This document shows, piece after piece, positions 1 through 64,000 of a DNA stretch of 64,000 bases (within the stretch, counting starts at the first letter, position 1; the number at the start of each line of letters is the position of its first letter). The translations under genes and the position numbers were made by a program. A model generated the notes under the pieces. That model was given only the letters and a program-made list of their open reading frames with translations. It did no database searches and was not told the origin of the DNA. Origin of the DNA: Notamacropus eugenii (taxonomy: Eukaryota; Chordata; Mammalia; Diprotodontia; Macropodidae); contig NC_092879.1 in assembly GCF_028372415.1 (NCBI RefSeq), positions 66,665,427 through 66,729,426 on the forward strand, read 5' to 3'.

Positions 1-125
1 CCCCTCTCTACTCCCAGCATTTAACTTCCTTAAGGACTGCTACATTTTTACCATTATACCCCAGCTCTTTGCAGTGTCTGGTACATAGTAGGCACTTAAT
101 GCATGCTTGCTGAAGTGAAAGGAAT
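1..125 (+). repeat. L2 LINE 3' end
   Basis: The segment carries the usual L2 ending: a pyrimidine-rich stretch, a 'ctttgcagtgtctggtacat' block, then 'agtaggcacttaatgcatg' before a TGCTGAA-type terminal repeat. The element runs off the window's left edge, so only its 3' tail is seen. Confidence 0.6.
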
Positions 126-344
126 AGAATGATGGGAGCCATAGTAATTTCCCATCTTGCCTTACTGGTCCTTGAAACTTTCCAAATTTTACAAAGGGCT
201 CAAACAACTTGAGGTGAGGGAGGGTGGGAGAATCCAGCAATTTATGTGCTCATTATTTCAACGTTACATGGGGAAAGTTTTTTTTGGTGGCTTTAATTTT
301 CCCATGGAATTATGAAAATTTGCAAATAGTATCTGTTATTCACT

Positions 345-545
345 TGTTTCGGTTGTGTTCAATGCTTGGTGACCCCTTTTGGAGTTTTCTTGGCAAAGAT
401 ACTAAAGTGGTTTGCCATTTCCTTCTCCAGTTCATTTTACAGATGAGGAAACTGAGGCAAACAGTTAAGTGATTTGCCCAGGGTCACACTGCTACTAATG
501 TCTGAGGCTGGATTTGAATTCAGGTCTTCCTGACCCCAGGTTCTC
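345..545 (-). repeat. tRNA-derived SINE with RTE/BovB-like tail
   Basis: On the - strand this reads as a CORE-SINE body (gaactgaggc-type core, 'gaagacctgaattcaaat' block) joined to a tail containing 'gaaatggcaaaccact' and 'ctttgccaagaaaac', the signature of RTE-tailed marsupial SINEs. A + strand relative lies at 48355-48605. Confidence 0.75.
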
Positions 546-564
546 CCCTCCCCCCCACCACAAG

Positions 565-800
565 AAGACCTACACTTAATAACTCACCTTTCAACAGTGT
601 TTTCCTCACAACAACCCTGGGGAGGCAGACAGGTAGGCAGGCAAGCATTGCTTATATCTTCGTCCCCATTTTACAGAAGAGGAAGCTGTGACTGTGGGAA
701 ATTCAGACACTTGTCCGGGGTCACCCAGTGCTAAGTGTCTGAGGCAGGATTTGAACTCAGATCTCCTGACTCTAGGTCCATCACTCTATCTGTTACTTTA
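565..800 (-). repeat. MIR/MAR1-type CORE-SINE
   Basis: The antisense of the CORE-SINE body is visible: a 'cctcacaacaaccctg' block, then 'ccccattttacagaagagga', then 'gatttgaactcag' and the tRNA-like head remnant near 790. Confidence 0.75.
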
Positions 801-929
801 AAGTCTTAGCTCTATAACTATGTAAACCTGGGCAAGCCATTTCTCCTTTTTCTTTCAGCTCTTCTTCTTCCCTAAAAAAACAGGTGGTAGGTGACAGGGA
901 AGGGGGCAGGGCTGACACAGAGGACCCAG

Positions 930-1095
930 AGCAGGAGTTCTTAAGCTGGAGTCTATGAAATGGTTGGGTTTGTTTTTAATATTTTGGTAACTTTTAGTAG
1001 AATTGATTTCTGTTGTAATCTTATGTATTTTATTTTATGCATTTAGCCACATGATCGTGAGGAGTCCATAGGTTTCACCAGACTGCTCAAAGGGT
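930..1095. mobile_element. Non-autonomous hAT-like DNA transposon
   Basis: The segment starts near 'gttcttaagctggagtc' and ends near 'aaggccaagaacccagg', which are diverged inverted ends. The interior (tgtaatcttatgtatttta, 'gaggagtccataggtttcac') recurs at 5225-5460, which supports one old DNA transposon family. The family name is uncertain. Confidence 0.5.
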
Positions 1096-1114
1096 CCAAG
1101 GCCAAGAACCCAGG

Positions 1115-1395
1115 AAATGATAATAATGCTAATGAGAGCAACAGCAGCACGCATTTATATGGTGATTACTATGTGCCAAGCACTGTGCTGTTATGTTATT
1201 TGATCTTCACAACACCTGTGGGAGGAAGGTGCTATTATGATCTCCATTTTACAGGTGGAGAAACTGGGGCAAACAGAGGTTAAGTGACTTAGCGAGGGTC
1301 ACACAGCCGGTTAGTATCTGAGACCAGATTTGAAGTCCGAGCTTTCTGACTCCAGCCCAGCCTTGTGTCCACCAGGTCACTTAGATCCCTGCCAG
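1115..1395 (-). repeat. MIR/MAR1-type CORE-SINE
   Basis: The complete antisense body is present: 'gcatttatatggtgattact', 'ccattttacaggtggagaaa', 'gtcacacagccggttagtat', and a tRNA-like head ending near 'gtgtccaccaggtcac'. Confidence 0.75.
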
Positions 1396-2039
1396 ACCAG
1401 CCCTCTAGGAATAGATCTGTAATTGACTGAGCAGACAAGATGAATTCCTTATCCTGGGGACCCAAGGCTTCAGTAAACAGTGCCCCAGCCCTAAGAAAAC
1501 TGTCCACCTTATTTTCTGGAGATGGGCATCTCTTTAAGGCCATACCTCCAAAAGATCTTCACTCTGGGATTTCCAGAGAACTTTCTCTTAGGGAATTACT
1601 TAGATCCTTAGATTAAGTGTGATAATCACCATTCATATTATTATTGGGTTCTGATATGGTCTATTCATATGTCTGTCTATATCACATTTCCCTTGGGGTG
1701 TACATTCTCCCTAATCCATTTCAAAATTAATCTCTTAAAACTCTGTCTGAAAAGCCTAATTACTATGCAAATCCCAAGATGCTTTTTTTTTTTTGGAGGT
1801 TTTGTATTACAAACCCTATATTTGTCATCCAACTCGGTTCTCATGGATTTGTTTCACATCTATGCATATTTTTGTTTGATATTAATTTATTCCCGCGGAT
1901 GATGAAAAGATCTCATTTTTCAAAATATAATAAATGAGTTGTGATTAAAACAATCAATGAAAACAAAGGAGAGAAAAGCTATTTGCAATCTGGCAAATAA
2001 TTTTCTCATTTTCTGAATTGAAAGCATACTGAAGTACAT
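1396..2039. other. Unassigned DNA
   Basis: AT-rich DNA with no reading frame, RNA gene or repeat family that I recognise. Confidence 0.4.
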
Positions 2040-2215
2040 AAAACCTTGGAATTTTGGAAGACCCGGATTTGAGTCTCCAACATGCCACTTCCTAGCTGTG
2101 TGGCCCCAGGCAAGTCACTCAACCCACCTGGTCCTTTGTTTCCTGAAATTGGACTAGATGACCTATTAGGTCTCTTCCAGAGCTAAATCCCTGATCCTAT
2201 GATCCTTTGACCTTG
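2040..2215 (+). repeat. MIR3/THER-like SINE remnant
   Basis: The segment contains 'cacttcctagctgtgtggcc', 'caggcaagtcactcaaccca' and ends with 'ggactagatgacct', 'ggtctcttccagagctaaat', the usual 3' end of this old SINE class. Confidence 0.6.
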
Positions 2216-2309
2216 GAGGTCCTTCTATGACTGTTTGGATTTAGCATAACAAACTAGGTATGCCAAAATGTATGGAAAATAATGAAATGAGTGTAGACGT
2301 AGCGTTTCA

Positions 2310-2575
2310 GTGCAGTAATAATAATAGCTGAGATTTGCATAGCATTTTTTAAGGTCTGCAAATTGATTTCTCACTTCCTCCTCACAACCCTGTGAGATCG
2401 GGGCTATTAATAACCCCACTTTATAGATTAGGAAACTGAGGCTCAGAAAGGGTAAGTAATTTTTGTCTAGGAGGACGAACTAGAAGGTGTCTGAGTAAGA
2501 TTTAACCTCAGGTTTCCCCAACTCTACGTGTAGAACCCTATCCACCATACCACAGTGTCTTGCTGAAGACGTTTA
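2310..2575 (-). repeat. MIR/MAR1-type CORE-SINE
   Basis: Antisense CORE-SINE: 'taataatagctgagatttgc', 'cctcacaaccctgtgagatc', 'aggaaactgaggctcagaaa', then a worn tRNA-like head near 2550. Confidence 0.7.
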
Positions 2576-2682
2576 CTTTTCTCTTTCTAGCGAAATTAGA
2601 CATTTCTAATTTCTAATTATGAAATGAGCTCTAACGGGCTACTCCTGGTGTGAGACCTGGAACACAAGGGACGATGCTGGCC

Positions 2683-2688
2683 TTTATT
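2683..2688 (-). promoter_or_regulatory. Possible polyadenylation signal for the 3269-3446 exon
   Basis: TTTATT on the + strand gives AATAAA on the - strand, about 580 nt beyond the stop codon of the putative terminal exon. Such hexamers are common by chance, so the call depends on that exon being real. Confidence 0.2.
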
Positions 2689-3268
2689 CTGGTTACAAAT
2701 GAAAGTATTGATGCCCGATTCTTCTCTATCAACGACAAGAAAATATTTAGAAGACTTGAATTTTCTCTCAGGGTCGAAGAGACCCTCTGGACAAAGAGAT
2801 GGCTGAGCATCCAACACAGAAAGGAAGCCCAGGCCCCAGAGTTTTCTGCAAGGTATCAAAAGTATTATAGCTCTTCTTTCCCCAAGCTCTAGCTGGCCAT
2901 TTTAGTTCAAGAATGAAAACACTTTTCTTTATCTAAAACTTCCTTAGAAAGGGAAAATCCCACTCTCCATACTTTCCATTTAAGCAGATTCCATTTCTCA
3001 GATTCTCCTTAATAAAAGGGAAAGGATAGGAAAACAATGGTTTAAAAGCTTTTTGTGCCTTCTGGAGTGATTGGTTTTCCCCTCTCTCTTTCTCTTCAAA
3101 GTCATATTGCTCCTACCCACCCTCACTTTCACTGTGTATTTGGTATAGGCTTTCTCTTCATGATGCCAAAACATCTGGATGAAAAGGGAAAACTGAGTCA
3201 AGCACATTTTTAGTTTGTTTGGCATGACTGCAAGCAACTGAATAGTCTGAATTTTCAAGTGCTGGAAC

Positions 3269-3446
3269 TCAACTCTTTGGCAATGGTATCACCTCTACCC
3301 CCAGGCCCCAGAGACTGGCCATGTGTGCATCAGCAGTAGAAAGAGCAGCCTTAACCAATTTGTCGGTGGGTTTGATGAACACAGAGTACCCATCTGGATA
3401 GTTGGGCCCAGGAAAATCATCCATCACAGCTTCTCCTCTTGTTCGT
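3269..3446 (-). CDS. Putative 3'-terminal coding exon of an unidentified gene, or an exon relic
   Basis: On the - strand a good splice acceptor (pyrimidine-rich 'ttatctgtatcttttag', ending at 3447) is followed by an open frame of about 59 codons ending in TGA at 3269-3271. The peptide includes the segments MDDFPGPNYPDGYSVFIKP and KLVKAALSTADAHMASLWG and ends in PLPKS. Its composition is that of a folded cytosolic protein rather than low-complexity sequence, and I do not recognise the family. An AATAAA for the same strand lies at 2683-2688, giving a possible 3' UTR of about 600 nt. The upstream sequence has a second open frame in another phase (DYLYLLDEQEEKL, about 3428-3520), so it may instead be a frameshifted pseudogene. 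No matching upstream exon was found in the window, so this may also be chance. Confidence 0.3.
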
Positions 3447-3499
3447 CTAAAAGATACAGATAATCTCCATTCTCCGTTTCATTTTCACTCTGCCTTCCC

Positions 3500-4369
3500 A
3501 GACACAGCCCGAGAAGAAAGCATTTTCAGATGTGCTAAATTGTGGTAGGTACCCCCTCCCTTTACAGGGGAAAGACTGAGATGAAAAGATGATGGCTTAT
3601 TTGGGAGCCATCAACCCAGTTCAAGGTAGGTATTCAGTGTGCCAAAAAAATGGGAAGTCACAAAGTGATCTGGGTATATTCAATGCTAGCTAGACACAAT
3701 AATAATGACTTATTTTCAAATCCTTCAGGCAGCCTGAGTAATTTTGATTATATGGGTAATGTTGCCCATGATAAGAAGTGAGCCTAGGGAAGAGACCTGG
3801 TGCATTCATTTTAATTTCATTTCATTTTCCTTCTACTTTTTTTCTTTATTTTTAATGAATAGATTTTGGTTTACTGCGTCATAAAAAAAAAATCCTGACA
3901 TATTCACATTTTGATAACCTCACTATGCATAATCTCTGAAAAAAGTCCCTAGACTTTTAAGCACTAGGAGCTTACTATATGTTTACTGATTGATTGAAAA
4001 GTTAAGCAATAAAAAGCATAAAAATATGATTTTAACTGATAGTATATATATGCAATCTTATACATCAGTTCTTCATTTATTAAAAGAGAAGATGAGTCGA
4101 AGTTTTCTGTTGGTGGCAATGTCCAAACCCTCCACCTCCATCCGGGTCCCACAGGCATGATGTGTATGACTTGTGCTCTGGTCATTCTGATCCCAAAGCT
4201 GCTGCTGTATCCACTATACCCTTTTGTTTTATCTTTATGTGTATAGTTGTCAGAATTGTATATATTTGCTGTTGCTGTTTTTAAACTAGACCTGTGAATT
4301 TTAACTAGACCTGTGATTTCCAATATGGGTAAATTCCCTCTACCAGTACAGATTGGTGCCTCTTCTTAT
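3500..4369. other. Unassigned DNA
   Basis: No recognised feature. A 119-codon open frame on the - strand (3964-4323) has unremarkable composition and no family resemblance, so I treat it as chance. Confidence 0.4.
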
Positions 4370-4515
4370 TTTGGTGCCTCTTATTTTCTGAGATAACTAC
4401 CCTGGGTAATGAGAGGCTGAACGATTTGTTTATGGACACATAAGCAATATGTTTCACAGTTGGGTTTGAACTCAGGTCTTCCTGACCCTCAGCTCTTTTC
4501 TCTATACCATGTTGA
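4370..4515 (-). repeat. MIR-type SINE fragment
   Basis: The antisense fragment has 'gagaggctgaacgatttg' and 'gggtttgaactcaggtcttc', the core and tRNA-like head of a CORE-SINE. It is a partial copy. Confidence 0.55.
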
Positions 4516-4529
4516 ATTTTAGTTGTTCA

Positions 4530-5115
4530 CACTGGGTCTTATCATTCTCCTTTCTTCACTCTTTGTCACTTTATTATAATCTTTCCATGTTTCTCTGAAT
4601 TCTTCACAGTCATCATTCTTTATAGTGTAATAACATTCCATTACATTTATGTACCACCAGTTTTTTAGCCATTGCCCAGTGGACTATTTCCAGTGTTTAA
4701 CTATTACAAACAGTGCTGCAATGAATATTTTTTATACAGATAAATCTTTTCTTGTTGTCAATAACCCGTGAATCCAGTAGTGGGATCACTGGGTCAAGGG
4801 CTATGAACAATTTTGCAACTTTTCTTGCTTAATTCTGAATCATTTTACAGAACTATTGAACTAATTCACAGTTCTACTAGAAGTGAATTAGAGTGCTTAT
4901 TTTCAGCCATCCTCACCGATACAGAATTTTTTAAAACTTTTACTATTTTTACCACTTTTATGGGTGTGGAACAGTACCTTGGGAGATATTTTAATTTGCA
5001 TTTCCCTGATTATGAATTATTTTGATAACTTTTGGGGTGGTTGTTGCTTATTTGCATTTATTCTGAGAATTATCTGTTCATATTCTTTGGTCACTTATCT
5101 ATTAGGGATGTTCTT
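4530..5115 (-). mobile_element. L1 LINE fragment, end of ORF2
   Basis: Read on the - strand this holds the worn C-terminal end of L1 ORF2, including the antisense of the block around 'ttccattacatttatgtacc' and the 'ttttaatttgcatttccct' (REMQIK-type) segment near 4990. Similar blocks recur at 27430-28240, 53330-54000, 55570-56210 and 58880-59305. Confidence 0.65.
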
Positions 5116-5224
5116 TATCATATGGATTTAGGTCAGTTCCCTAAAGATTTCAGATGGCAGACACTTAACAGAGATGATGGATGAAAAGATTTTGTCCAAG
5201 TCTTAATCTTCTCTTTTTTTAGGT

Positions 5225-5460
5225 CAGAGATTATTAACCTGGAGTCTTCAGCTCCCCAAGGTCTCCCCATGGGATAGATTTCAGAATATCCGTGACCTTG
5301 GATTGGAAAAAATAGTTTTATTTCAGTATAATTAGTTGCTTTCTAGTCATATATTTAATTTTATGCATTGTAAAACATTATTTTGAGAAGGAGCCCATAG
5401 GTTTTACCAAACTGCCAAAGGAGTTTATGATATAAAAATAGTTAAGAAACTCTACTGTAG
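5225..5460. mobile_element. Non-autonomous hAT-like DNA transposon, second copy
   Basis: It shares with 930-1095 the blocks 'ttattaacctggagtcttc', 'ttatgcattgtaaaacat', 'gagcccataggttttaccaa' and the end 'agttaagaaactct'. The inverted ends are diverged, which indicates an old insertion. Confidence 0.5.
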
Positions 5461-5539
5461 ATGCATGTATTTTGTGTAAAAGCTCTTGCTATTTGTTGGG
5501 GTTTTTTTGTTTCTTAATAACCGAAAAAGCCTAGTTTGT

Positions 5540-5815
5540 CTTTTATAATCTCGTCATCATGGCTGGTTACATATTCATCTCCTGTTCACAGTTGGAAGGC
5601 TCCAAGTCTTATCTAAAATCTCACCTTCTACAAGAAGACTGGGAACCAATGCCCCTTCCCTCTGAGATCATCTCCAGTTTATCCTATATATATCTTGCTT
5701 GTATTGAGCCCTTTGGTTGTGGTTTCCCCCATTGGATTATAAACTCATTGAGGGCAAAGACTGCTTTTGCCTTTCCTTGTCTCCCAGGAAATTCTTGTTG
5801 ATTTGACTTGACAGT
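5540..5815 (+). repeat. L2 LINE 3' end
   Basis: The order of blocks is that of L2: a 'tctcaccttctacaagaaga' block, 'ccccattggattataaactc', 'attgagggcaaagactgct', then the terminal 'cttgttgatttgact'. Confidence 0.65.
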
Positions 5816-5819
5816 AAGA

Positions 5820-6095
5820 GCTACAATTTTTGGTCTTTGCTTTTTGAGTTTGAGCTTGAAGGGACCTCAGAAATCAACTATTCCACCAGCTCCCCATATT
5901 TTGTAGAGGAGAAAACTGAGGTACAGAATGGTTAAATGACTTTTCCAAAGTCAGATAGCTTAGTAAGAAACTTTGGGGGGATTTCAATCCAAGTCTCCCT
6001 GTCTCCGGATCCAGTAGCCTGCCCATTACGCCAAGCTCCCTCTGATAAATATCACACGGCATTTGAACCCGGTTCCTCTGATGCCTGAGCCAGTT
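5820..6095 (-). repeat. MIR3-type SINE
   Basis: Antisense body with 'gaagggacctcagaaatcaa', 'gaggagaaaactgaggtaca' and 'ccaaagtcagatagctt'. Confidence 0.6.
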
Positions 6096-6423
6096 TTCTT
6101 AGGGCTGTTCTACAATGATGCTTCTTTTCTCTTTTGCTTTGTTTAGAAATATAAGTTTAAGTGCAGTTTTAGTCATAGCCTCTTAGTTATGGCATGTTTA
6201 CTCATTATCGTGCTCTTCAATTTTTTATTGTTTCTATGATTCACTTTTGGGGGCAATCATTTAGGATGCTAATTTTTAATCTTTACGTCTGCATATTTTA
6301 CTCAAATTTCCTTTAGTCATTATAATTTCACTTTATTTCAATCTCAGTTTATATGAAAAATATGCTTAATAGTTTTGCCTTTTGTATTTGAGTTCTTTGT
6401 GCTCTAGCATGAGATAAAATTTT

Positions 6424-6478
6424 GTGTGAGTGTGTATATATACAGCTATACACACATATGTATATACATGCATGCATG

Positions 6479-6512
<34 letters not shown>
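6424..6512. repeat. Alternating purine-pyrimidine microsatellite
   Basis: A (TA/TG), then (CATG), then (CA) run of about 90 bp. Alternating runs of this kind can adopt Z-DNA. Confidence 0.85.
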
Positions 6513-6517
<5 letters not shown>

Positions 6518-7229
6518 ACCATGGGAGCCTGGGAAATACATGCATTTCCCCATGCAGAAACCTCCATAGGTTTATCAAATAAATTTTGCTTAACATCTTA
6601 TTTGTCTGTAATTTGTTAGATTTGTCAAGCTCTGACACAGTAATGTTAATGTCACTTAGAATTATGTCTTATTCGTCAGGTCTTTTTATCATTTCAATTA
6701 AATTTTCCTTGAAGAGCCTGGTTCTCATTTATTAATTATTTTCTTATCAATGTATTAATTACCATTGTTTATTCATTGTGCCTTTATTTGCATATGGATA
6801 AGTTTCATCAGATATGGTATCATTATCAGAATTTAGATTCCCTTGCTTATCTCTCCTTGTAGTATCTTTGCTATTGCCTTAAACAAAATTTTAATTGCAG
6901 CTCCTGATTTTTTTGAATTCAGTTGAAGATACCAGGCTTTCATCTAGGTTCTACGTCTTACCTTCCAATATGTGGGACTACCTGTATTTTAGAAATGCTT
7001 CTTTTAACACTGAGATTCCAGTAACTCTCTGATTGAAAATACACTAGCACCAGCCACTGCTTTGTTCCTAAAGGAGCCTGGGTATAAGCTCCCTTCATCC
7101 CTCCCTCCTCCTCACCACCACCCCCACACAAGTCTGAGCCTCACAACTACTGGCTAGGGAAGCTTTCTTGTTCACTTTTTTATATGTTCAACAAATGGTT
7201 AGTTTTTTTACTTTCTATACTCCATTCTG
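6513..7229. other. Unassigned AT-rich DNA
   Basis: No recognised repeat or coding feature. The 6660-6960 part has the texture of worn LINE antisense sequence, but I cannot name a family. Confidence 0.35.
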
Positions 7230-7345
7230 CAACTGTCTCCTTGTACAGCCCTCCCTCACTCAAAACAAAGTCAAGAGCAAGTCATGTCATCATTTCTCTG
7301 ATGGCATGGTCTTCTTTGAAAATGAAGGACAAACACAATTTCCTT
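7230..7345 (+). repeat. Tail of an unnamed marsupial interspersed repeat
   Basis: The block 'aaaacaaagtcaagagcaag', 'tcatgtcatcatttctctga', 'tgaaggacaaacacaa' recurs at 23840-23935 and 63385-63475 and, inverted, at 59528-59600. Its ACAA-type end suggests an RTE-related element or SINE; the name is uncertain. Confidence 0.6.
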
Positions 7346-7420
7346 TATCATGTTCAGTTCAGCCCATGAGGGTTGAAGGCCGTAACAGAAAAATTTTGAC
7401 CCTCTATTAGATTTGATTAT

Positions 7421-7839
7421 ATCAGTCTTTAAAATAATCAGCAGGAGTTCTCTTATTGCCCATTTGTTCTCAGTCCAGACTTACTCCCTGCCTTCATACA
7501 CAGCCAACTATCCCACTCACACCAGCTGCTAAGAGTTCCTTATTTTTGTAGCTATCCAGTTGAAGTCTCATACATCCCCCTCTTTCCTGCCCATACCAAA
7601 AAAAGATCCCAAGCTTGCACTTTTTTTAATCCTTCAACTTTATAGTTGCTATAAGAGTGTAATTCAGGAATCACCTCTCTCCCCTCCAACACTGATTATC
7701 TATTTCATTAACCTTCTGTTGTGTGAGTCCAAGAATTAGTAGTGTTATGCCCTTAAAAACAAAAAATTTGAGATCTCCATAACACACAAAAAGGGGAAAA
7801 ACCTCCTATTCTAGACTGTTCAAGGTCAAATACTCACTT
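7421..7839. other. Unassigned DNA
   Basis: No recognised feature. Confidence 0.4.
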
Positions 7840-8015
7840 ACAGACTTAAAGGGCTAAAAGGGACCTTAGAGATTATCTTCTTCTAGTCCATTTTACAGAA
7901 GAGGAAACTGAGACCTGGAGGGGAAGTGACTTGCCCAAGGTCACTCAGATGGTAAATATAGAGCTGAGATTTAAACCCAGACTCTCTGACTCCAAATCTA
8001 CCCCTCTTGATGCTG
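7840..8015 (-). repeat. MIR3-type SINE
   Basis: Antisense copy: 'gggaccttagagattatctt', 'cattttacagaagaggaaac', 'cttgcccaaggtcactcaga', then 'actctctgactccaaat'. Confidence 0.7.
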
Positions 8016-8203
8016 TGGCACTGGAATGGAAGATTTTCTTTCTTGTGTTACAGAAGAAAAGTAAGCTACTTGTAGGCCATCCTGACTGAGGGAGCAAGAC
8101 AGGGTTCAAGCACACAGCTCTGAAGAGAAGGCCCTCCTGAGAAGGAACAAAATAGGCCAGAGAGGTGGGCAAAAGTGAGCCCCTGATAATTCCATTTTGA
8201 GAT

Positions 8204-8330
8204 ATTTGCAGAAAATAAGCTTTAAAAATATGGAATTAAATTATTTTGAATGCATGCTTTGAAGACCACAGTTCATTTGTTTTAGAAAATTAATTTGATT
8301 CCATATTTTTAAAGCTTATTTTCTGCAAAT
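8204..8330. repeat. 40-bp near-perfect inverted repeat (hairpin or MITE)
   Basis: The left arm 8204-8243 (begins atttgcagaaaataagc) and right arm 8291-8330 (ends gcttattttctgcaaat) are reverse complements with one visible mismatch, separated by 47 nt. The symmetry of AT-rich arms fits a short palindromic DNA transposon. As RNA it would fold into a 40-bp stem. Confidence 0.85.
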
Positions 8331-8609
8331 GTGCACATTTGTTCAGTTATTTGGTTTTCTTCTTTAAATCACTGATTCTCAGGTTTCAGGTGGACTTTTG
8401 GGGGCATTTCAGTCCTATGATGATTGTCACCCAAACCTTATTTGCCAAGTTACTTTGCTCATATATATTTTTTAAAAAAGCTTATTCCATATTTTCATGT
8501 CTCTTTTGGCTGGTATCTAAGCAAGAAGTCTGATAGGAGCTTAATGCTGCAAAGGAAAGGAGTCCCAAGGTGTGCCCCATACAGCCTTTAAAAACACAGC
8601 ATCCCCCCT

Positions 8610-8703
8610 TCCCCCTGTCTCTGTCTCTTTCCCTCTGCCCCCCTCTTTCTCTGTCTCTTTGTCTCTCTCTGTTTTTCTCTCTGTCTCTCTCTCTCTCTCT
8701 CAC
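8610..8703. repeat. CT/CTGT-rich simple repeat
   Basis: About 95 bp of nearly pure pyrimidine, mostly (TCTC) with interspersed (TCTG). Confidence 0.9.
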
Positions 8704-8724
8704 CATATTTGTATTCAAGTGATA

Positions 8725-8995
8725 GTTGCCTACAGCACTAGGCACAAAGTCAAGAAGACCTGAGTTCAAATTCAGCCTCAGGCACTTAGTACTAGCGTAA
8801 CCCCGGCAAGTTACTTAACCTCTAACCTCTATATGCCTCAGTTTTCTCACCTGTAAAATGGGGGTTAGGGGGAGGAGGTGTTGGTAATAACACCTATCTC
8901 ACTGGGTTGTTGTTAGGATCAAATGAGATACTATTTATACAGAGCTTATCACAGAACTTTGCATGCAGCAGGAACTTAATAAATGAGTCTTCCAT
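8725..8995 (+). repeat. MIR/MAR1-type CORE-SINE
   Basis: The sense copy runs from 'aagacctgagttcaaattca' through 'cctcagttttctcacctgta', 'gttgttaggatcaaatgaga', to 'aggaacttaataaatgag'. Confidence 0.8.
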
Positions 8996-9439
8996 TACAG
9001 GAAATGGACTTTGAAGTTATGGCAGTGATGTTTAGAAGCTTTCAATTAATATATGCAAATCAGTACGATCATCTAAAATAGGAAATGAAGGCCAACATCT
9101 AAAATCCTGACCAAGGTTCTGTGCAGGTATCTTGTCTGTCTTTAAATATAGGAAACATTATGCTCTGAGATCAGTGACTTGATAAGGCAAAAAACTAAAT
9201 TAAGGGAGAGCCCAGCAGAGTGAGGAGGGAACAAGTGGACTTCCCTAGCCAGTAGATGTAAGGCTCAGATTTGTGTGGGTGTGGTGGTCAGGGGGAGGGA
9301 GGATGGAGTGAGGGACAGAGGCAGGGAGAGAGAGAGAGGAGCAGGAGGGAGCTTTTGCCCAGGTTCCTTTCGGAAGAAAGCAGTGACTGGTGTAAGTGTA
9401 TTTTAAGTCTGAGAGTTACTGGAATCTGAGTTTGGAATG
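8996..9439. other. Unassigned DNA with a purine-rich stretch
   Basis: No gene is recognised. The part at about 9270-9350 is G/A-rich (gggggagggaggatgg, then gagaga) and could form a G-quadruplex or a triplex. Confidence 0.4.
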
Positions 9440-9505
9440 AATTTCAGGTCTTTCTGATTTCAAGTCCACTACTCTAACCATTGGACCACCCAGATACCTC
9501 TCCTT
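9440..9505 (-). repeat. tRNA-derived SINE head
   Basis: On the - strand it reads 'ggtatctgggtggtccaatg', 'gttagagtagtggactt', a tRNA-like 5' SINE head with an A-box-like TGGTCCAATGG. It is too short and altered to be a tRNA gene. Confidence 0.5.
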
Positions 9506-9644
9506 CTATAATAGTATTTCCTTGAAGAGGTTTTGTAAAGGGGAACTTAGTGCTCCTGGGAGGCGACCCCATTCCACTTTGGGAGAATAGAAAAGAAAGT
9601 TCATCTTTATGTCAGACCTAAATCCTCAGCTTTCCTCCCATCTG

Positions 9645-9860
9645 CAGTTCTTAAAGTCTGGTCCAGTGGTATCTTTTGGAGTCCCTGAGTCCCTTTTAAA
9701 GAGTGTGGGAGGGCAAGACAGTTTTCATAATAATACAAAGATGTTTTCATTTCTAATTTGGTAAATGGGAACATTTATGGCAGAAGGTCTGGGGAAGGGT
9801 CCTTAATTTTTTTTAATTGGTTCCTGAGACCAAAAAGTTTGGGAATCATTCATTTTTAAA
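9645..9860. mobile_element. Probable hAT-like element remnant
   Basis: Blocks such as 'gttcttaaagtctggtccag', 'ttttggagtccctgag' and 'aagggtccttaattt' resemble the ends of the elements at 930-1095 and 5225-5460, but the interior is diverged. Confidence 0.35.
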
Positions 9861-10014
9861 GTATCCCCTGCTGAGGGGGTGAAGAGAACAAGTTTCATGT
9901 CTTGCTTGCTTGATTTTTCTTCAATTCTTGAAAACAGCAATCATATCTTACTTTGAGTCTTGATTTCTCTTGGATAAACATGTTCCAATTCTTTCTTGTT
10001 CACCTATCACTCTA

Positions 10015-10250
10015 AAATCATAGCATGTCAGGTTTGGAAAGGATATCTGGAGTTTGAATCCTGCCTCAGTCATTTACTGGATTTGTGACCCTAGGTAAGT
10101 TCTTTAACATCAAAACCTTAATTCCTAAAATGGGTATGATACTAGCACCTACCTCTCAGGATTTTTGTGAGGATTAGATGAGACAATATACATAAAGGAT
10201 TTTGCAAACCTTAGAAGCAGTAAGGCAAGTTATTTTTATGAAAAGAATCC
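10015..10250 (+). repeat. MIR/MAR1-type CORE-SINE
   Basis: Sense copy: 'gagtttgaatcctgcctcag', 'gtgaccctaggtaagttct', 'gcacctacctctcaggattt', then 'gtgaggattagatgaga'. Confidence 0.75.
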
Positions 10251-10319
10251 CTTACTACAACATAGCTAATGTGGTCCTAGGGCTTTTTTTTTTTAACCCA
10301 AAAGGGAATCAAAGATGTA

Positions 10320-10500
10320 GAAGTGGAGGGTACCTTTAGGCGTCATTTTGTCTGACCCCCTCATTTTATCTAGGTTGAAAGTAAGACCCGGAGAGGTGGA
10401 GTCACTTTTCCAAGGTAACATAGCTAATGTGGTAGAGGTTGTATTTGAACCGAAGGTCCTGTTGACTCCAAATTAAAAGCTCTTTCCACTCTGTGATGTG
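10320..10500 (-). repeat. MIR3-type SINE
   Basis: Antisense copy: 'gtcattttgtctgacccc', 'gtcacttttccaaggtaaca', then 'gtatttgaaccgaaggtcct'. Confidence 0.6.
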
Positions 10501-10599
10501 GAACCTCTTTTTTGAGGCAGCCCATTCCATTAGGCTAACAATTCTCAAATATATTGGTCTCAGGACTTCCTCTTAAAAATTATTGAGGATTTCCATGCC

Positions 10600-10621
10600 T
10601 CCCCCCCCCCCCCCCCCCCCC
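10600..10621. repeat. Homopolymeric C tract
   Basis: A run of 22 C residues, followed by CGCCCC. Long poly(C)/poly(G) is rare and can form i-motif and G-quadruplex structures; its length may be a sequencing or assembly estimate. Confidence 0.85.
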
Positions 10622-10789
10622 GCCCCGAACTTTTGTTTATGTGGATTAGATCTATTGATATTGGCCATATGTGAAAATAAAACCTTTTGGTAGTGTTATA
10701 AAAAAAATTTTGACCTTGTTGACTCTCTGAGAGGATATTAAGGACCACTAGGAATCCCTGCCCTTATTTTGAGAATTAAAGTGGAATTG

Positions 10790-10950
10790 TTGCATTAGGC
10801 AGAGCGCTTTGTTTTGGATTTGGAGTCAGAAGGCCTGGTTTTAGTTCCCAGCTGTACTGGTTACTAGCTGTACCCCCTTGAGCAAGTCCTTTATCCAATT
10901 TGGGCTTCAGTGTCCTCCTTTGTAATGTGAGGGAGTGAGAGTAGATGCCT
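10790..10950 (+). repeat. MIR-type SINE
   Basis: A sense copy with 'ggatttggagtcagaaggcc', 'tggttactagctgtac' and 'gagcaagtcctttatccaat'. Confidence 0.6.
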
Positions 10951-11125
10951 CAAGAAACTTGTATCAGTGAGCAAGGTTTGTATCTATTTATTTTTATTCC
11001 CCCACCCCCACCCCGCCCTGCCCCAGTCTAAATCTGCCTCTGATTCTTAGTTCTGTCTTGGGGCCAGGCAGAATACATTCTGCCTTTCCTTGTTGGCAGG
11101 GGCTGTTTTAAGTTTTTCTTTGTTC

Positions 11126-11148
11126 TCCCCCCCTCCCCCCCCCCCCAT
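11126..11148. repeat. C-rich tract
   Basis: A C run with two T interruptions lies about 250 bp upstream of the possible TATA box of the LAMTOR1-like gene. It is probably a slippage product. Confidence 0.7.
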
Positions 11149-11373
11149 CACAGGGTTTAGCACACAGTTTGTGCCTAATACATGCTTGGTATTATTAACA
11201 GTCGTGAAGAAAATATATAATATATATAAAATGTATCATTAAACCTTGGGAGGGTTGAAAAAACCAGCTTTGAATCTATCTGGACCAGATAATTCGGTGA
11301 GAGACAAAAGAGGGGAGGAAAGAGGAATGATGCTTTGATAACTTGTATTTTTTTTCCCTCTGTGATTTTTTTC

Positions 11374-11380
11374 TATATAA
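11374..11380 (+). promoter_or_regulatory. Possible TATA box of the LAMTOR1-like gene
   Basis: TATATAA in the context CTATATAAG matches the TATAWAAR consensus and lies about 355 bp upstream of the start codon. If used, transcription would begin near 11405, giving a first exon of about 215 nt ending at the donor site at 11621/11622. There is no expression evidence, and AT-rich DNA gives such matches by chance. Confidence 0.25.
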
Positions 11381-11546
11381 GTTATTCATTTCCTGTTGTC
11401 ATTTTTGGGGGTCCTTTATATTTCTGGAGCTAATCATCTTATCCTTGCCTTAATTGTCTTTGGCTTTCTTCTGTTCTCCCCCTTTGCCCTTGGCAATGGG
11501 CTGGTCTGGCATCGCGATGTGTGGAGAGTGTGCTTAGCACCTCTGG

Positions 11547-11556
11547 GTCATGTGGC
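11547..11556 (+). promoter_or_regulatory. Possible M-box/CLEAR-like E-box
   Basis: GTCATGTGGC contains TCATGTG, the MiT/TFE-family M-box core, and differs from the lysosomal CLEAR consensus GTCACGTGAC at two positions. It lies 175 bp upstream of a gene for a lysosomal anchor protein, which makes it worth noting, but one short motif proves little. Confidence 0.2.
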
Positions 11557-11621
11557 AGCAGAGCATTTCCCCCGAGCTGAGGAGAGCACACGAGGCAGTT
11601 GCTCAACAGAGCACAGTCCAG

Positions 11622-11717
11622 GTAGGGCCTTTCTCGGGTATGGGAGGTTGGGGATGAGCAGGGCTACTTAGCCTAGGGCTCACACCATTTGCAGCCCTGA
11701 ACAAATTTCTACAACAG
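11622..11717 (+). other. Possible 96-nt intron in the 5' UTR of the LAMTOR1-like gene
   Basis: The donor AG|GTAGGG at 11621/11622 is close to consensus. An acceptor 'tttctacaacag|G' ends at 11717, 13 nt before the ATG. Retrogenes often acquire such 5' UTR introns. The polypyrimidine tract before the acceptor is weak, so splicing is unproven. Confidence 0.35.
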
Positions 11718-11730
11718 GCCAGCGAGGATC

Positions 11731-12276
11731 ATGGGGAGTTGCTGCTGCAGATTCAAGGAAGAGGAGGAGACGGTACTCGTTCCAGAAGAGCGGGTTCGGC
11801 TGCTGGAACCCCCCGGCGAGCAGGACAGGGCCTCCACATCCGACTCGCAGACCTGTCAAGACGAGCAGTCCCTTCTAGCAGCTATCCTGGCCAGGACGGC
11901 GAGCAGTCTCATCAACGTGGCAGCGGCTCAGTCTCTGCGCCTGACGCCCCACGAGTACAGAGAGCGAGCTCTCTTGTACCACAAGCGGCTGGCCATGGTC
12001 AATCTGGCCGTTGTGCGCATAGGGGGCGTCGGCGAGGGCTGCGACGGCAGTGGAGGCTGCAGCGGTCGCCTCAGGAGCTACTGGAAGAAGAAGCAGCCGC
12101 CCTCCACACCCCTGCCCTCCCTCACCAACCAGCCACACCACGTGCTGGCCGAGGCCCTGGTGCCCTACGCCGACGTACAGCAGGCCATCCGCATAGCGGG
12201 AGACGCCCACCACGCCATGCAGCACGTGCGCGTTCAGCATCAGGAAGAGCTGGTGGTGCCGTTCGAGGTGGTGTGA
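11731..12276 (+). CDS. LAMTOR1: LAMTOR1-like retrogene (Ragulator/p18 anchor paralog), intact
   Basis: This 181-residue protein is homologous to LAMTOR1 (p18, 161 residues in human), which tethers the Ragulator-Rag complex to late endosomes and lysosomes for mTORC1 and MAPK signalling. The start MGSCCC keeps Gly2 for myristoylation and a Cys cluster (4-6) for palmitoylation. EERVRLLEPP (19-28) matches the parental EERKLLLD dileucine segment. DEQSLLAAILARTAS (44-58) and HEYRERALLYHKRLA (74-88) match core helices; WKK (118-120), PLPSLTNQPHHVLA (127-140), DVQQ, RIA and EELVV (172-176) match the C-terminal half. About half of the aligned core residues are identical by eye. A glycine-rich insert (about 97-117) is absent from the parent. 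The coding region is uninterrupted, whereas the parental gene has introns, so it is a retrocopy. The ATG has A at -3 and G at +4. CpG and GC content far exceed the flanks. It is a paralog rather than the parental locus; the symbol marks the family. Confidence 0.85.
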   Translation: MGSCCCRFKEEEETVLVPEERVRLLEPPGEQDRASTSDSQTCQDEQSLLAAILARTASSLINVAAAQSLRLTPHEYRERALLYHKRLAMVNLAVVRIGGVGEGCDGSGGCSGRLRSYWKKKQPPSTPLPSLTNQPHHVLAEALVPYADVQQAIRIAGDAHHAMQHVRVQHQEELVVPFEVV

Positions 12277-12378
12277 GCGGCGGGGGGAATCTGGAGAGAG
12301 CCCCCCTCCCCCTCTATCCAGTCCCCGGGGTCCTGGAGCTGGTTCTGTGGCAATTCGACTCCATCCTAGACCCGAATC

Positions 12379-12455
12379 CCTCCCCGCCCCCATCCCCGGC
12401 CCCGGCCCGGCCCCCGAGCCCGGCCCCGTCCCCCAACCCCAGCCCCTACCCCTGG
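12379..12455. repeat. C-rich GGCCCC-type tract
   Basis: Clustered CCCC runs (for example ccccggccccggcccgg) on the + strand give several GGGG runs on the - strand, enough for G-quadruplex folding. In the mRNA this would be a C-rich element of the kind bound by poly(C)-binding proteins. Confidence 0.75.
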
Positions 12456-12635
12456 CCCTTTGTGGATCCTTTTCCATAGAGGGGCCCTGAGCCAAGCGGC
12501 CTCCAGCGGGCGCAGCCGAGCACAGTCCTGGCGACAGCCCCATCTCCAGCTGCCGCACACTTCCACCGCCCCCCAGCCCCAACCCCTCCCACCCTCGCTT
12601 TACCTGCCTCCACACCTAAACTCCACTAGGTGCTG

Positions 12636-12641
12636 AATAAA
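12636..12641 (+). promoter_or_regulatory. Polyadenylation signal of the LAMTOR1-like gene
   Basis: AATAAA is followed about 25 nt downstream by a GT- then T-rich element (tgtgtggctttgtgg, then a run of T at 12680-12687). Signal plus downstream element form a complete 3'-end processing site, with cleavage expected near 12655-12662. Confidence 0.8.
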
Positions 12642-12689
12642 GTTTAATTGCATCGAATTGAAATGTGTGGCTTTGTGGTTTTTTTTTCG

Positions 12690-13884
12690 GCACCGACCAC
12701 CACCCTTTATTTTACAAATTTGCTAATCTGATTCTTTCTCACGGTTTAAACTACAGACCGACCGCGCGGACCCCCCGCCCTCCCCCCCAAGCCCTGCTTA
12801 TCAATCAAATCAACTGATCCTTTTTTCCCCCTCATCCCTTTGTTCTGGGCCGCAGCATTCAGTACTCACTCCAATTCAAAAGAAAAACCCGAGGCGAAAA
12901 AAACGATTTTCTCCAATCCACTTTCTACCCAAACCCCCCGAGGGTGAAGCCTTCAAGCATTCTTAATTAACCGTCTCCTTACCTATATTTCTTAGCTCTA
13001 AACCTTGACCCACACAGAAAAAGAGAACCTACGATGGGAGGGGTTGGAAAATTTGTCCTCTTAGAATTGAGAAATCTAGGCTGCAAGTTCTTTGTTAATA
13101 GTGTTTCCCGAACCTATAGGGTAAACCTGGACAATTTAAATGAAGACTAGGCAACGTCTTAACGTGTGCAGTATTGTCTGTCCACTATAAGCCTCTGCTG
13201 TGCCAGCCACTACCTTCTTCCTCGTTTCTCCCATTCAAAATGGACTGCACCTTCAGGATTTTCTCTATAAGGTTATAGACTTTGATCCCAGCCCAGATTT
13301 CTCTCACTGTCTGCAGTCACACAATTCTGTACCTTTGGTCGCCAGGCAGCCACCCAATGAATGAATGCAGCTTGCTAGTCCTGCAGTCTTTGGACTGCTA
13401 ATTAGGCGTTTGCAAGCCATTGTTACATCCCAGCAGAATGACCATCTAAGTTTGTGCCCAGCTGGTGAGGGTGTCCTAGCTGGTGGGTATTTTTGGTACT
13501 ACTATTATTTATAATTTTGACTTTCCAAATGCATTTTTGTGTCCCGAATGAAATTCACCATTTCCTCTGTGAACTAAAAGTATGACGTTCATGGACATAT
13601 GCCTGCTTGCCCTGGGTCCCTTTTCGATGCCCCTTGTTATCTTATGCCAATCTCATTATCTCAGGCTGAAAGAAAAGTGTATTTACCTAGTTCTGTCACC
13701 TTATAGGGGTAACTGTTAACTCAGCACTGGCCCTAATGTTCTCTCAGTCTCACTTCTCTCAGGGTGCCAGTCAGACAAATTAAATAATATTTGCTCTGTA
13801 CTGTACATCGTTCATAAGCTCATAGATTTAGGGGGTAAAAATGAACATTAAAAAATATAAAAACATTGAAAAATAAATGGAACA
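12690..13884. other. Unassigned, mostly non-repetitive DNA
   Basis: No coding feature or repeat family is recognised. The 13200-13620 part is mixed-composition unique-looking sequence and could hold regulatory DNA, but nothing specific is visible. Confidence 0.4.
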
Positions 13885-14065
13885 GAGTGAGAGCTGAAAA
13901 AGACCTCTGGTCTCACTTAATTCAGCTCTCCTGAATTTTACAGGAGGAAAATAAAACCTCGGAAAACAGAAATAATTTACTCAACTCGGGTATTACGTGA
14001 CAAATTAAGTTGGGGATTTGAACTCGGGTTCTGCTTCTTCAAAACCCCATCATTTACACTAAGAA
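13885..14065 (-). repeat. MIR3-type SINE remnant
   Basis: Antisense blocks 'gaaaaagacctctggtctca', 'tttacaggaggaaaataaaa' and 'ggatttgaactcgggttc' follow the usual order of the family. Confidence 0.5.
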
Positions 14066-14394
14066 ACGACATGAGAAAAAGAGTTTCATAATACATCCAC
14101 TTGCCTCATTTATATGGGAATGAAGCTTCCCAGCCTATATCTCTCAAGCTTCCCTCTTTCCTCTGAGCAGGCAAATCCAACTCTTAAAAAAAAAGTATTG
14201 TCCAAAGACCTGAGAAAGGTCAGATGTCACTGGCTAGTGGTGGCCGAAAAAATGGAAAGTATTTAAAACTGGTCACATCTACGGTTCATATACGGTTATC
14301 TGGCACGGACAAGCCCAAGGACCCCCAAACGTTCACCAGAAAAATAATGAGGCGGAAGGAAGGACACAAGGTTGGTTTTTTTGTTTTTTTGTTT

Positions 14395-14945
14395 TGAATT
14401 ATCTGGAAAGGCTGGCTAGCTCAACGGATTGGGGAGGAACTGGAGGGAGGAAGAGAATTTGAAGCTCAAAATTTAAAAATGAATGTTTAAAAAAAAAGAA
14501 AAAATTAACTCAAAGTTTGGGTCTTTTTTAATGTTTAAAAAAATTATCTGGAAAGTCTGGCCTTCTCAGTGGATGGGAGAGGGGCCAGAGGGAGAATAAG
14601 AATTTGTAACTCAAAATTTAAAAATGAATGTTTAAAGAAAAAATATCCAGAAAGGTTGGTCTCAATAGGTGGGAAAGGGACTGGAATAAGGGAAAGAAAT
14701 TAAAACTCAAAATTTTTTTAAATGTTAAAAAAAATTTATCTGCAAAGTTCTCAATGGGTAGGGGAGGAATGGAGAGAGAAAGCAAATTTGGAACTCAAAA
14801 TAAAGAAATGAAAGTTAAAAAAAAGAAAAAAAAATCCAAAAAGGCTAGCCCCAGTGGCTGGGGCAGGGGCTGGAGGGAGGCAGAGAATTTGAAACTCATC
14901 ATTTAAAAAAATAAATGTTAAAAAAAAAAAGAATTTTCTGGAAAG
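14395..14945 (+). repeat. Tandem array of five units resembling a LINE 3' tail
   Basis: Five units of about 93-145 bp begin near 14401, 14546, 14645, 14738 and 14833. Each runs from an atctggaaag-type start, through a G-rich stretch (ggaggaactggagggagg), 'gaatttgaagctcaaaattt' and 'aaaaatgaatgtttaaa', to an A-rich end; a sixth start is at about 14936. The G-rich/AACTCAAAATTT/A-rich order resembles the marsupial L1/HAL1 3' end (compare 52150-52288 and 28574-28640). Confidence 0.75.
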
Positions 14946-15109
14946 ATATTTCATTCTTCTCTCCCACGTTTTAAATATAGGCATAACCTAAAAGGGGCAT
15001 TTCTGATTTAATGCAGTTATCTCATCTAACAGATGAAGATCTGCACTAGAAATTTTTCTCATGGATTATTTCAGCACTATTTTAAAGGGGCAAACTGTGT
15101 TTATTTGCT

Positions 15110-15305
15110 TCAAGTTTTCCAAAGCACTTTATACACTTAATCTAATTTTGGTCCTCACAACCTCACTATGAGATAGTACTCTTACTATTCCTGTTTTATA
15201 AATAAGGAAACTGAACTTGAAAAAGATTCACTGACTTGTTTAAGGTCACACAGCTACCAAGAATATTGGTTACAAATTGAACCCAGGCTTTGACACTGAG
15301 GGTCA
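15110..15305 (-). repeat. MIR/MAR1-type CORE-SINE
   Basis: Antisense copy: 'caaagcactttatacactta', 'gtcctcacaacctcactatg', 'aaggaaactgaacttga', then 'ggtcacacagctacc'. Confidence 0.7.
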
Positions 15306-15409
15306 ACATAGGCTGTCTCATTATAAAAAACTGTTCCATTTAAAAAATCTCACTTGATCTACAAAAACAAAACAAAACGCCTAACATATAAATTCAAATC
15401 TTCCAAAAT

Positions 15410-15540
15410 CACTAGTACTCCCTGAGTTCAAATTCAAATTCTGATAATAACTGTGTGACATTGGGCAAGTTCCTTAATAACCACTCTGGGCTTCAATATC
15501 TATCTAACCCTTTCAGCTCTAAAACTGTGAGTTCAAGAAT
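15410..15540 (+). repeat. MIR-type SINE remnant
   Basis: Sense blocks 'ctgagttcaaattcaaattc', 'aactgtgtgacattgggcaa' and 'tttcagctctaaaactgtga' are visible. Confidence 0.5.
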
Positions 15541-15715
15541 ATATGTGGGCATAATAGATCTATATTCCTCCAACAAAACAAAATAATTTCAAGGAGGAAA
15601 GAGATATATTTCAAATACAATTTGATCAACAAAAGCATGTTTTATATTCATTTGGACTTATTTCAATTTCCACATCATTTGCCCAATTTTTTAAAATAAA
15701 GACAATGACAGTCTG

Positions 15716-15720
15716 CACAC

Positions 15721-15760
<40 letters not shown>

Positions 15761-15772
15761 TTTTTTTTTTTT
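15716..15772. repeat. (CA)n microsatellite followed by a T run
   Basis: About 43 bp of (CA), broken once by GC, run directly into 14 T residues. Confidence 0.95.
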
Positions 15773-16179
15773 ACTTCACAACAATAAACCATTAAGTTTT
15801 TATCTAATACAATGGAAGGGATACAAGGGTCAAAGCACTTACATTCTAATATAGAAGGCACTAATTCAAGCACTTAATCAATTGATTTATCATTCAATAT
15901 TGGAGTCTTGTCCTGGAGGAGAGAATTTTATTTTTTTCTTAGGAGGAAGATTAATGGACAAGCCGTCATTTGTGCTTCTAAATCACTATGAGTCGGTTGC
16001 CATGGATGCATATTATACTTGAGTGCTAAAATGCCTACTAAAAAAATTTCCCTTTCAAAACATTACAGTCCAGTGTCCCCAGCACTTGGGTATAGCATAC
16101 AATCAATTCATCTAAACATACATTTGACCAGTCCAAAGTGTAAACAACTGTTTGGTTTTAAATCCAAGATCAGAATCAG

Positions 16180-16540
16180 AGGTCTTTTCTTTTTCTTTAT
16201 ACGATTTTATTTTTTGTCAGTTTTTAAAAACAAATTTTTTATGGTGATCTTTAGGTTTTTTTTTAAAATCACTATGATTTCCCCTAATATCCTTCCCCCA
16301 CCCACTCGCCATCCCAGAGAGCCATCCCATATAACAAACAATTTGTTTTCAAGACCAAAAAAAAAAAAGAGAGAAAAGAAACGAAAAGAAAAAGAAGGGG
16401 GGAAAAAATCAGCATTCCTGATCTACACACAGAAAAAGTCAGAAAATGTATGCAATGCACCACACTCGTCCACTTCCCACAGTCTGCAAAGGGATGGGGT
16501 GAGGGTGTCCAGCTATCTTTTCCAGCTGGGCTAGATTTTT
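16180..16540 (-). mobile_element. L1-type LINE 3' region fragment
   Basis: The 'cgccatcccagagagccatc', 'ccatataacaaacaatttg' block and the following A/G-rich run match the arrangement at 55600-55700 (gcctcccagagagcaatata), which continues into recognisable L1 ORF2 sequence. Confidence 0.5.
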
Positions 16541-16719
16541 CAATTTTGCAATATTGGCTTTGCTTTCTTTGTGGTTGTTTGCCTTTTGCCTGGTTGTCAT
16601 CCCTGTGTCTATTGTTTGCTTGGCTCTGTAGAAGGGGCATCTTTTTTACACATCTTGCACTCCAGTAATTGTTTAAGATCAATGCGGAAGTCTCAGTTTC
16701 TCTTAGAGGGGAGATAAAC

Positions 16720-16790
16720 AATGATATGAATTCTTAGTGCTTAGCACATAGTAGACGCTTAATAAATACATGTTGTTTGATTGATTTTTA
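16720..16790 (+). repeat. L2 LINE 3' terminus
   Basis: The terminal L2 block 'gtgcttagcacatagtagac', 'gcttaataaatacatgttg' and a TTGATTGA-type end are present; the rest of the element is missing. Confidence 0.6.
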
Positions 16791-17199
16791 TCATTCCAAG
16801 GTGGGTTTTTTGGTTTTCATTTCTCTCTTTGACTTTTCAGAATTTCTATTTTTAAACATTTGTCGTTTTTATAATTTTTGTTGATATAGACACATGCTTT
16901 ATAGTATATAGAGTACAGAAAATATATGGTTTTATTTTTTATATTTTAAAATCTGTTTACTATTCATTTTATTTATGGTTATGTAACCAAATAACTGATG
17001 TTTTTTTCTCTCTCTATTGTTGAAGAAAGTGTGTAGAGATATAAATTCCCCCTAAGGCTCACTTTGCCTCCGTTTTAAAAGTTGTGATATATATTATCTC
17101 ATTGTTTTAATTTTCTTTGATAGATTTATTTATCTCCATGTTTTATTCTTTGACTCACACATTTCAAAAATTACATTATTTAATCTAAATGCCCTTAAT
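16791..17199. other. Unassigned AT-rich DNA
   Basis: Very AT-rich; no recognised feature. Confidence 0.4.
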
Positions 17200-18140
17200 A
17201 GATCACATGTTTTATGATGGATGGTCAGTTTGTATTTCAAGGATTCGCGCCCCCACCATACCTTTCATCAGGAATCTTGAAAACCATCATATTTAGCTTT
17301 CCATTTCCCCCCAAGCAAGATCATACTCAGTTCTGCAGGAGAAGTTGATCTCTGTTTTAAGTCTTTTTTTAAACTTTATTGTTATGAGTTGCTGTTTCTT
17401 TACTAAACTCTTCTGATTCTTCAGAGTACATATTCCTTGATTTAGAAGCTCTAGATATTGCTGACGACATTCTTGCATACTTTCAGTGAAGGAATCCATA
17501 CGCATATCCCATTTTGTAGGAAGAATCAGGGATGTTTTCCTTCTTTTTTCAAGTTTTTAAAAATAAATTTTCATTGATGTCATTTGATTTTTACAGTACC
17601 ATGGTGAAGTCTTTCTATTTTCACTTTGCCTTCTCATTCTAACAGTTCAGGGCAGTTTTCTTTTTATTATTCCCAGAAATGTGATACTTAGTTTTGGGGC
17701 TTCATTAGGGTTTTCTGGGAGTTTTATGCTTCTAAATGATCTGTCTTCAACCTGCTTTCTAGGTTGTCTATTTTTAACTATATATTTGTGTATGTGTATG
17801 TATGTATATATACATATACATACATATAGTTATATACCTTATATTTTCTTTTTTATCTTTTTCATTTTATTCTCATATTTCTTGTTTCATGTAGATATTG
17901 ATTTTGAATTTCTCTATTCTATTATTCATGCAACTCCATACTTTGGTAGGATTTTCTACTTTCTGTTCTAAGCTTTTGTTTTATCATTTCATTTTTTCCT
18001 CTCAACAGCTCTAATTAAAAAAAATTCCTTGCTTAATTTCTTCCACATACCCTTGTAGTCCCACTGTCTAGGACCTTTTATTCCCCTTTCCCTCTGTGTC
18101 TTTGTACTTATAGCTATTCTTTTCTGGGCTTACACATTGA
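17200..18140 (-). mobile_element. Probable old L1/HAL1 ORF1-region remnant
   Basis: On the + strand 'cagttcagggcagttttctt' followed by a tttattattcccagaaa-type block resembles the antisense of the HAL1 ORF1 segment at 29968-30010 (ctcagggcagttttccttga). A (TA/TG) microsatellite lies at about 17790-17835. The rest is too worn for firm alignment. Confidence 0.4.
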
Positions 18141-18146
18141 CCTTCT

Positions 18147-18430
18147 CTTTTTTTAAAATTTATTTATTTATTTTCAGTTGTCAACATTCATTTTTACAAG
18201 ATTTTTAGTTCCAAATTTTCTCCCCATCTCTCCCCTCCTCCCACCCCAAGACACCATGCGCTCTGATTGTCCCTTCCCCCAATTTGCCCTCCCTTCTATC
18301 ACACCCCTCCTTTCCCTTATCCCCATCTTCTCTCTTTTCTTGTGGGGCAAGATAGATTTCTATACCCCATCACCTGTATTTCTTATTTTCCAGTGGCATG
18401 CACAAACAATTCTCAACATTTGCTCCTAAA
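18147..18430 (-). mobile_element. HAL1/L1 3' end, 5'-truncated
   Basis: On the - strand a poly(A)-like end (18147-18175) is preceded by blocks shared with the HAL1 3' UTR at 28600-28810: 'caaattttctccccatctc', 'ggggcaagatagatttct', 'cacctgtatttcttattt' and 'cagtggcatgcacaaa'. The 5' side stops at the higher-order tandem array. Confidence 0.7.
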
Positions 18431-21249
18431 CAAACAATGGTCATTTAGCTCACTAGACCTCACTTTCAGTTAGATACCTGGGAAGGACTTGTGGTACAAA
18501 TGGTCTTAAGGCCTGCTCCAAGTGTAGGAAATTGTAGGTCATCGCATACACATCCCTGAAGCTCCCTAGGCCTCATTTTCTCCTATCTTCACAGCATGGG
18601 GTGTGGCTTTAGAGCCTTTGAAGGCTTTGACATTTTTAATTCTAGGACTTCTTTGGGCTCTTGAAATGGTCAATCCAGCTCTCTAGCAATCAGTTTCCTT
18701 TAGAGTAGCATGAAGTGCTTTGACCCCAAGGCCTCTGAAAGAATTGTCATTTTTAGTCCTTGAACTTTTGCAGACGTTCCCAAAATTGTTCCCACAGTTC
18801 TCTATGTCACACTTACAGGCAGAGTTGAATGAGGGACATCATGTGCAAATGCTCTTAAGGCCTTCTTAACTCCAGGTCTAGGATATGGTGGGTGATCACA
18901 TACAGGTCTCTGACACTCTATAGGTTGCATCTTCTCCTGTCCTCACAACAGGGGGTCTGGCTTTAAAGCCTGTGAAGGCTGTGACATTTTTAATTCTTGA
19001 ACCTTCTTTAGGCTCTTGAATTGGTCAGTCCAGCTCTCTAGCAATCAATTTCCTTTAGAGTCACAAGACGTGCTTGAATTCCAAGGCCTCTGAAACATTT
19101 GCCATTTTTAGTCCTTGGACTTTTGCAGATGATCCCAAAATGGTTCCCACAGCTCTCTACATGTCAGTTTCAGAAAGAGCCCAATGGAGGATGTCATGTC
19201 CAAATGCTCTTAGATCCTCCTTACTTCCAGGTCTAGGAAAAGGTGAGTGATTACATACAGGCCCCTGATGCTCCCTAGTCCTCAGTGTCACTTATCCTCA
19301 CAGTAGGGCATCTGACTTTAAAGCCCGTGTAGGCCATGACATTGCTAATCCCAAGAATTTGTTGGTAATCTTTCACTGCACCATCCTGCTTTCTAAGAAT
19401 TAGTTTCCTTTAGTCACCTAGAAGTTTTGAATTCTGTCTACAAGACTTTTCACTTTTTGTCTTTGAATATTTGTGGGTGCACCTACAATGGTCATTCTGT
19501 CCTGTAGACCTCAGTTTCAGGCTGAGTCCTTGCAGGGGACTCTAGTGTAAATTCCCTATGGGTCCTTTTTGCTCTAGGCCTAGAATCCTATCAGGGATCA
19601 CATTCAGATCCCTGTAGCTCCCTTCTTCTCATTTGCCTCCCTCTCCCCACAATCTGAACATGGGGTTTCCTTCTAATGTCATTGAATGCCTTCACATTTT
19701 TATACCCTACAAGTTTGGGAGTGTTCTTATACTTGTCCATGCAGCTCTCTTGGACTAGGTTTTCTGTAGAGGCACATAAGGTGTTTTGATTCTGAGGACT
19801 CTGCAAGACTTGTGACTTTTTGACTTGTGACTTGTGGGTGCCCATAAAATGGTCAGTCTTCTCTCTCAGCTTCAGTTTCAGGCTCTATCCTTGCAGGGGC
19901 TTCTTGTCTAAAAGTCCTTAGAGTCCTCTTTACTTTTGGCCTAGCATCCTGTAGGTGATGATATTCAGGTCCCTCAAGCTCCCTTTTCTTCATTTTGCCC
20001 ACTCACACACAGGCACAACATGGGGTCTGGCTCAAAAGACATCGAATGCCTTGATGTTTTTCATCCCAGGAGCTTGGGAGTGATCTTACACTTGTCTGTC
20101 CAGCTCTCTAGAATGTTGTTTCTTTTACAGGCACAGAAATTGCTTGGACTGTAAGCACTCTGAAGGATGAATCTTGATTATTGCATGGACCCTTTCGGTT
20201 GGACATACAATGGTCATTTGGCTCCCTAGGACTCACTTTCAGGTAGATAGCTGGGAGAGTCTTTTGGTATAAATAGTTCTCAGACATTCTTACCTCCAGG
20301 GCTAGGAAATTGTAGGTTATGACATACACATCCCTAAATCTCCCTAGGCCTCAGTTTCTCCAGTCCTCCCACCTGGGCATGTGGCTTTAAAGCCCTTGAA
20401 AGCTGTGCCATTGTTATTTGAAGAACCTTCTTTGGGCTCTTGAAGTGGTCAATCCAGCTCTCTAGCACTCATTTTGCTTTAGAGTCACATTTAGTGCTTG
20501 GACTACAAAGTCTCTGAATGATTGGTCATTTTTAGTCCTTGGACTTTTGCAGATGATCCCAAAATGGTTCCCACAGCTCTCTAGTTCCCACTTTCAGGCA
20601 GAGTCGAATGGGGGACATCATGTGCAAATGCTCCTAAGGCCTTCTTACCTCCAGGTCTAGGAAATTATGTGTGATCACATACAGGTCCCTCATGCTTCAT
20701 AGGTCTCAGTTTCTCTTATCATCACTGTAGGGCTTCTGGCTCTACAGCCATTGAATGCCTTCACATTTTTTCATCCTAGGAGCTTGGGAGTGATCTTTCA
20801 CTGTCCATTGAGGTCTCTATGACTTGGTTTCCTTCAGAAGCACCTGGGAAGGACTTGTGGTATAAATGGTCTTAAGGCCTTCTTACCTCCATGTCTAGTA
20901 AATTGTGAGTGATCACACACACATCCCTGAAACTTCCTAGGCCTCAGTATCTCCTAGGCCTTGACAGTTTTAATTCTGGGACCTTCTTTAGGCTGTTGAA
21001 CTGTTAAATCCAGCTCTCTACAATTCAGGTTCCTTTAGAGTTGCATGGCGTGCTTGGACTACAAAGTCTCTGAATGACTTGTCATTTTTAGTCGTTGGAC
21101 TTTTGCCCAGGAAGAGTCCAAGGGGGGCATTCTGTGGAAATGCCCTGAAGATCTTCTTACCTCAAAGTCTAGGAAATTGTGGGTGATCTCATCCAGGTCC
21201 TGATGCTCTATAGGCCTCAGGATCTTGTTAGTCATCTTACACTGGGCTA

Positions 21250-22285
21250 TCCAGCTTTCTAAGACTCAGTTTCCATTGGAGTCACATAAGAGGTTTTGAT
21301 TCTGAGGACCCTGCCAGACTTGTCACTTTTTGTCCTTGGACACTTGTGTGTACACATACAGTGGCCATTCTGCTCTCTAGGCCTCAGGTTCAGGGAACTG
21401 TAGTATAAATGCCATTAGGGTCCTGCTTGTTCTAGGTCTAAAATCTTATAGGTGATTACATAACCTCCCTTGTTCTCATTTTCCACTCTCTCCCCACAGT
21501 CTCAACATGGGTTCTGGCTCTAAAGTCATTGAATGCCTTGACATTTTTTCGTTGTTGGAGCTTGGGACTGATCTTACACTTGTCCATGCAACTCTCTAGG
21601 ACTTGTTTTCCATGACAGGCACATAAATTTCTTGGACTCTAAGCACTGAAGGACAAGTCATGATTATTGCTTGAACCCTTCTGACTGAACATACAATGGT
21701 CCTGTGGCTCACTAGGCCTCACTTTGAGGTAGATACCTGGGAGGGGCTTGTGTAAATGGTTTTAAGGCCTTCTTACTTCCTTTTCTACATAATTATAGGT
21801 GATCACATACCCATCCCTGAAACTTCCTAGGCCTCAGGAACTCCTGTCCTCACAGTGGGGGTTCTAGCTTTAAAGCCTATGAAGGCCTTGACATTTTTAA
21901 TTCTAGGTCCTTCTTTCAGCTCTTGAACTGTTCAGCCCAGCTCTCTAGTACTCAGTTTCCGTTAGAGTCACATGAACTGCTTGGACTTCAAGGCCTCTTA
22001 AAGACTTGTCATTTTTAGTCCTTGGACTTTTGCAGACGTTCCCAAAATGTGTTCCACAGCTCTGTAGGTTCCAGTTTCAGAAAGAGTCCAATAGGGGATG
22101 CCATGTGCAAATGCTCTTCAAACCTTCTTACCTCCAGGTCTAGGAAATTGTGGGTGATCACATACAGGTTCCTGATGTTCCGTAGGCCTCAGTTTCTCCT
22201 ATCCTCACAGTAGGGTATCTGCCTTTAAAGCTTTTGAAGGCCTTTACATTGTTGATCTTACTGTTCATCATCTTACTATGTGACA
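21250..22285. repeat. Higher-order repeat copy 1 (regular part)
   Basis: One complete nine-unit period: A' at 21250, B' at 21368, C' at 21462, A'' at 21588, B'' at 21705, C'' at 21820, A at 21937, B at 22056 and C at 22172 (approximate starts). The next A' follows at 22286. Confidence 0.8.
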
Positions 22286-23349
22286 TCCAGCTTTCTAGGA
22301 CTTAGCTTCCTTTAGTGTCACCTAAAGGTTTTAGATTCAGAGGACCCTGCAAGTCTTGTCACTTTTTGTCCTTTCATACTTGTGGATGCCCATACAATGG
22401 CCATTCTTCTCTATAGGCCTCAGTTTCAGGCTGAGTCCTTGCAGCAGCCTCTGCTGGAAAAGCCTATAGGGTACTCTTTGCTCTACGCCTTGCATCCTGT
22501 AGGTGATCACATTAAGGTCCCTCAAGCTGCCTTGTCCTCATTTCTCCCTCTCACATACAGGCATAAGATAATGTCTATTTCTAAATTCACTGAATTCCTT
22601 GATATTTTTTTCATCGTTGCAGCGTGGGAGTGATCTTATGCTCATTCATCATGCTCTCTAGGACTCAGTTTCCTTTAGGGCCACATAAATTACTAGGACT
22701 CTAAGCTCTCTGAAGGATGTCATGATTATTGCTTGGAGCCTTCTGGCTGAACATACAATGGCCATTTGGCTCATTAGGCCTCACTTTCAGGTAGATACCT
22801 GGGAGAGACTTGTGGTATAAATGGTCTTCAGACCATCTTACCTCCAGGTCCAGGAAATTGTAGGTCATCCCATCCCTGAATCTCCCTAGGACTCAGTTTC
22901 TCCTTTCCTCACCACAGGGGGTCTGGCTTTAAAGCCTTTAAAGGTTTTGATATTTTTAATTCTAGTACCTTCTTTGGGCCCTTAAAATGGTCAATCCAGC
23001 TCTCTAGCACTCAGTTTCCCTTAGAGTCACATGAATTACTTGGACTCCAAGGCCTCTGAAAGACTTGTCATTTTTAGTCCTTAGACTTTTGCAGATGATC
23101 CCAAAATGGTTCCCACACCTCTCCAGGTCTCATTTACAGGAAGAGTCTAATGGAGGATATCATGTTCAAATGCTCTTAAGGCCTTATTATCTCTAGGTCC
23201 ATGAAATTGGAGGTGATCAAAAACAGGTCCCTGACACTCCCTAGGCCTCAGTTTCTCCTATTCTCACAGTAGGGGGTCTGGCTTTTAATCCCTTGAAGGC
23301 CTTGATGTTGTTAATCCTAGGATCTTGTTAGTCATCTTACACTGGTCTA
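22286..23349. repeat. Higher-order repeat copy 2 (regular part)
   Basis: The second period has the same unit order: A' 22286, B' 22408, C' 22527, A'' 22648, B'' 22765, C'' 22880, A 22995, B 23115, C 23232. A third period starts at 23350 and is cut off inside B' at about 23497. Confidence 0.8.
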
Positions 23350-23539
23350 TCCAGCTTTCTAAGTCTTAGTTTACATTAGAGTCATATAAAGGATTTTGAT
23401 TCCTGGAAGACTTGTCACTTTTTGTCCTTGAACACTTGTCCAAGGTCATTTAGTTCACATTTAGTGGTCATTCTGTTCTCTAGGCATCAGTTTCAATCAT
23501 AATCCATGGAAGTCTATTGAAAAGCTTCTCATTTTTAAT

Positions 23540-23935
23540 TCCCACTCTCCACTTAATGGCTGACTTAGAGTGATTTTCAGTAGTAAAAGTTTCTCTTTTC
23601 CTTCCAGTGTTTTTGTTGCTTTTTTCTTTTCCTTTTTAAGAGGCCCTTTCTCTGAGTTCTTTTTTAAGAAGCCTATTCACTCAATGGTGTTACCTCCCTC
23701 TAAGTGAATACCTGAAATGGCCAAGGTCCCTCATTGCATTCTGGACCATTTCCAGTCATTCTGATGAATATCTTGTCCCTGGATCCAGATATCTCAAGAG
23801 TAAAAATGAGGCTGATGACCTTGCACAGCACTCCTTTACTCTAGACAAAGTCAAGTGCAAGTCATGTCATCCTTTCTCTGATATAATGTTCTTCTTAGAA
23901 AATGAAGGATGAACACAACAGCAGCCAAGGCGTGC
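23540..23935 (+). repeat. Unnamed marsupial interspersed repeat, about 400 bp
   Basis: It shares a series of blocks in the same order with 63080-63475: 'ctccacttaatggctgac', 'gcctattcactcaatgg', 'attctgatgaatatcttg', 'gtcaagtgcaagtcatgtca' and the tail 'aatgaaggatgaacacaaca'. The ACAACA end suggests an RTE-type element or its SINE; the family name is unknown to me. Confidence 0.65.
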
Positions 23936-24919
23936 TTAGCTGTCAATAGTACGAAGGTTAAAAGTGGCATTGCCCTTGCCCTTGTCCTTGCCCTCTGTAA
24001 GTTGAGTCCAACAGGACAGAAGTAATGTCTCCTAAACAGGGTTTCCAAATGTGACCTTCAGGTCTGTGCAGGAACCTTTCCTCTAAGTTGGGCTTATCTT
24101 TCCTGCCATCATTCTGGAAAATGAGGTCAGAGGTATTGCAGGGGTAGGGGGTTACTTTGCCCTTGGATGTCTGGGTTGACAGATCCCACAGTGAAACAGG
24201 ATATTAAAAAATACTCAAAAGTAGGACCATCTCTCATAGCCTGGGTATTTGGTATCGTGAATAGACACCAATGGGACAGTATGTGCTTGAGAGTAAGCAT
24301 CATTCTAGTCTTTCAGCTTGTATCCATTGTGTCCCACACAAAGCACTCAGGCATCTTTTAGGTAAGCTTGCAGTCCCATGCTAAATGTTTTCAGTGATTT
24401 TGATCCATGTCCCACTTTGGTCCTTTGGATATTTTGCTCTCAGCACAGGTCTTAGATTCAGTCTTCATGTTGCTGTTGGTCATGACCAGACGCATACATG
24501 ATCTGATACAGTCAGCAGTGATTGGCTAGCACTTTATTTACTCAATGTGATCAGTTGGAGGCCTGCTGATGACATGTGGCATCCTTCTGGCCAGTAGTTA
24601 CATTAGTACTGGTGGCAAATGAAGTGTGATCTTCAGTGGGACTTTGCAGGCTAGGGTGACAGTTCTGCTAATGCCTAGCAATTACAAGCGCACTGAGGCC
24701 TATAACCTGGCTAACTTAGAAGATTACTAAGCATGATTTCCTTTCAAAGATATGTGTGTGGGTATTAGTCCAAACCTGTAAATTCTCCATGCTGGAAACT
24801 CTCACTGTGCAAACTCTCTCTCAGAAACACACAAGCCAGAAATCTATGACCTAGGAGCTTTAGAGTGTTGGCTCTGCCATCGAGAGGAGAAGGGCCTTGC
24901 CTAGGGTTTCCTTCCAAAG
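23936..24919. other. Unassigned DNA
   Basis: Mixed-composition sequence without a recognised gene, RNA or repeat. Confidence 0.4.
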
Positions 24920-25335
24920 AGATGTATGTATACATAGACATGCATACATGCATGCGAAATACATATCATATGTCTATATATTTACATATATAAAATACAT
25001 ATGTATGTTCTATATACATCGCTCTACATGTGCTTGAACACCACATGTACAAGCACATCTCACATATACATAATATGCAGTATATTATATGTATGTATGT
25101 ACAGCTATACCATACATGTGTTGTATTACCCATGTGTGCAAATATACATTCACACATGTTATGTGAGCATCGTGTGTGTACACAGTTCATAGATGCCCAT
25201 ACATGAATGTATATTATATGTACCACATTATGATTATGTCACATAGGCATGCATGTTTATCTGCATGTATGATATATATACACATGTATTTATATATATG
25301 CATGCCTTTATGCACATGCATTTAAATCTACACTA
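24920..25335. repeat. Alternating TG/TA/CA-rich region
   Basis: About 415 bp dominated by irregular ACATATGTATGT, ATACATGCATG and ATATATAT runs. It is low-complexity alternating purine-pyrimidine sequence with many short palindromes; open frames across it are low-complexity artefacts. Confidence 0.85.
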
Positions 25336-25563
25336 ATTTATGTTCATACTGTATCTCTAGCTCTTTCTCCATATCTGTGATTTCATTAGCATACGGAATT
25401 TCAAGTGTGAAAAGTCCTTCTACAGGTATAGATCAGTCACTTGTCTGTAAGTTAAAGTCTTAGATTTGCCTGGGCCACAGAGATGTTAGCGGCCTTGCCA
25501 AGACCATGCAGCCAGAATGTGTGAACCCAGGCTCTCTGTTGCCTTTCCCAAAGATGTAGCATG

Positions 25564-25564
<1 letters not shown>

Positions 25565-25604
<40 letters not shown>
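25565..25604. repeat. (CA)n microsatellite
   Basis: A nearly perfect run of about 20 CA units. Confidence 0.95.
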
Positions 25605-25605
<1 letters not shown>

Positions 25606-25609
<4 letters not shown>

Positions 25610-26189
25610 GATGGCTACCCTTGCAGAACTTTGAGACCATTGACTGACTTACTGGGATGCAAATAATATAGGGTTGTCTGGATTTGCTCTGTTGTGTAAA
25701 TTGTGCTTTACAAATTGGCATTTATAAAAATGCATGTGCTTTATGAGCCATCAGGATAAAACACCACCATTTTAGCAAGGGGAGCTCTCTGAGGGGATGA
25801 AAAATGCCGGTTACTGAGATTGTGATGTGCAGTTCTCTGGGCAGCCCAGTATTGAGTGAGTCCATCTTCCTCAGGCTCTCTTGGCACACAAACTATGAAC
25901 TGGGCCCAGAAGTTAACTTGGAGGCTGAGAATGGGCTGAATAGCATTTGGGAAATTGCCCAGTATTCTCAGTGATCCCAAACCGATTGCTGGAACAAAAG
26001 CTGATCTCTTCATCATCAATATTTTCCTGGTCATGCTCAATTGCACTACACCCTTAGAAGAATCAGAATCGCTAGTGACCTAATGGGCATCCATATGATG
26101 TGTAGATGTTACCAATGATGACTTTCATCTTTCTTCCCAAACTCACCTTTTCCCCCAACTGCCTTGTTTTTGTCAGGGATGTTGCAGTC
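25606..26189. other. Unassigned DNA
   Basis: A 101-codon frame on the - strand (25741-26046) has no family resemblance and is treated as chance. Nothing else is recognised. Confidence 0.4.
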
Positions 26190-26495
26190 TTTTGAGTCAT
26201 CCAGATTCTTGACAACCTTCGAATTCTCTGACTTTTCATTTGTCCTTATCTCCCATTATAGTTCATCTCAAGAACCAGGCTCGATGAAGTACCAGCTCTT
26301 CCACAAAGCTCTTCCTGATACCTTTAGATGCTGAACTCACTTTGCATTGATTTTGTAGATTTCCTGTATATAATCATGTGTTCATGTGTTTTATCTCCTG
26401 ATGAACTCTTTGGGGACAGGGACAGTTCCATTCTTGTCTTTGTATTTGCAGAACCTAGGATGATGGTTGTGAGGCACTTAATAAATGCCTTTCAT
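26190..26495 (+). repeat. L2 LINE 3' end
   Basis: L2 blocks in order: 'cacaaagctcttcctgatac', 'ctttggggacagggacagtt', 'aacctaggatgatggttgtg', then 'aggcacttaataaatgcctt'. Confidence 0.65.
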
Positions 26496-26904
26496 TGGAA
26501 TGATTGCATAGAAAAAGTAGAATAAAAGATGTTATTGAGAAAATAGATGAGGAAACAAGGTGTGAGAGGCTGTCCATGTAGAAAGGGTGAGTGATAACAC
26601 ATAAGATCACAGGTTCTACACTGGCATTCCCAAAGTGCTAAGAATCCAAGAAAGACTACTCTGTTGAGTAGAACTACAGAAAGACACGGGCAAGAATCAC
26701 GCAGGACGAGAAAGGCTGGATGAATTACAGTCTGCATGGGTAGAGAGAGGACTCATTGCCATGAGATCAGAGATCCTTCCAACTGTTCAAGTATGTTAAC
26801 TTCAAAACCAATCAGATCATGGCACATGTGCCACATGTGCCAATGCTGGCCCAGAGGTCCAGTTTTCAAGAGTCCTGTTTTTCAACTTTCAGACTTAAAT
26901 TGTC
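26496..26904. other. Unassigned DNA
   Basis: No recognised feature. A 12-bp direct repeat (gccacatgtgcc-type) occurs at about 26825-26845. Confidence 0.4.
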
Positions 26905-27075
26905 AGTAATAACTCACCTCAATGCAGTTCTTTAAGGTTTGCAGTGTGTTTCACAAACATCTCATTTGAGTCTTCAGCCACTGCATGAGGGTAGGTGTTA
27001 TTATTATCCCCACTTTATAACGAGGATGCTAAACCTCAGGGAGCTGGTTGATCAATAAGTATAAGCGTTATTGGA
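26905..27075 (-). repeat. MIR/MAR1-type CORE-SINE fragment
   Basis: Antisense blocks: 'ttctttaaggtttgcagtgt', 'gtaggtgttattattatccc', 'ccactttataacgaggatg'. Confidence 0.6.
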
Positions 27076-27124
27076 ACTCACCTTTCTACTGACTTTAGAT
27101 CTTGGTCATTTTCTGGAGTGCCTG

Positions 27125-27318
27125 GAATACTTTCTCTCTGCCTCTGTCTCTGTCTCTGTCTCTTTCTCTCTGTCTCTGTCTCCCTACTCCACCTCTTTCT
27201 CTGTCTCTCTCTTTCTGTATTGCCCTCCCTTCCTCCATTCTCCTTCCCTCTCCCTTCATTCTTCCCCCCTTTGCCTTCCCTCTCCATCCCTTCGTCCTCT
27301 CTTTTCATCTCCGTCTCT
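27125..27318. repeat. Pyrimidine-rich CT/CTGT simple repeat
   Basis: About 190 bp of near-continuous pyrimidine, first (TCTGTC)-like and then CCCTCC-like. Opposed open frames over it are low-complexity artefacts. Confidence 0.9.
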
Positions 27319-27429
27319 TGGAATTTGTGGCTCTCCAGGGCCAGGGGCCTTCTATCCTGATCTTCCTAGCTCTTCCCCTTGCATACTCTTTATGCTGCCT
27401 TCATTTATGTTTTCCTAGATTTTTTCTGA

Positions 27430-28240
27430 AACTACCTCTTTGATTATTCTTACAGTGAAATAAGATTCCATTACATTTATATGCCATAAGTTGTTCAGCT
27501 GCTCCTGGGTTGATGGGCAGCCCCTCAGTTTCTGACTCTTTGATAATTCAAAAAGAGCTACTCTCCACAAGGTACATGCCCAGTAGTAGTATCATTTAGT
27601 TAAAAGCAATGCACATTTTAGTGACTTCGAGGGCATAGTTCGGAATTACTCTCCAGAATGACTATATTAATTTACAGCTGCACTAACAGTGCATTAGTGT
27701 GCCCTTTCTCCCACAGCCACTCTAACCATTGTGATTTCCTTTTTTTAAAAAATTTTTGTCAACCTTATGGATGGGAGTTATTTTAATTTGCATTTCTCCA
27801 ATCCTTAGTGATGTAGAACATTTTTTTCTTATATTTCTTGATAGTTTTCTTCCTTTGAGAATTTATAATCTATATCATTTGACAATTTATTGGTATATCT
27901 CTTTTACTTATGTTTGAATCAGTTCATTACAAATCCTGGATATAAGACCTTTATCAGGGAAACTTTTTGCAAAGTTTTTTCCCCCCAGTTAACTGTTTGC
28001 TTTTTAATTTTAGCTGTGTTGGTTTGGTTTGTACAAAAACTTTTAAATTTTATATAATCAAAAATGTTTTTTTTTTCTGTGATCCTCCCTATCCCTTGTT
28101 TGGTCACCAACACTTTCCCTTTCCATAGATATGAAATGTAATTTTTCCTCTTTAATTTGATTAGAATGTCACCTTTTATGTCACTGAGGAAAACATCCCA
28201 GCTATTTACCAATGAACTGGTTGGCCTCTCCATCATAATA
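27430..28240 (-). mobile_element. L1 LINE fragment, ORF2 C-terminal region
   Basis: The - strand frame at 27919-28236 reads like L1 ORF2 near its C-terminal third (segments ISYLWKGKVLVTKQGIG, KKNIFDYIKFKSFCTNQ). Downstream, worn segments corresponding to GEMQIK and GCGRKGTLMHC follow in order toward 27440. It is an old 5'-truncated copy with several stops. Confidence 0.8.
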
Positions 28241-28279
28241 AAGTAAAGTTAAGCAAAATAGACCAACGCACTGGACATG

Positions 28280-28573
28280 TATGACCATGTCTGTCCACGT
28301 CATTCTTCATCTGTAGTCCACAACCTCTTTGCCAGGAGAAGGAATGGTCATTGTATCATATCAGAGTTCCGATGTCTTTCCAGCTGTTGTCTCTATATAG
28401 CATTTAATGTTCTTCAATCTCTGGTCCATCCTTCCTTTACTTTCCTTCATGTTTTCTGTGATTCAGAGATTCAGACTAAATTAGCCTGTTTGCTCCTTCT
28501 TATATATTACATTTTATCTCCCACCTACATACCTTTGCATAAGCTGTTCCCCTAGCCCAGAGCATGCTCACTT
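28280..28573 (+). repeat. L2 LINE 3' region, part 1 (split by HAL1)
   Basis: L2 sequence runs up to 'cctagcccagagcatgctca' and continues after the HAL1 insertion at 31350 with 'cttgccctagtttctttcaa'. The two halves join without loss apart from the duplicated target site. Confidence 0.7.
28561..28573. repeat. Target-site duplication, 3' side of HAL1
   Basis: agcatgctcactt, identical to 31337-31349. Confidence 0.95.
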
Positions 28574-29560
28574 GTTTTTTTTTTTTATTTAACTTTTAAC
28601 ATTTATTTTCACACAATTTTGGGTTACAAATTTTCTCCCCTTTTATCCCCTCCTCCCCCCAGACCCAAGCTTTCTAATTGCCCCTGTGACCTATCTGCTC
28701 TCTCCTCTATCCTCCCTCCCTGCCCTTGTCTCTGTCTTCTCTTTTGTCCTGTAGGGCCAGATAGATTTCTTGACCCCTTAACCTGTATTTCTTGTTACCC
28801 AGTGGTAAGAACATTACATTTGGTCCTAACACTTTGAGTTCCAACTTCTTTATCTCCCTCCCTCTCCACCCCTTCCCCTTGGAAGACAAGAAATTCAATA
28901 TAGGCCATATCTGTTTAGTTTTGCAAATGATTTCCATACTAGTTGTGTTGTATAGAACTAACTATATTTCCCTCCATCCTATCCTGTCCCCCATTACTTC
29001 TATTTTCTTATGGTCCTTTCCCTCCCCATGAGTGTCAAGCTCGTATTACATTCTCCTCCCCTCCCCTCCCCTCTATCCTCCCCCCCACCCTGCTTATACC
29101 CCTGTCCCCCACTCTCCTGTATTATGACATAGGTTTTCCTATCAAAATGAGTGTGCATTATATTCTTTCCTTTAGTGGAATGTGATGAGAGTAGACCTCA
29201 TGTTTTTCTCTTGCCTCCCCTCTTTATCCAACCACTAATAAGTCTTTTGCTTGCCTCTTTTATGAGAGATAATTTGCCCCATATAACTTCTCCCTTTCTC
29301 TTCCCAATATTTCTCTCTCACTGCTTGATTTCATTTTTTTTTAAGATATGATCCCATCCTCTTCAATTCACTCTGTGCACTCTGTCTCTATGTGTGTGTG
29401 CGTGTGTGCATGTGTGTGTGTGTGTACTCCCACCCAGTACCCAGATACTGAAATGTTTCAAGAGTTACAAATATTGTCTTTCCATGTAGGAATGTAAACA
29501 GTTCAACTTTAGTAAGTCCCTTATGACTTCTCTTTGCTGTTCACCTTTTCATGGTTCTCT

Positions 29561-30658
29561 TCATTCTTGTGTTAGAAAGTCAAATTTTCTTTCCAGCTCT
29601 GGTCTTTTCATCAGGAAAATTTGAAAGTCCTCTATTTCATTGAAAGACCATTTTTTCTCCTGAAGTATTATACTCAGTTTTGCTGGGTAGGTGATTCTTG
29701 GCTTCAGTCCTAGTTCCTTTGACTTCTGGAATATCCTATTCCATTCCCTTCTATCCTTCAATGTAGAGGGTGCCAGATCTTGTGCTATCCTGACTGTATT
29801 TCCACAATACTTGAATTGTTTCTTTCTAGCTGCTTGCAATATTTTCTCTTTCACCTGGGAATTCTGGAATTTGGCCACAATGCTCCTAGGAGTTTCTCTT
29901 TTTGGATCTCTTTCATGCGGTGTTCTGCGGATTCCTTGAATATTTATTTTGCCTTCTGGTTCTAGAATCTCAGGGCAGTTTTCCTTGATAATTTCATGGA
30001 AGATGATGTCTAGGCTCTTCTTTTGATCATGGTTTTCAGGTAGTCCCAGAATTTTTACATTGTCTCTCCTGATTCTATTTTCCAGGTCAGTTGTTTTTCC
30101 AGTAAGATATTTCACATTATCTTCCATTTTTCGAATCTGCGCGGTATGTTCTGAGATATCTGTCTTTCTCATAAAGTCCTTAGCGTCCATCTGTACCATT
30201 CCAGTTTTGAAAGATCTATTTTCTTCAGTGAGCTTTTGAATCTCCTTTTCCATTTGGTTAATTCTGCTTTTGAAATCATTCTTCTCCTCATTGGCCCCTT
30301 GCACCTCCCTTGCCAACTGAGTTAGGCTAGTTCTCAAGGTGCCAATTTCTTCAAGATTTTTTTGGTTCTCCTTTAGCAGGGAGCTGATCTGCTTTTCATG
30401 CTTCTCCCTCATCCCTCTCATTTCCCTTCCCAGTGTTTCCTCCACCTCTCTAACTTGATTTTCAAAATTCCTCTTGAGCTCTTCCATGGCATGAGCCCAT
30501 TGGGTGGGCTGGGACACAGAAGTCTTGATTTCTGTGTCTTTGCCTGATGGCAAGCATTGTTCCTCCCCATCAGAAAGGAAGGGAGGAAGTGTCTTTTCTC
30601 CGAGAAAATACCCTTCAATAGTTTTATTTCTTTTGCCTTTTCTGGGCATTCTCCCCAA
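29561..30658 (-). CDS. HAL1/L1 ORF1 protein (RNA-binding nucleic acid chaperone)
   Basis: The intact 365-residue ORF1p begins MGRMPRKGKRNKTIEGYF, with a basic N terminus. A long coiled coil follows (about 54-195, rich in E, K, Q and L heptads; for example EELKRNFENQVREVEETLG), which trimerises L1 ORF1p. Next is an RRM-like domain starting at RRDNVKILGLPENHDQKKS (about 197) and a C-terminal domain (about 255-350) with the conserved segments RETPRSIVAKFQNSQVKEK, KILQAARKK and GLKPRITYPAKLSI. ORF1p coats the element RNA and acts as a chaperone during target-primed reverse transcription. No stop or frameshift breaks it. It is the only protein gene of this element; the next 985 bp on that strand hold no reverse transcriptase. 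Confidence 0.9.
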   Translation of the reverse strand: MGRMPRKGKRNKTIEGYFLGEKTLPPFLSDGEEQCLPSGKDTEIKTSVSQPTQWAHAMEELKRNFENQVREVEETLGREMRGMREKHEKQISSLLKENQKNLEEIGTLRTSLTQLAREVQGANEEKNDFKSRINQMEKEIQKLTEENRSFKTGMVQMDAKDFMRKTDISEHTAQIRKMEDNVKYLTGKTTDLENRIRRDNVKILGLPENHDQKKSLDIIFHEIIKENCPEILEPEGKINIQGIRRTPHERDPKRETPRSIVAKFQNSQVKEKILQAARKKQFKYCGNTVRIAQDLAPSTLKDRREWNRIFQKSKELGLKPRITYPAKLSIILQEKKWSFNEIEDFQIFLMKRPELERKFDFLTQE

Positions 30659-31316
30659 TCAGTGACCTGACCTCTGAATGTTCTCCTCACACCCTCTTCG
30701 CCTCCTGGTCCTCCCAGCCAGCGTTTGGGGACTGAGATTGAAATGCTGCTTCCCACCTTAGGGTTTTTGGTGGGGGCAGGGCTGCTAAGCAGTGTGAGAA
30801 TTAAGTTCAGGTGGTCAGGGGCAGGGCCGCCTCTCTGGCTCAGTTCCCTCAGGGGGTTTATGCACAGACCTTCCACAATGGATCCAGGCTCCCGCCCGTT
30901 TGGGGAGCCCCTGTCTGTAGCCGCCTCTCAGCTTCTATCTCCTGGGGGGCCCCGAGCCATGGGGGCACCCCACTCCTCTCTCAACCCGCCAAAGAGACTC
31001 TCTCACCTACCCCCGTCAGTCACCTGTTGGTGGGGGGGCTTGTGCCGCCGCTGGAGATCCCGTCCCTGTAGCCCTCTCGGATCTTTTCCTCACGGTGTCG
31101 TGGCTGCGGCAGGGCTGCCCTCTGCTCCCCGTCCAGCGCCCAGTCCACGGCGCGAAGGACCCCCCGCGAGAGGTTTGCAGGTCTCTCCGGAACAGGAATC
31201 TCCCTCGCTCCAATATTCCGTGGTCTCTGGGTGCAGAATTCGCCCTGGGTTGGTCCCCTCTAGCCGTTCTGTGGTTTGTGGGTTCGGAGCTATGTGTATG
31301 TGCATCTTTCTACTTC

Positions 31317-31324
31317 GCCATCTT
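31317..31324 (-). promoter_or_regulatory. YY1-like site at the HAL1 5' end
   Basis: AAGATGGC lies about 13 nt from the element's first base. Human L1 has a YY1 site at nearly the same place that sets the transcription start. This supports the 5' end being complete. Confidence 0.6.
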
Positions 31325-31336
31325 GGCTCCGCCCCC

Positions 31337-31349
31337 AGCATGCTCACTT
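31337..31349. repeat. Target-site duplication, 5' side of HAL1
   Basis: agcatgctcactt, identical to 28561-28573. Confidence 0.95.
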
Positions 31350-31592
31350 CTTGCCCTAGTTTCTTTCAAGGCTCAGCTCAAGGGCTATCTCTATGCAAAA
31401 GCGTTTCCTTCCCCTTCTAAAATTACTTTGGATTTCCTCCGTTTATATTTTATGCTTATTTAATTGGGAACATGTTGCATCTTCCTAGTAAAATATAATC
31501 TCCTCGAGGGCAAGGACTGTTTCTTCCTGTCTTTGTGTCCCCAGGTCCTAGCACAGTTCCTGACACATAGTAAATGCTTAATAAGTTCGTGT
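31350..31592 (+). repeat. L2 LINE 3' end, part 2 (split by HAL1)
   Basis: It continues part 1 with 'tttcaaggctcagctcaagg', 'ctcgagggcaaggactgttt', 'cctagcacagttcctgacac' and the terminal 'gtaaatgcttaataagt'. Confidence 0.75.
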
Positions 31593-31695
31593 TGGCTCAT
31601 TGATTTTCCTTTACATTATTGAGGTCATCATAGAAATGGTTGTCCTTGTTCTCAGTACTTTACTTTGCATCATTTCATACAACTCTTCCTTCTGG
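31593..31695 (-). mobile_element. Short L1 fragment
   Basis: 'ttccttcaca'-type L1 antisense texture with 'ctttgcatcatttcataca', also seen in the L1 copies at 55920 and 53710. It is short, so the call is tentative. Confidence 0.4.
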
Positions 31696-31869
31696 TCAGT
31701 GATACTCCCCCCATCCATCTTTCATTCACCTTCTTGTCCCTGTATACCCCTCATGCCTGTGTTTGGTTCTCTCTCTTCCTGTTCTAGACTCACAGAGGAC
31801 AAGGCAGCATTTGCACTGAGTAAGCTCAGAAAGCCTTTACATCACTAGTAAGGAACTGCAACAAACAAA

Positions 31870-32690
31870 CACTTCACTTGGAGTCCTCTTGGACTGTTCT
31901 TCCTCCATTACCTCCCACTTCCCATCATTCACCAAATCTTCTGTGACATCTTTTCTCTCACCTCCTTTCCTTTCCCACTGAGGCTGCCCTAGTTCACCCT
32001 TTATCACCTCTCAGTCGAATTCTCATAATATTCTTGCAGTGGATTCTAGTTACTTCCTAACCAGTCTTCCTTGTCTCTTCCTAATTCATCCTTCACACTG
32101 TTGCTCAGGTTATCCTCCTAATGCATTGATCCAATATCACTCTACTACTCAAAACCTTCAATGGCTCCCTATTACCTCCTTATTCAATGATAAACTCTTG
32201 CTCTTAGACTTGCATTCCTCCCAGCACTCCCTCTCCACATACTTTTCATCCTTCTTTTCTACTCCCCATTGCATGCTCTTCCAAAGTGCCCTATTCCCTC
32301 TCCCCCTTTTTCATCGTTCCCTTTCCAGTCTCCATGCCCTTATTCACACACTTCCTCATGCCAAAAATGAACTCCCCATTCTGTGTTCAAATACTGCCTT
32401 TCTTTGGGGGCCAACCCAAGTGCCACCTCCTCCCTGAAGCCTTCTGTGACCCACTCCACCCCTTGGGAATGGGTTCTTTCCTCCTCATTTCTCATAGTAC
32501 ATTGACCAGATCACTCCTCTATACCCTGTATCATAGCTCGTTGAAAACCTCTGCCTTATCCTGACCTCCATTAGAGTGCCAGTTCCTTGGAAGCAGGGAC
32601 TGTCTTTGATTTCTTGTACTGTCTCTAGAGCCCACTAAGGGACCTTGCATTTAGTAGCTGCTTAGAAAATTGGTGATGGTGGCCCCCAAA
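31870..32690 (+). repeat. L2 LINE 3' region
   Basis: An 800-bp pyrimidine-rich L2 arrangement: 'cttccttgtctcttcctaat', 'ctactactcaaaaccttcaa', 'tggctccctattacctcc', 'accctgtatcatagctcg', 'tccttggaagcagggactgt' and 'gcatttagtagctgctta'. Open frames across it are LINE debris. Confidence 0.7.
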
Positions 32691-33259
32691 GATCAGCATG
32701 CTTTCACTAGCCATATGCTTTGCCAAACACTTGACTGGTCTCTGGTTTCCCTGAGTATCATGTTTCTTCTCTGTCTGCCCAAGAGAACGGAGGACTGGTA
32801 GAATGGGAAGGTAACTCCAAATGGCTTCCTGATGCTCCTGCAGTCAACTTTAGTATGTCATCTGTGACTAAAGGAAAGAAAATGGAAGGACTGTTTATGC
32901 TGTCTCGGTGTTTTCTTTGTGGGAAGGTCACGTGCTATTCTCCACAGTGAGTTCAACTTCTCCATCACCATCATCAATTCAGCATTGCTGTACATTACCC
33001 AGCATGCCCTCTGAGACAGCCAGAGAGTACAGAGTGTTTCCTGCCAGGCACTGCAGCCTCCTATCTTCTCTGACAAATGGTCTCTAGAGAAATATTGGGT
33101 TCTTTTGGCGGAGAAAATCTTATCACATTTCCCTTTGGTCCTTAGGGTCAAATAGCTTATTTCCCAGCAAAGACTGCAAAGAAACAAAGGAAACCAAAGG
33201 CTAAATTTGTGTAGCCTTTGTTTGCTACCCTGTGGAGAAGAAGCAGTTGTGGTGCTGTG
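32691..33259. other. Unassigned DNA
   Basis: No recognised feature. A palindromic E-box GTCACGTG occurs near 32926; on its own it is not evidence of regulation. Confidence 0.4.
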
Positions 33260-33485
33260 TGTGTGTGTCTCTAAGTCGAAAGATGTGAGTTCAAATCCTA
33301 GTTCAGCCCCTTCCTGGTTGTGTGTCCAGAGTTAGTGGCTAAAGTTCTCCTGTGGTCTACTTCTACTTGCTTAAAATGAGAATAACAACACTTTCTCCCT
33401 CTACCTCCCAGGGTGGTTGTGAAGAAAGCCCCTTGTCATCTATGTGGCATTCTAGAAAGCTAAGTTGTTGATGGATGGCTACCTT
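33260..33485 (+). repeat. MIR/MAR1-type CORE-SINE
   Basis: Sense copy: 'gatgtgagttcaaatcctag', 'cttcctggttgtgtgtcca', 'tacctcccagggtggttgtg'. Confidence 0.65.
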
Positions 33486-33609
33486 ATTGTACTTTCCAAA
33501 CCCAGTATAATTCCCTGACAGCTCCAAAGGAGAACTCCTGATCCAGTGTCATCTGCCCTTGTCTGCTGAAACTGACTTGGTCCATCTAGGAACTTCTGAA
33601 AGCTTGCAG

Positions 33610-33870
33610 ATCTGAAGACAGACAGACAAACAAGCACTTTTCAAGTGCTTACTGTATGCCAGACACAGGACTCAAACCTGAAGACACACATGCAAGAAAG
33701 CAGTATCATCTCTGCCGTCAAGGAGCTTACATTCAAAAAAATATGAAAAAATTTATAATAGCCCCTCCCTCCCAGGGTTGTTGGGGGATCTGATGAGATC
33801 ATAATTGTAAAGCACTTAGCACAGTGCTTGGCACACAGTAAATCCTATATACATATTAGTAATTATTATT
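33610..33870 (+). repeat. Ancient repeat fragment joined to a CORE-SINE 3' end
   Basis: 'agtgcttactgtatgccaga' and 'gtcaaggagcttacattc' belong to a widespread old mammalian repeat of uncertain name. From about 33765 the CORE-SINE 3' half follows ('cctccctcccagggttgttg', 'agcacttagcacagtgcttg'). Confidence 0.6.
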
Positions 33871-34034
33871 CTAATGGGAGAAGACAAGACATAAAGGAGA
33901 GGGAAAGGGAATGGTGGGAAAGGGCATGATGTGAAAAGTGTGGAGAGGATTAGGGTTGATGGCTAGAGTGGAGGTAGCTTCAGTGGGAATGGAAGAAAGC
34001 AACTTTTGGAAAATATTCCAAAGTTTGTACTTCA

Positions 34035-34305
34035 CTAGTGATCATAGTAGATAGGCCTCTGGGCCTGGGGTCAGGAAGACCCAAGTTCAAATCCAATCTC
34101 AGACATTTATTAGCTATTTGGCCCTAGGCAAGTTACTTCACCTCTGTCTGCCTCAGTTTCCTCAGCTGTAAAATGGGAATGATAATAGCACCTACCTCCT
34201 TGAATTGTGGTGAGGATAAAATGAGATACTATTTGTAAAGTGCCTAGCACAGCTTCTGGCACATAGTAGGTGCTCTAAAAACGCTGTTATTGTTATGTGA
34301 CAATT
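34035..34305 (+). repeat. MIR/MAR1-type CORE-SINE, well preserved
   Basis: A full-length sense copy from a tRNA-like head through 'aagttcaaatccaatctcag', 'cagtttcctcagctgtaaaa', 'agcacctacctccttgaatt' to 'gcacatagtaggtgctct'. Confidence 0.85.
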
Positions 34306-35339
34306 TGAGAAAGTGGAAATTTGTGAAAGTGGAATATTGTTGATGATCAAAATGAATCATTTCTACTCCTAGGCAGTAGCTTAGATGCTCGAAGACTTTT
34401 GGGCACAATATATTCAGTATCAATTATTGACAAAAAGATGCAATCAAGAAAAAATCCCTTTTCATTTGGGTATTTTACTTTCAGCCCTAGTGCTGAAGAG
34501 CCATTTTCTTATTCACTTTCTCCTTTATCAGTAATCCATGCTTTGCATCTTCACTGTCTTGCTCTATTATGATAATACAGATAGTTTTAGACATGTGTTC
34601 CCCTCCTCCCTAGGTCTTGGCAATGAAGGATATCAAAACTCTCCCCTTCCAAAAAAAGGGAGATAGGTTTTCCTTCATATCTTGTTTTCTCCTATACCTA
34701 TGTTTTCTTTACTGAACAGAGTTTATTATCTCTAGCAAGATCTCAAAGTCCAGATCTACAGGAAAAGATGCAAGTGGACCTTCTCACCTGGAAAAACTTA
34801 GTTTCCAGGTGAGGAAAATAAATTGTCTTCTCACCTGAAAACTAAATTGGACTCTGACCTGATAAGACAAGGTCCTAGTCTTTTCAGTGGCAGAAGTTCT
34901 CCTAGTTTCTGAAAATATGTCTGGCTTCCCTGAAAGGGATGTCTTTAAATACATGCTTTCCAAATGGCAAAGACCATGGTCTATCTAGCAGTGGAAATGA
35001 CTTGTTTATTGAGGTTTCACCGTAACACCCACATTTATTACAATAAAGGAAATGTCCAGTAAGGCCTCTCATGCCTAGAGAAGTACAATTGTGTTGGTGG
35101 TTAGGCCAACACAATTTTAAGGCCCTTGTGGGGAAGAAGTGTGGGTACTTGAATCACCAGCCAGAAGGGGCTTGATTTATTGGAACACTCACTAAAATCC
35201 AAAGGGAGAAGGGGAAGCGATGAGAGGGTGAGAAGGAAACTTGTTTACTGGAGCAAGAATTCAAGCTGGTAGAACAAATCTAAATTCATTTCCACATGTC
35301 AGCCCCACTAACACCCAAAGACAAAAAGCATATCCCTGC
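34306..35339. other. Unassigned DNA with a short hairpin
   Basis: Only a perfect 11-bp inverted repeat (aattgtgttgg at 35087-35097, ccaacacaatt at 35106-35116, 8-nt loop) stands out. No gene is recognised. Confidence 0.5.
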
Positions 35340-36610
35340 TGAGTGTTCTCTTCTCTAGGCTACATATGCCCCAATCTATCAATTGATGTTTCTATGTCAT
35401 GAACTCAAGGCCCATCACAATCCTGTTTGCCTTCCTCCAAACAAGCCCAAGTCTCTCAGTGTCCTTCTTAAATTGTGATGTCCAGAACTGAGCAGGATAC
35501 TCCCAATAAGGCCTGACAAGTTCAGAGAATAGGGAGACTTTCACCTCTCTTTCTCAGTTATACCCCTCTTAACATATCACAAAATCGAATTACTTTTTAT
35601 TAAAAGTCAAATCATGGTGCTGATTCCTGTTGTTTGCATTCTACTAAGATCCATATATCTTTTTTTAAAAGAATAATCCTTCTCTATTCATGCTTCCTCA
35701 ACTTCTACTGGCAAAGTTGATGTTTTTAAACCTAAGTGAAAGATTTTATTTTATTCTTATTTAATTCCATTTTCTTTTCTTTGATTCTACCTAATGCTCT
35801 AGCCCAAGGATGGGAACCTGCGGCCTTGAGGTCACATGTGACTCTCTAGGTCCTCAAGTGGGACCCTTTGATTGAATAGGCCCTAGAGGGCCACATGTGC
35901 TCTCAAGGCCACAAGTTCCTCACCCCTGATCTAGCCTATCAGGATCCTTCTGGATTTGAACTTTGTCAGTCACTATTGTTAGTTATTCATTCCAATGTGA
36001 TATTATTTGTAAATTTGATGAGAATGCTTTAAGTCATTGGTAAAATTTTAAACATCACAGGGCCCACAGATCTCTGGGGTACTCCACTGGAGGCTTCATA
36101 TCATGTAGACATCGAACCATTAACAACTATTCTTAGGGTCTAGCCATCTAACCAGTTCTGAATCTTAGTTTTTTATTATCATCTGATCCATTTTTTCCAC
36201 AAGAACTCTGAGAACCATTTTATCAAAAATTTTCCCAAAATCTAGATAGAGTAGATGCACAGCATTACCGCCTCATTTACTAGTTTAGGGATGTTGTCAG
36301 AAAAGGAAATAATGTTGGTCTGGTGTAACCTGCTCTTGTCGAAGCTGCCATGCTAGCTTTTTGAAATCATAGCTTTCCTTTCTAGATGTTCATCAGCCAT
36401 CTCTCTAAAGATCTGTTCTAGGAGTTTTCCAGGGGAATTGAAATCAAACTCATTGGCACATAGTTTTCAGACTCTGTTGTTTCCCCTATTTGGAAAATCA
36501 GAACACTATTTGCCCCTTTCCAATCTTGTGGTGCCCCTCAGCTTTCCAAAATCTTTCACATTTCACTGACAGTGATTCAGCAGCCCATCTGCTTGTTTTT
36601 TCAGGAATTA
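35340..36610 (-). mobile_element. CR1/L3 LINE remnant, reverse-transcriptase region
   Basis: Read on the - strand, conceptual segments follow CR1/L3 reverse transcriptase order: an IPGKILEQ-like start (near 36420-36450), HLERKAMI, QHGF-like and TNIISF segments, a VVYLDFxKAFD-like region (36230-36290), and NGxxS-like and TPEICGP-type ends near 36060. Many stops interrupt it. A hAT MITE (35805-35928) sits inside. This is an ancient amniote LINE copy, not a gene. Confidence 0.75.
35797..35936. mobile_element. hAT-type palindromic MITE inserted in CR1/L3, with 8-bp target duplication
   Basis: The element at 35805-35928 begins caaggatgggaacctgcggc and ends in a matching inverted end (gccacaagttcctcacccctg, 35908-35928). 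The inner halves are also inverted (gaggtcacatgtgac against ggccacatgtgctctc). It is flanked by ctctagcc (35797-35804) and atctagcc (35929-35936), an 8-bp duplication with one mismatch, as expected for hAT. A longer relative lies at 58566-58767. Confidence 0.8.
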
Positions 36611-37120
36611 AGCATCTCCTTCATTTCCACAATGATCAAATCACTTCATGGTGCCATCAGTGTCCATGTGCTTGTCTTCCCACGGTTCCTCAAACAAAAC
36701 TGTTCTGTTTTGTCATTTTGCCAATCTGGTGGGTGTGAAATTGCACCCCAGAGTTGTTTTGCTTTGCATTTTTGGAACATTTTTAATATGATCATTGGTA
36801 GCTTACCTTTCTTGTTTTGAGTACTGTCCTTTGAATTTTATTGGCCAATCATGAGCAATTTATATCTTTCCAACTACTTAGATCTATCTATATTTCCATA
36901 GACTGTTTTGTGGTTGTATTCATATAGTTTTTGTGTATGTCTTAATAACTAGATACCCTGATATTTTATACATTCCATAATTATTATAATGGAATTTATT
37001 TTTCTGTCTCTTCCTATTGGTTTTTGTTTGGACAGTACAGAAAGGCTGATAATTCCTGTGAGTTTATTTTATATCCTACTTCTTTACTGAAGTTATTCAT
37101 TGTTAAATTAATTTTAGTTG
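36611..37120 (-). mobile_element. L1 LINE fragment, ORF2 region
   Basis: Antisense L1 blocks such as 'gccaatctggtgggtgtgaa', 'ttgctttgcatttttggaac' and 'tttctgtctcttcctattgg' are present, much worn. Confidence 0.5.
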
Positions 37121-37199
37121 ACTCACTAGGGTCTTCCAAGTAAACATCGGACATTGTACAGATGACATAATGACTTCAAGCCTATCATCCTGTCAAACT

Positions 37200-37460
37200 G
37201 GACTATTCTCTGTCCCATAAACACACATTGTGCTCACTTATGTTCATTCCTTTACACACACTATTCTTCATGCCCAGAATGCCACCCTTTCTCCTCTCCA
37301 CCTGCTGAGTTCCTATTCTTCCTTTCAAACCCAATTCAAAAGTCTTATCATTCACAATGGCTGCCATGCATGATCCTCTGTCCTTGACAGCCATCCCTCT
37401 CTGAATTTGGTTACACTTCTGCAGAGTCCCTGATGCAGCTCTTCAATTAAATTATTAAGT
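37200..37460 (+). repeat. L2-like LINE fragment
   Basis: Blocks 'cacactattcttcatgccca', 'gaatgccaccctttctcct' and 'caaacccaattcaaaagtct' follow L2 3' order; the terminus is absent. Confidence 0.5.
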
Positions 37461-37471
37461 ATTATAAGATA

Positions 37472-37615
37472 GGGGTAGCTAGGTGGCACAGTGGATAGAG
37501 CACTAGCCCTGGAGTCAGGAGGACCTGAGTTCAAATATGGCCTCAGACACTTACTAGCTGTGTGACCCTGGGAAATTCACTTAACCCCAATTGCTTCCCC
37601 CTCCCCCCAAAAAGT
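37472..37615 (+). repeat. WSINE1-type tRNA-derived SINE
   Basis: A short well-preserved SINE: 'aggggtagctaggtggcaca', 'gtggatagagcactagccct', 'ggagtcaggaggacctgagt', 'gtgtgaccctgggaaattca', then 'cttaaccccaattgctt' and a C/A-rich tail. The Pol III A-box (TGGCACAGTGG) and B-box (GAGTTCAAAT) positions are visible. It is the youngest-looking SINE in the window and the best lineage marker. Confidence 0.85.
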
Positions 37616-37619
37616 ATTA

Positions 37620-37815
37620 TTTGGAAACAGTGTAGTATTTTGGAAAAAGTATTAGATTGACAACTTTGATTTGAGTCTGCCCAAATCTATGTGGTTCTGC
37701 TATTTACTTCTTATACCACTCTCTGGTCTTACTTTCCTCATCTGCAAAATGAGGAGATGCATTTGATGATGATGACCTCTGAGGTCCTTTCTAGCTCTAA
37801 ATCTGTGATCTACTA
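37620..37815 (+). repeat. MIR3-type SINE
   Basis: Sense copy ending in 'tcatctgcaaaatgagga', 'ctgaggtcctttctagctct' and 'aaatctgtgatc'. Confidence 0.6.
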
Positions 37816-37968
37816 GTGTTTATTATAGCTGTCTGCATTTGTGGTTATCTTCTCCCCCTCCCCCTACACGACCCCCCGCAAAGCATCTTCTTTGAAGAAA
37901 GGAACATTTTCTTATCCAAACTTTCTTGCCTCCTTCAGTGGGCCAGCACAGTATATGCAGGGGTTTCT

Positions 37969-38188
37969 GACTAAATGTTTGTCACATGAATATTGAAGGT
38001 TTTAGAATAGATCAGTACCATAGGTTCTGAATTAAATCTGTTTGGAGCAGGTTAGGCCTGAATAAAGACAATGACTCAAAAGGACAGATGAGAAATATAA
38101 AGAAAAGATAGATTTCACTGCTCATCATATTTATTATATTGAAAATATGGATGCTTGATATTTGCATCTCAGTCGAATTGTATGTCTG
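37969..38188 (+). repeat. Direct duplication, copy 1
   Basis: From about 37997 to 38182 this is nearly identical to 39172-39360 (a handful of differences), with a looser match over the first 25 nt. It is not a repeat family I recognise. The high identity among much older repeats implies a recent local duplication or an assembly duplication. Confidence 0.9.
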
Positions 38189-38889
38189 TATAATCTTATT
38201 CTTAACTTGCTATCCTGGTCATCAGGCTCGTGACATAATGGAAAAATCCTTTGCCAATATGATTGTGTATGTCTGAGGGGGGATGGGAGCAGAGCTTTTC
38301 ACTGAAGGCAAGCCCCGGATGAAAGCTGGCAGGAAGATTGCTAGCTGTGCCGGAAGCAGGGACGTTATCATGGAATAACATGGAGGGAATGTAAGGAATA
38401 AAAACGCCATACAAAACTGACTGAAAGGGAGAAAAGGAGCAGAAATGAACCTTGGGGAACAGAGGACTGTGTTCACTTGGAATGAAACGAGATGTAAAAC
38501 ACCTGCTGAACCGTAAAGAAGAGAGCAGAAAGTTTGGGGGCACTCAAAATTTCAGCCCTTTTCTGTGCATCTCACTGCTCACAGTTGTTTTGGTGCTTGG
38601 ACTTATTCCAAGCAGAGTATTGATTTCTCAGCCTGCCCTGTTTTAACTGAATTCTCTTCAGCCCAACCTTGATCATTATTTCCAGTGTGTACCAGAATGT
38701 GCAAGAAGTTAGAGGCCTTCCTCGTCCCCAGCAAGCACAGAACATACACTCTCTAATTCAGCAAAACTGGCCTTCTTGCTATGTGAAGCTCCATTTCCAG
38801 GCTGGTGAGTGCTGGGAGAAACTTACCAGATCATTTCTCCCTCATCCCCCACTCTCCCCTCTTCCTAACTTCCTATAAAAAGACAGTGA
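38189..38889. other. Unassigned DNA between the duplicated segments
   Basis: No gene is recognised. A short L2-like block (ctggccttcttgctatgtga) occurs near 38768. A 113-codon frame on the - strand (38202-38543) has no family resemblance. Confidence 0.4.
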
Positions 38890-39125
38890 GGCACTGCAGG
38901 GGAAACACTACTGAGGGCCTGGAATCAGGAAGACTTGTGTTCAGTTGTGGCCCTGTGTGACCCTGGGCAAGTCACTTAACCTTGGTCTGTCTCAGTTTCC
39001 TTATCTATAAAATGGGGATAATAATAACACATTTCCCTGGGTTGGTGTAATGATAAATTGGGATAACATTTGGAAAGTGCTTTACTAGCTATTACTATGT
39101 TAATGTTATTGTTATTGTAGAAGGT
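38890..39125 (+). repeat. MIR/MAR1-type CORE-SINE
   Basis: Sense copy with an internal loss: 'ctggaatcaggaagacttg', 'gtgaccctgggcaagtcact', 'tccttatctataaaatgggg', ending in ATTACTATGTTAATG-like repeats. Confidence 0.75.
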
Positions 39126-39146
39126 AGCATCATCCTCCCAGTCACC

Positions 39147-39370
39147 GACTAAATGTTTGCCAAATGAAGGTTTAAGGTTTTAGAATAGATCAGTACCATA
39201 GGTTCTGAATTAAATCTGTTTGGAGCAGGTTAGGCCTGAATAAAGACAATGACTCAAAAGGACAGATGAGAAATATAAAGAAAAGATAGATTTCACTGCT
39301 CATCGTATTTATTATATTGAAAATATGGATGCTTGAAATTTGCATCTCAGTCAGATTGTGCATCTGTGTA
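39147..39370 (+). repeat. Direct duplication, copy 2
   Basis: See copy 1 at 37969-38188. The two copies start 1,178 bp apart. The left junction follows a CORE-SINE and the right side runs into an old HAL1. Confidence 0.9.
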
Positions 39371-39399
39371 CTGTGTACCATGGGCTTGCAACCTAGCTG

Positions 39400-40390
39400 T
39401 TACCTTCAATTCTTTATTCTGATCTGGAGAACAGATCAAGGAAAGATAATATAAGAACTGTCAGACTACCTGAAAGTTATGATTAGAACAGAGTCTAGCT
39501 ATTATACTTCAAAAAGTTTTTAAGGAAAATTACTTCGAAGTTCTAGAACTAGAGTAAACTAGAAACTGAAAAAATCCACTGATCACCACCTTAAAGGGAT
39601 CCTCAAATGAAAACTCATAGGAACATTATAGCTGAATTTCAAAGCTCCCAAGTCAAGGAGAAAATATTGCAAACAACTAAAAAGAAAAGAATTTGAATAT
39701 TGTGGAGCTACGGTCAGGATAATATAAGATTGAGCAGCTTCTATATTAAAAGACTGAAGGGCATGGCATATAACATTCCAAAGAGCAAAGAAGCTGGGTT
39801 TGCAACCAAGAATAACCTACCCAGAAACCTGCATACATTCCTGCAAAGAAAAAAAAAAGGATATTTAATGAATTAAGGAACTTTCCGACATTCTTGAGGA
39901 AAAGGCCAGAACTGAACAGAAAATTTACTTACAAGAACCAGGAGAGACACAAAAAGGTAAATGTGAAAGACGAATTATAAAGGATTTAATAAGGTTAAAC
40001 TGTGTACTTCTTGTATTGGAAAATGATATTTGTAACTTTTAAGAATGTTATCATTACAAGAGTAGTTTGAGAGTGCCCTTAGATAGAAGGTTTGGGATTG
40101 AGTTGATTATGACCAATGGTCCTAAAAATAAAACTGGGCAGGGAAAAGTAAGATGGAGCAAATTTTCTCATGCAAAAGAGGCATGGATAGAAGAACTGTT
40201 ACAGTGGAGGAAGGGATGGGATGGAGGGCAGGTAGTAAGGGGACTTTATTCTCCTCTGAACTGGATTAAAGAGGGAATAATATATCGATTTATTAGAGTA
40301 TGAAAGTCTTAACTTACAGAGAAATAGGAGGGCAAGAGGATAGGATAAGGGAGAGACTTTTAGAAATATTTTTTTTAAAAAAGGACCTTT
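39400..40390 (+). mobile_element. Old HAL1 remnant, ORF1 C-terminal region plus 3' UTR
   Basis: The first part encodes, with stops, the ORF1 C-terminal domain (segments matching NIIAEFQSSQVKEKILQT, GLPE-like and PELNRK-like). It then passes directly into 'ttaaactgtgtacttcttgt', 'gatatttgtaacttttaaga', matching the sequence after ORF1 in the intact HAL1 (29440-29520). No ORF2 intervenes. It is 5'-truncated and much older than 28574-31336. Confidence 0.75.
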
Positions 40391-40429
40391 CCTACAGATT
40401 TCTTATACTTGACTCCTCCCCATAGACTC

Positions 40430-40770
40430 CAGAACCCAATAAAACTGGCCTTGCAGTGTGACACTCCATTTCCAGGCTCCATCCATGTCTTTTCTCTGAC
40501 CATCCTCCATGCCTAGAATGTATTTCCTCCTCACCTCTGCCTCTTGGCCTCCCTGGCTTTCTTCTGGTACCTTCTGTTTGTTGGTTATTGCCTATTTATC
40601 ATGTGTAATTCGTTTATACATACCTGTTTGCTTGGTATCCCCCATTTTATTGTGAGTGCCTTGACAGCAGGGACTGTCTTTTGCTTTGTTGTTGTTGTTG
40701 TCTGTATTCCTTGGACTTAGCACAGTGCCTGACACATAGTAGGTGTTTAATAAATGTTTATCGACTGATG
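40430..40770 (+). repeat. L2 LINE 3' end
   Basis: Complete L2 terminal order: 'actccatttccaggctccat', 'ctccatgcctagaatgtatt', 'cttgacagcagggactgtct', 'agcacagtgcctgacacata', 'gtaggtgtttaataaatg'. Confidence 0.8.
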
Positions 40771-41030
40771 AAACCCTACCTTCTGCAAGAGTCCCTTTTT
40801 GAGCTTCCTCCCAGACTCTTTCCACCCCCCCATAACTGCTAGTACTTTCCCCTTGAGATTATCTCCTATCTCCATATGTGTTTCATGTATATGTGTTTGC
40901 ATATTATCCCCACCATAAGAATTTGGTATTTTTAAGGGTAGAGAATGTTTTTGCATTCCCTTAGCTGTGCCTTTAGCACAGTACCGCACACTTATCAAAT
41001 ACTTAATAAACGTTTGTTGCCTGTCTGCCT
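40771..41030 (+). repeat. Second L2 LINE 3' end
   Basis: A separate copy directly follows: 'ctaccttctgcaagagtccc', 'ttttaagggtagagaatgt', 'tagcacagtaccgcacact', 'aatacttaataaacgtttg'. Confidence 0.7.
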
Positions 41031-43039
41031 CTCCCCTGGAGAATGAAGTCAGTGTCATTTGCTGGGAGCTACCACTGGAATGGGGGCCTGGAGTTTGGAG
41101 AGCCTTCACTGTCTGTCTGAATCTGCTTAGGCAATAGTTCAGGCTTCTGGCTAGGCCTAGCTTTTCAGAATCCCTCATACAACATCCCGGGCATTCTGGA
41201 AATCACCAATCTCCTGTTCACCTTGAGCAAAATCTGGGACAGATATTCTCTCCTACCTTGGCTGTGCCCAAAATGTGGCCATCTATCATGATTGAGTGCA
41301 GCTGATTGAGACTGAGCCTATAGGAGATGCTGCAGAGAAGCTGACTCCTTTTTATTTATTGAGCCATATTTCAGGTCATACAACAGGCCCAATTCTCAGT
41401 TCTTCCTTTAGGAGTAGTTGCTAGGCTCTAATTGGAATCATTAATTCATCTTTCCACAGGCAAAGAACCATTTGTTATCTAGATGAAATCCCTGTCCCTG
41501 CCAAAACTTTTTCCTGACCTCTGTGGAAATGAATCGAAAGGAGAAGTGGAAATGCAAATCTTTGCTCTTGCCATGGACTGAATATTCATACAAAAGCTGA
41601 CTTTAATTGTTCTCCAGTATCCTACTGGAATTCAGCCAACAAGGCTAGACTTTAATACATACATTAGTAACATCGCTACTTACAAATCAAGTGGAAAAGA
41701 CATTCAGCTTCTGACTCATTTTGAAGCCTTAAGAAAACTTATTAGCATCTTTTAATTATGGCTGAGCAAATCCAAAAGCACAGGAGCAAAATGGGTGCTT
41801 TGGATGCACGGGCAGTGGCCAAGCCCCTATGCTGAATCCTGCGGTTAATCGTTCTTTGAGAAACTCTCCATTCACAAGGGAGATGGTTCTCTCCCTTCCT
41901 CAGAATTAAGAAGGAAATAGGATACCTTCTTTTAAATCTGTATAATTCCTTTCTGGTGGATGTCTGCAGTTGACTCCAGTAGCAGATCTGAACGGTTCAA
42001 AAGTGGCAGGTTGCCAAGGTATGCACAACCCTGTTTGCTGAAGCTTGTGGTTGCTATGCGATTAGACAATCAGAGTGTGAGACTGGGAAAATAGAAGGAC
42101 CCTTCATACTCCTTGTTGATTCTGCTATAACCTTTTACACTGGTTCTAGTAATTGGGCTATTGTCTTACTGCTTATGCCCAAGCACCTGTCTGATACTCC
42201 ATTTCTCCTGTAAGTGTCTTGGTTTCTCATACCCAAGTCAGCTTGGTTTCTCAAGGACTGAGGTCCTGTTATAATTCTCCCAGGGACTGGAGTCTTGCCT
42301 CTCAACTTCATGGTAGGCTGGGCCTCATTGTTCCAGCTCTTTTCTACGTTTCCCATGCTTGAACATTTTTGCTACCCTGACTTCCCAGACCAGATATAAA
42401 CCTGGAGTCAGAGCTCCCCACTGGACAGTAGGTAATGAATGAAAGGGGGCCAAATTTCAGGGGCCTGAGTAAGGAAGGAGAAGTGGGAAGGTTCCTAAAT
42501 CATTGCCAATAGGCCAGAGCTAATGAGGGACATGATCTTGTGAAGGCTGGCACTCATACACATAGGCTAGAAAATCTAGCTCTGTCAGTCTTTGATAAGT
42601 GTCTCACCTTAGAGATTCCTCGGTGTTGAGATACCAGTTCAGGTTCTTCGATCATCTCTCCTATACTCTGAGAAGTGTGTATACTCTTTATAATACCCCC
42701 TTTTGTCCCTGTTTAAAACCCCATATCAGGCTGAAATTTCCCCAGTTTCCTTTGTCCCCATAAAAGATCAGGAGTTCTAGTTGGGTTCCATATGTCCTCC
42801 TATTAATTTAATTCACTCATATTTCTGAATAGCAGGTCTGGTCCTGTCGCTGACTCCTAAGGAACTCTTTCAAATAACTTCTTGTGTCTTTTACTCTCTC
42901 TTCAGTGCTCTCCACTCAGAGGCCAGGGCTCTTTAATCTCTTGTCCAGTCAGATCCTGGTAGAGTCCTTGCATTTAGAGAGTCATCCAGTCCTCCTTAGT
43001 CATCCAGTTTTCTGATGTTTGCATCAAAGACTAATGTAC
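41031..43039. other. Unassigned, mostly non-repetitive DNA
   Basis: The longest stretch without recognised repeats. It includes an octamer ATGCAAAT (near 41553) and AT-rich unique-looking sequence at about 41520-41800 that could be regulatory. No exon with credible splice sites was found. Confidence 0.4.
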
Positions 43040-43158
43040 ATGCAGCCATATTGGATAGGTAGCACATTTGAAGGAGGATGTTGACAAACTGCAGAAGATA
43101 AACCAGGATAATGAAGGGAATGGAGATCATGATATAGGAGAATCAATTCAAGGTGCTG
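43040..43158 (+). repeat. CR1/L3-like LINE 3' fragment
   Basis: Blocks 'gataaaccaggataatgaag', 'ggaatggagatcatgatata' and 'gtgctgaggatgtttag' match the common CR1/L3 3' order; the copy is cut by the SINE that follows. Confidence 0.6.
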
Positions 43159-43325
43159 AGGATGTTTAGGCAGTTAGGTGGACAGATCAATGGGTCTGAA
43201 GTCAGGAAGAGTTGAGCTCCAATTTGACCTCAGACATTAGATGAGTGACTCTGGGCAAGTTGCTTGACCTCTGTCTTAATCCACTGGAGAAGCAAATGAC
43301 AATATCTTTATCTCTCTCTTGATTT
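43159..43325 (+). repeat. tRNA-derived SINE with RTE-like tail, truncated
   Basis: Head 'aggcagttaggtggacagat' and body 'ctgggcaagttgcttgacct', then 'cttaatccactggagaagca'. The tail stops inside the RTE-like part. Confidence 0.7.
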
Positions 43326-44789
43326 CTAGCATATTAAAGGAATATTGGGTGACAATGGAAGGTGGAAAGGAAAAAACCCAAAAATTTTTACTACTTTGGG
43401 GTCGATATTATGACAACAGTTTCAACCAAATAGAAACTTGGGATGTTGTCAATTTGAAAATGAGGAAATTAATTTCACTTCGGTCAGAGTAATGTCAGTG
43501 AATAAAGAATTGCCTTCCTTTGCCTCAGAAGGGGCCTTACACAAAGACAAAAAGCAATTTGTTTTCGTAGCAATTGGAATCTCAATAGGATAGTGATGCC
43601 TTTTTTAATGTGGAAAATCATTAGTTTCTTAAATTCAAGTGCTTTATGAAGGAAAGCCTTTCCAGTTAACTCATTTGGCAAAAACAGATTTTTTCACCTC
43701 TTTTATGTTTGGATTCTGGGTTAAAGATCAGGAAATGAAATCAATTTACACATTTTGTTAGCTTCCTGAGTACCCATAAATCCACAAGAGCCATCAAAAA
43801 GACTGTAGTGGCTTGACTGTAGATCTGTACACTAGAGTCATCAATACTTTCCAAGTGAAGAAGGCCTGTCCTCAATGTCCTCCCTGCAATGAAATGGAAA
43901 TACAAGCCTGGCCCAGAAATTGTCAGAAGTGAAAGAATGTTTCTATAGGAGGTATTAGTTAAGAGCTTCAAGTCTTGAAACTTTCCTCAGGCAACGCAGA
44001 TAGAGATTCAGGGGGGGCATGGATGAACTCAGTTGAACTGAGGGATTTCTGGGTGTTCCTGTGAAGATGTAAATGCCTTGCTCACTCACTGGCTTCTCAA
44101 CAAGCAAGGCCATGAAATGGAATAGATAGAATTAGGATGCCTGGGAAGCCATTGCTTCCCATTAATTTTTTTCAAATTAATTTTAAATAAAATGAATTTA
44201 TTTTTGAGCATACTGATACCAGGGGATGATTTTTCCTACCAATTATGTATGAAATAGCAATCAAAGTTTCTTCTCATCTCATGTAGCATTTAGTGATGCA
44301 AGAAGCATCCTTTGTATCAGTAGGTAATGGAATTCTACCTAAACTCTATAAAGTGGCAGGCAACGAGACTGCGGCATACTAATGCCTTCATTAGTATTGT
44401 GCATGCAAGATGCTTGCATACAACTTTGCATTTATGACTAAGGAGCAATTTTGTTTGAAAATATGTTTATCCAGGAAAATCAAACAGCCTAATATATTGT
44501 GAAAACTGGGGAGCTACCTAAAGAGGAGAAGAGGTCTCTATACTATAAAAGACAAAGAAATGATCATGAGAACACTAGATGAAGAGTTAAAATGCTATTG
44601 CTAAGAATGATCTCTGGCTCAGGAATGCAACCCCAGGTTTATGAAGCACAGGGGCATAGATAGCCCAAGGGGCTAAAGAAATGCCCTGTCTCTGTATAGC
44701 CCATGATCACATTGTCATCGTGTGGATAATTTAAATGGGGAACTATGTGTACACCCTAATTGGTGGGCCTAAAAAAGAGATGACTGTGG
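43326..44789. other. Unassigned DNA
   Basis: Two neighbouring - strand frames (43484-43681, 43741-43971) show no family resemblance. The 44330-44460 part is unique-looking, with a short inverted element around 'actaatgccttcattagtat'. Confidence 0.4.
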
Positions 44790-44890
44790 GGAGGTTTCAT
44801 AATTGTCTTCAAGTATACAATGGATACCTATAGGAAAGAGTCCAGGGATTAGATATAGCACAATGTGACTGAGGACAGGAGAAGATGCGT
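44790..44890 (+). repeat. CR1/L3-like fragment
   Basis: The block 'cataattgtcttcaagtata' and the following part resemble the CR1/L3 3' region; short and worn. Confidence 0.4.
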
Positions 44891-44924
44891 GGGGCTGAGG
44901 ATCATATTAGATTGCGTTGATACA

Positions 44925-45205
44925 GTTCCTTAAATTTTACAGTCCTGCATCCAGAGAAAGAACTGATAAATAGAAGTATGTATAAAATGATTTTACATAT
45001 ATACATATTTGTGTCTGATGGTAGCTATCTCTAGGATGGGGGGAGTAGAGAAAAAGGGAAAGAATTTGCATGATAACTTTATTATATCTTTAAAAGGAAT
45101 AGATTTGCAGTTTCATGTACAATAATCTTTTTTTATTATACTATGTTATAGAAATGCTTATTTTATCCCATAAATTAAAAATTAAATAAATAACTAAAAA
45201 ATTTA
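44925..45205 (+). mobile_element. L1-type LINE 3' end
   Basis: The common marsupial LINE tail: 'agaaagaactgataaataga', 'tttgcagtttcatgtacaat', 'gttatagaaatgcttatttt', 'atcccataaattaaaaatta', then an A-rich end. Confidence 0.65.
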
Positions 45206-45425
45206 CAAAACGCTTTGCATAAATTTTTTTCATATGATCTTTACAACATTAGGTTAGTGTTAGGTAGGTGCTTTTATTGTCCGAATTTTACAAATGATGA
45301 AACTGAGATTTGAATGCTAAGTGACTTGACAAGGGTCATATAGATACTAAGTGTCAGTCAGTATTTGAATTCAGAGCCTCTTGACTCCAAGTTCAGCATC
45401 CTGGCCACTAGGCCATGGTGACTCT
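45206..45425 (-). repeat. MIR/MAR1-type CORE-SINE
   Basis: Antisense copy: 'caaaacgctttgcataaatt', 'atttgaattcagagcctctt', 'gactccaagttcagcatcct', tRNA-like head near 45415. Confidence 0.7.
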
Positions 45426-45429
45426 TGAT

Positions 45430-45640
45430 CACAGGACCGAAGGTTTATTGCTTTAGAGAGACACTAGAGGTCATCCTGTTTGACTCTCCCACCCTCCCAT
45501 TTTTCAGCTAAGGAAACTGAGGCTCAGGGAGGATAAGTAACTTGTCCAAGGCCAAACTAGTAACGAGTGAAAAAGTTGGCAACTGAATCCAAGTCTACTG
45601 ATTCTAAAGCCAGAACGTTTTCCATTGAAGCAATATCACT
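45430..45640 (-). repeat. MIR3-type SINE
   Basis: Antisense copy: 'agaggtcatcctgtttgact', 'gaaactgaggctcagggagg', 'ataagtaacttgtccaagg'. Confidence 0.7.
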
Positions 45641-45714
45641 TTGGTCAATAGTGAGAAGGAACTTGTGCAGTTTCATAGAGGTTTCATAGCATTCGATTCA
45701 ATGCTGTAAGCTCT

Positions 45715-45960
45715 TATTAAGGCAGCGAATAGATCACTGATCTGGAGTCAGGAAGCTTGAGTTCAAATAAGCTTCAGGCATCTAATAGCTAAGTGACCCT
45801 GAGCAAGTCACTTAACCTCTGTCTGCCTCAGTTTCCTCATCTGTAAAATGGGGATAGTTATAGCACCTACTTCTCATAGTTGTTATGAGGATACAATGAG
45901 ATAATATTTGTAAAGTGCTCAGCACAGTGTCTGGAACATAATAAGTGCTTAATAAATCTT
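45715..45960 (+). repeat. MIR/MAR1-type CORE-SINE, well preserved
   Basis: A full sense copy from 'ggcagcgaatagatcactga' to 'ataataagtgcttaataaat', with 'tcagtttcctcatctgtaaa' intact. Confidence 0.85.
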
Positions 45961-46060
45961 TGATTCTCTCTGTCTTTCCTTCCCCCTACTATGTGCAAAG
46001 CAAGCATTGTGTGGCTACTAGGGAAACAGAAGAAAAAAATGAAAGCTGTCGCACTTATAT

Positions 46061-46127
46061 CCTCCTCCTCCTCCTCCTCCTCCTCCTCCTCCTCCTCCTC
46101 CTCCTCCTCCTCCTCCTCCTCCTCCTC

Positions 46128-46175
<48 letters not shown>

Positions 46176-46185
46176 TGTCCCTCTC

Positions 46186-46236
<51 letters not shown>

Positions 46237-46255
46237 GTCTCTCTCTCTCTCTCTG

Positions 46256-46286
<31 letters not shown>

Positions 46287-46299
46287 TTCTCTCTCTCCT

Positions 46300-46361
<62 letters not shown>

Positions 46362-46395
46362 CCTCCCTCCCTCCCTCCCTCCCTCTCTCCCTCTG
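46061..46395. repeat. Long polypyrimidine tract (CCT)n-(CT)n-(CCCT)n
   Basis: About 24 CCT units (72 bp), then about 220 bp of (CT) with scattered CTGT interruptions, then (CCCT). The tract is almost purely pyrimidine on the + strand for 335 bp and can form an intramolecular triplex. All reading frames over it are low-complexity artefacts. Confidence 0.95.
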
Positions 46396-46454
46396 TGTAT
46401 GTGTGTGTGTTAGGAGTAGGAGAAGGAAGAAACCAATCTGTGTTTTGCATTTGA

Positions 46455-46590
46455 CAGATAGCTGAATACAAAGTATATAAAAAAGTAAATATAATGGAAA
46501 CTAGTTTAATGCAAACTATGTAAAAATTCAATCACAGTGAACAGATAGTTAAATACAAAATATGTAATCAGTAAGTATAACAGAAATGTA
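46455..46590. repeat. Short imperfect tandem duplication
   Basis: The unit 'agatagctgaatacaaagta' with its downstream 'aaatataatggaaac' recurs about 85 bp later as 'agatagttaaatacaaaata' with 'aagtataacagaaat'. Confidence 0.55.
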
Positions 46591-46599
46591 TTACTGAGG

Positions 46600-47454
46600 A
46601 AAATCCTGGACTCCCTTCCTCTGGACAACTGCCTGAAGGCAGAGGATTAGCCAGATTTCTGTTGACTGTCTCTTCTCTCTCCCAGATGTGTAGTTCTGGG
46701 AGTCCTTTGAGACAAGCATTCTTAGTATCCATTGGTGATTTTGAACATGTTAGAATCTTTGTGACTTGCATTAATATTTAATTTCAGAAATGTGATTTCC
46801 AAAGCAGTCTGTTTATCTCCTCCCGAAACTGGTTAGCAGCCTGTCAGTCCCATCAACCTGATAGACACGTTGTAAAGGCAGGCCACGGGATGCTCCGTAT
46901 CACTGAATTAGAGAAATGGCAGATTCCCTGTTCCTCACTGGTGAGTTACATGTCAGTTTCCATCAGCCTGTTTTGGCAGGTGGACATGGCCCTCAGGTTG
47001 CATTCCCACACTCTATTGGATTTTTGCTATTATTGGTGGTGGTGGTGGTAGTACTCTGAAGGTATAGTAATGAGATTAATGAGAAGAGGGAAGAGGAAAT
47101 AGTCCAGTAGTGTGCTCCCTTATAATGTCAGCGTGCTAGATAGAAGCTTATTGTCAGCTCTGTTCAGGCCTCCTTGTCAATATGGAAAGGCATAATCCAT
47201 CTTAACCATCACCCAGAAGAGAAGAAGCCGATAGATCTTCTCAAAGTATATCTCAGTCATCATTTAATAAGACTGATGTGTTCCATTACCTGGGACTCTT
47301 AATGGACTGAACTTTGCATGAACCTTTGAATGCATATCTATATCTCTCTATCTGTCTATCTATCGATCTTCAAGCATTATATCTGTTTCTAATTTTAAAA
47401 TGGTTAAAGAGACACCACTTTAAAAATTAGCTGATCCTCAGCTATTCAGTTCCT
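46600..47454. other. Unassigned DNA
   Basis: No gene recognised. A short (TATC)-type run lies at about 47337-47372. Confidence 0.4.
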
Positions 47455-47695
47455 GTAGATAGGACATCAGGATGGCATGGAGGAGAGATTACTGTGATTT
47501 ACAGAAGTCAGACCTGGGTTTAAATACTATCTCTACCCCTTAGTAGCTATGTGCCTAAGGGCAAATTATTTTACCTGTCTGAGATTCCATTTTCCTCTCT
47601 GTAAAATGGGCATAAAAGGCATGCTGGCATAACTGCCTGTAATATCTATTTCACAATGTTGTCATGAGGTTCCAGTGGGATTTGGAAAAGACCCT
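47455..47695 (+). repeat. MIR-type SINE
   Basis: Sense copy: 'cagacctgggtttaaatact', 'ttagtagctatgtgcctaag', 'ctctgtaaaatgggcata'. Confidence 0.6.
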
Positions 47696-47699
47696 GAAG

Positions 47700-48354
47700 A
47701 ACTAAGGCTGGGGGATGACTGCTAGATTTAGAAGAGTAATGGAAAGATCTGTTGGGGCCAGTCTGGGAAGGGCTTGAAGATCCAAACAGAGGAGTCTACA
47801 TTTGATTCTACAGACAATTTCAAGTTTCTAGTTATTGAATAGGGAGTGACAGGGTTGCACCCGTGCCTAGGGAAAATCACATTATAGGTAATATGGAGGA
47901 TGGACTAAAGTGAAAAAAGAGAATGCCTCAACTGCCTCAATTTCTCAAAACAATTAGAAAGCCATTTCGATAATATAAGTGATGGGTGATAAGAACCTGG
48001 ACTAGAGTGTTGACCAAGTGAGCAGAGATAAGGAGCTGGATACAAGAGATGTTATGGAAATGGAAAGATTTGGCCACTGATTAGCCATGTGAATGTGGGA
48101 GAGTAGGCTACAAAACCAGGAGACTTGGAAAGATGGTTGTGGCTTCAACAGAATCAAGGATGTTTGAAAGAGAGGAGTTTTGAGCAAAGGATGATGAGTT
48201 CTCTTTTGGATCTGTTGAACTTGACTTGTCTCCATAATATTCAGTTTAAAATGTCTGATAGGCATTTGATGATGTGAAAATGAATTCAGGGGAGAGACTG
48301 GGGCTGTATCTATGGATCTGGGTGTCATCTGCATAGAGATAATATTAATAATTA
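47700..48354 (+). repeat. Ancient purine-rich interspersed repeat, copy 1 part 1
   Basis: Blocks such as 'gaagggcttgaagatccaaa', 'ggagtctacatttgattcta' and 'gggtgtcatctgcatagaga' belong to a long old repeat of uncertain name; relatives of it make up 52310-53130 and 54000-55070. It continues after two SINE insertions at 48830. Confidence 0.5.
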
Positions 48355-48605
48355 TGGAAGCAGCTACATGGCTCAATCGATACAGCATTGGACCTGGAGT
48401 CAGGAAGATCTGAGTTCAAATCTGACCTCAGACACTTACTAGCTGTGTGATCCTGTCCAAGTCACCTAACCTCTGTTTGTCTTAATCCACTGGAGAAGGA
48501 AATGGTAAACCACTCCAGTATCTTTGCCAAGAAAACCCCAATGGATAGCGTTGGCATACTATGGTCCATGGCCTCATGGAGAGTTGGGCATGACTGAATG
48601 ACTGA
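48355..48605 (+). repeat. tRNA-derived SINE with RTE/BovB-like tail
   Basis: Head 'agcagctacatggctcaatc', body 'tctgacctcagacacttact', then a switch to 'actggagaaggaaatggtaa', 'accactccagtatctttgcc', 'aagaaaaccccaatggata' and 'gggcatgactgaatgactga', ending in ACAACAAT. The tail matches the 3' end of RTE-clade LINEs, whose machinery mobilises such SINEs. Confidence 0.85.
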
Positions 48606-48828
48606 ACCATAACAACAATATTAATAGCTAACATTTATATAGCACTTACTATGTGCTAGGCACTGCGAAAAGTAAGCTCTTTATAATTATTATCTCATGT
48701 AATCCTCATAACAACCCTGAGAGGTAAGTATTATTGTGATCCCTATTTTATAGATGAGGAAACTGAGGCAAAAGTGGTTAAATAACTTGCCTAGGGTCAA
48801 ACAACTAGCATGAATCTGAACTGATGAG
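48606..48828 (-). repeat. MIR/MAR1-type CORE-SINE
   Basis: Antisense copy: 'agcacttactatgtgctagg', 'catgtaatcctcataacaac', 'tagatgaggaaactgaggca'. It abuts the previous SINE tail to tail. Confidence 0.8.
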
Positions 48829-49110
48829 GTTACTGAATGTTGAGGGAGAAGAGTAGTGAGCCTAAGACAGATCCCTTGTGGAAGGCTCCCAGTCTGGGTC
48901 TGTGATCTGGATGATGAATCAGCAAAGGAGACTGAGGAGAAGGGTTCAGAGAAGTAGGAGGGAAACCAGGATCAAGGAGTATCATGGATGCACAGAGAAG
49001 AGAGAATATCCAGAAGGAGAGGGTGGTCCACAGGGTCAGATGTATTAGACAGATCGAGAAGGACAAGAACTGACAAAAACCCATCAGATCTGGCAGATAA
49101 ATGCATAGTA
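48829..49110 (+). repeat. Ancient purine-rich interspersed repeat, copy 1 part 2
   Basis: It resumes with 'tgagcctaagacagatccct', 'gagagggtggtccacagggt' and 'gatcgagaaggacaagaact'. Confidence 0.5.
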
Positions 49111-49348
49111 GAAAACGGTAAAAATCATTGGGCATGAAGTATCTGCTTGATATCATTTGGCTGATTTTACATGGTTTCTCTTGTTTTCAAAGTAGAATAC
49201 AGAGTTCTAAAACTATATATTGAGCATGGAATTATTTTGTTATTTTGTTTTTGGGAAACACTGAACTATTCCACCAAGCTATTCTAGACATTTTTCCTGG
49301 TCTTGCTCCATAGGGTTTGGTTTCCTTCCTGAAGAACAGTGATATGTG

Positions 49349-49894
49349 TTACATAGTATGTATGGGATGATGGCTGACATTGATGGGATACAGTATACAC
49401 CATTGGAAAGAGGATTCACAATGATGAGAACATACATATCCAACTGAAAAGTCAGGTAGAATAACTAAATAATTAACTTGATCCTTAAACATTATGATGG
49501 AATAGGTGCTTTCCAACTTCGGTTCTTCAGATACAGTAATATCCCAACATTTATGGCCACCATATTTGGGCTCTGCCATCACAGTCCAGCTGTACTGCCC
49601 AGCCTAGTAGAAATAGAGTTAAAAGGAGCCATAGATGGGAACATGTACCCCTAGACTCTGTGCTAGTCCCGTGCTAGGGAAAACATAGTTTTGAGGACAT
49701 TGAGGTATCAATTCATGAATTATATGAATATCAAAGGTGCTGGGGTGTTCATTGCACTTGCCATCCTTGTTGTCATCATTCTCATCAATTTTGCATGTCA
49801 CCAGAAAGTAAGGGATGTCCATTGAGGCCCAAAGGTACATGGTATATGAGTATATGGAGCCTTCCCACCTCCCAGTTACCATGTAGTTCAGCAT
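49349..49894 (-). pseudogene. Unassigned two-part open frame, possible gene relic
   Basis: Two frames of 91 and 77 codons (49894-49619 and 49582-49349) lie in the same reading phase, separated by 12 codons containing two stops. They have protein-like composition (segments KIDENDDNKDGKCNEHP, HIIHELIPQCPQNYVFPST, EPKYGGHKCWDITVSEEP). Directly before the second lies a good splice acceptor (ctccttttaactctatttctactag, 49594-49618 read on - strand). This could be two exons or a pseudogene of a secreted or membrane protein that I cannot identify; chance is not excluded. Confidence 0.3.
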
Positions 49895-49899
49895 TAACA

Positions 49900-51639
49900 G
49901 AGTTTTCTATTCACAGGGACTTTCAGAACCTAGAAAGAACAACATATTTGGATTCTTTGTGCTTCTGCCTGCTAAATGTGAAGCTCATGTTTTTTAAATT
50001 GCTTTTTACATGTTTTCCAATCTCTCTTTGTAACGATTAGATCAAAAATAGATCCATAACAAGAAAAGGGGCTAAACCACGTACTGGAACTAAATCTAAG
50101 AGTTTATGGCGGACAATATAGTGAAATTACATTTATCTGCAATACTAGGAACAATACCTAGGAGTGATACCGCCACCTATGTCTTGATATCTTATTTCAA
50201 AGGAACTCTTGCAAAACCCCACAGCAACCCACTTTATCTAATTAGTTCTTAAGGAATTCTTTTAAAGTCTTCGTTCCCAGGACCTAGATGCAAGCTTATA
50301 TTCTAATTATGAAAGAAGTTGAACTTTAAAAGAACTTGGAGACAAATGAAACAATCCATCATAGTTTCTTACCGGAGAGTTTTTCAGTGACATAGATTGG
50401 ATGAGAAGCTGTCTCTAACTCCACTGATAAAAGGAATTCTAATCCCTCCTCCCCGCCAACAGGGCAAAGGAATCAACCTCTGTATTACAGCATAAAGCTC
50501 CAGGTCTGCGTCCTAAATTATACATGTGCTTGGAGGGGTCAGGAAAAAACAATTCACATGCACACAAAGCTCAAGTCAGCAAAAACTAGCAGGGAAAAGG
50601 ATAAAAAAGGGCCCAGCTACTGAAGGTAAAAGAAAGAGGTATGGCTCAGAAAAACAGATGTTGAGCAAACAAGTAGAAGCCAAACTAACAATGCAGGAGA
50701 AGCGGGTTCTGGAGCTGATTGTCAGATCTAGGCCAGCTACATTGAGCCCTTGCGAGGGGCTCCCACAGATACGACCAACTTAGGAGAGTGGAATAAAGGA
50801 GCACCAGCTCTCTAACTGAGGCATAGAAAGAGTTGTTTCTAAGACCATAATGAGATATATTAGGCCACCTAGATGTTAAATGGTATGTCAGTCATCAGTC
50901 AAGGTGAAGGCCGCAGGTAACATGATAGAGTGCTTTGGGATAGTGCCCTTGGCCGCAAGGCACAAAGTTCAGATGTGTTTCTCCCAATGAGCCATGAAGT
51001 CAGAAAATTCCAGTAGGTTAATTTCCTCTTCTATTTGAGAATTTGTATTCTATACAAAACACTCAAACTCATCTAGCCGAAAAAGGGGATTTAAAAGTAA
51101 AGAATCATAGCCATAAAGCTGTTTGCATCATAGAAAAGGAACCAGATTTCTTTGAAACTGAATTTTTTTTCTACTTAGTGCTGTTTGAGTGGGATTTTTA
51201 ATTGAAATCGATTTTCTTTGGAGAATTAAAGAAAATTATTTGAGTACCTTCCCCAGCCCTACGGTGAATGTAGATTCTGACCAGAGGAGATTACTTATTA
51301 TTTACCTCACCACACTAGGGTGGAATTTGATATTCGGATAAATCTGATCTACTCAGGCTCTTCAAACAAGACTCATTACCAAACATTTCTAAGTTTCTGC
51401 CACCCACTTGGCTAATATATTGTAACATCTTATTTAATAATCATGTATTACATAGAGTATGATAAGTATCCTTTAAATCTGATTCTGTACATTTAGAATG
51501 AATACCAAATTACAGTGTTTTTGTACCTTGAAGAAAATATTGTACGTACTACTTCATGTTTGTTTCATGAGCATTATGGCTAAATAAAACAAGCATACTT
51601 AATGTTTTAAGAACTGAGACTTTGTCTTGGTTCTACATA
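49900..51639. other. Unassigned DNA
   Basis: No repeats recognised with confidence. At about 51540-51600 the sequence has 3' UTR-like texture with 'ggctaaataaaacaagcata'. No coding exon can be attached to it. Confidence 0.4.
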
Positions 51640-51878
51640 TAATAATTATTGCACTAAAATAAATACAGAGTTCAAATAAGACATAGTTCTGCCCACAAGA
51701 AGCTAACAATGTAATGGCGGAATGTGACCCTCAGACAAACATGTGCAATTGTATACGTTTGTTACTTAGGAAACAAACTGATTTCGGAGGTCTTTGCAGA
51801 AAAGTCATTTGTGATAGGAAGGGCTTCCTGGAGGAGGTGACACTTGAGTTGAGTTTTAAAGGAATTCAGCATGCAAAG
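51640..51878 (+). repeat. Ancient purine-rich repeat, copy 2 start
   Basis: Blocks 'ttctgcccacaagaagctaa' and 'agggcttcctggaggaggtg', then 'acacttgagttgagttttaa'. The repeat resumes at 52310 after a LINE insertion. Confidence 0.55.
51858..51878. repeat. Target-site duplication, left
   Basis: A 21-bp segment (aaaggaattcagca, then tgcaaag) matching 52289-52309 with one mismatch. Confidence 0.85.
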
Positions 51879-52288
51879 TGACATATACTATGTACACAGT
51901 AACAGTTCTATTGTGCCATGATCAGCTGTGATTGACTTACTCTTCTTAGCAATATAGTGATCCAAGACAGCTCCGGAGGACTGAGGATGCTCTCCATCCC
52001 CAGACAAAGGTTTCTGAATACAGATTGAAGCATACTTTTTAAACTTTATTTTTCTTGAGGTTTTTTGGTCTATGTTTTCTTTCACAACATGACTAATATG
52101 GAAATGTTTTGTATGACCACACATGTATAACCTATATCAAATTGCTTGCCTTATCAATGAGGGGGATGGGGAGGCAGGGAGAAAATTTGGAACTCAGAGT
52201 TTTAAAAACAAATGCTAACGTGTTTTTACATGTAATTGGGAAAAATAAAAAACTAAATAAAAGCAAAAAAATAGCAGTTTAAAAAAAT
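51879..52288 (+). mobile_element. 5'-truncated L1 insertion (3' UTR only)
   Basis: About 410 bp of the abundant marsupial L1 3' UTR: 'gtacacagtaacagttctat', 'gtgatccaagacagctccgg', 'ctttcacaacatgactaata', 'ggaaatgttttgtatgacc', 'gggaggcagggagaaaattt', 'ggaactcagagttttaaa', ending in an A-rich tail. It is flanked by a 21-bp duplication and splits an older repeat. Confidence 0.85.
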
Positions 52289-52309
52289 AAAGGAATTCAG
52301 CAGGCAAAG
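52289..52309. repeat. Target-site duplication, right
   Basis: It matches 51858-51878 with one mismatch (T to G). Confidence 0.85.
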
Positions 52310-53130
52310 ATGGGGAATGAGATCATTTTAGGCATAGAGAGTTACGTGAACAAAGGTGCTAGAGACTATTGGGAAACAGAAAGTTGACCTGTTAGAACAT
52401 AAAAGTGTGTACCAAATATAGGGAAATCTTGGAGGGGAAAGCACTAGCAGCTGAGAACATTATGGCAGGCTTCCTGTACAAGGTGGTGCTTACTCTGTCT
52501 AGAAGGAAACTCAGGATTCCAGGAAGCAGAGGTAAGGATGGTAAGTCTTCTAGGTAAGGGCCACAAAGCTACAGAGAAAGGAGATCGAGCATCATGGAGG
52601 AGTAGGAAGTAAGCCAATATGACTGGTCTATAGAAAATGTGAAGGGAAATAATGCGTATGTAAACTGGAAAAATAGGAAGGCACCTAGGTTGTAAAGAAT
52701 TTTAAATGTAGACAGATTAGTTTATATTTGATCCTAAACATAATTGGGATCTACTGGAATTTATTGAGTAAAATAGTGACATAGGCAGACCAGTGCTTCA
52801 GGAAAATTATTTTGACAGCTGTTTGAAGAATGGTTTAGAGTGAGGAGAGACTTGAGGCAGAGGAACCAATTAAGAAGTGACAGTAGTAGCATAGGAGAGA
52901 GGTGATGAGGGTCTGAATTATCATGGTAGTTACTTGACTTTTCTGAGCCTCAGTTTCTTCATCTGTAAAATGAAGGGCTTGGATTAGATGATCTTTCTAA
53001 GGTCAATCTGTCAGGAGGTGATTATAACAGTCTAGTGGGGCCATGCACTAGAGTGGTAGCTGGGGGAATAGAAAGGAGGGGATCCATTCAAGAGATGGAC
53101 TCAAAGGTGGAAGCAACAGGAGTCAGTGAA
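52310..53130 (+). repeat. Ancient purine-rich repeat, copy 2 middle
   Basis: Blocks 'gaacaaaggtgctagagact', 'agtttatatttgatcctaaa', 'gatctactggaatttattga', 'gaagtgacagtagtagcata' follow the family order. A MIR3-like insertion is visible at about 52925-53010 ('gcctcagtttcttcatctgt'). Confidence 0.5.
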
Positions 53131-53329
53131 TGATTACCTAGGTGTGAATCTTTGATTAGTAGAAGTAGAGAGGGAAGAGTCAAAGATGAATACTGAGATT
53201 AATGGGAGATGGAGTAAAGGGTGTTGCCTCTGACAGAGATAGTAAAGTAATAAAAGGAAGCAGCCTTTGGGAGAAAACTTGGTTTTGTTCAGAGTTTGAA
53301 GTGGTAGTAGTACCATATGATGACTTACT

Positions 53330-54000
53330 TTAATATTTTTTCAATTTTTTCTTCTATTCATATTTCTCTTTCTATTTTCATTCTTGGATGTCCTTAGGAT
53401 AACTTTCCTTCATTTCATTTCTTTCTCAGCTTGCTTTTTCATTTTTCAAATAAGAATAATTTATTTTCTCTCCTTGTAATAACAAATTCCTACATGAGCC
53501 TTGCCTAAAAATGTATGTTTCATTCTGCATCTTGAATCCATCAGTTCTCTATCAGGGGATGGATAGCATACTAAAGCACTACCAGTACTCTGGAATTGTG
53601 GTTGATCATTGCACTTAGCAGAGTTCCTAAATCTTTCAAAGTTTTTTAGCTTGACAATATTGTTGTCATCGTATGAATTGCACTCCTGGTTCTTCTGCTC
53701 ACTTCACTCTCCATCAGTTCATACAGTTCTTTCCATATTTCTCTGAAACCATCTTTTCATCATTTTGTATGGTGCACCAGAATTCCATTCATTGAAATAC
53801 TAACATTTTTTCAGTGACTACCCAGTTGATGGACCCCCTCTCAGTTTCCAGTTCTTTGCCACTGCTGAAAGAGCTGCTGTAAATGTTTTTATACTTATGG
53901 GACCTTTTTCTCTTTCTTTGATTGTTTTGGGAGCATAGGGTACCTTGAAGGCAATGACCAGTTTAGTAATCTTTGGAAAATGGTTCCAAACTACTTTTCA
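53330..54000 (-). mobile_element. L1 LINE fragment, end of ORF2
   Basis: Antisense L1: 'cagttctttccatatttctc', 'attccattcattgaaatact', 'gttgatggaccccctctcag', 'tttccagttctttgccactg'. It interrupts the ancient repeat, so it is younger than that repeat. Confidence 0.6.
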
Positions 54001-55065
54001 GAAAGGCTTTCATGTGATGACACATGACAGACACCTGGAGAGGTGAGATTTAGGAGCATCTGCATAGCCACAGCAGTTGAAATTGTGGTAATGAATGACT
54101 TTGCCAACAGGGACAGTAAAGATGAATAAGAGGAAAGGTCCTTGGCTAAGAGCTTGGAGAGCCCCTACCGAAGGAGTTGGGGAGAGGCTGAGGGACCAGT
54201 GAATGAGACAGAGAGAAGGAAGAAGGAGTGAGAGAGTTTTTGGTAGAACTAGCAGATTATAGTATCCCTGAAGCAAGGAGAAAAGAGTGTATTAAGTAGG
54301 AAAGGATAGTAAACAATGCCAAATTACAGGTCAAAGAAAAGAGAGGTTAAAGAAAATTACTGAATTGGGTTATTAGTAATTATGGGTGACATTAAGGAGA
54401 GCAATTTCTGTAGAGCCATGGGAGCAGAGGCCAGTTTGCAAGGGATTGAGGAAAGAGTGGATGGTAAGAAGTGAGTGAATTAAATATAGCCAGCTTTGGT
54501 CAACAAGTTTGATAGTGAAAGGAAGGAGGGACATGGGACAAGATCTGGATGGGATAGGATCAAATGGGGCCTTTGGTTTTAAATAATTTGTGAGATTTGG
54601 GCATGTTAGTAGATAGATGGGAAACCAGGGAGAGGGAGAGATTGAAATACATGAGACAAAGAGGATGAATGGTGGAGTAAGGTCCTGGAGGATGTAGGAG
54701 GAAATGGAATGAAGGGCAGGGGCAGAAAGAAGGAATATATGACAGGCTCTGAGAGGATAGGGATGCCTATTCTTCTGTGATCAGAAGGAAAAGGGTGAGA
54801 GAAGGTGATTATGTGAGAACTTTGTAGGACAAGGGAAAGGAGTGGTCTGCAGGAACTTCTACGAGATGGTTTCAGTCTTCCCTGTGAATCCTGAAAATGG
54901 CTGTTATTTGCTCCAAGTTTGAGGGTTAGAAGATTGAGGAGAGCTTGGGTTGTGAAAATTGGGGGCATGAGGTCTAAGGAGAGAAAGAAGAGGGGAAAGG
55001 GTTTGTAGCATATACATGGGAAATGAAATAGTATAAAGATAAGAATAAGACTTAGCAAGACCTAA
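54001..55065 (+). repeat. Ancient purine-rich repeat, copy 2 end
   Basis: The sequence 'atttaggagcatctgcatag', 'gggagaggctgagggaccag', 'aggtcctggaggatgtagga' and 'ggcatgaggtctaaggagag' continues the same old family. Open frames on the opposite strand here are low-complexity by-products. Confidence 0.5.
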
Positions 55066-55135
55066 CAAGAGCCTCTGTTTCCTCAACTGTAAAATGAGGA
55101 CATTGGCTTATATGAGATTTAAGGTTCCTTCCAGG
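55066..55135 (+). repeat. MIR-type SINE fragment
   Basis: 'tctgtttcctcaactgtaaa', 'atgaggacattggctta' and 'aaggttccttccaggtc'. Confidence 0.5.
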
Positions 55136-55569
55136 TCGGACATGAATTTTTAAGGAGTGATGTTTACCCCGGTGTGTATTAGCCATAGTCATGCGTGCCA
55201 AGTGTCATTTTCTCTGATAGCATCAGCTCAAGAGAGGGTGGTTACAAATGTACCCTGAGATTCTTTACAGATATACATTCCTGAATTTGCTTGAAAGCAT
55301 TGCTCATTATTTTTTACTCTTTTAGATAAAGCAGAAAAACAACTTGTACCCAACGAGACATTGATTTCCTTAAATATTCCAGTAAAGGCACGTAGCATTT
55401 CCCATGGTTCACCCAACAAAGCAAGCAAGAATTTTTAGAGCCCTCCAAGAGTCACAATTTTTATCTTTCGATGTTTGCTGATGAGTAGATAGGACTTGTG
55501 TTCCACTAAATATACAGAGCTTCCCTTGAAGATCAGTCAAAAATACCGAAAAGGATCATGTAGAACATC
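55136..55569. other. Unassigned DNA
   Basis: No recognised feature. Confidence 0.4.
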
Positions 55570-56210
55570 TAAGCTAGTGGGTTTTAAAAATAAATTGATA
55601 GGTTTTTTTTTTAATTTTCCAGTGTATCACTCTCTCCCACTGCCTCCCAGAGAGCAATATAACAAAAAAGAAAAAAAGTTCAGAAAAACTAATCAACACG
55701 TCAAACAAGTTAGATGTTATATTTAGTGTTCCCCATCAATGGTCTCCCCCTTCTGAAAAGAAGTGAGAAGAGGTCTGTTGTCATATCACTTCACTGGGGC
55801 CAAGCTTGGTTGTTTTCATTTTGCCATATTCATTGTTGATTGTCTTGGTTATTCTTCCTGTTCTTTCTGTTTCCTTTGCTGTAGTCACTGGGTGTGTCGT
55901 TTTTGTGGTTCCCCTTGTTTCACTTTGCATCACTTCATTTGTTTTCCCATGCATCTCTGTAATTTTCATATTCATAGTTTCTGCAGCACAGTGATATTCC
56001 ACTACATCCATATACCACAATTTCTTTAGCCATTTCTAAATTAATGGGTACCTTCTTTGTTTCCAGTTCTTTGATACCACAAAAAGTGCTGCTCTAAATA
56101 TTTTAGTGTTTATGGGGCATTTGTTTTTGCCATTGACCTCATGATCTCATACCTAGAAATGTAATCTCTGTGTCAAAGGGTATGTATGTTTAGAGAACTG
56201 ATTCAGGATT
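55570..56210 (-). mobile_element. L1 LINE, ORF2 end plus 3' UTR
   Basis: The 3' UTR-type block 'ctgcctcccagagagcaata' and A-rich run are followed by antisense ORF2 sequence: 'ctttgcatcacttcatttgt', 'atattccactacatccatat', 'ttctttgtttccagttcttt', 'ctagaaatgtaatctctgtg'. Confidence 0.65.
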
Positions 56211-56339
56211 GCCTTAGGGAACAGGGCAGAAAACTGAGGTTAAAATGACAACAGATTACATTATAGATTGGATTGGTTGGTCACTGATGACCCTTCTAAC
56301 TTAAGTACTAGGATTCTGTGATCCCAATGATCCCTTCCA

Positions 56340-57640
56340 GGCTTCCTCTCATAGCAGACCACTTTGCCAATTCCTTCACTGAGAGTTAAGGCCATCTGTC
56401 TCGAGCTTCCTCTTGTCCTCTGTCCCATGCCTCAAAATCCACCTAGGTCATCTTCACTGCCTTTCCCTTTGGTCATGTCTCTGAGGAAGAGGTTGTTTTT
56501 CTTCTTATCTGAATAACTGCTCTACTTGTGCCTTCATTCCCATCTCCTCCTGGATCTTTCCCCTTCAGTCAATATCCTTTTTATCATATTTATCCTCCTA
56601 TCAATTCCTCTGTTGCCTAGAACCCTAGACCAGGCTCAATTCTACATCACCCTTAAAAAACAAGTTAACTTTAATTTGGACATTGTCATCCTCTCAAGTT
56701 ATAGTCCTATATCTCGTCTCCCTTTTACAACCTAACTTCTAGAAAGGATCGTCTGCGCTCATTGCCTTTTTTTGTTTACTCATCTCCTACTCTAAAACCC
56801 TTAACATTTGACTCCATGTAACACCAATCATGGCAGCACACCTGAGGACTGCTGCTGTGAATAATTTCAAGGGTCTAATCGCATAGTATAATGAACTCTC
56901 TATTCAGCAATAAATGAAACATTCAATAAAGTATAACTTTCATAGCAACATCTTTAAGTAAAACATATCAAAATAGAATTCATTATCTTGCCTCCCAAAT
57001 CATTCTTTCATCCAAATTCCCCTGTTTCTGTTGAAGCCACTGCTATCCTGCTAGTCACCTTGGATTTACCTCTGAGTCATACTTGCCTCTTTTCCTTTGT
57101 CTCCCATATTCAATTGATTGTCAAGTTTTCCTAATCACAACCCACATTTCTCATATTGTTTTTGACCATATATATGACGACTTGTATGTTCAGGCCCTCA
57201 TCACCTCATGCATGGAGTATTCCAATAGCCTTCTAATTAGTTTCTCTTTTTCTAGACTCTTCCTTCCTCAGTTAATTCTCCAAATGGCTGCCAAATTTTC
57301 CCAAAGCACAGGTGTGATCATATTCCTCCCTTACTCTAAAAACTTCCCCATTTGTTTTTAGCATAAAATACAAATTTCTTACCATGGTATCTCCCTCCAT
57401 ACGTTTGTAAAATCCATCCTCCATTTCTGGAATATAATCTCTCTTCATCTTCAGCTGTTAGAATTCTTAATTTTCTTTGTGGCTTAACTCAGGTACTAGC
57501 TAGCTCCTCCATGAAGCCTTCAAGGAACTCCACAGTCAGTGTTAGCTTTCTTACTTCACTTTCCATTGTTTAATAAATATTTCTACACATGTTGCATTTC
57601 TCTTTCATTCACTTTTATTCATTCAACAGGTATTAATTAT
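56340..57640 (+). repeat. L2 LINE 3' region, long and interrupted
   Basis: L2 blocks occur in order at both ends of the segment ('ttaatttggacattgtcatc', 'tatagtcctatatctcgtct', 'ttctagaaaggatcgtctgc', then 'agccactgctatcctgctag', 'ccatgaagccttcaaggaac', 'ttgtttaataaatatttc'). About 56815-56990 is foreign sequence of unknown type. Confidence 0.6.
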
Positions 57641-57644
57641 ACCC

Positions 57645-57775
57645 CTATAATATTCTGAGCATCTAGTGGCATAAAGACAAAAATGAAACTATCCCTACCC
57701 TCAAAGAACTTATATTCACTGGATAAAAGCAACAAAGACACAGGAAAGTTGCATATACACTTACACACACACATG
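57645..57775 (+). repeat. Ancient mammalian repeat fragment
   Basis: 'aaagacaaaaatgaaactat', 'ccctaccctcaaagaactta' resembles the parts at 33625-33735 and 61545-61645; the family is uncertain. Confidence 0.45.
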
Positions 57776-57879
57776 CATTGCAGGTGTAGGGGGACAGCCC
57801 ATGCCACGGCATGGAGTCAAGAGATGTAATGTTTGGTACAGAGAAGGGATATTCACAAATAGACTCAAAAGCACTAATG

Positions 57880-58045
57880 AGAAGGAAGTAGGGGCTATTA
57901 TGATCCCCATTTTACAAATGAGGAAAGTGAGGCAGACAGAGGTTAAGTGACTTGTCCAGGGCCATACAGCTAGTATACGTCTGAGGCCAGATTTGAGTTC
58001 AGGTCTTTCTGACTCCAGGTCCAGTGCTCTATCACTGGTAATAAG
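57880..58045 (-). repeat. MIR/MAR1-type CORE-SINE, well preserved
   Basis: Antisense copy: 'ccccattttacaaatgagga', 'gttaagtgacttgtccaggg', 'ccatacagctagtatacgtc', 'tctgactccaggtccagtgc'. Confidence 0.8.
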
Positions 58046-58560
58046 AAAAATGCAAATCCAGACTCCCTGGGGCCTTCATTTTACACCTAGCAAGCTGGCA
58101 AGGATGAGAAAAGATGGGAATGGTTGATGTTGGAGGGATTATTTTTTCCCCATTTGCATTGTTTCTCTGAACCCAAGATAAAATTGCTCTACAGGAAAAT
58201 GAGAAAGCAAGCTTTACTTTAATAAAAAATATATTTTCAGGTGACTGTATATTGAGTACATAGAAGAAAATAAGTGAATGCAATATTTTCTTCCATACTT
58301 GGATATTTATAACAACTTAGCTTTGTTGTTTACAGACATTTCCTCCCCCTTCTCAGCCTGTGTTCCCATCACTAATGTGAAGGCTGATGGGCTCTGTGTG
58401 TGCACTGATAAGGATCATGTTCTGGAAGAGAAGCTCTAGGCTGAAGTAATGAGATTATTGCTTCATTTTTTTAACAAAGGAGAAGACAAATGAGTCAAGA
58501 TTTTATGACTTTTGGGGGGTTAGGCAGAGTGAAGCACCACAAAGTCCAACTATAGGTCAG
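58046..58560. other. Unassigned DNA
   Basis: No recognised feature. Confidence 0.4.
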
Positions 58561-58565
58561 AGGTC

Positions 58566-58767
58566 CATGGGTGGGGAATCTGCAGTCTCAAGGCCACACA
58601 GGTGGCCCTAGGTCCTCAGGTGTGGCCTTCTGACTGAGTCCAAGTTTTATGGACCAAATCCTTTTGTTTAGGGGATTTGCTCTGTGAAGTTTGGATTCAG
58701 TCAAAGGGCTGAACTCAAGCACCTAGAGGGCCATGTGTGGCCTTGGGGCCACAGCTTTCTCATCCTG
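58566..58767. mobile_element. hAT-type palindromic MITE, long copy
   Basis: Inverted ends catgggtggggaatctgc and gccacagctttctcatcctg frame a palindromic interior ('gtggccctaggtcctcaggt' against 'gcacctagagggccatgtgt', and 'ggaccaaatccttttgttta' against 'ggatttgctctgtgaagttt'). It is the fuller version of the element at 35805-35928. The flanking 8-mers are not clearly duplicated. Confidence 0.75.
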
Positions 58768-58879
58768 GCCAGACTCAAAATGACCCAGCAATGGCAATCA
58801 ATGTGTGATCTACTGCAGAGCTGGGAGACCCAACCTGCATACTTATTCATTCTAACTCTACAAAGTAGTGAGGGGAGGC

Positions 58880-59305
58880 AATCTTTTCAGTGTCTTCTTT
58901 GAGGTCAAGTTTGTACTTTGTCATTTTGCTACATTCATTTTCAGTTGTTTTCCATTTACGTTGTTGTTATATCATTGTGTACATTGTTTTCTTGGATCTG
59001 CTTACCTCACTTTGCATGTGCATTTCAATACTGATCCTTATTTGTTTCTTGCAGCATTGTCATATTCCATTATATGAATATTCCACAACTTTTTTTCTTT
59101 CTAGTTCTTTGCCACTTTATTTGCATAATTCCAAAATGCTTTCCCAAATGGTTGTACTAATTCACAGCTCCATCCACAATGAAATAATATACTTCTCTTT
59201 CCATACCCCTCCAACATTGACCATTCCCATATTTTCTTATCCTTGCCAAAGGATATGATGTAAGGCTGAAACTTCAGGGTCGTTTTGACTTGCATTTCTG
59301 TTATT
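58880..59305 (-). mobile_element. L1 LINE fragment, end of ORF2
   Basis: Antisense L1: 'actttgcatgtgcatttcaa', 'atattccattatatgaatat', 'aatggttgtactaattcaca', 'gttttgacttgcatttctgt'. Confidence 0.65.
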
Positions 59306-59525
59306 ATTACTGATGGAGCAGTGGGCTTGGAGTTAGGAAGACCTGAGTTCAAATTCAGCCTCAGATACTTACTAACTCTGTGTTCCTAGGCAAGTTACTT
59401 CACCCTATTTGCCTGAGTTTCCTCATTTGTAAAACGGGGATTATAATAGCATCTGCCTCCCAGGGTTGTGAGGATCAAATGAGCTAATAATTGCCAAGTG
59501 CTCAGTGCAGTATCTGGAATATAGT
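59306..59525 (+). repeat. MIR/MAR1-type CORE-SINE
   Basis: Sense copy: 'gaagacctgagttcaaattc', 'gtttcctcatttgtaaaacg', 'ctgcctcccagggttgtgag', 'gtgctcagtgcagtatctgg'. Confidence 0.8.
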
Positions 59526-59527
59526 GT

Positions 59528-59600
59528 GTGTTTGTCCTTCGTTGCTGAAGAAGACCATGCCATCAGGGAAATAATGACATGACTTGCACTTCACTTTAAA
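59528..59600 (-). repeat. Tail of the unnamed repeat, inverted
   Basis: 'gtgtttgtccttcgttgctg' to 'atgacatgacttgcacttca' is the reverse complement of the tail at 7240-7345. Confidence 0.65.
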
Positions 59601-60290
59601 TTAGGACAGCCCTGTCAATAGGTCCAGATCGGCTGAATGCTTCTTTCAATAATTCATTAGAAACATAGGGTGAAAGATTTCGTACAGAGAGGGCAGCTGC
59701 ATATGTGGCAAAACGAACACCAAGTTGTCGCCCTCTCATGGGTGTATCATCAAGTTCTGCTTTTGCAATGTCTGCCAGGGCTCTAGATTCCAGTTTGATG
59801 AAACTGAATCCTTTGCCCTTGTTAATAACGTCTTTCACCGGGTTCCCCATATTTAGCAAATAATCTTTTAAAGTCTTCATCTGTAATATCAGCGGGCAGA
59901 TTTCCAACAAATAATCTACATCACCAGGCCTCCTCCACAGAGACAAATGTGCCCTCCGAGCCCGAGATCCTCTCTTTGCCGCGACCATCGGGCCCGCCGG
60001 GTGAGGGGCTCTGATGATGGGGTGGCGGTATGGCGAGGGGTGCTGCCTTTGGGTCCACCAGGGCTCAGACTGGCCTGGGTCCCGTAGCGGCTGAGTCTGA
60101 GTTTACAGAGGCCGGCGTTGAAGAAGTCTGCTGAGGCCCTCGGGAGGGCCGACGGTCCAGAGGAGGCCTGAGGGGCGGCGCTGCGGTGGCCACGGTGGGC
60201 CACGGGCTGCCGCCTGGAGGCAGGTTTGGCTTTGGCTGCCCTCGATTCTGGCTCAGGCCCATGCCCAGCAGCGGTGAACGGAAGTCATGG
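59600..60290 (-). pseudogene. SFPQ: SFPQ (DBHS splicing factor) processed pseudogene
   Basis: Read on the - strand, SFPQ segments appear in order. The N-terminal HDFRSP and MGLSQNRG (near 60285-60240; parent DFRSPPPGMGLNQNRG) are followed by a shortened Pro/Gly-rich region. Then come LSLWRRPG at the entry to RRM1 and the RRM1 end [40 protein letters not shown]. The RRM1-RRM2 linker and start of RRM2 is [20 protein letters not shown], ending at [14 protein letters not shown] is a nuclear RNA- and DNA-binding paraspeckle protein of about 700 residues; only about a third remains. Several hundred bases of the Pro/Gly region, most of RRM2 and the NOPS and coiled-coil parts are missing. The beginning of RRM1 has shifted out of frame ([21 protein letters not shown] instead of the usual [11 protein letters not shown]). 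It lacks introns and is broken; DBHS proteins read in the order SFPQ/NONO/PSPC1, and the peptide matches SFPQ best. Confidence 0.85.
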
Positions 60291-60374
60291 CATGTCCGTG
60301 ATCAGCAGGTGAGGCAAAAGCGGACAGGTCTCTGGGGAACGTGGAGGCCACTTTACTGATCCCAAAATGGCAGG

Positions 60375-60600
60375 GAACACAAGTCAGCACTTTCTAAGGG
60401 TATCCAAGTATTCATTTGTTTTATTTGAGCTGCACAACAACCCTGTGAGGTGCTACTGCTATGATTATCCCCCTTTTACAGATGAGAAGACTGAGGCTTA
60501 GTGAGTTCAAGAGACTCTCCTATGAGCTAGTCAGCGTCAGAGACAGGATCTGAAGAGGCGACTTCCCGACTACATAGTCGAGTCCTCACCGTGTTACTCC
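60375..60600 (-). repeat. MIR-type SINE
   Basis: Antisense copy: 'gctgcacaacaaccctgtga', 'ttacagatgagaagactgag', 'gcttagtgagttcaagagac'. Confidence 0.65.
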
Positions 60601-61179
60601 ATTCTAAATCAGTGATCTGTAGATTCATGCTATAATGAATTTAATTCTCTCTCTGAGAAGTGATTTTCTTCCTTAATATTTCTCTTCCTTAATATTTCTC
60701 TTCATATTTATTATTTGTGTTAATAATTGTTACGTATGTCAGAAGCAAAGAACAAAGCAGAATAAAACCCTGCATTTATAGGGGGAGTTTCATGCACAAA
60801 TAAAATGACTGAATACCCCCCCCCCCAAAAAAAACAATCAAGCAAACCCTGAATATTTAGGGTACTTAAGAACCCAGGAATTTCTTAACCTTTTTCAAAC
60901 TTGTTTAACCCATAAAGGGATCCAAGATGAGCCAGCAGTTGGCAATTCACTTAATTAATATTCTTGCCTGTTACCTGGAGAGAAACCAGGATAATCTGAA
61001 CTCAATACCATTTTGTCATCTCCAACAACTGCTGTGTTTCTGAACTCAATGAAGAGATAAATGATGAAATTTCACTAGAGGGCCCGAAAGGGCAAGAACT
61101 CGAAAGCTATTATGGGGATGTTGATCAGTCGCAAACTGCTCATTACCCGGTACACTGAAACAATGAAAATCTCCTTTAT
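60601..61179. other. Unassigned DNA
   Basis: AT-rich; a short C run then A run (about 60817-60836) is present. Nothing else is recognised. Confidence 0.4.
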
Positions 61180-61335
61180 GGTATGATGGAAAGAGAGCTA
61201 GGCTGCTTGGAGACTTGCATTCAAGCACAGTATCTGCTACCTGGGGATTTTGGATGGCATCTGACTTCTCTTGGTCTTTTCTGTAAAATGAGCGAATTGG
61301 TCTTAAGCATTTCTAAGGTGCCTTCCACTCTAAAT
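61180..61335 (+). repeat. MIR3-type SINE
   Basis: Sense copy: 'tatgatggaaagagagctag', 'gacttgcattcaagcacagt', 'ttctgtaaaatgagcgaatt', 'aggtgccttccactctaaat'. Confidence 0.6.
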
Positions 61336-61544
61336 TTCTGTGTTCAGGAATTTAGACAATGTGCAACATTCCAATGTTGCTAATGGGCCAAGCTGCCTTA
61401 ATTTGGACCTCATTTCCCACAATTTGCCCTTATATCTCTTTAATTGTCTGCTAAATGCCCTTTTTGTTGGTGGTGAGACTAGGCCCTTCTCCAGTCACAG
61501 GCTCACAGGAGCTATTCCACAGGCACTGATCGCATAAGTATGGA

Positions 61545-61650
61545 AGGCCTCCAATGTGCAAAGCACTATGCTCGGTGCTTTAGGATGTAAAGACACAAGA
61601 CAGGACCACTGCTCTCAAAGGGCTCATGGATTAGTAAGGGAGAAAAGACG
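61545..61650 (+). repeat. Ancient mammalian repeat fragment
   Basis: 'ccaatgtgcaaagcactatg', 'ctcggtgctttaggatgtaa', 'ccactgctctcaaagggctc' matches the type seen at 33625-33735. Confidence 0.5.
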
Positions 61651-62399
61651 TGGATGCACGTAGCTATTACAAAAGACTGCAGACAAATCCTTTCAGTCTC
61701 TTCAGAGATGCTCAGCATTCCTATACTAATCTCATAGGAAGAGAGCTACATGTACTATGCTGATAAATACCCCATATTAACAGACTCTTCTGGTCTATGA
61801 TCTCTTTGGAGGAAGGACCCCTCATCTGTCTTTTGGGAAGGCTGTTTTAGTGCCCAGAATGAGGAAAGTCCAGAATGACTCCATCTTATTTGCAACTTGT
61901 ATTATTATTGATAAAAACCCTTGACTTAAGTGTTCCTTCTCTTGAGTTTGTACCTTCTTACTCTATGTGACATTTTCCTCCAGTTCCCAGGGCACATTGT
62001 AAAGGAGGCTTTGATTGGATCCTGGCAGTGAATGACAAGGTGTGTTTGCCCCTCCCAAACTTGTTAATTCAAAGGTAATAAAATGGGTTGATTTAATTAG
62101 TATAGGGGGGTTTCTGGGGTTTCCTTGATGAACTTGATGAGTTTATAGGGTGATGGTTAACTACCTGGAAGAGGACATAGATGGTACATTCAATGATATG
62201 CCCACTGAGAGGATTGGGGGACATCACCTGGAACATGCCCCTTGGTTCCTTGTTAAAGGGCAAGGATTAGGTTTCATGGATTTGTGATGAACTGATTGAC
62301 CTGGGTTATCCTAGGTTGGAACCATTCCCTCATGCCAAGGCTTGACCTTTGCCACTTACACTGCAAAATGGCATTTTAACAAAACCATTCTATTACATT
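61651..62399. other. Unassigned DNA
   Basis: No recognised feature. Confidence 0.4.
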
Positions 62400-62560
62400 T
62401 ACAAAGGAAAAGGATGCCTGGGTCATGGAAAAAGTAGGGACAGGAAATCAGGAAGCCTGGATCCTGGGTTTTGCCCTGCTGCTAACTAACTACATAGCAA
62501 GTTAATTCATCCCTCTGGAACCCAGCTCCCTTAGCTGTACAATGAGCAAGTAGAACTAGT
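62400..62560 (+). repeat. MIR-type SINE remnant
   Basis: 'atcaggaagcctggatcctg', 'gcaagttaattcatccctct', 'ggaacccagctcccttagct' follow MIR order. Confidence 0.5.
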
Positions 62561-62825
62561 TAATCCAGAGATGATCTGTTCAGGACAGTGAGAAGTGCAA
62601 TGATCTTCTCTCTGGTTCTGGTCACCACGCCTTTATTCATGTATCCTAAGTTTCATTCTCTTTCTTGCCCACCACATCTCACTATTGACTCAGATTGAGC
62701 TGGCAGCCCACTAAAACCTCCAGATCTTTTTCAAATGAGCAGCTTTTTGGCCACATCTCTCCTTTCCCCAAGCCTCTTACTCTCACCAGAGGAAGCCCAG
62801 TTAACTTGGGGTTTATGGGCCAGAT

Positions 62826-63012
62826 TCCTTGCTTCCTTCCCTCCCTCCTTTCTTCCTTCCTTTCTTTTTTCTTTCTTTTTTTCTTTCTTTCTTCCTTCCT
62901 TCCTTCCTTCCTTCCTTCCTTCCTTCCTTCCTTCCTTCCTTCCTTCCTTCCTTCCTTCCTTCCTTCCTTCCTTTCTTTCTTTGTCTGTCTGTTTGTCTGT
63001 CTGTCTGTCTCT
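62826..63012. repeat. (TTCC)n and (TCTG)n microsatellite
   Basis: About 80 bp of perfect (TTCC), flanked by (TTTC)-rich sequence and followed by (TTTG/TCTG). The opposed open frames are repeat artefacts. Confidence 0.95.
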
Positions 63013-63049
63013 TTCCTAAAACCTTAAATCCAGTGCCCTTTGAAGCCCA

Positions 63050-63475
63050 TACATTGCACAACAATAGGTCCCTACCCAAACTCCACTTAATGACTGTTTT
63101 CTGGACCTTCCTGGCTTCAGAGTGATTATCAATAGTAACTGTTGCTCTTTCCCTCCCAGCTGGATTTCCTTATTTTTTTCTTTTGCTCATTAAAGGGGCC
63201 ACTCCCTGTTTACTTCTTAAAGAGGCCTATTCACTGAATGGGCTAAACCTCACTCTAAGTAAGTACCTGAGTAGGCCAAGGTCTCCCATTGCATCCTGGG
63301 CCTTCTCCAGTCATCCTGATGAATATCTGATCACTGAATCCAGATGACCCAGGAGGGAAAGTGAGGCTGGTGACCTTAAACAACCCTCCCTTACTCAAAA
63401 CAAAGTCAAATACAAGTCATGTCATTATTTTTCTGATGTCATGGTCTACTTTGAGAACGAAGGAACACAGACTCT
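63050..63475 (+). repeat. Unnamed marsupial interspersed repeat, second long copy
   Basis: It matches 23540-23935 block by block: 'ctccacttaatgactgtttt', 'gcctattcactgaatggg', 'catcctgatgaatatctgat', 'gtcaaatacaagtcatgtca' and the terminal 'gagaacgaaggaacacag'. Confidence 0.65.
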
Positions 63476-63479
63476 CACC

Positions 63480-63884
63480 AAGCAGCTGAACTTAATTTTC
63501 TTTATTATTTCTATTTTTAAAATTATTTACCTAAATAGGTATTTTCCTTTAGAGAGAACAAGAAGCTTGTATAATGATAGTCCTAAGCAACCAGAATCAT
63601 CCAGAACTTTGTGAGCAATCCTTAGTAACACGAGGCTGTTAGGGATAGTGAGATTGTAGGCAAGGAGAGATATTCCAGGCAAGGGTAAACTGACCCCACC
63701 ACTTTTGAACACACCAATCGTGAGTAGGCTACATGAAGATAAACACAAGGTCTGGTTTACACCAACATTCCTGCTATCAAGGACTTTACTTAACTGACTC
63801 AGTAGTTGTTGCTTGCTGTGGCTCCCCTTTGAGGAGCAAGGGCCCAAGCTGATGAGAATGTACTCCCTTGCTTGGTCACTGCCT
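63480..63884. other. Unassigned DNA
   Basis: A 149-codon frame on the - strand (63527-63976) overlaps LINE sequence at its start and resembles no known protein; treated as chance. Confidence 0.4.
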
Positions 63885-64000
63885 TTGTACCAGAAGGTAG
63901 AACTGGAAGTCGCAAAGGAGCATATTTGGGGTTTATGCAAGAAAAAAAGAATTCCCAACAATGAGAACTGGGCCAAAGTGGAATAAGTTGCCTTGGAAGG
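63885..64000 (+). repeat. CR1/L3-like LINE 3' end, cut by the window edge
   Basis: 'gtcgcaaaggagcatatttg', 'gttgggaattc' (reverse) and 'gccaaagtggaataagttgc', 'cttggaagg' match the widespread CR1/L3 3' order (aacaattagagctgtcc, gtggaatgggctgcct). Confidence 0.6.

Follow-up and report, generated by a model that had tools for sequence, protein, structure and literature searches.

In alpha-satellite higher-order repeats, divergent monomers are arranged in a repeated multi-monomer unit, as they are in the array described here, which lies in a 64-kb window (the whole stretch of DNA that was analysed). On the other hand, alpha-satellite is centromeric and homogenised and has no flanking retroposon tail, unlike the window array. 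Other parallels are found among mobile elements. In Lathyrus sativus, satellites are reported to have arisen from tandem repeats inside LTR retrotransposons (PMC7004042); in both systems a dispersed retroelement carries a short run of tandem repeats in its interior, which now and then grows longer, chiefly in particular parts of the chromosomes, but the former concerns plant LTR elements and primary constrictions, whereas here we deal with a mammal, a LINE-type 3′ end and a chromosome inferred to be the X (PMC7004042). Similarly, in Drosophila virilis, the internal tandem TIR-220 repeats of the non-autonomous element Tetris gave rise to kb-size satellite arrays; Tetris is described as a foldback DNA transposon with terminal inverted repeats, whereas in our family the 5′ ends vary and the 3′ end, which carries a tail, is common to the copies (PMC4079207). 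In marsupials, WALLSI1/1a, WALLSI2 and WALLSI3, the last common to opossum, wallaby and devil, are RTE-dependent SINEs, thus likewise non-autonomous retroposons, and RTE-derived tails are one of their features; however, the main text of that paper never uses the word 'tandem', and the likeness drawn here is one of description (PMC3403934).

We consider it highly probable that the window array is one copy (18430–23922) of a dispersed, apparently non-coding marsupial retroposon, in which 118-bp repeats have expanded locally. The body of the family is a short run of 118-bp monomers in tandem, with a nine-subtype order, followed by the tail; copies would be made by target-primed reverse transcription using LINE machinery that may belong to the RTE clade, as suggested by how the tail ends and by the published marsupial SINEs with RTE tails. 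After insertion, the internal repeats may have been multiplied as trimers and nine-mers, by unequal exchange or slippage, and the array would then have decayed without further homogenisation. Such an array could work as a satellite seed, a putative role that we propose from sequence; the initial annotation had offered 'satellite seed' among its guesses, and this came nearest, except that the seed is carried about by a retroposon. Intermediate stages are preserved, among them ordinary dispersed copies, the doubled L009, inverted pairs, and arrays of 33 to ~101 monomers, and they show how satellites can be seeded by a retroposon that has a few tandem repeats of its own. A literature search found no title naming the element, which is not proof of novelty, and the family may already be named in a repeat catalogue.

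Architecture of the array

The three nested scales read by the initial annotation are real. Self-comparison of 18431–23497 gave identities of 0.339, 0.367 and 0.320 at lags of 118, 355 and 1059, respectively, above the maximum observed in 100 shuffles (0.302), and none of these periods was among the top three lags of ten control stretches not overlapping the array. Comparable values were measured at lags of 2542 (0.364), 1424 (0.355) and 1483 (0.338), because of duplications and deletions in the array. The origin put forward at that stage, by successive amplification and unequal exchange, is supported as well.

By a wraparound profile, 43 near-full 118-bp monomers and partial ends were located in the array; no monomer was found elsewhere in the window. 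The monomers belong to nine subtypes, in the order a1 b1 c1 a2 b2 c2 a3 b3 c3, whose consensus sequences are 0.46–0.63 identical across letters and 0.69–0.80 within a letter, while members of one subtype have a mean identity of 0.70–0.85 (single pairs 0.61–0.88). In a maximum-likelihood tree of 41 window monomers, from which the damaged m23 and m25 were excluded, groups a, b and c and eight of the nine subtypes were single clades; subtype c1 needed one extra change, since a damaged monomer sits inside it.

As the monomer map reveals, the element starts on the forward strand with a partial, truncated c3 monomer (18430–18455), which abuts another interspersed repeat at 18159–18429 (its 18159–18396 is 76% similar to 28576–28805); starts inside c3 were found in other copies too, e.g., L010 and L011 (model position 75–76). 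The first block (18456–20228) comprises 15 monomers and contains two trimers that have been duplicated, a1 (b1c1a2)(b1c1a2) b2 (c2a3b3)(c2a3b3) c3. Internal deletions, located at 20.8–21.2 kb, mark the second and third blocks (20229–21714), of which the former consists of a1 b1 c1 a2 and a b2/b3 hybrid, and the latter runs from a1 b1 c1 a2 to b2 c2 a3 b3 c3, with b1, c1 and a2 shortened or fused. There follow a complete nine-monomer block from a1 to c3 (21715–22776, 1,062 bp) and the last block, a1 b1 c1 a2 b2 c2 (22777–23482), and the first six monomers of the complete block are 80.1% identical to this one. The nine-unit order is therefore present as annotated, but it runs through the whole array instead of starting at 21250. 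The end of the array also had to be moved: beyond 23482 it continues as a partial a3 monomer (23483–23528), in which most other copies also pass from array to tail, so that the element does not stop at 23497; the 3′ tail common to the family, identified by BLAST against other loci, occupies 23529–23922 and ends in GAAGGATGAACACAACAGCAGCC. All of these features are on the forward strand.

The first trimer is 86.6% identical between the first and the last block, and only 78.4–82.7% between adjacent blocks; being closer between distant than between adjacent blocks, it indicates that homogenisation is not ongoing. Copies of SINE-like repeats in the window are equally diverged (95 pairs, median 70.5%).

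Dispersed copies and evidence of retroposition

Far from being a single short array, as had been supposed, the array has relatives dispersed over the window's own genome, in which the monomers are present at at least 57 loci, spread across eight contigs. In the first search, the best 40 of 321 candidates were scored, giving 94 matches at 40 loci, and in the second the best 39 of 249, giving 61 matches at 39 loci (a manual count of loci); candidates were scored best-first. Twenty-seven loci, window included, were read in detail (16 outside contig C25 and 11 on it). The ordinary loci read contain 7–16 monomers, whose order is mostly the same; their 5′ ends vary, and they usually end inside a3. 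All nine subtypes occur in order in the ordinary copies L010, L011 and L014, and the 118- and 355-bp scales and the nine-type block thus predate the window array, of which the repeated 1,060-bp cycling is the sole local scale. Before the tail, most of the copies that were read have c3 a1 b2 c2 a3, and the window has a1 b1 c1 a2 b2 c2 a3. Irregular loci were also observed: L009 is made of two tandem copies (6 and 14 monomers), L024 and L033 are inverted pairs, and monomer order deviates at L017, L022 and L026. Two loci on C4, 27 kb apart, had equal scores.

The tail, ~390 bp long, adjoins the array at 23 of the 26 loci read besides the window, with 71–82% identity in a BLAST of 23529–23922, hence at 24 of 27 with the window included. 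It is partial at L024 (57 bp only) and L027 (from tail position 135), and it was not found next to the array at L017, L023 and L034. In several other copies it closes with ACAACAA repeats, which we take to fit an RTE-dependent SINE. Two more copies lie on the forward strand of the window: one without an array at 63111–63464 (77% to 23560–23909), and a short one of the tail end at 7239–7342 (85% over 100 bp to 23819–23918, and 83% to 63374–63476).

The 3′ junction is constant, 15 of 19 ordinary copies ending in a3 at model position 41–53; L019 ends in c2, with the tail 47 bases later, and L017, L023 and L027 end otherwise. The 5′ starts of these 19 ordinary copies, instead, are scattered over many different monomers and positions, and a constant 3′ end with variable 5′ truncation is the pattern of a non-LTR retroposon mobilised by a LINE. 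In addition, the truncated copy L014 is flanked by a perfect 12-bp target-site duplication (chance ~0.004 over 19 loci). The other 18 loci share at most 7 bases, i.e., chance level, with the 3′ end poorly located at L009, L017, L023 and L024, and no duplication was found at the window copy. Ahead of the first monomer, L009 and L019 have 123 bp in common (83%), which are probably the true 5′ end of the family. No reverse-transcriptase frame was detected in the ~1.5 kb that precede 10 copies consisting of the tail alone. Taken together, the number of loci, the short ordered arrays, the shared 3′ tail and the differing 5′ ends identify the unit as the body of a dispersed retroposon, and not as the locus-specific repeat that had been considered. 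The same monomers are found in the dispersed element and in longer arrays, as in a retroposon-derived satellite.

Expanded arrays on contig C25

Contig C25 is probably the X chromosome. All five expanded arrays seen are on C25, nowhere else did we see a single array exceeding 16 monomers, and no expanded array was found at 40 non-C25 loci (16 read, the others judged by match span); the cut for 'expanded' was chosen after seeing the data, loci were treated as independent, and L009 entered the X-bias test as 20 monomers though it consists of two copies. C25 has 17 of the loci found, 11 of them read and the remaining ones judged by match span, and four hold 33, 44, 56 (two opposed blocks) and ~101 monomers. 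With an autosomal query, 10 of 38 loci were on C25, which makes up 3% of the assembly, an 8.8-fold excess over its share. If this bias holds against a control, the question would be why an RSX-inactivated marsupial X collects and expands the element, and the 17 loci are material for a direct test. That a marsupial X accumulates and selectively expands the repeat, and that the arrays, with their dozens of near-repeated pyrimidine-rich units, serve as way stations of RSX silencing or as X-specific chromatin anchors, is a speculation to which we give little credit.

We compared pairs of neighbouring monomers in multi-locus trees. The window's three b2c2 pairs form one clade (support 97/87) and its six c1a2 pairs another in the respective tree (100/100); this shows that the window array expanded locally. 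In the b2c2 tree, pairs from the big array at C25:29.98 Mb make up two exclusive clades (100/99 and 100/96). In the same tree, 12 loci contribute one pair each to a further clade (100/98, bootstrap unsettled); the pair is tail-proximal at 11 of the 12, the exception being L022, which has no other b2c2 pair; we interpret this clade as positional orthology among copies.

The c1a2 tree bears also on the order of events. Eight of nine non-C25 copies fall in one clade (91/83) with the C25 copies outside, and the window clade stands apart on a branch of 0.097. Together with the full nine-mer order that the window, unlike most copies read, keeps beside its tail, this would suit an origin on the X, from a satellite or from the locus of a long non-coding RNA, whose transcripts, having gained a tail recognised by a LINE, were retroposed to autosomes; the big X arrays would then be sources, not products. 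We judge this unlikely, as the root of the tree is a midpoint guess, tip lengths overlap (0.035–0.13 for non-C25 vs 0.061–0.16 for C25 copies), the tail sequences give a star-like, unresolved tree, and the four expanded arrays read (window, L025, L031 and L035) close in the tail of ordinary copies.

Tests of a structural or regulatory role

The excess of loci on C25 and the five expanded arrays there could also reflect an element of the X that selection maintains for a structural or regulatory role (RSX-, DXZ4- or FIRRE-like). In line with this, the 5-kb array is uninterrupted by interspersed elements (chance 13% for SINE-like copies alone), and the Rsx-type 12-mer AGGAAGARGGGA occurs 6 times in the window with at most one mismatch, above each of 100 shuffles (mean 1.8); but the occurrences are scattered, with none within the array, and only one in 64 kb is exact, against 67 + 31 copies of the 12-mer's two forms reported for opossum Rsx (PMC6664574). 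No clustering of an AG-rich 34/35-base motif containing AGGAAGARGGGA, as in RSX, was seen within the window, nor a homogeneous kb-size unit with CTCF binding, as in DXZ4, the monomers being of 118 bp; CTCF-like sites in the window (41 vs 34.7 expected) were not above chance. Conservation appeared clustered along the block (p 0.0004), but weakened to p 0.06–0.12 without gaps. Substitution rates are uniform among columns of the window array, with a gamma shape of 435 (6.4–6.6 in the multi-locus trees). Fold and RNA-family scans gave no sign of a structured RNA: none of 83 segments scanned in the array had z < −3, whichever strand was folded (control segments, 4 of 105 per strand), no RNA family reached the gathering score in the window, L009, L010 and L019, and a relaxed threshold over 18–24 kb returned two matches with E of 1.5 and 1.8. 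Moreover, CpG observed/expected is 0.066 in the array vs 0.187 in the remainder. We therefore find such an element improbable.

That the array is left over from a centromeric or, as the initial annotation also proposed, a pericentromeric satellite is scarcely credible: the three nested scales and the higher-order repeats would suit it, but instead of near-identical copies in long arrays we find 43 monomers and higher-order copies only 78–87% identical over the first trimer, the loci lie on eight contigs, 24 of the 27 arrays read finish next to the same tail, and CENP-B-box-like sites (up to 2 mismatches) show no excess in the window (40 vs 53 expected).

Two further candidates were rejected, namely a coding array, the longest open stretch being of 105 codons, and a relationship by descent between the conserved CTCTCTAGGCCTCAGTTTC box and MIR, for which p ranged from 0.01 to 0.87 across the nine subtypes, with two below 0.05; the best 20-column stretch was not significant (p 0.15). 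As side observations, indels per mismatch amounted to 0.063 in the array and 0.090 in control repeats, measured on overlapping alignments, and the transition/transversion ratio of the array was lower than that of control repeats, perhaps due to a CpG-poor source.

Monomer structure and dispersal

The initial annotation described, at 18431-23497, an array with periods of 118, 355 and about 1,060 bp made of related unit types a, b and c, and on both points it was borne out: the array is real and shows all three periods, and its units fall into nine subtypes. By wraparound profile alignment, 43 near-full monomers were identified, with subtypes following each other in the order a1 b1 c1 a2 b2 c2 a3 b3 c3; two trimers are duplicated within the first block, and deletions occur around 20.8-21.2 kb. 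The subtype consensuses share 46-63% identity between letters and 69-80% inside one letter, while mean identity among members of a single subtype is 70-85%. In a monomer tree excluding two damaged monomers, the a monomers formed one group (support 100/100), as did the b monomers, including a hybrid (99/97), and the c monomers, including a damaged one (95/91), with the subtypes recovered inside these groups.

The view of a single short array, or of a locus-specific repeat, did not hold. In the 3.445-Gb assembly, monomers were found at at least 57 loci, at least 17 of these on C25, the contig on which the window occupies 66665427-66729426, as counted by hand from the match tables of two queries: a 1.1-kb array piece, with at least 94 matches at at least 40 loci (best 40 of 321 candidates; 64-81% identity, self-match excepted), and an autosomal copy, with at least 61 matches at at least 39 loci (best 39 of 249 candidates).

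We read 27 loci, including the window, and analysed the 19 ordinary ones for order and ends. Most of the latter share one monomer order with varying starting points (c3 a1 b1 c1 a2 b2 c2 a3 b3 c3 a1 b2 c2 a3 at loci L010 and L011), and in 15 the array stops within an a3 monomer, at model position 41-53. In 24 of the 27 loci the array adjoins a tail of roughly 390 bp, which terminates in GAAGGATGAACACAACAACAA or a close variant; at L017, L023 and L034 the array lacks this neighbour. The 123 bp upstream of the first monomer are common to L009 and L019 with a near-identical starting point, which suggests that this stretch marks the 5' end of the element. The dispersed element is very probably a retroposon; a 12-bp target-site duplication was observed at L014, and none in the other copies examined. 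The sequence upstream of 10 tail-only copies yielded no reverse transcriptase, so we infer the LINE whose machinery would have mobilised the family. Marsupial SINEs bearing RTE tails are described in PMC3403934, and satellites derived from tandem repeats within transposable elements in Lathyrus (PMC7004042) and Drosophila (PMC4079207) are the nearest precedents.

Locus L009 (C4:212627000-212636000) carries two tandem copies, 6 monomers plus tail followed by 14 monomers with the tail's initial 137 bp, possibly a first step in whole-element amplification. L016 (C23:53441000-53450900) holds an ordinary copy with a match to huntingtin C-HEAT about 1.3 kb past its tail (E 1.7e-14; about 7570-7680 of the locus), so that this copy lies inside or beside the HTT gene or an HTT pseudogene.

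Local expansion and apparent enrichment on C25

In the tree of neighbouring b2c2 monomer pairs, whose bootstrap had not settled, 12 pairs from 12 loci formed one clade (100/98) comprising the tail-proximal pairs of 11 loci, the pattern expected of copies of one master. The three window pairs formed a separate clade (97/87) and the array at 29.98 Mb two private ones; in the c1a2 tree, the six window pairs were a single clade (100/100). The window copy expanded in place. The first-trimer comparison gave no sign of recent local exchange between its blocks, since the first and last blocks (86.6% identity) are closer than adjacent ones (78.4-82.7%).

Among the matches listed, C25 held 10 of the 38 other loci with the autosomal query, against 1.14 expected from its share of the assembly (P ~1e-7, loci treated as independent), and 11 of 39 with the window query. 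Locus density per 100 Mb, among the same matches, was 16.5 for C25 and lay at 0.65-2.34 across six further large contigs, leaving out C14 (2 loci). Expanded arrays (>16 monomers) occur on C25 at 29.98 Mb (L029, L030 and L035; about 101 monomers), 51.1 Mb (L025; 56, in two opposed blocks), 65.6 Mb (L031; 33), in the window (44 matches) and at 26.16 Mb (3.6 kb, judged by hit span). Thus 5 of 17 listed C25 loci are expanded vs 0 of 40 elsewhere, where size was judged from hit span only at 24 (P 0.0015, or 0.005 without the window), and monomer number differs between 11 C25 and 16 other loci (Mann-Whitney P 0.009); these tests also treat loci as independent, and the cut for expansion was chosen afterwards. 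Nine of the 17 listed C25 loci lie within 9 Mb (57.7-66.7 Mb). L025 (C25:51113500-51123400) has 38 minus-strand monomers in another higher-order pattern (a1 b1 c1 a2, a1 b2 c1/c3), opposed to an 18-monomer plus-strand copy with tail.

We infer that C25 is the X chromosome, because relatives of a LAMTOR1-like frame of the window (11731-12276, plus strand; 181 aa, intact, intronless, Pfam LAMTOR) are on X-sized contigs. This frame, in a CpG-richer stretch, had four matches: the protein of the window itself, a single Dromiciops gliroides protein and two from Monodelphis domestica. It is 62-66% identical to Monodelphis and Dromiciops proteins, looks like a retained marsupial retrogene and is probably X-linked. 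The contigs that carry the Dromiciops protein and one of the Monodelphis proteins measure 85.2 and 89.4 Mb (C25 is 103.0 Mb), and we take the X to be the sole chromosome that small in both species.

Decay, age and other features

Column rates did not vary inside the window array (gamma shape 435; 6.4-6.6 in the multi-locus b2c2 and c1a2 trees) and gap-free conservation was not significantly clustered along it (p 0.06-0.12), so its decay looks neutral. Divergence between blocks is about equal to, or somewhat lower than, that of the window's SINE-like repeats, and tip lengths of about 0.1 in the monomer, b2c2 and c1a2 trees would mean, at the usual mammalian substitution rate, a rough age of tens of millions of years. 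Changes from the subtype consensus at 18431-23497 are strand-asymmetric: G to T exceeds C to A by a factor of 2.5 (z 3.6, among six tests) and A to T exceeds T to A by a factor of 1.65 (z 2.0), while A to G equals T to C. The asymmetry could come from transcription in the germline or from the pyrimidine richness of one strand.

A cluster of the motif of RSX, the marsupial X-inactivation RNA, as given in PMC6664574, is absent from the 64-kb window. An L1 ORF1 frame of 365 aa (29561-30658, minus strand) encodes L1 RBD-like and dsRBD-like domains. The SINE at 37460-37601 is presumably marsupial, judging by its sequence, and a minus-strand frame at 59599-60102, which we take to resemble the RNA-recognition part of SFPQ, is probably a processed pseudogene.
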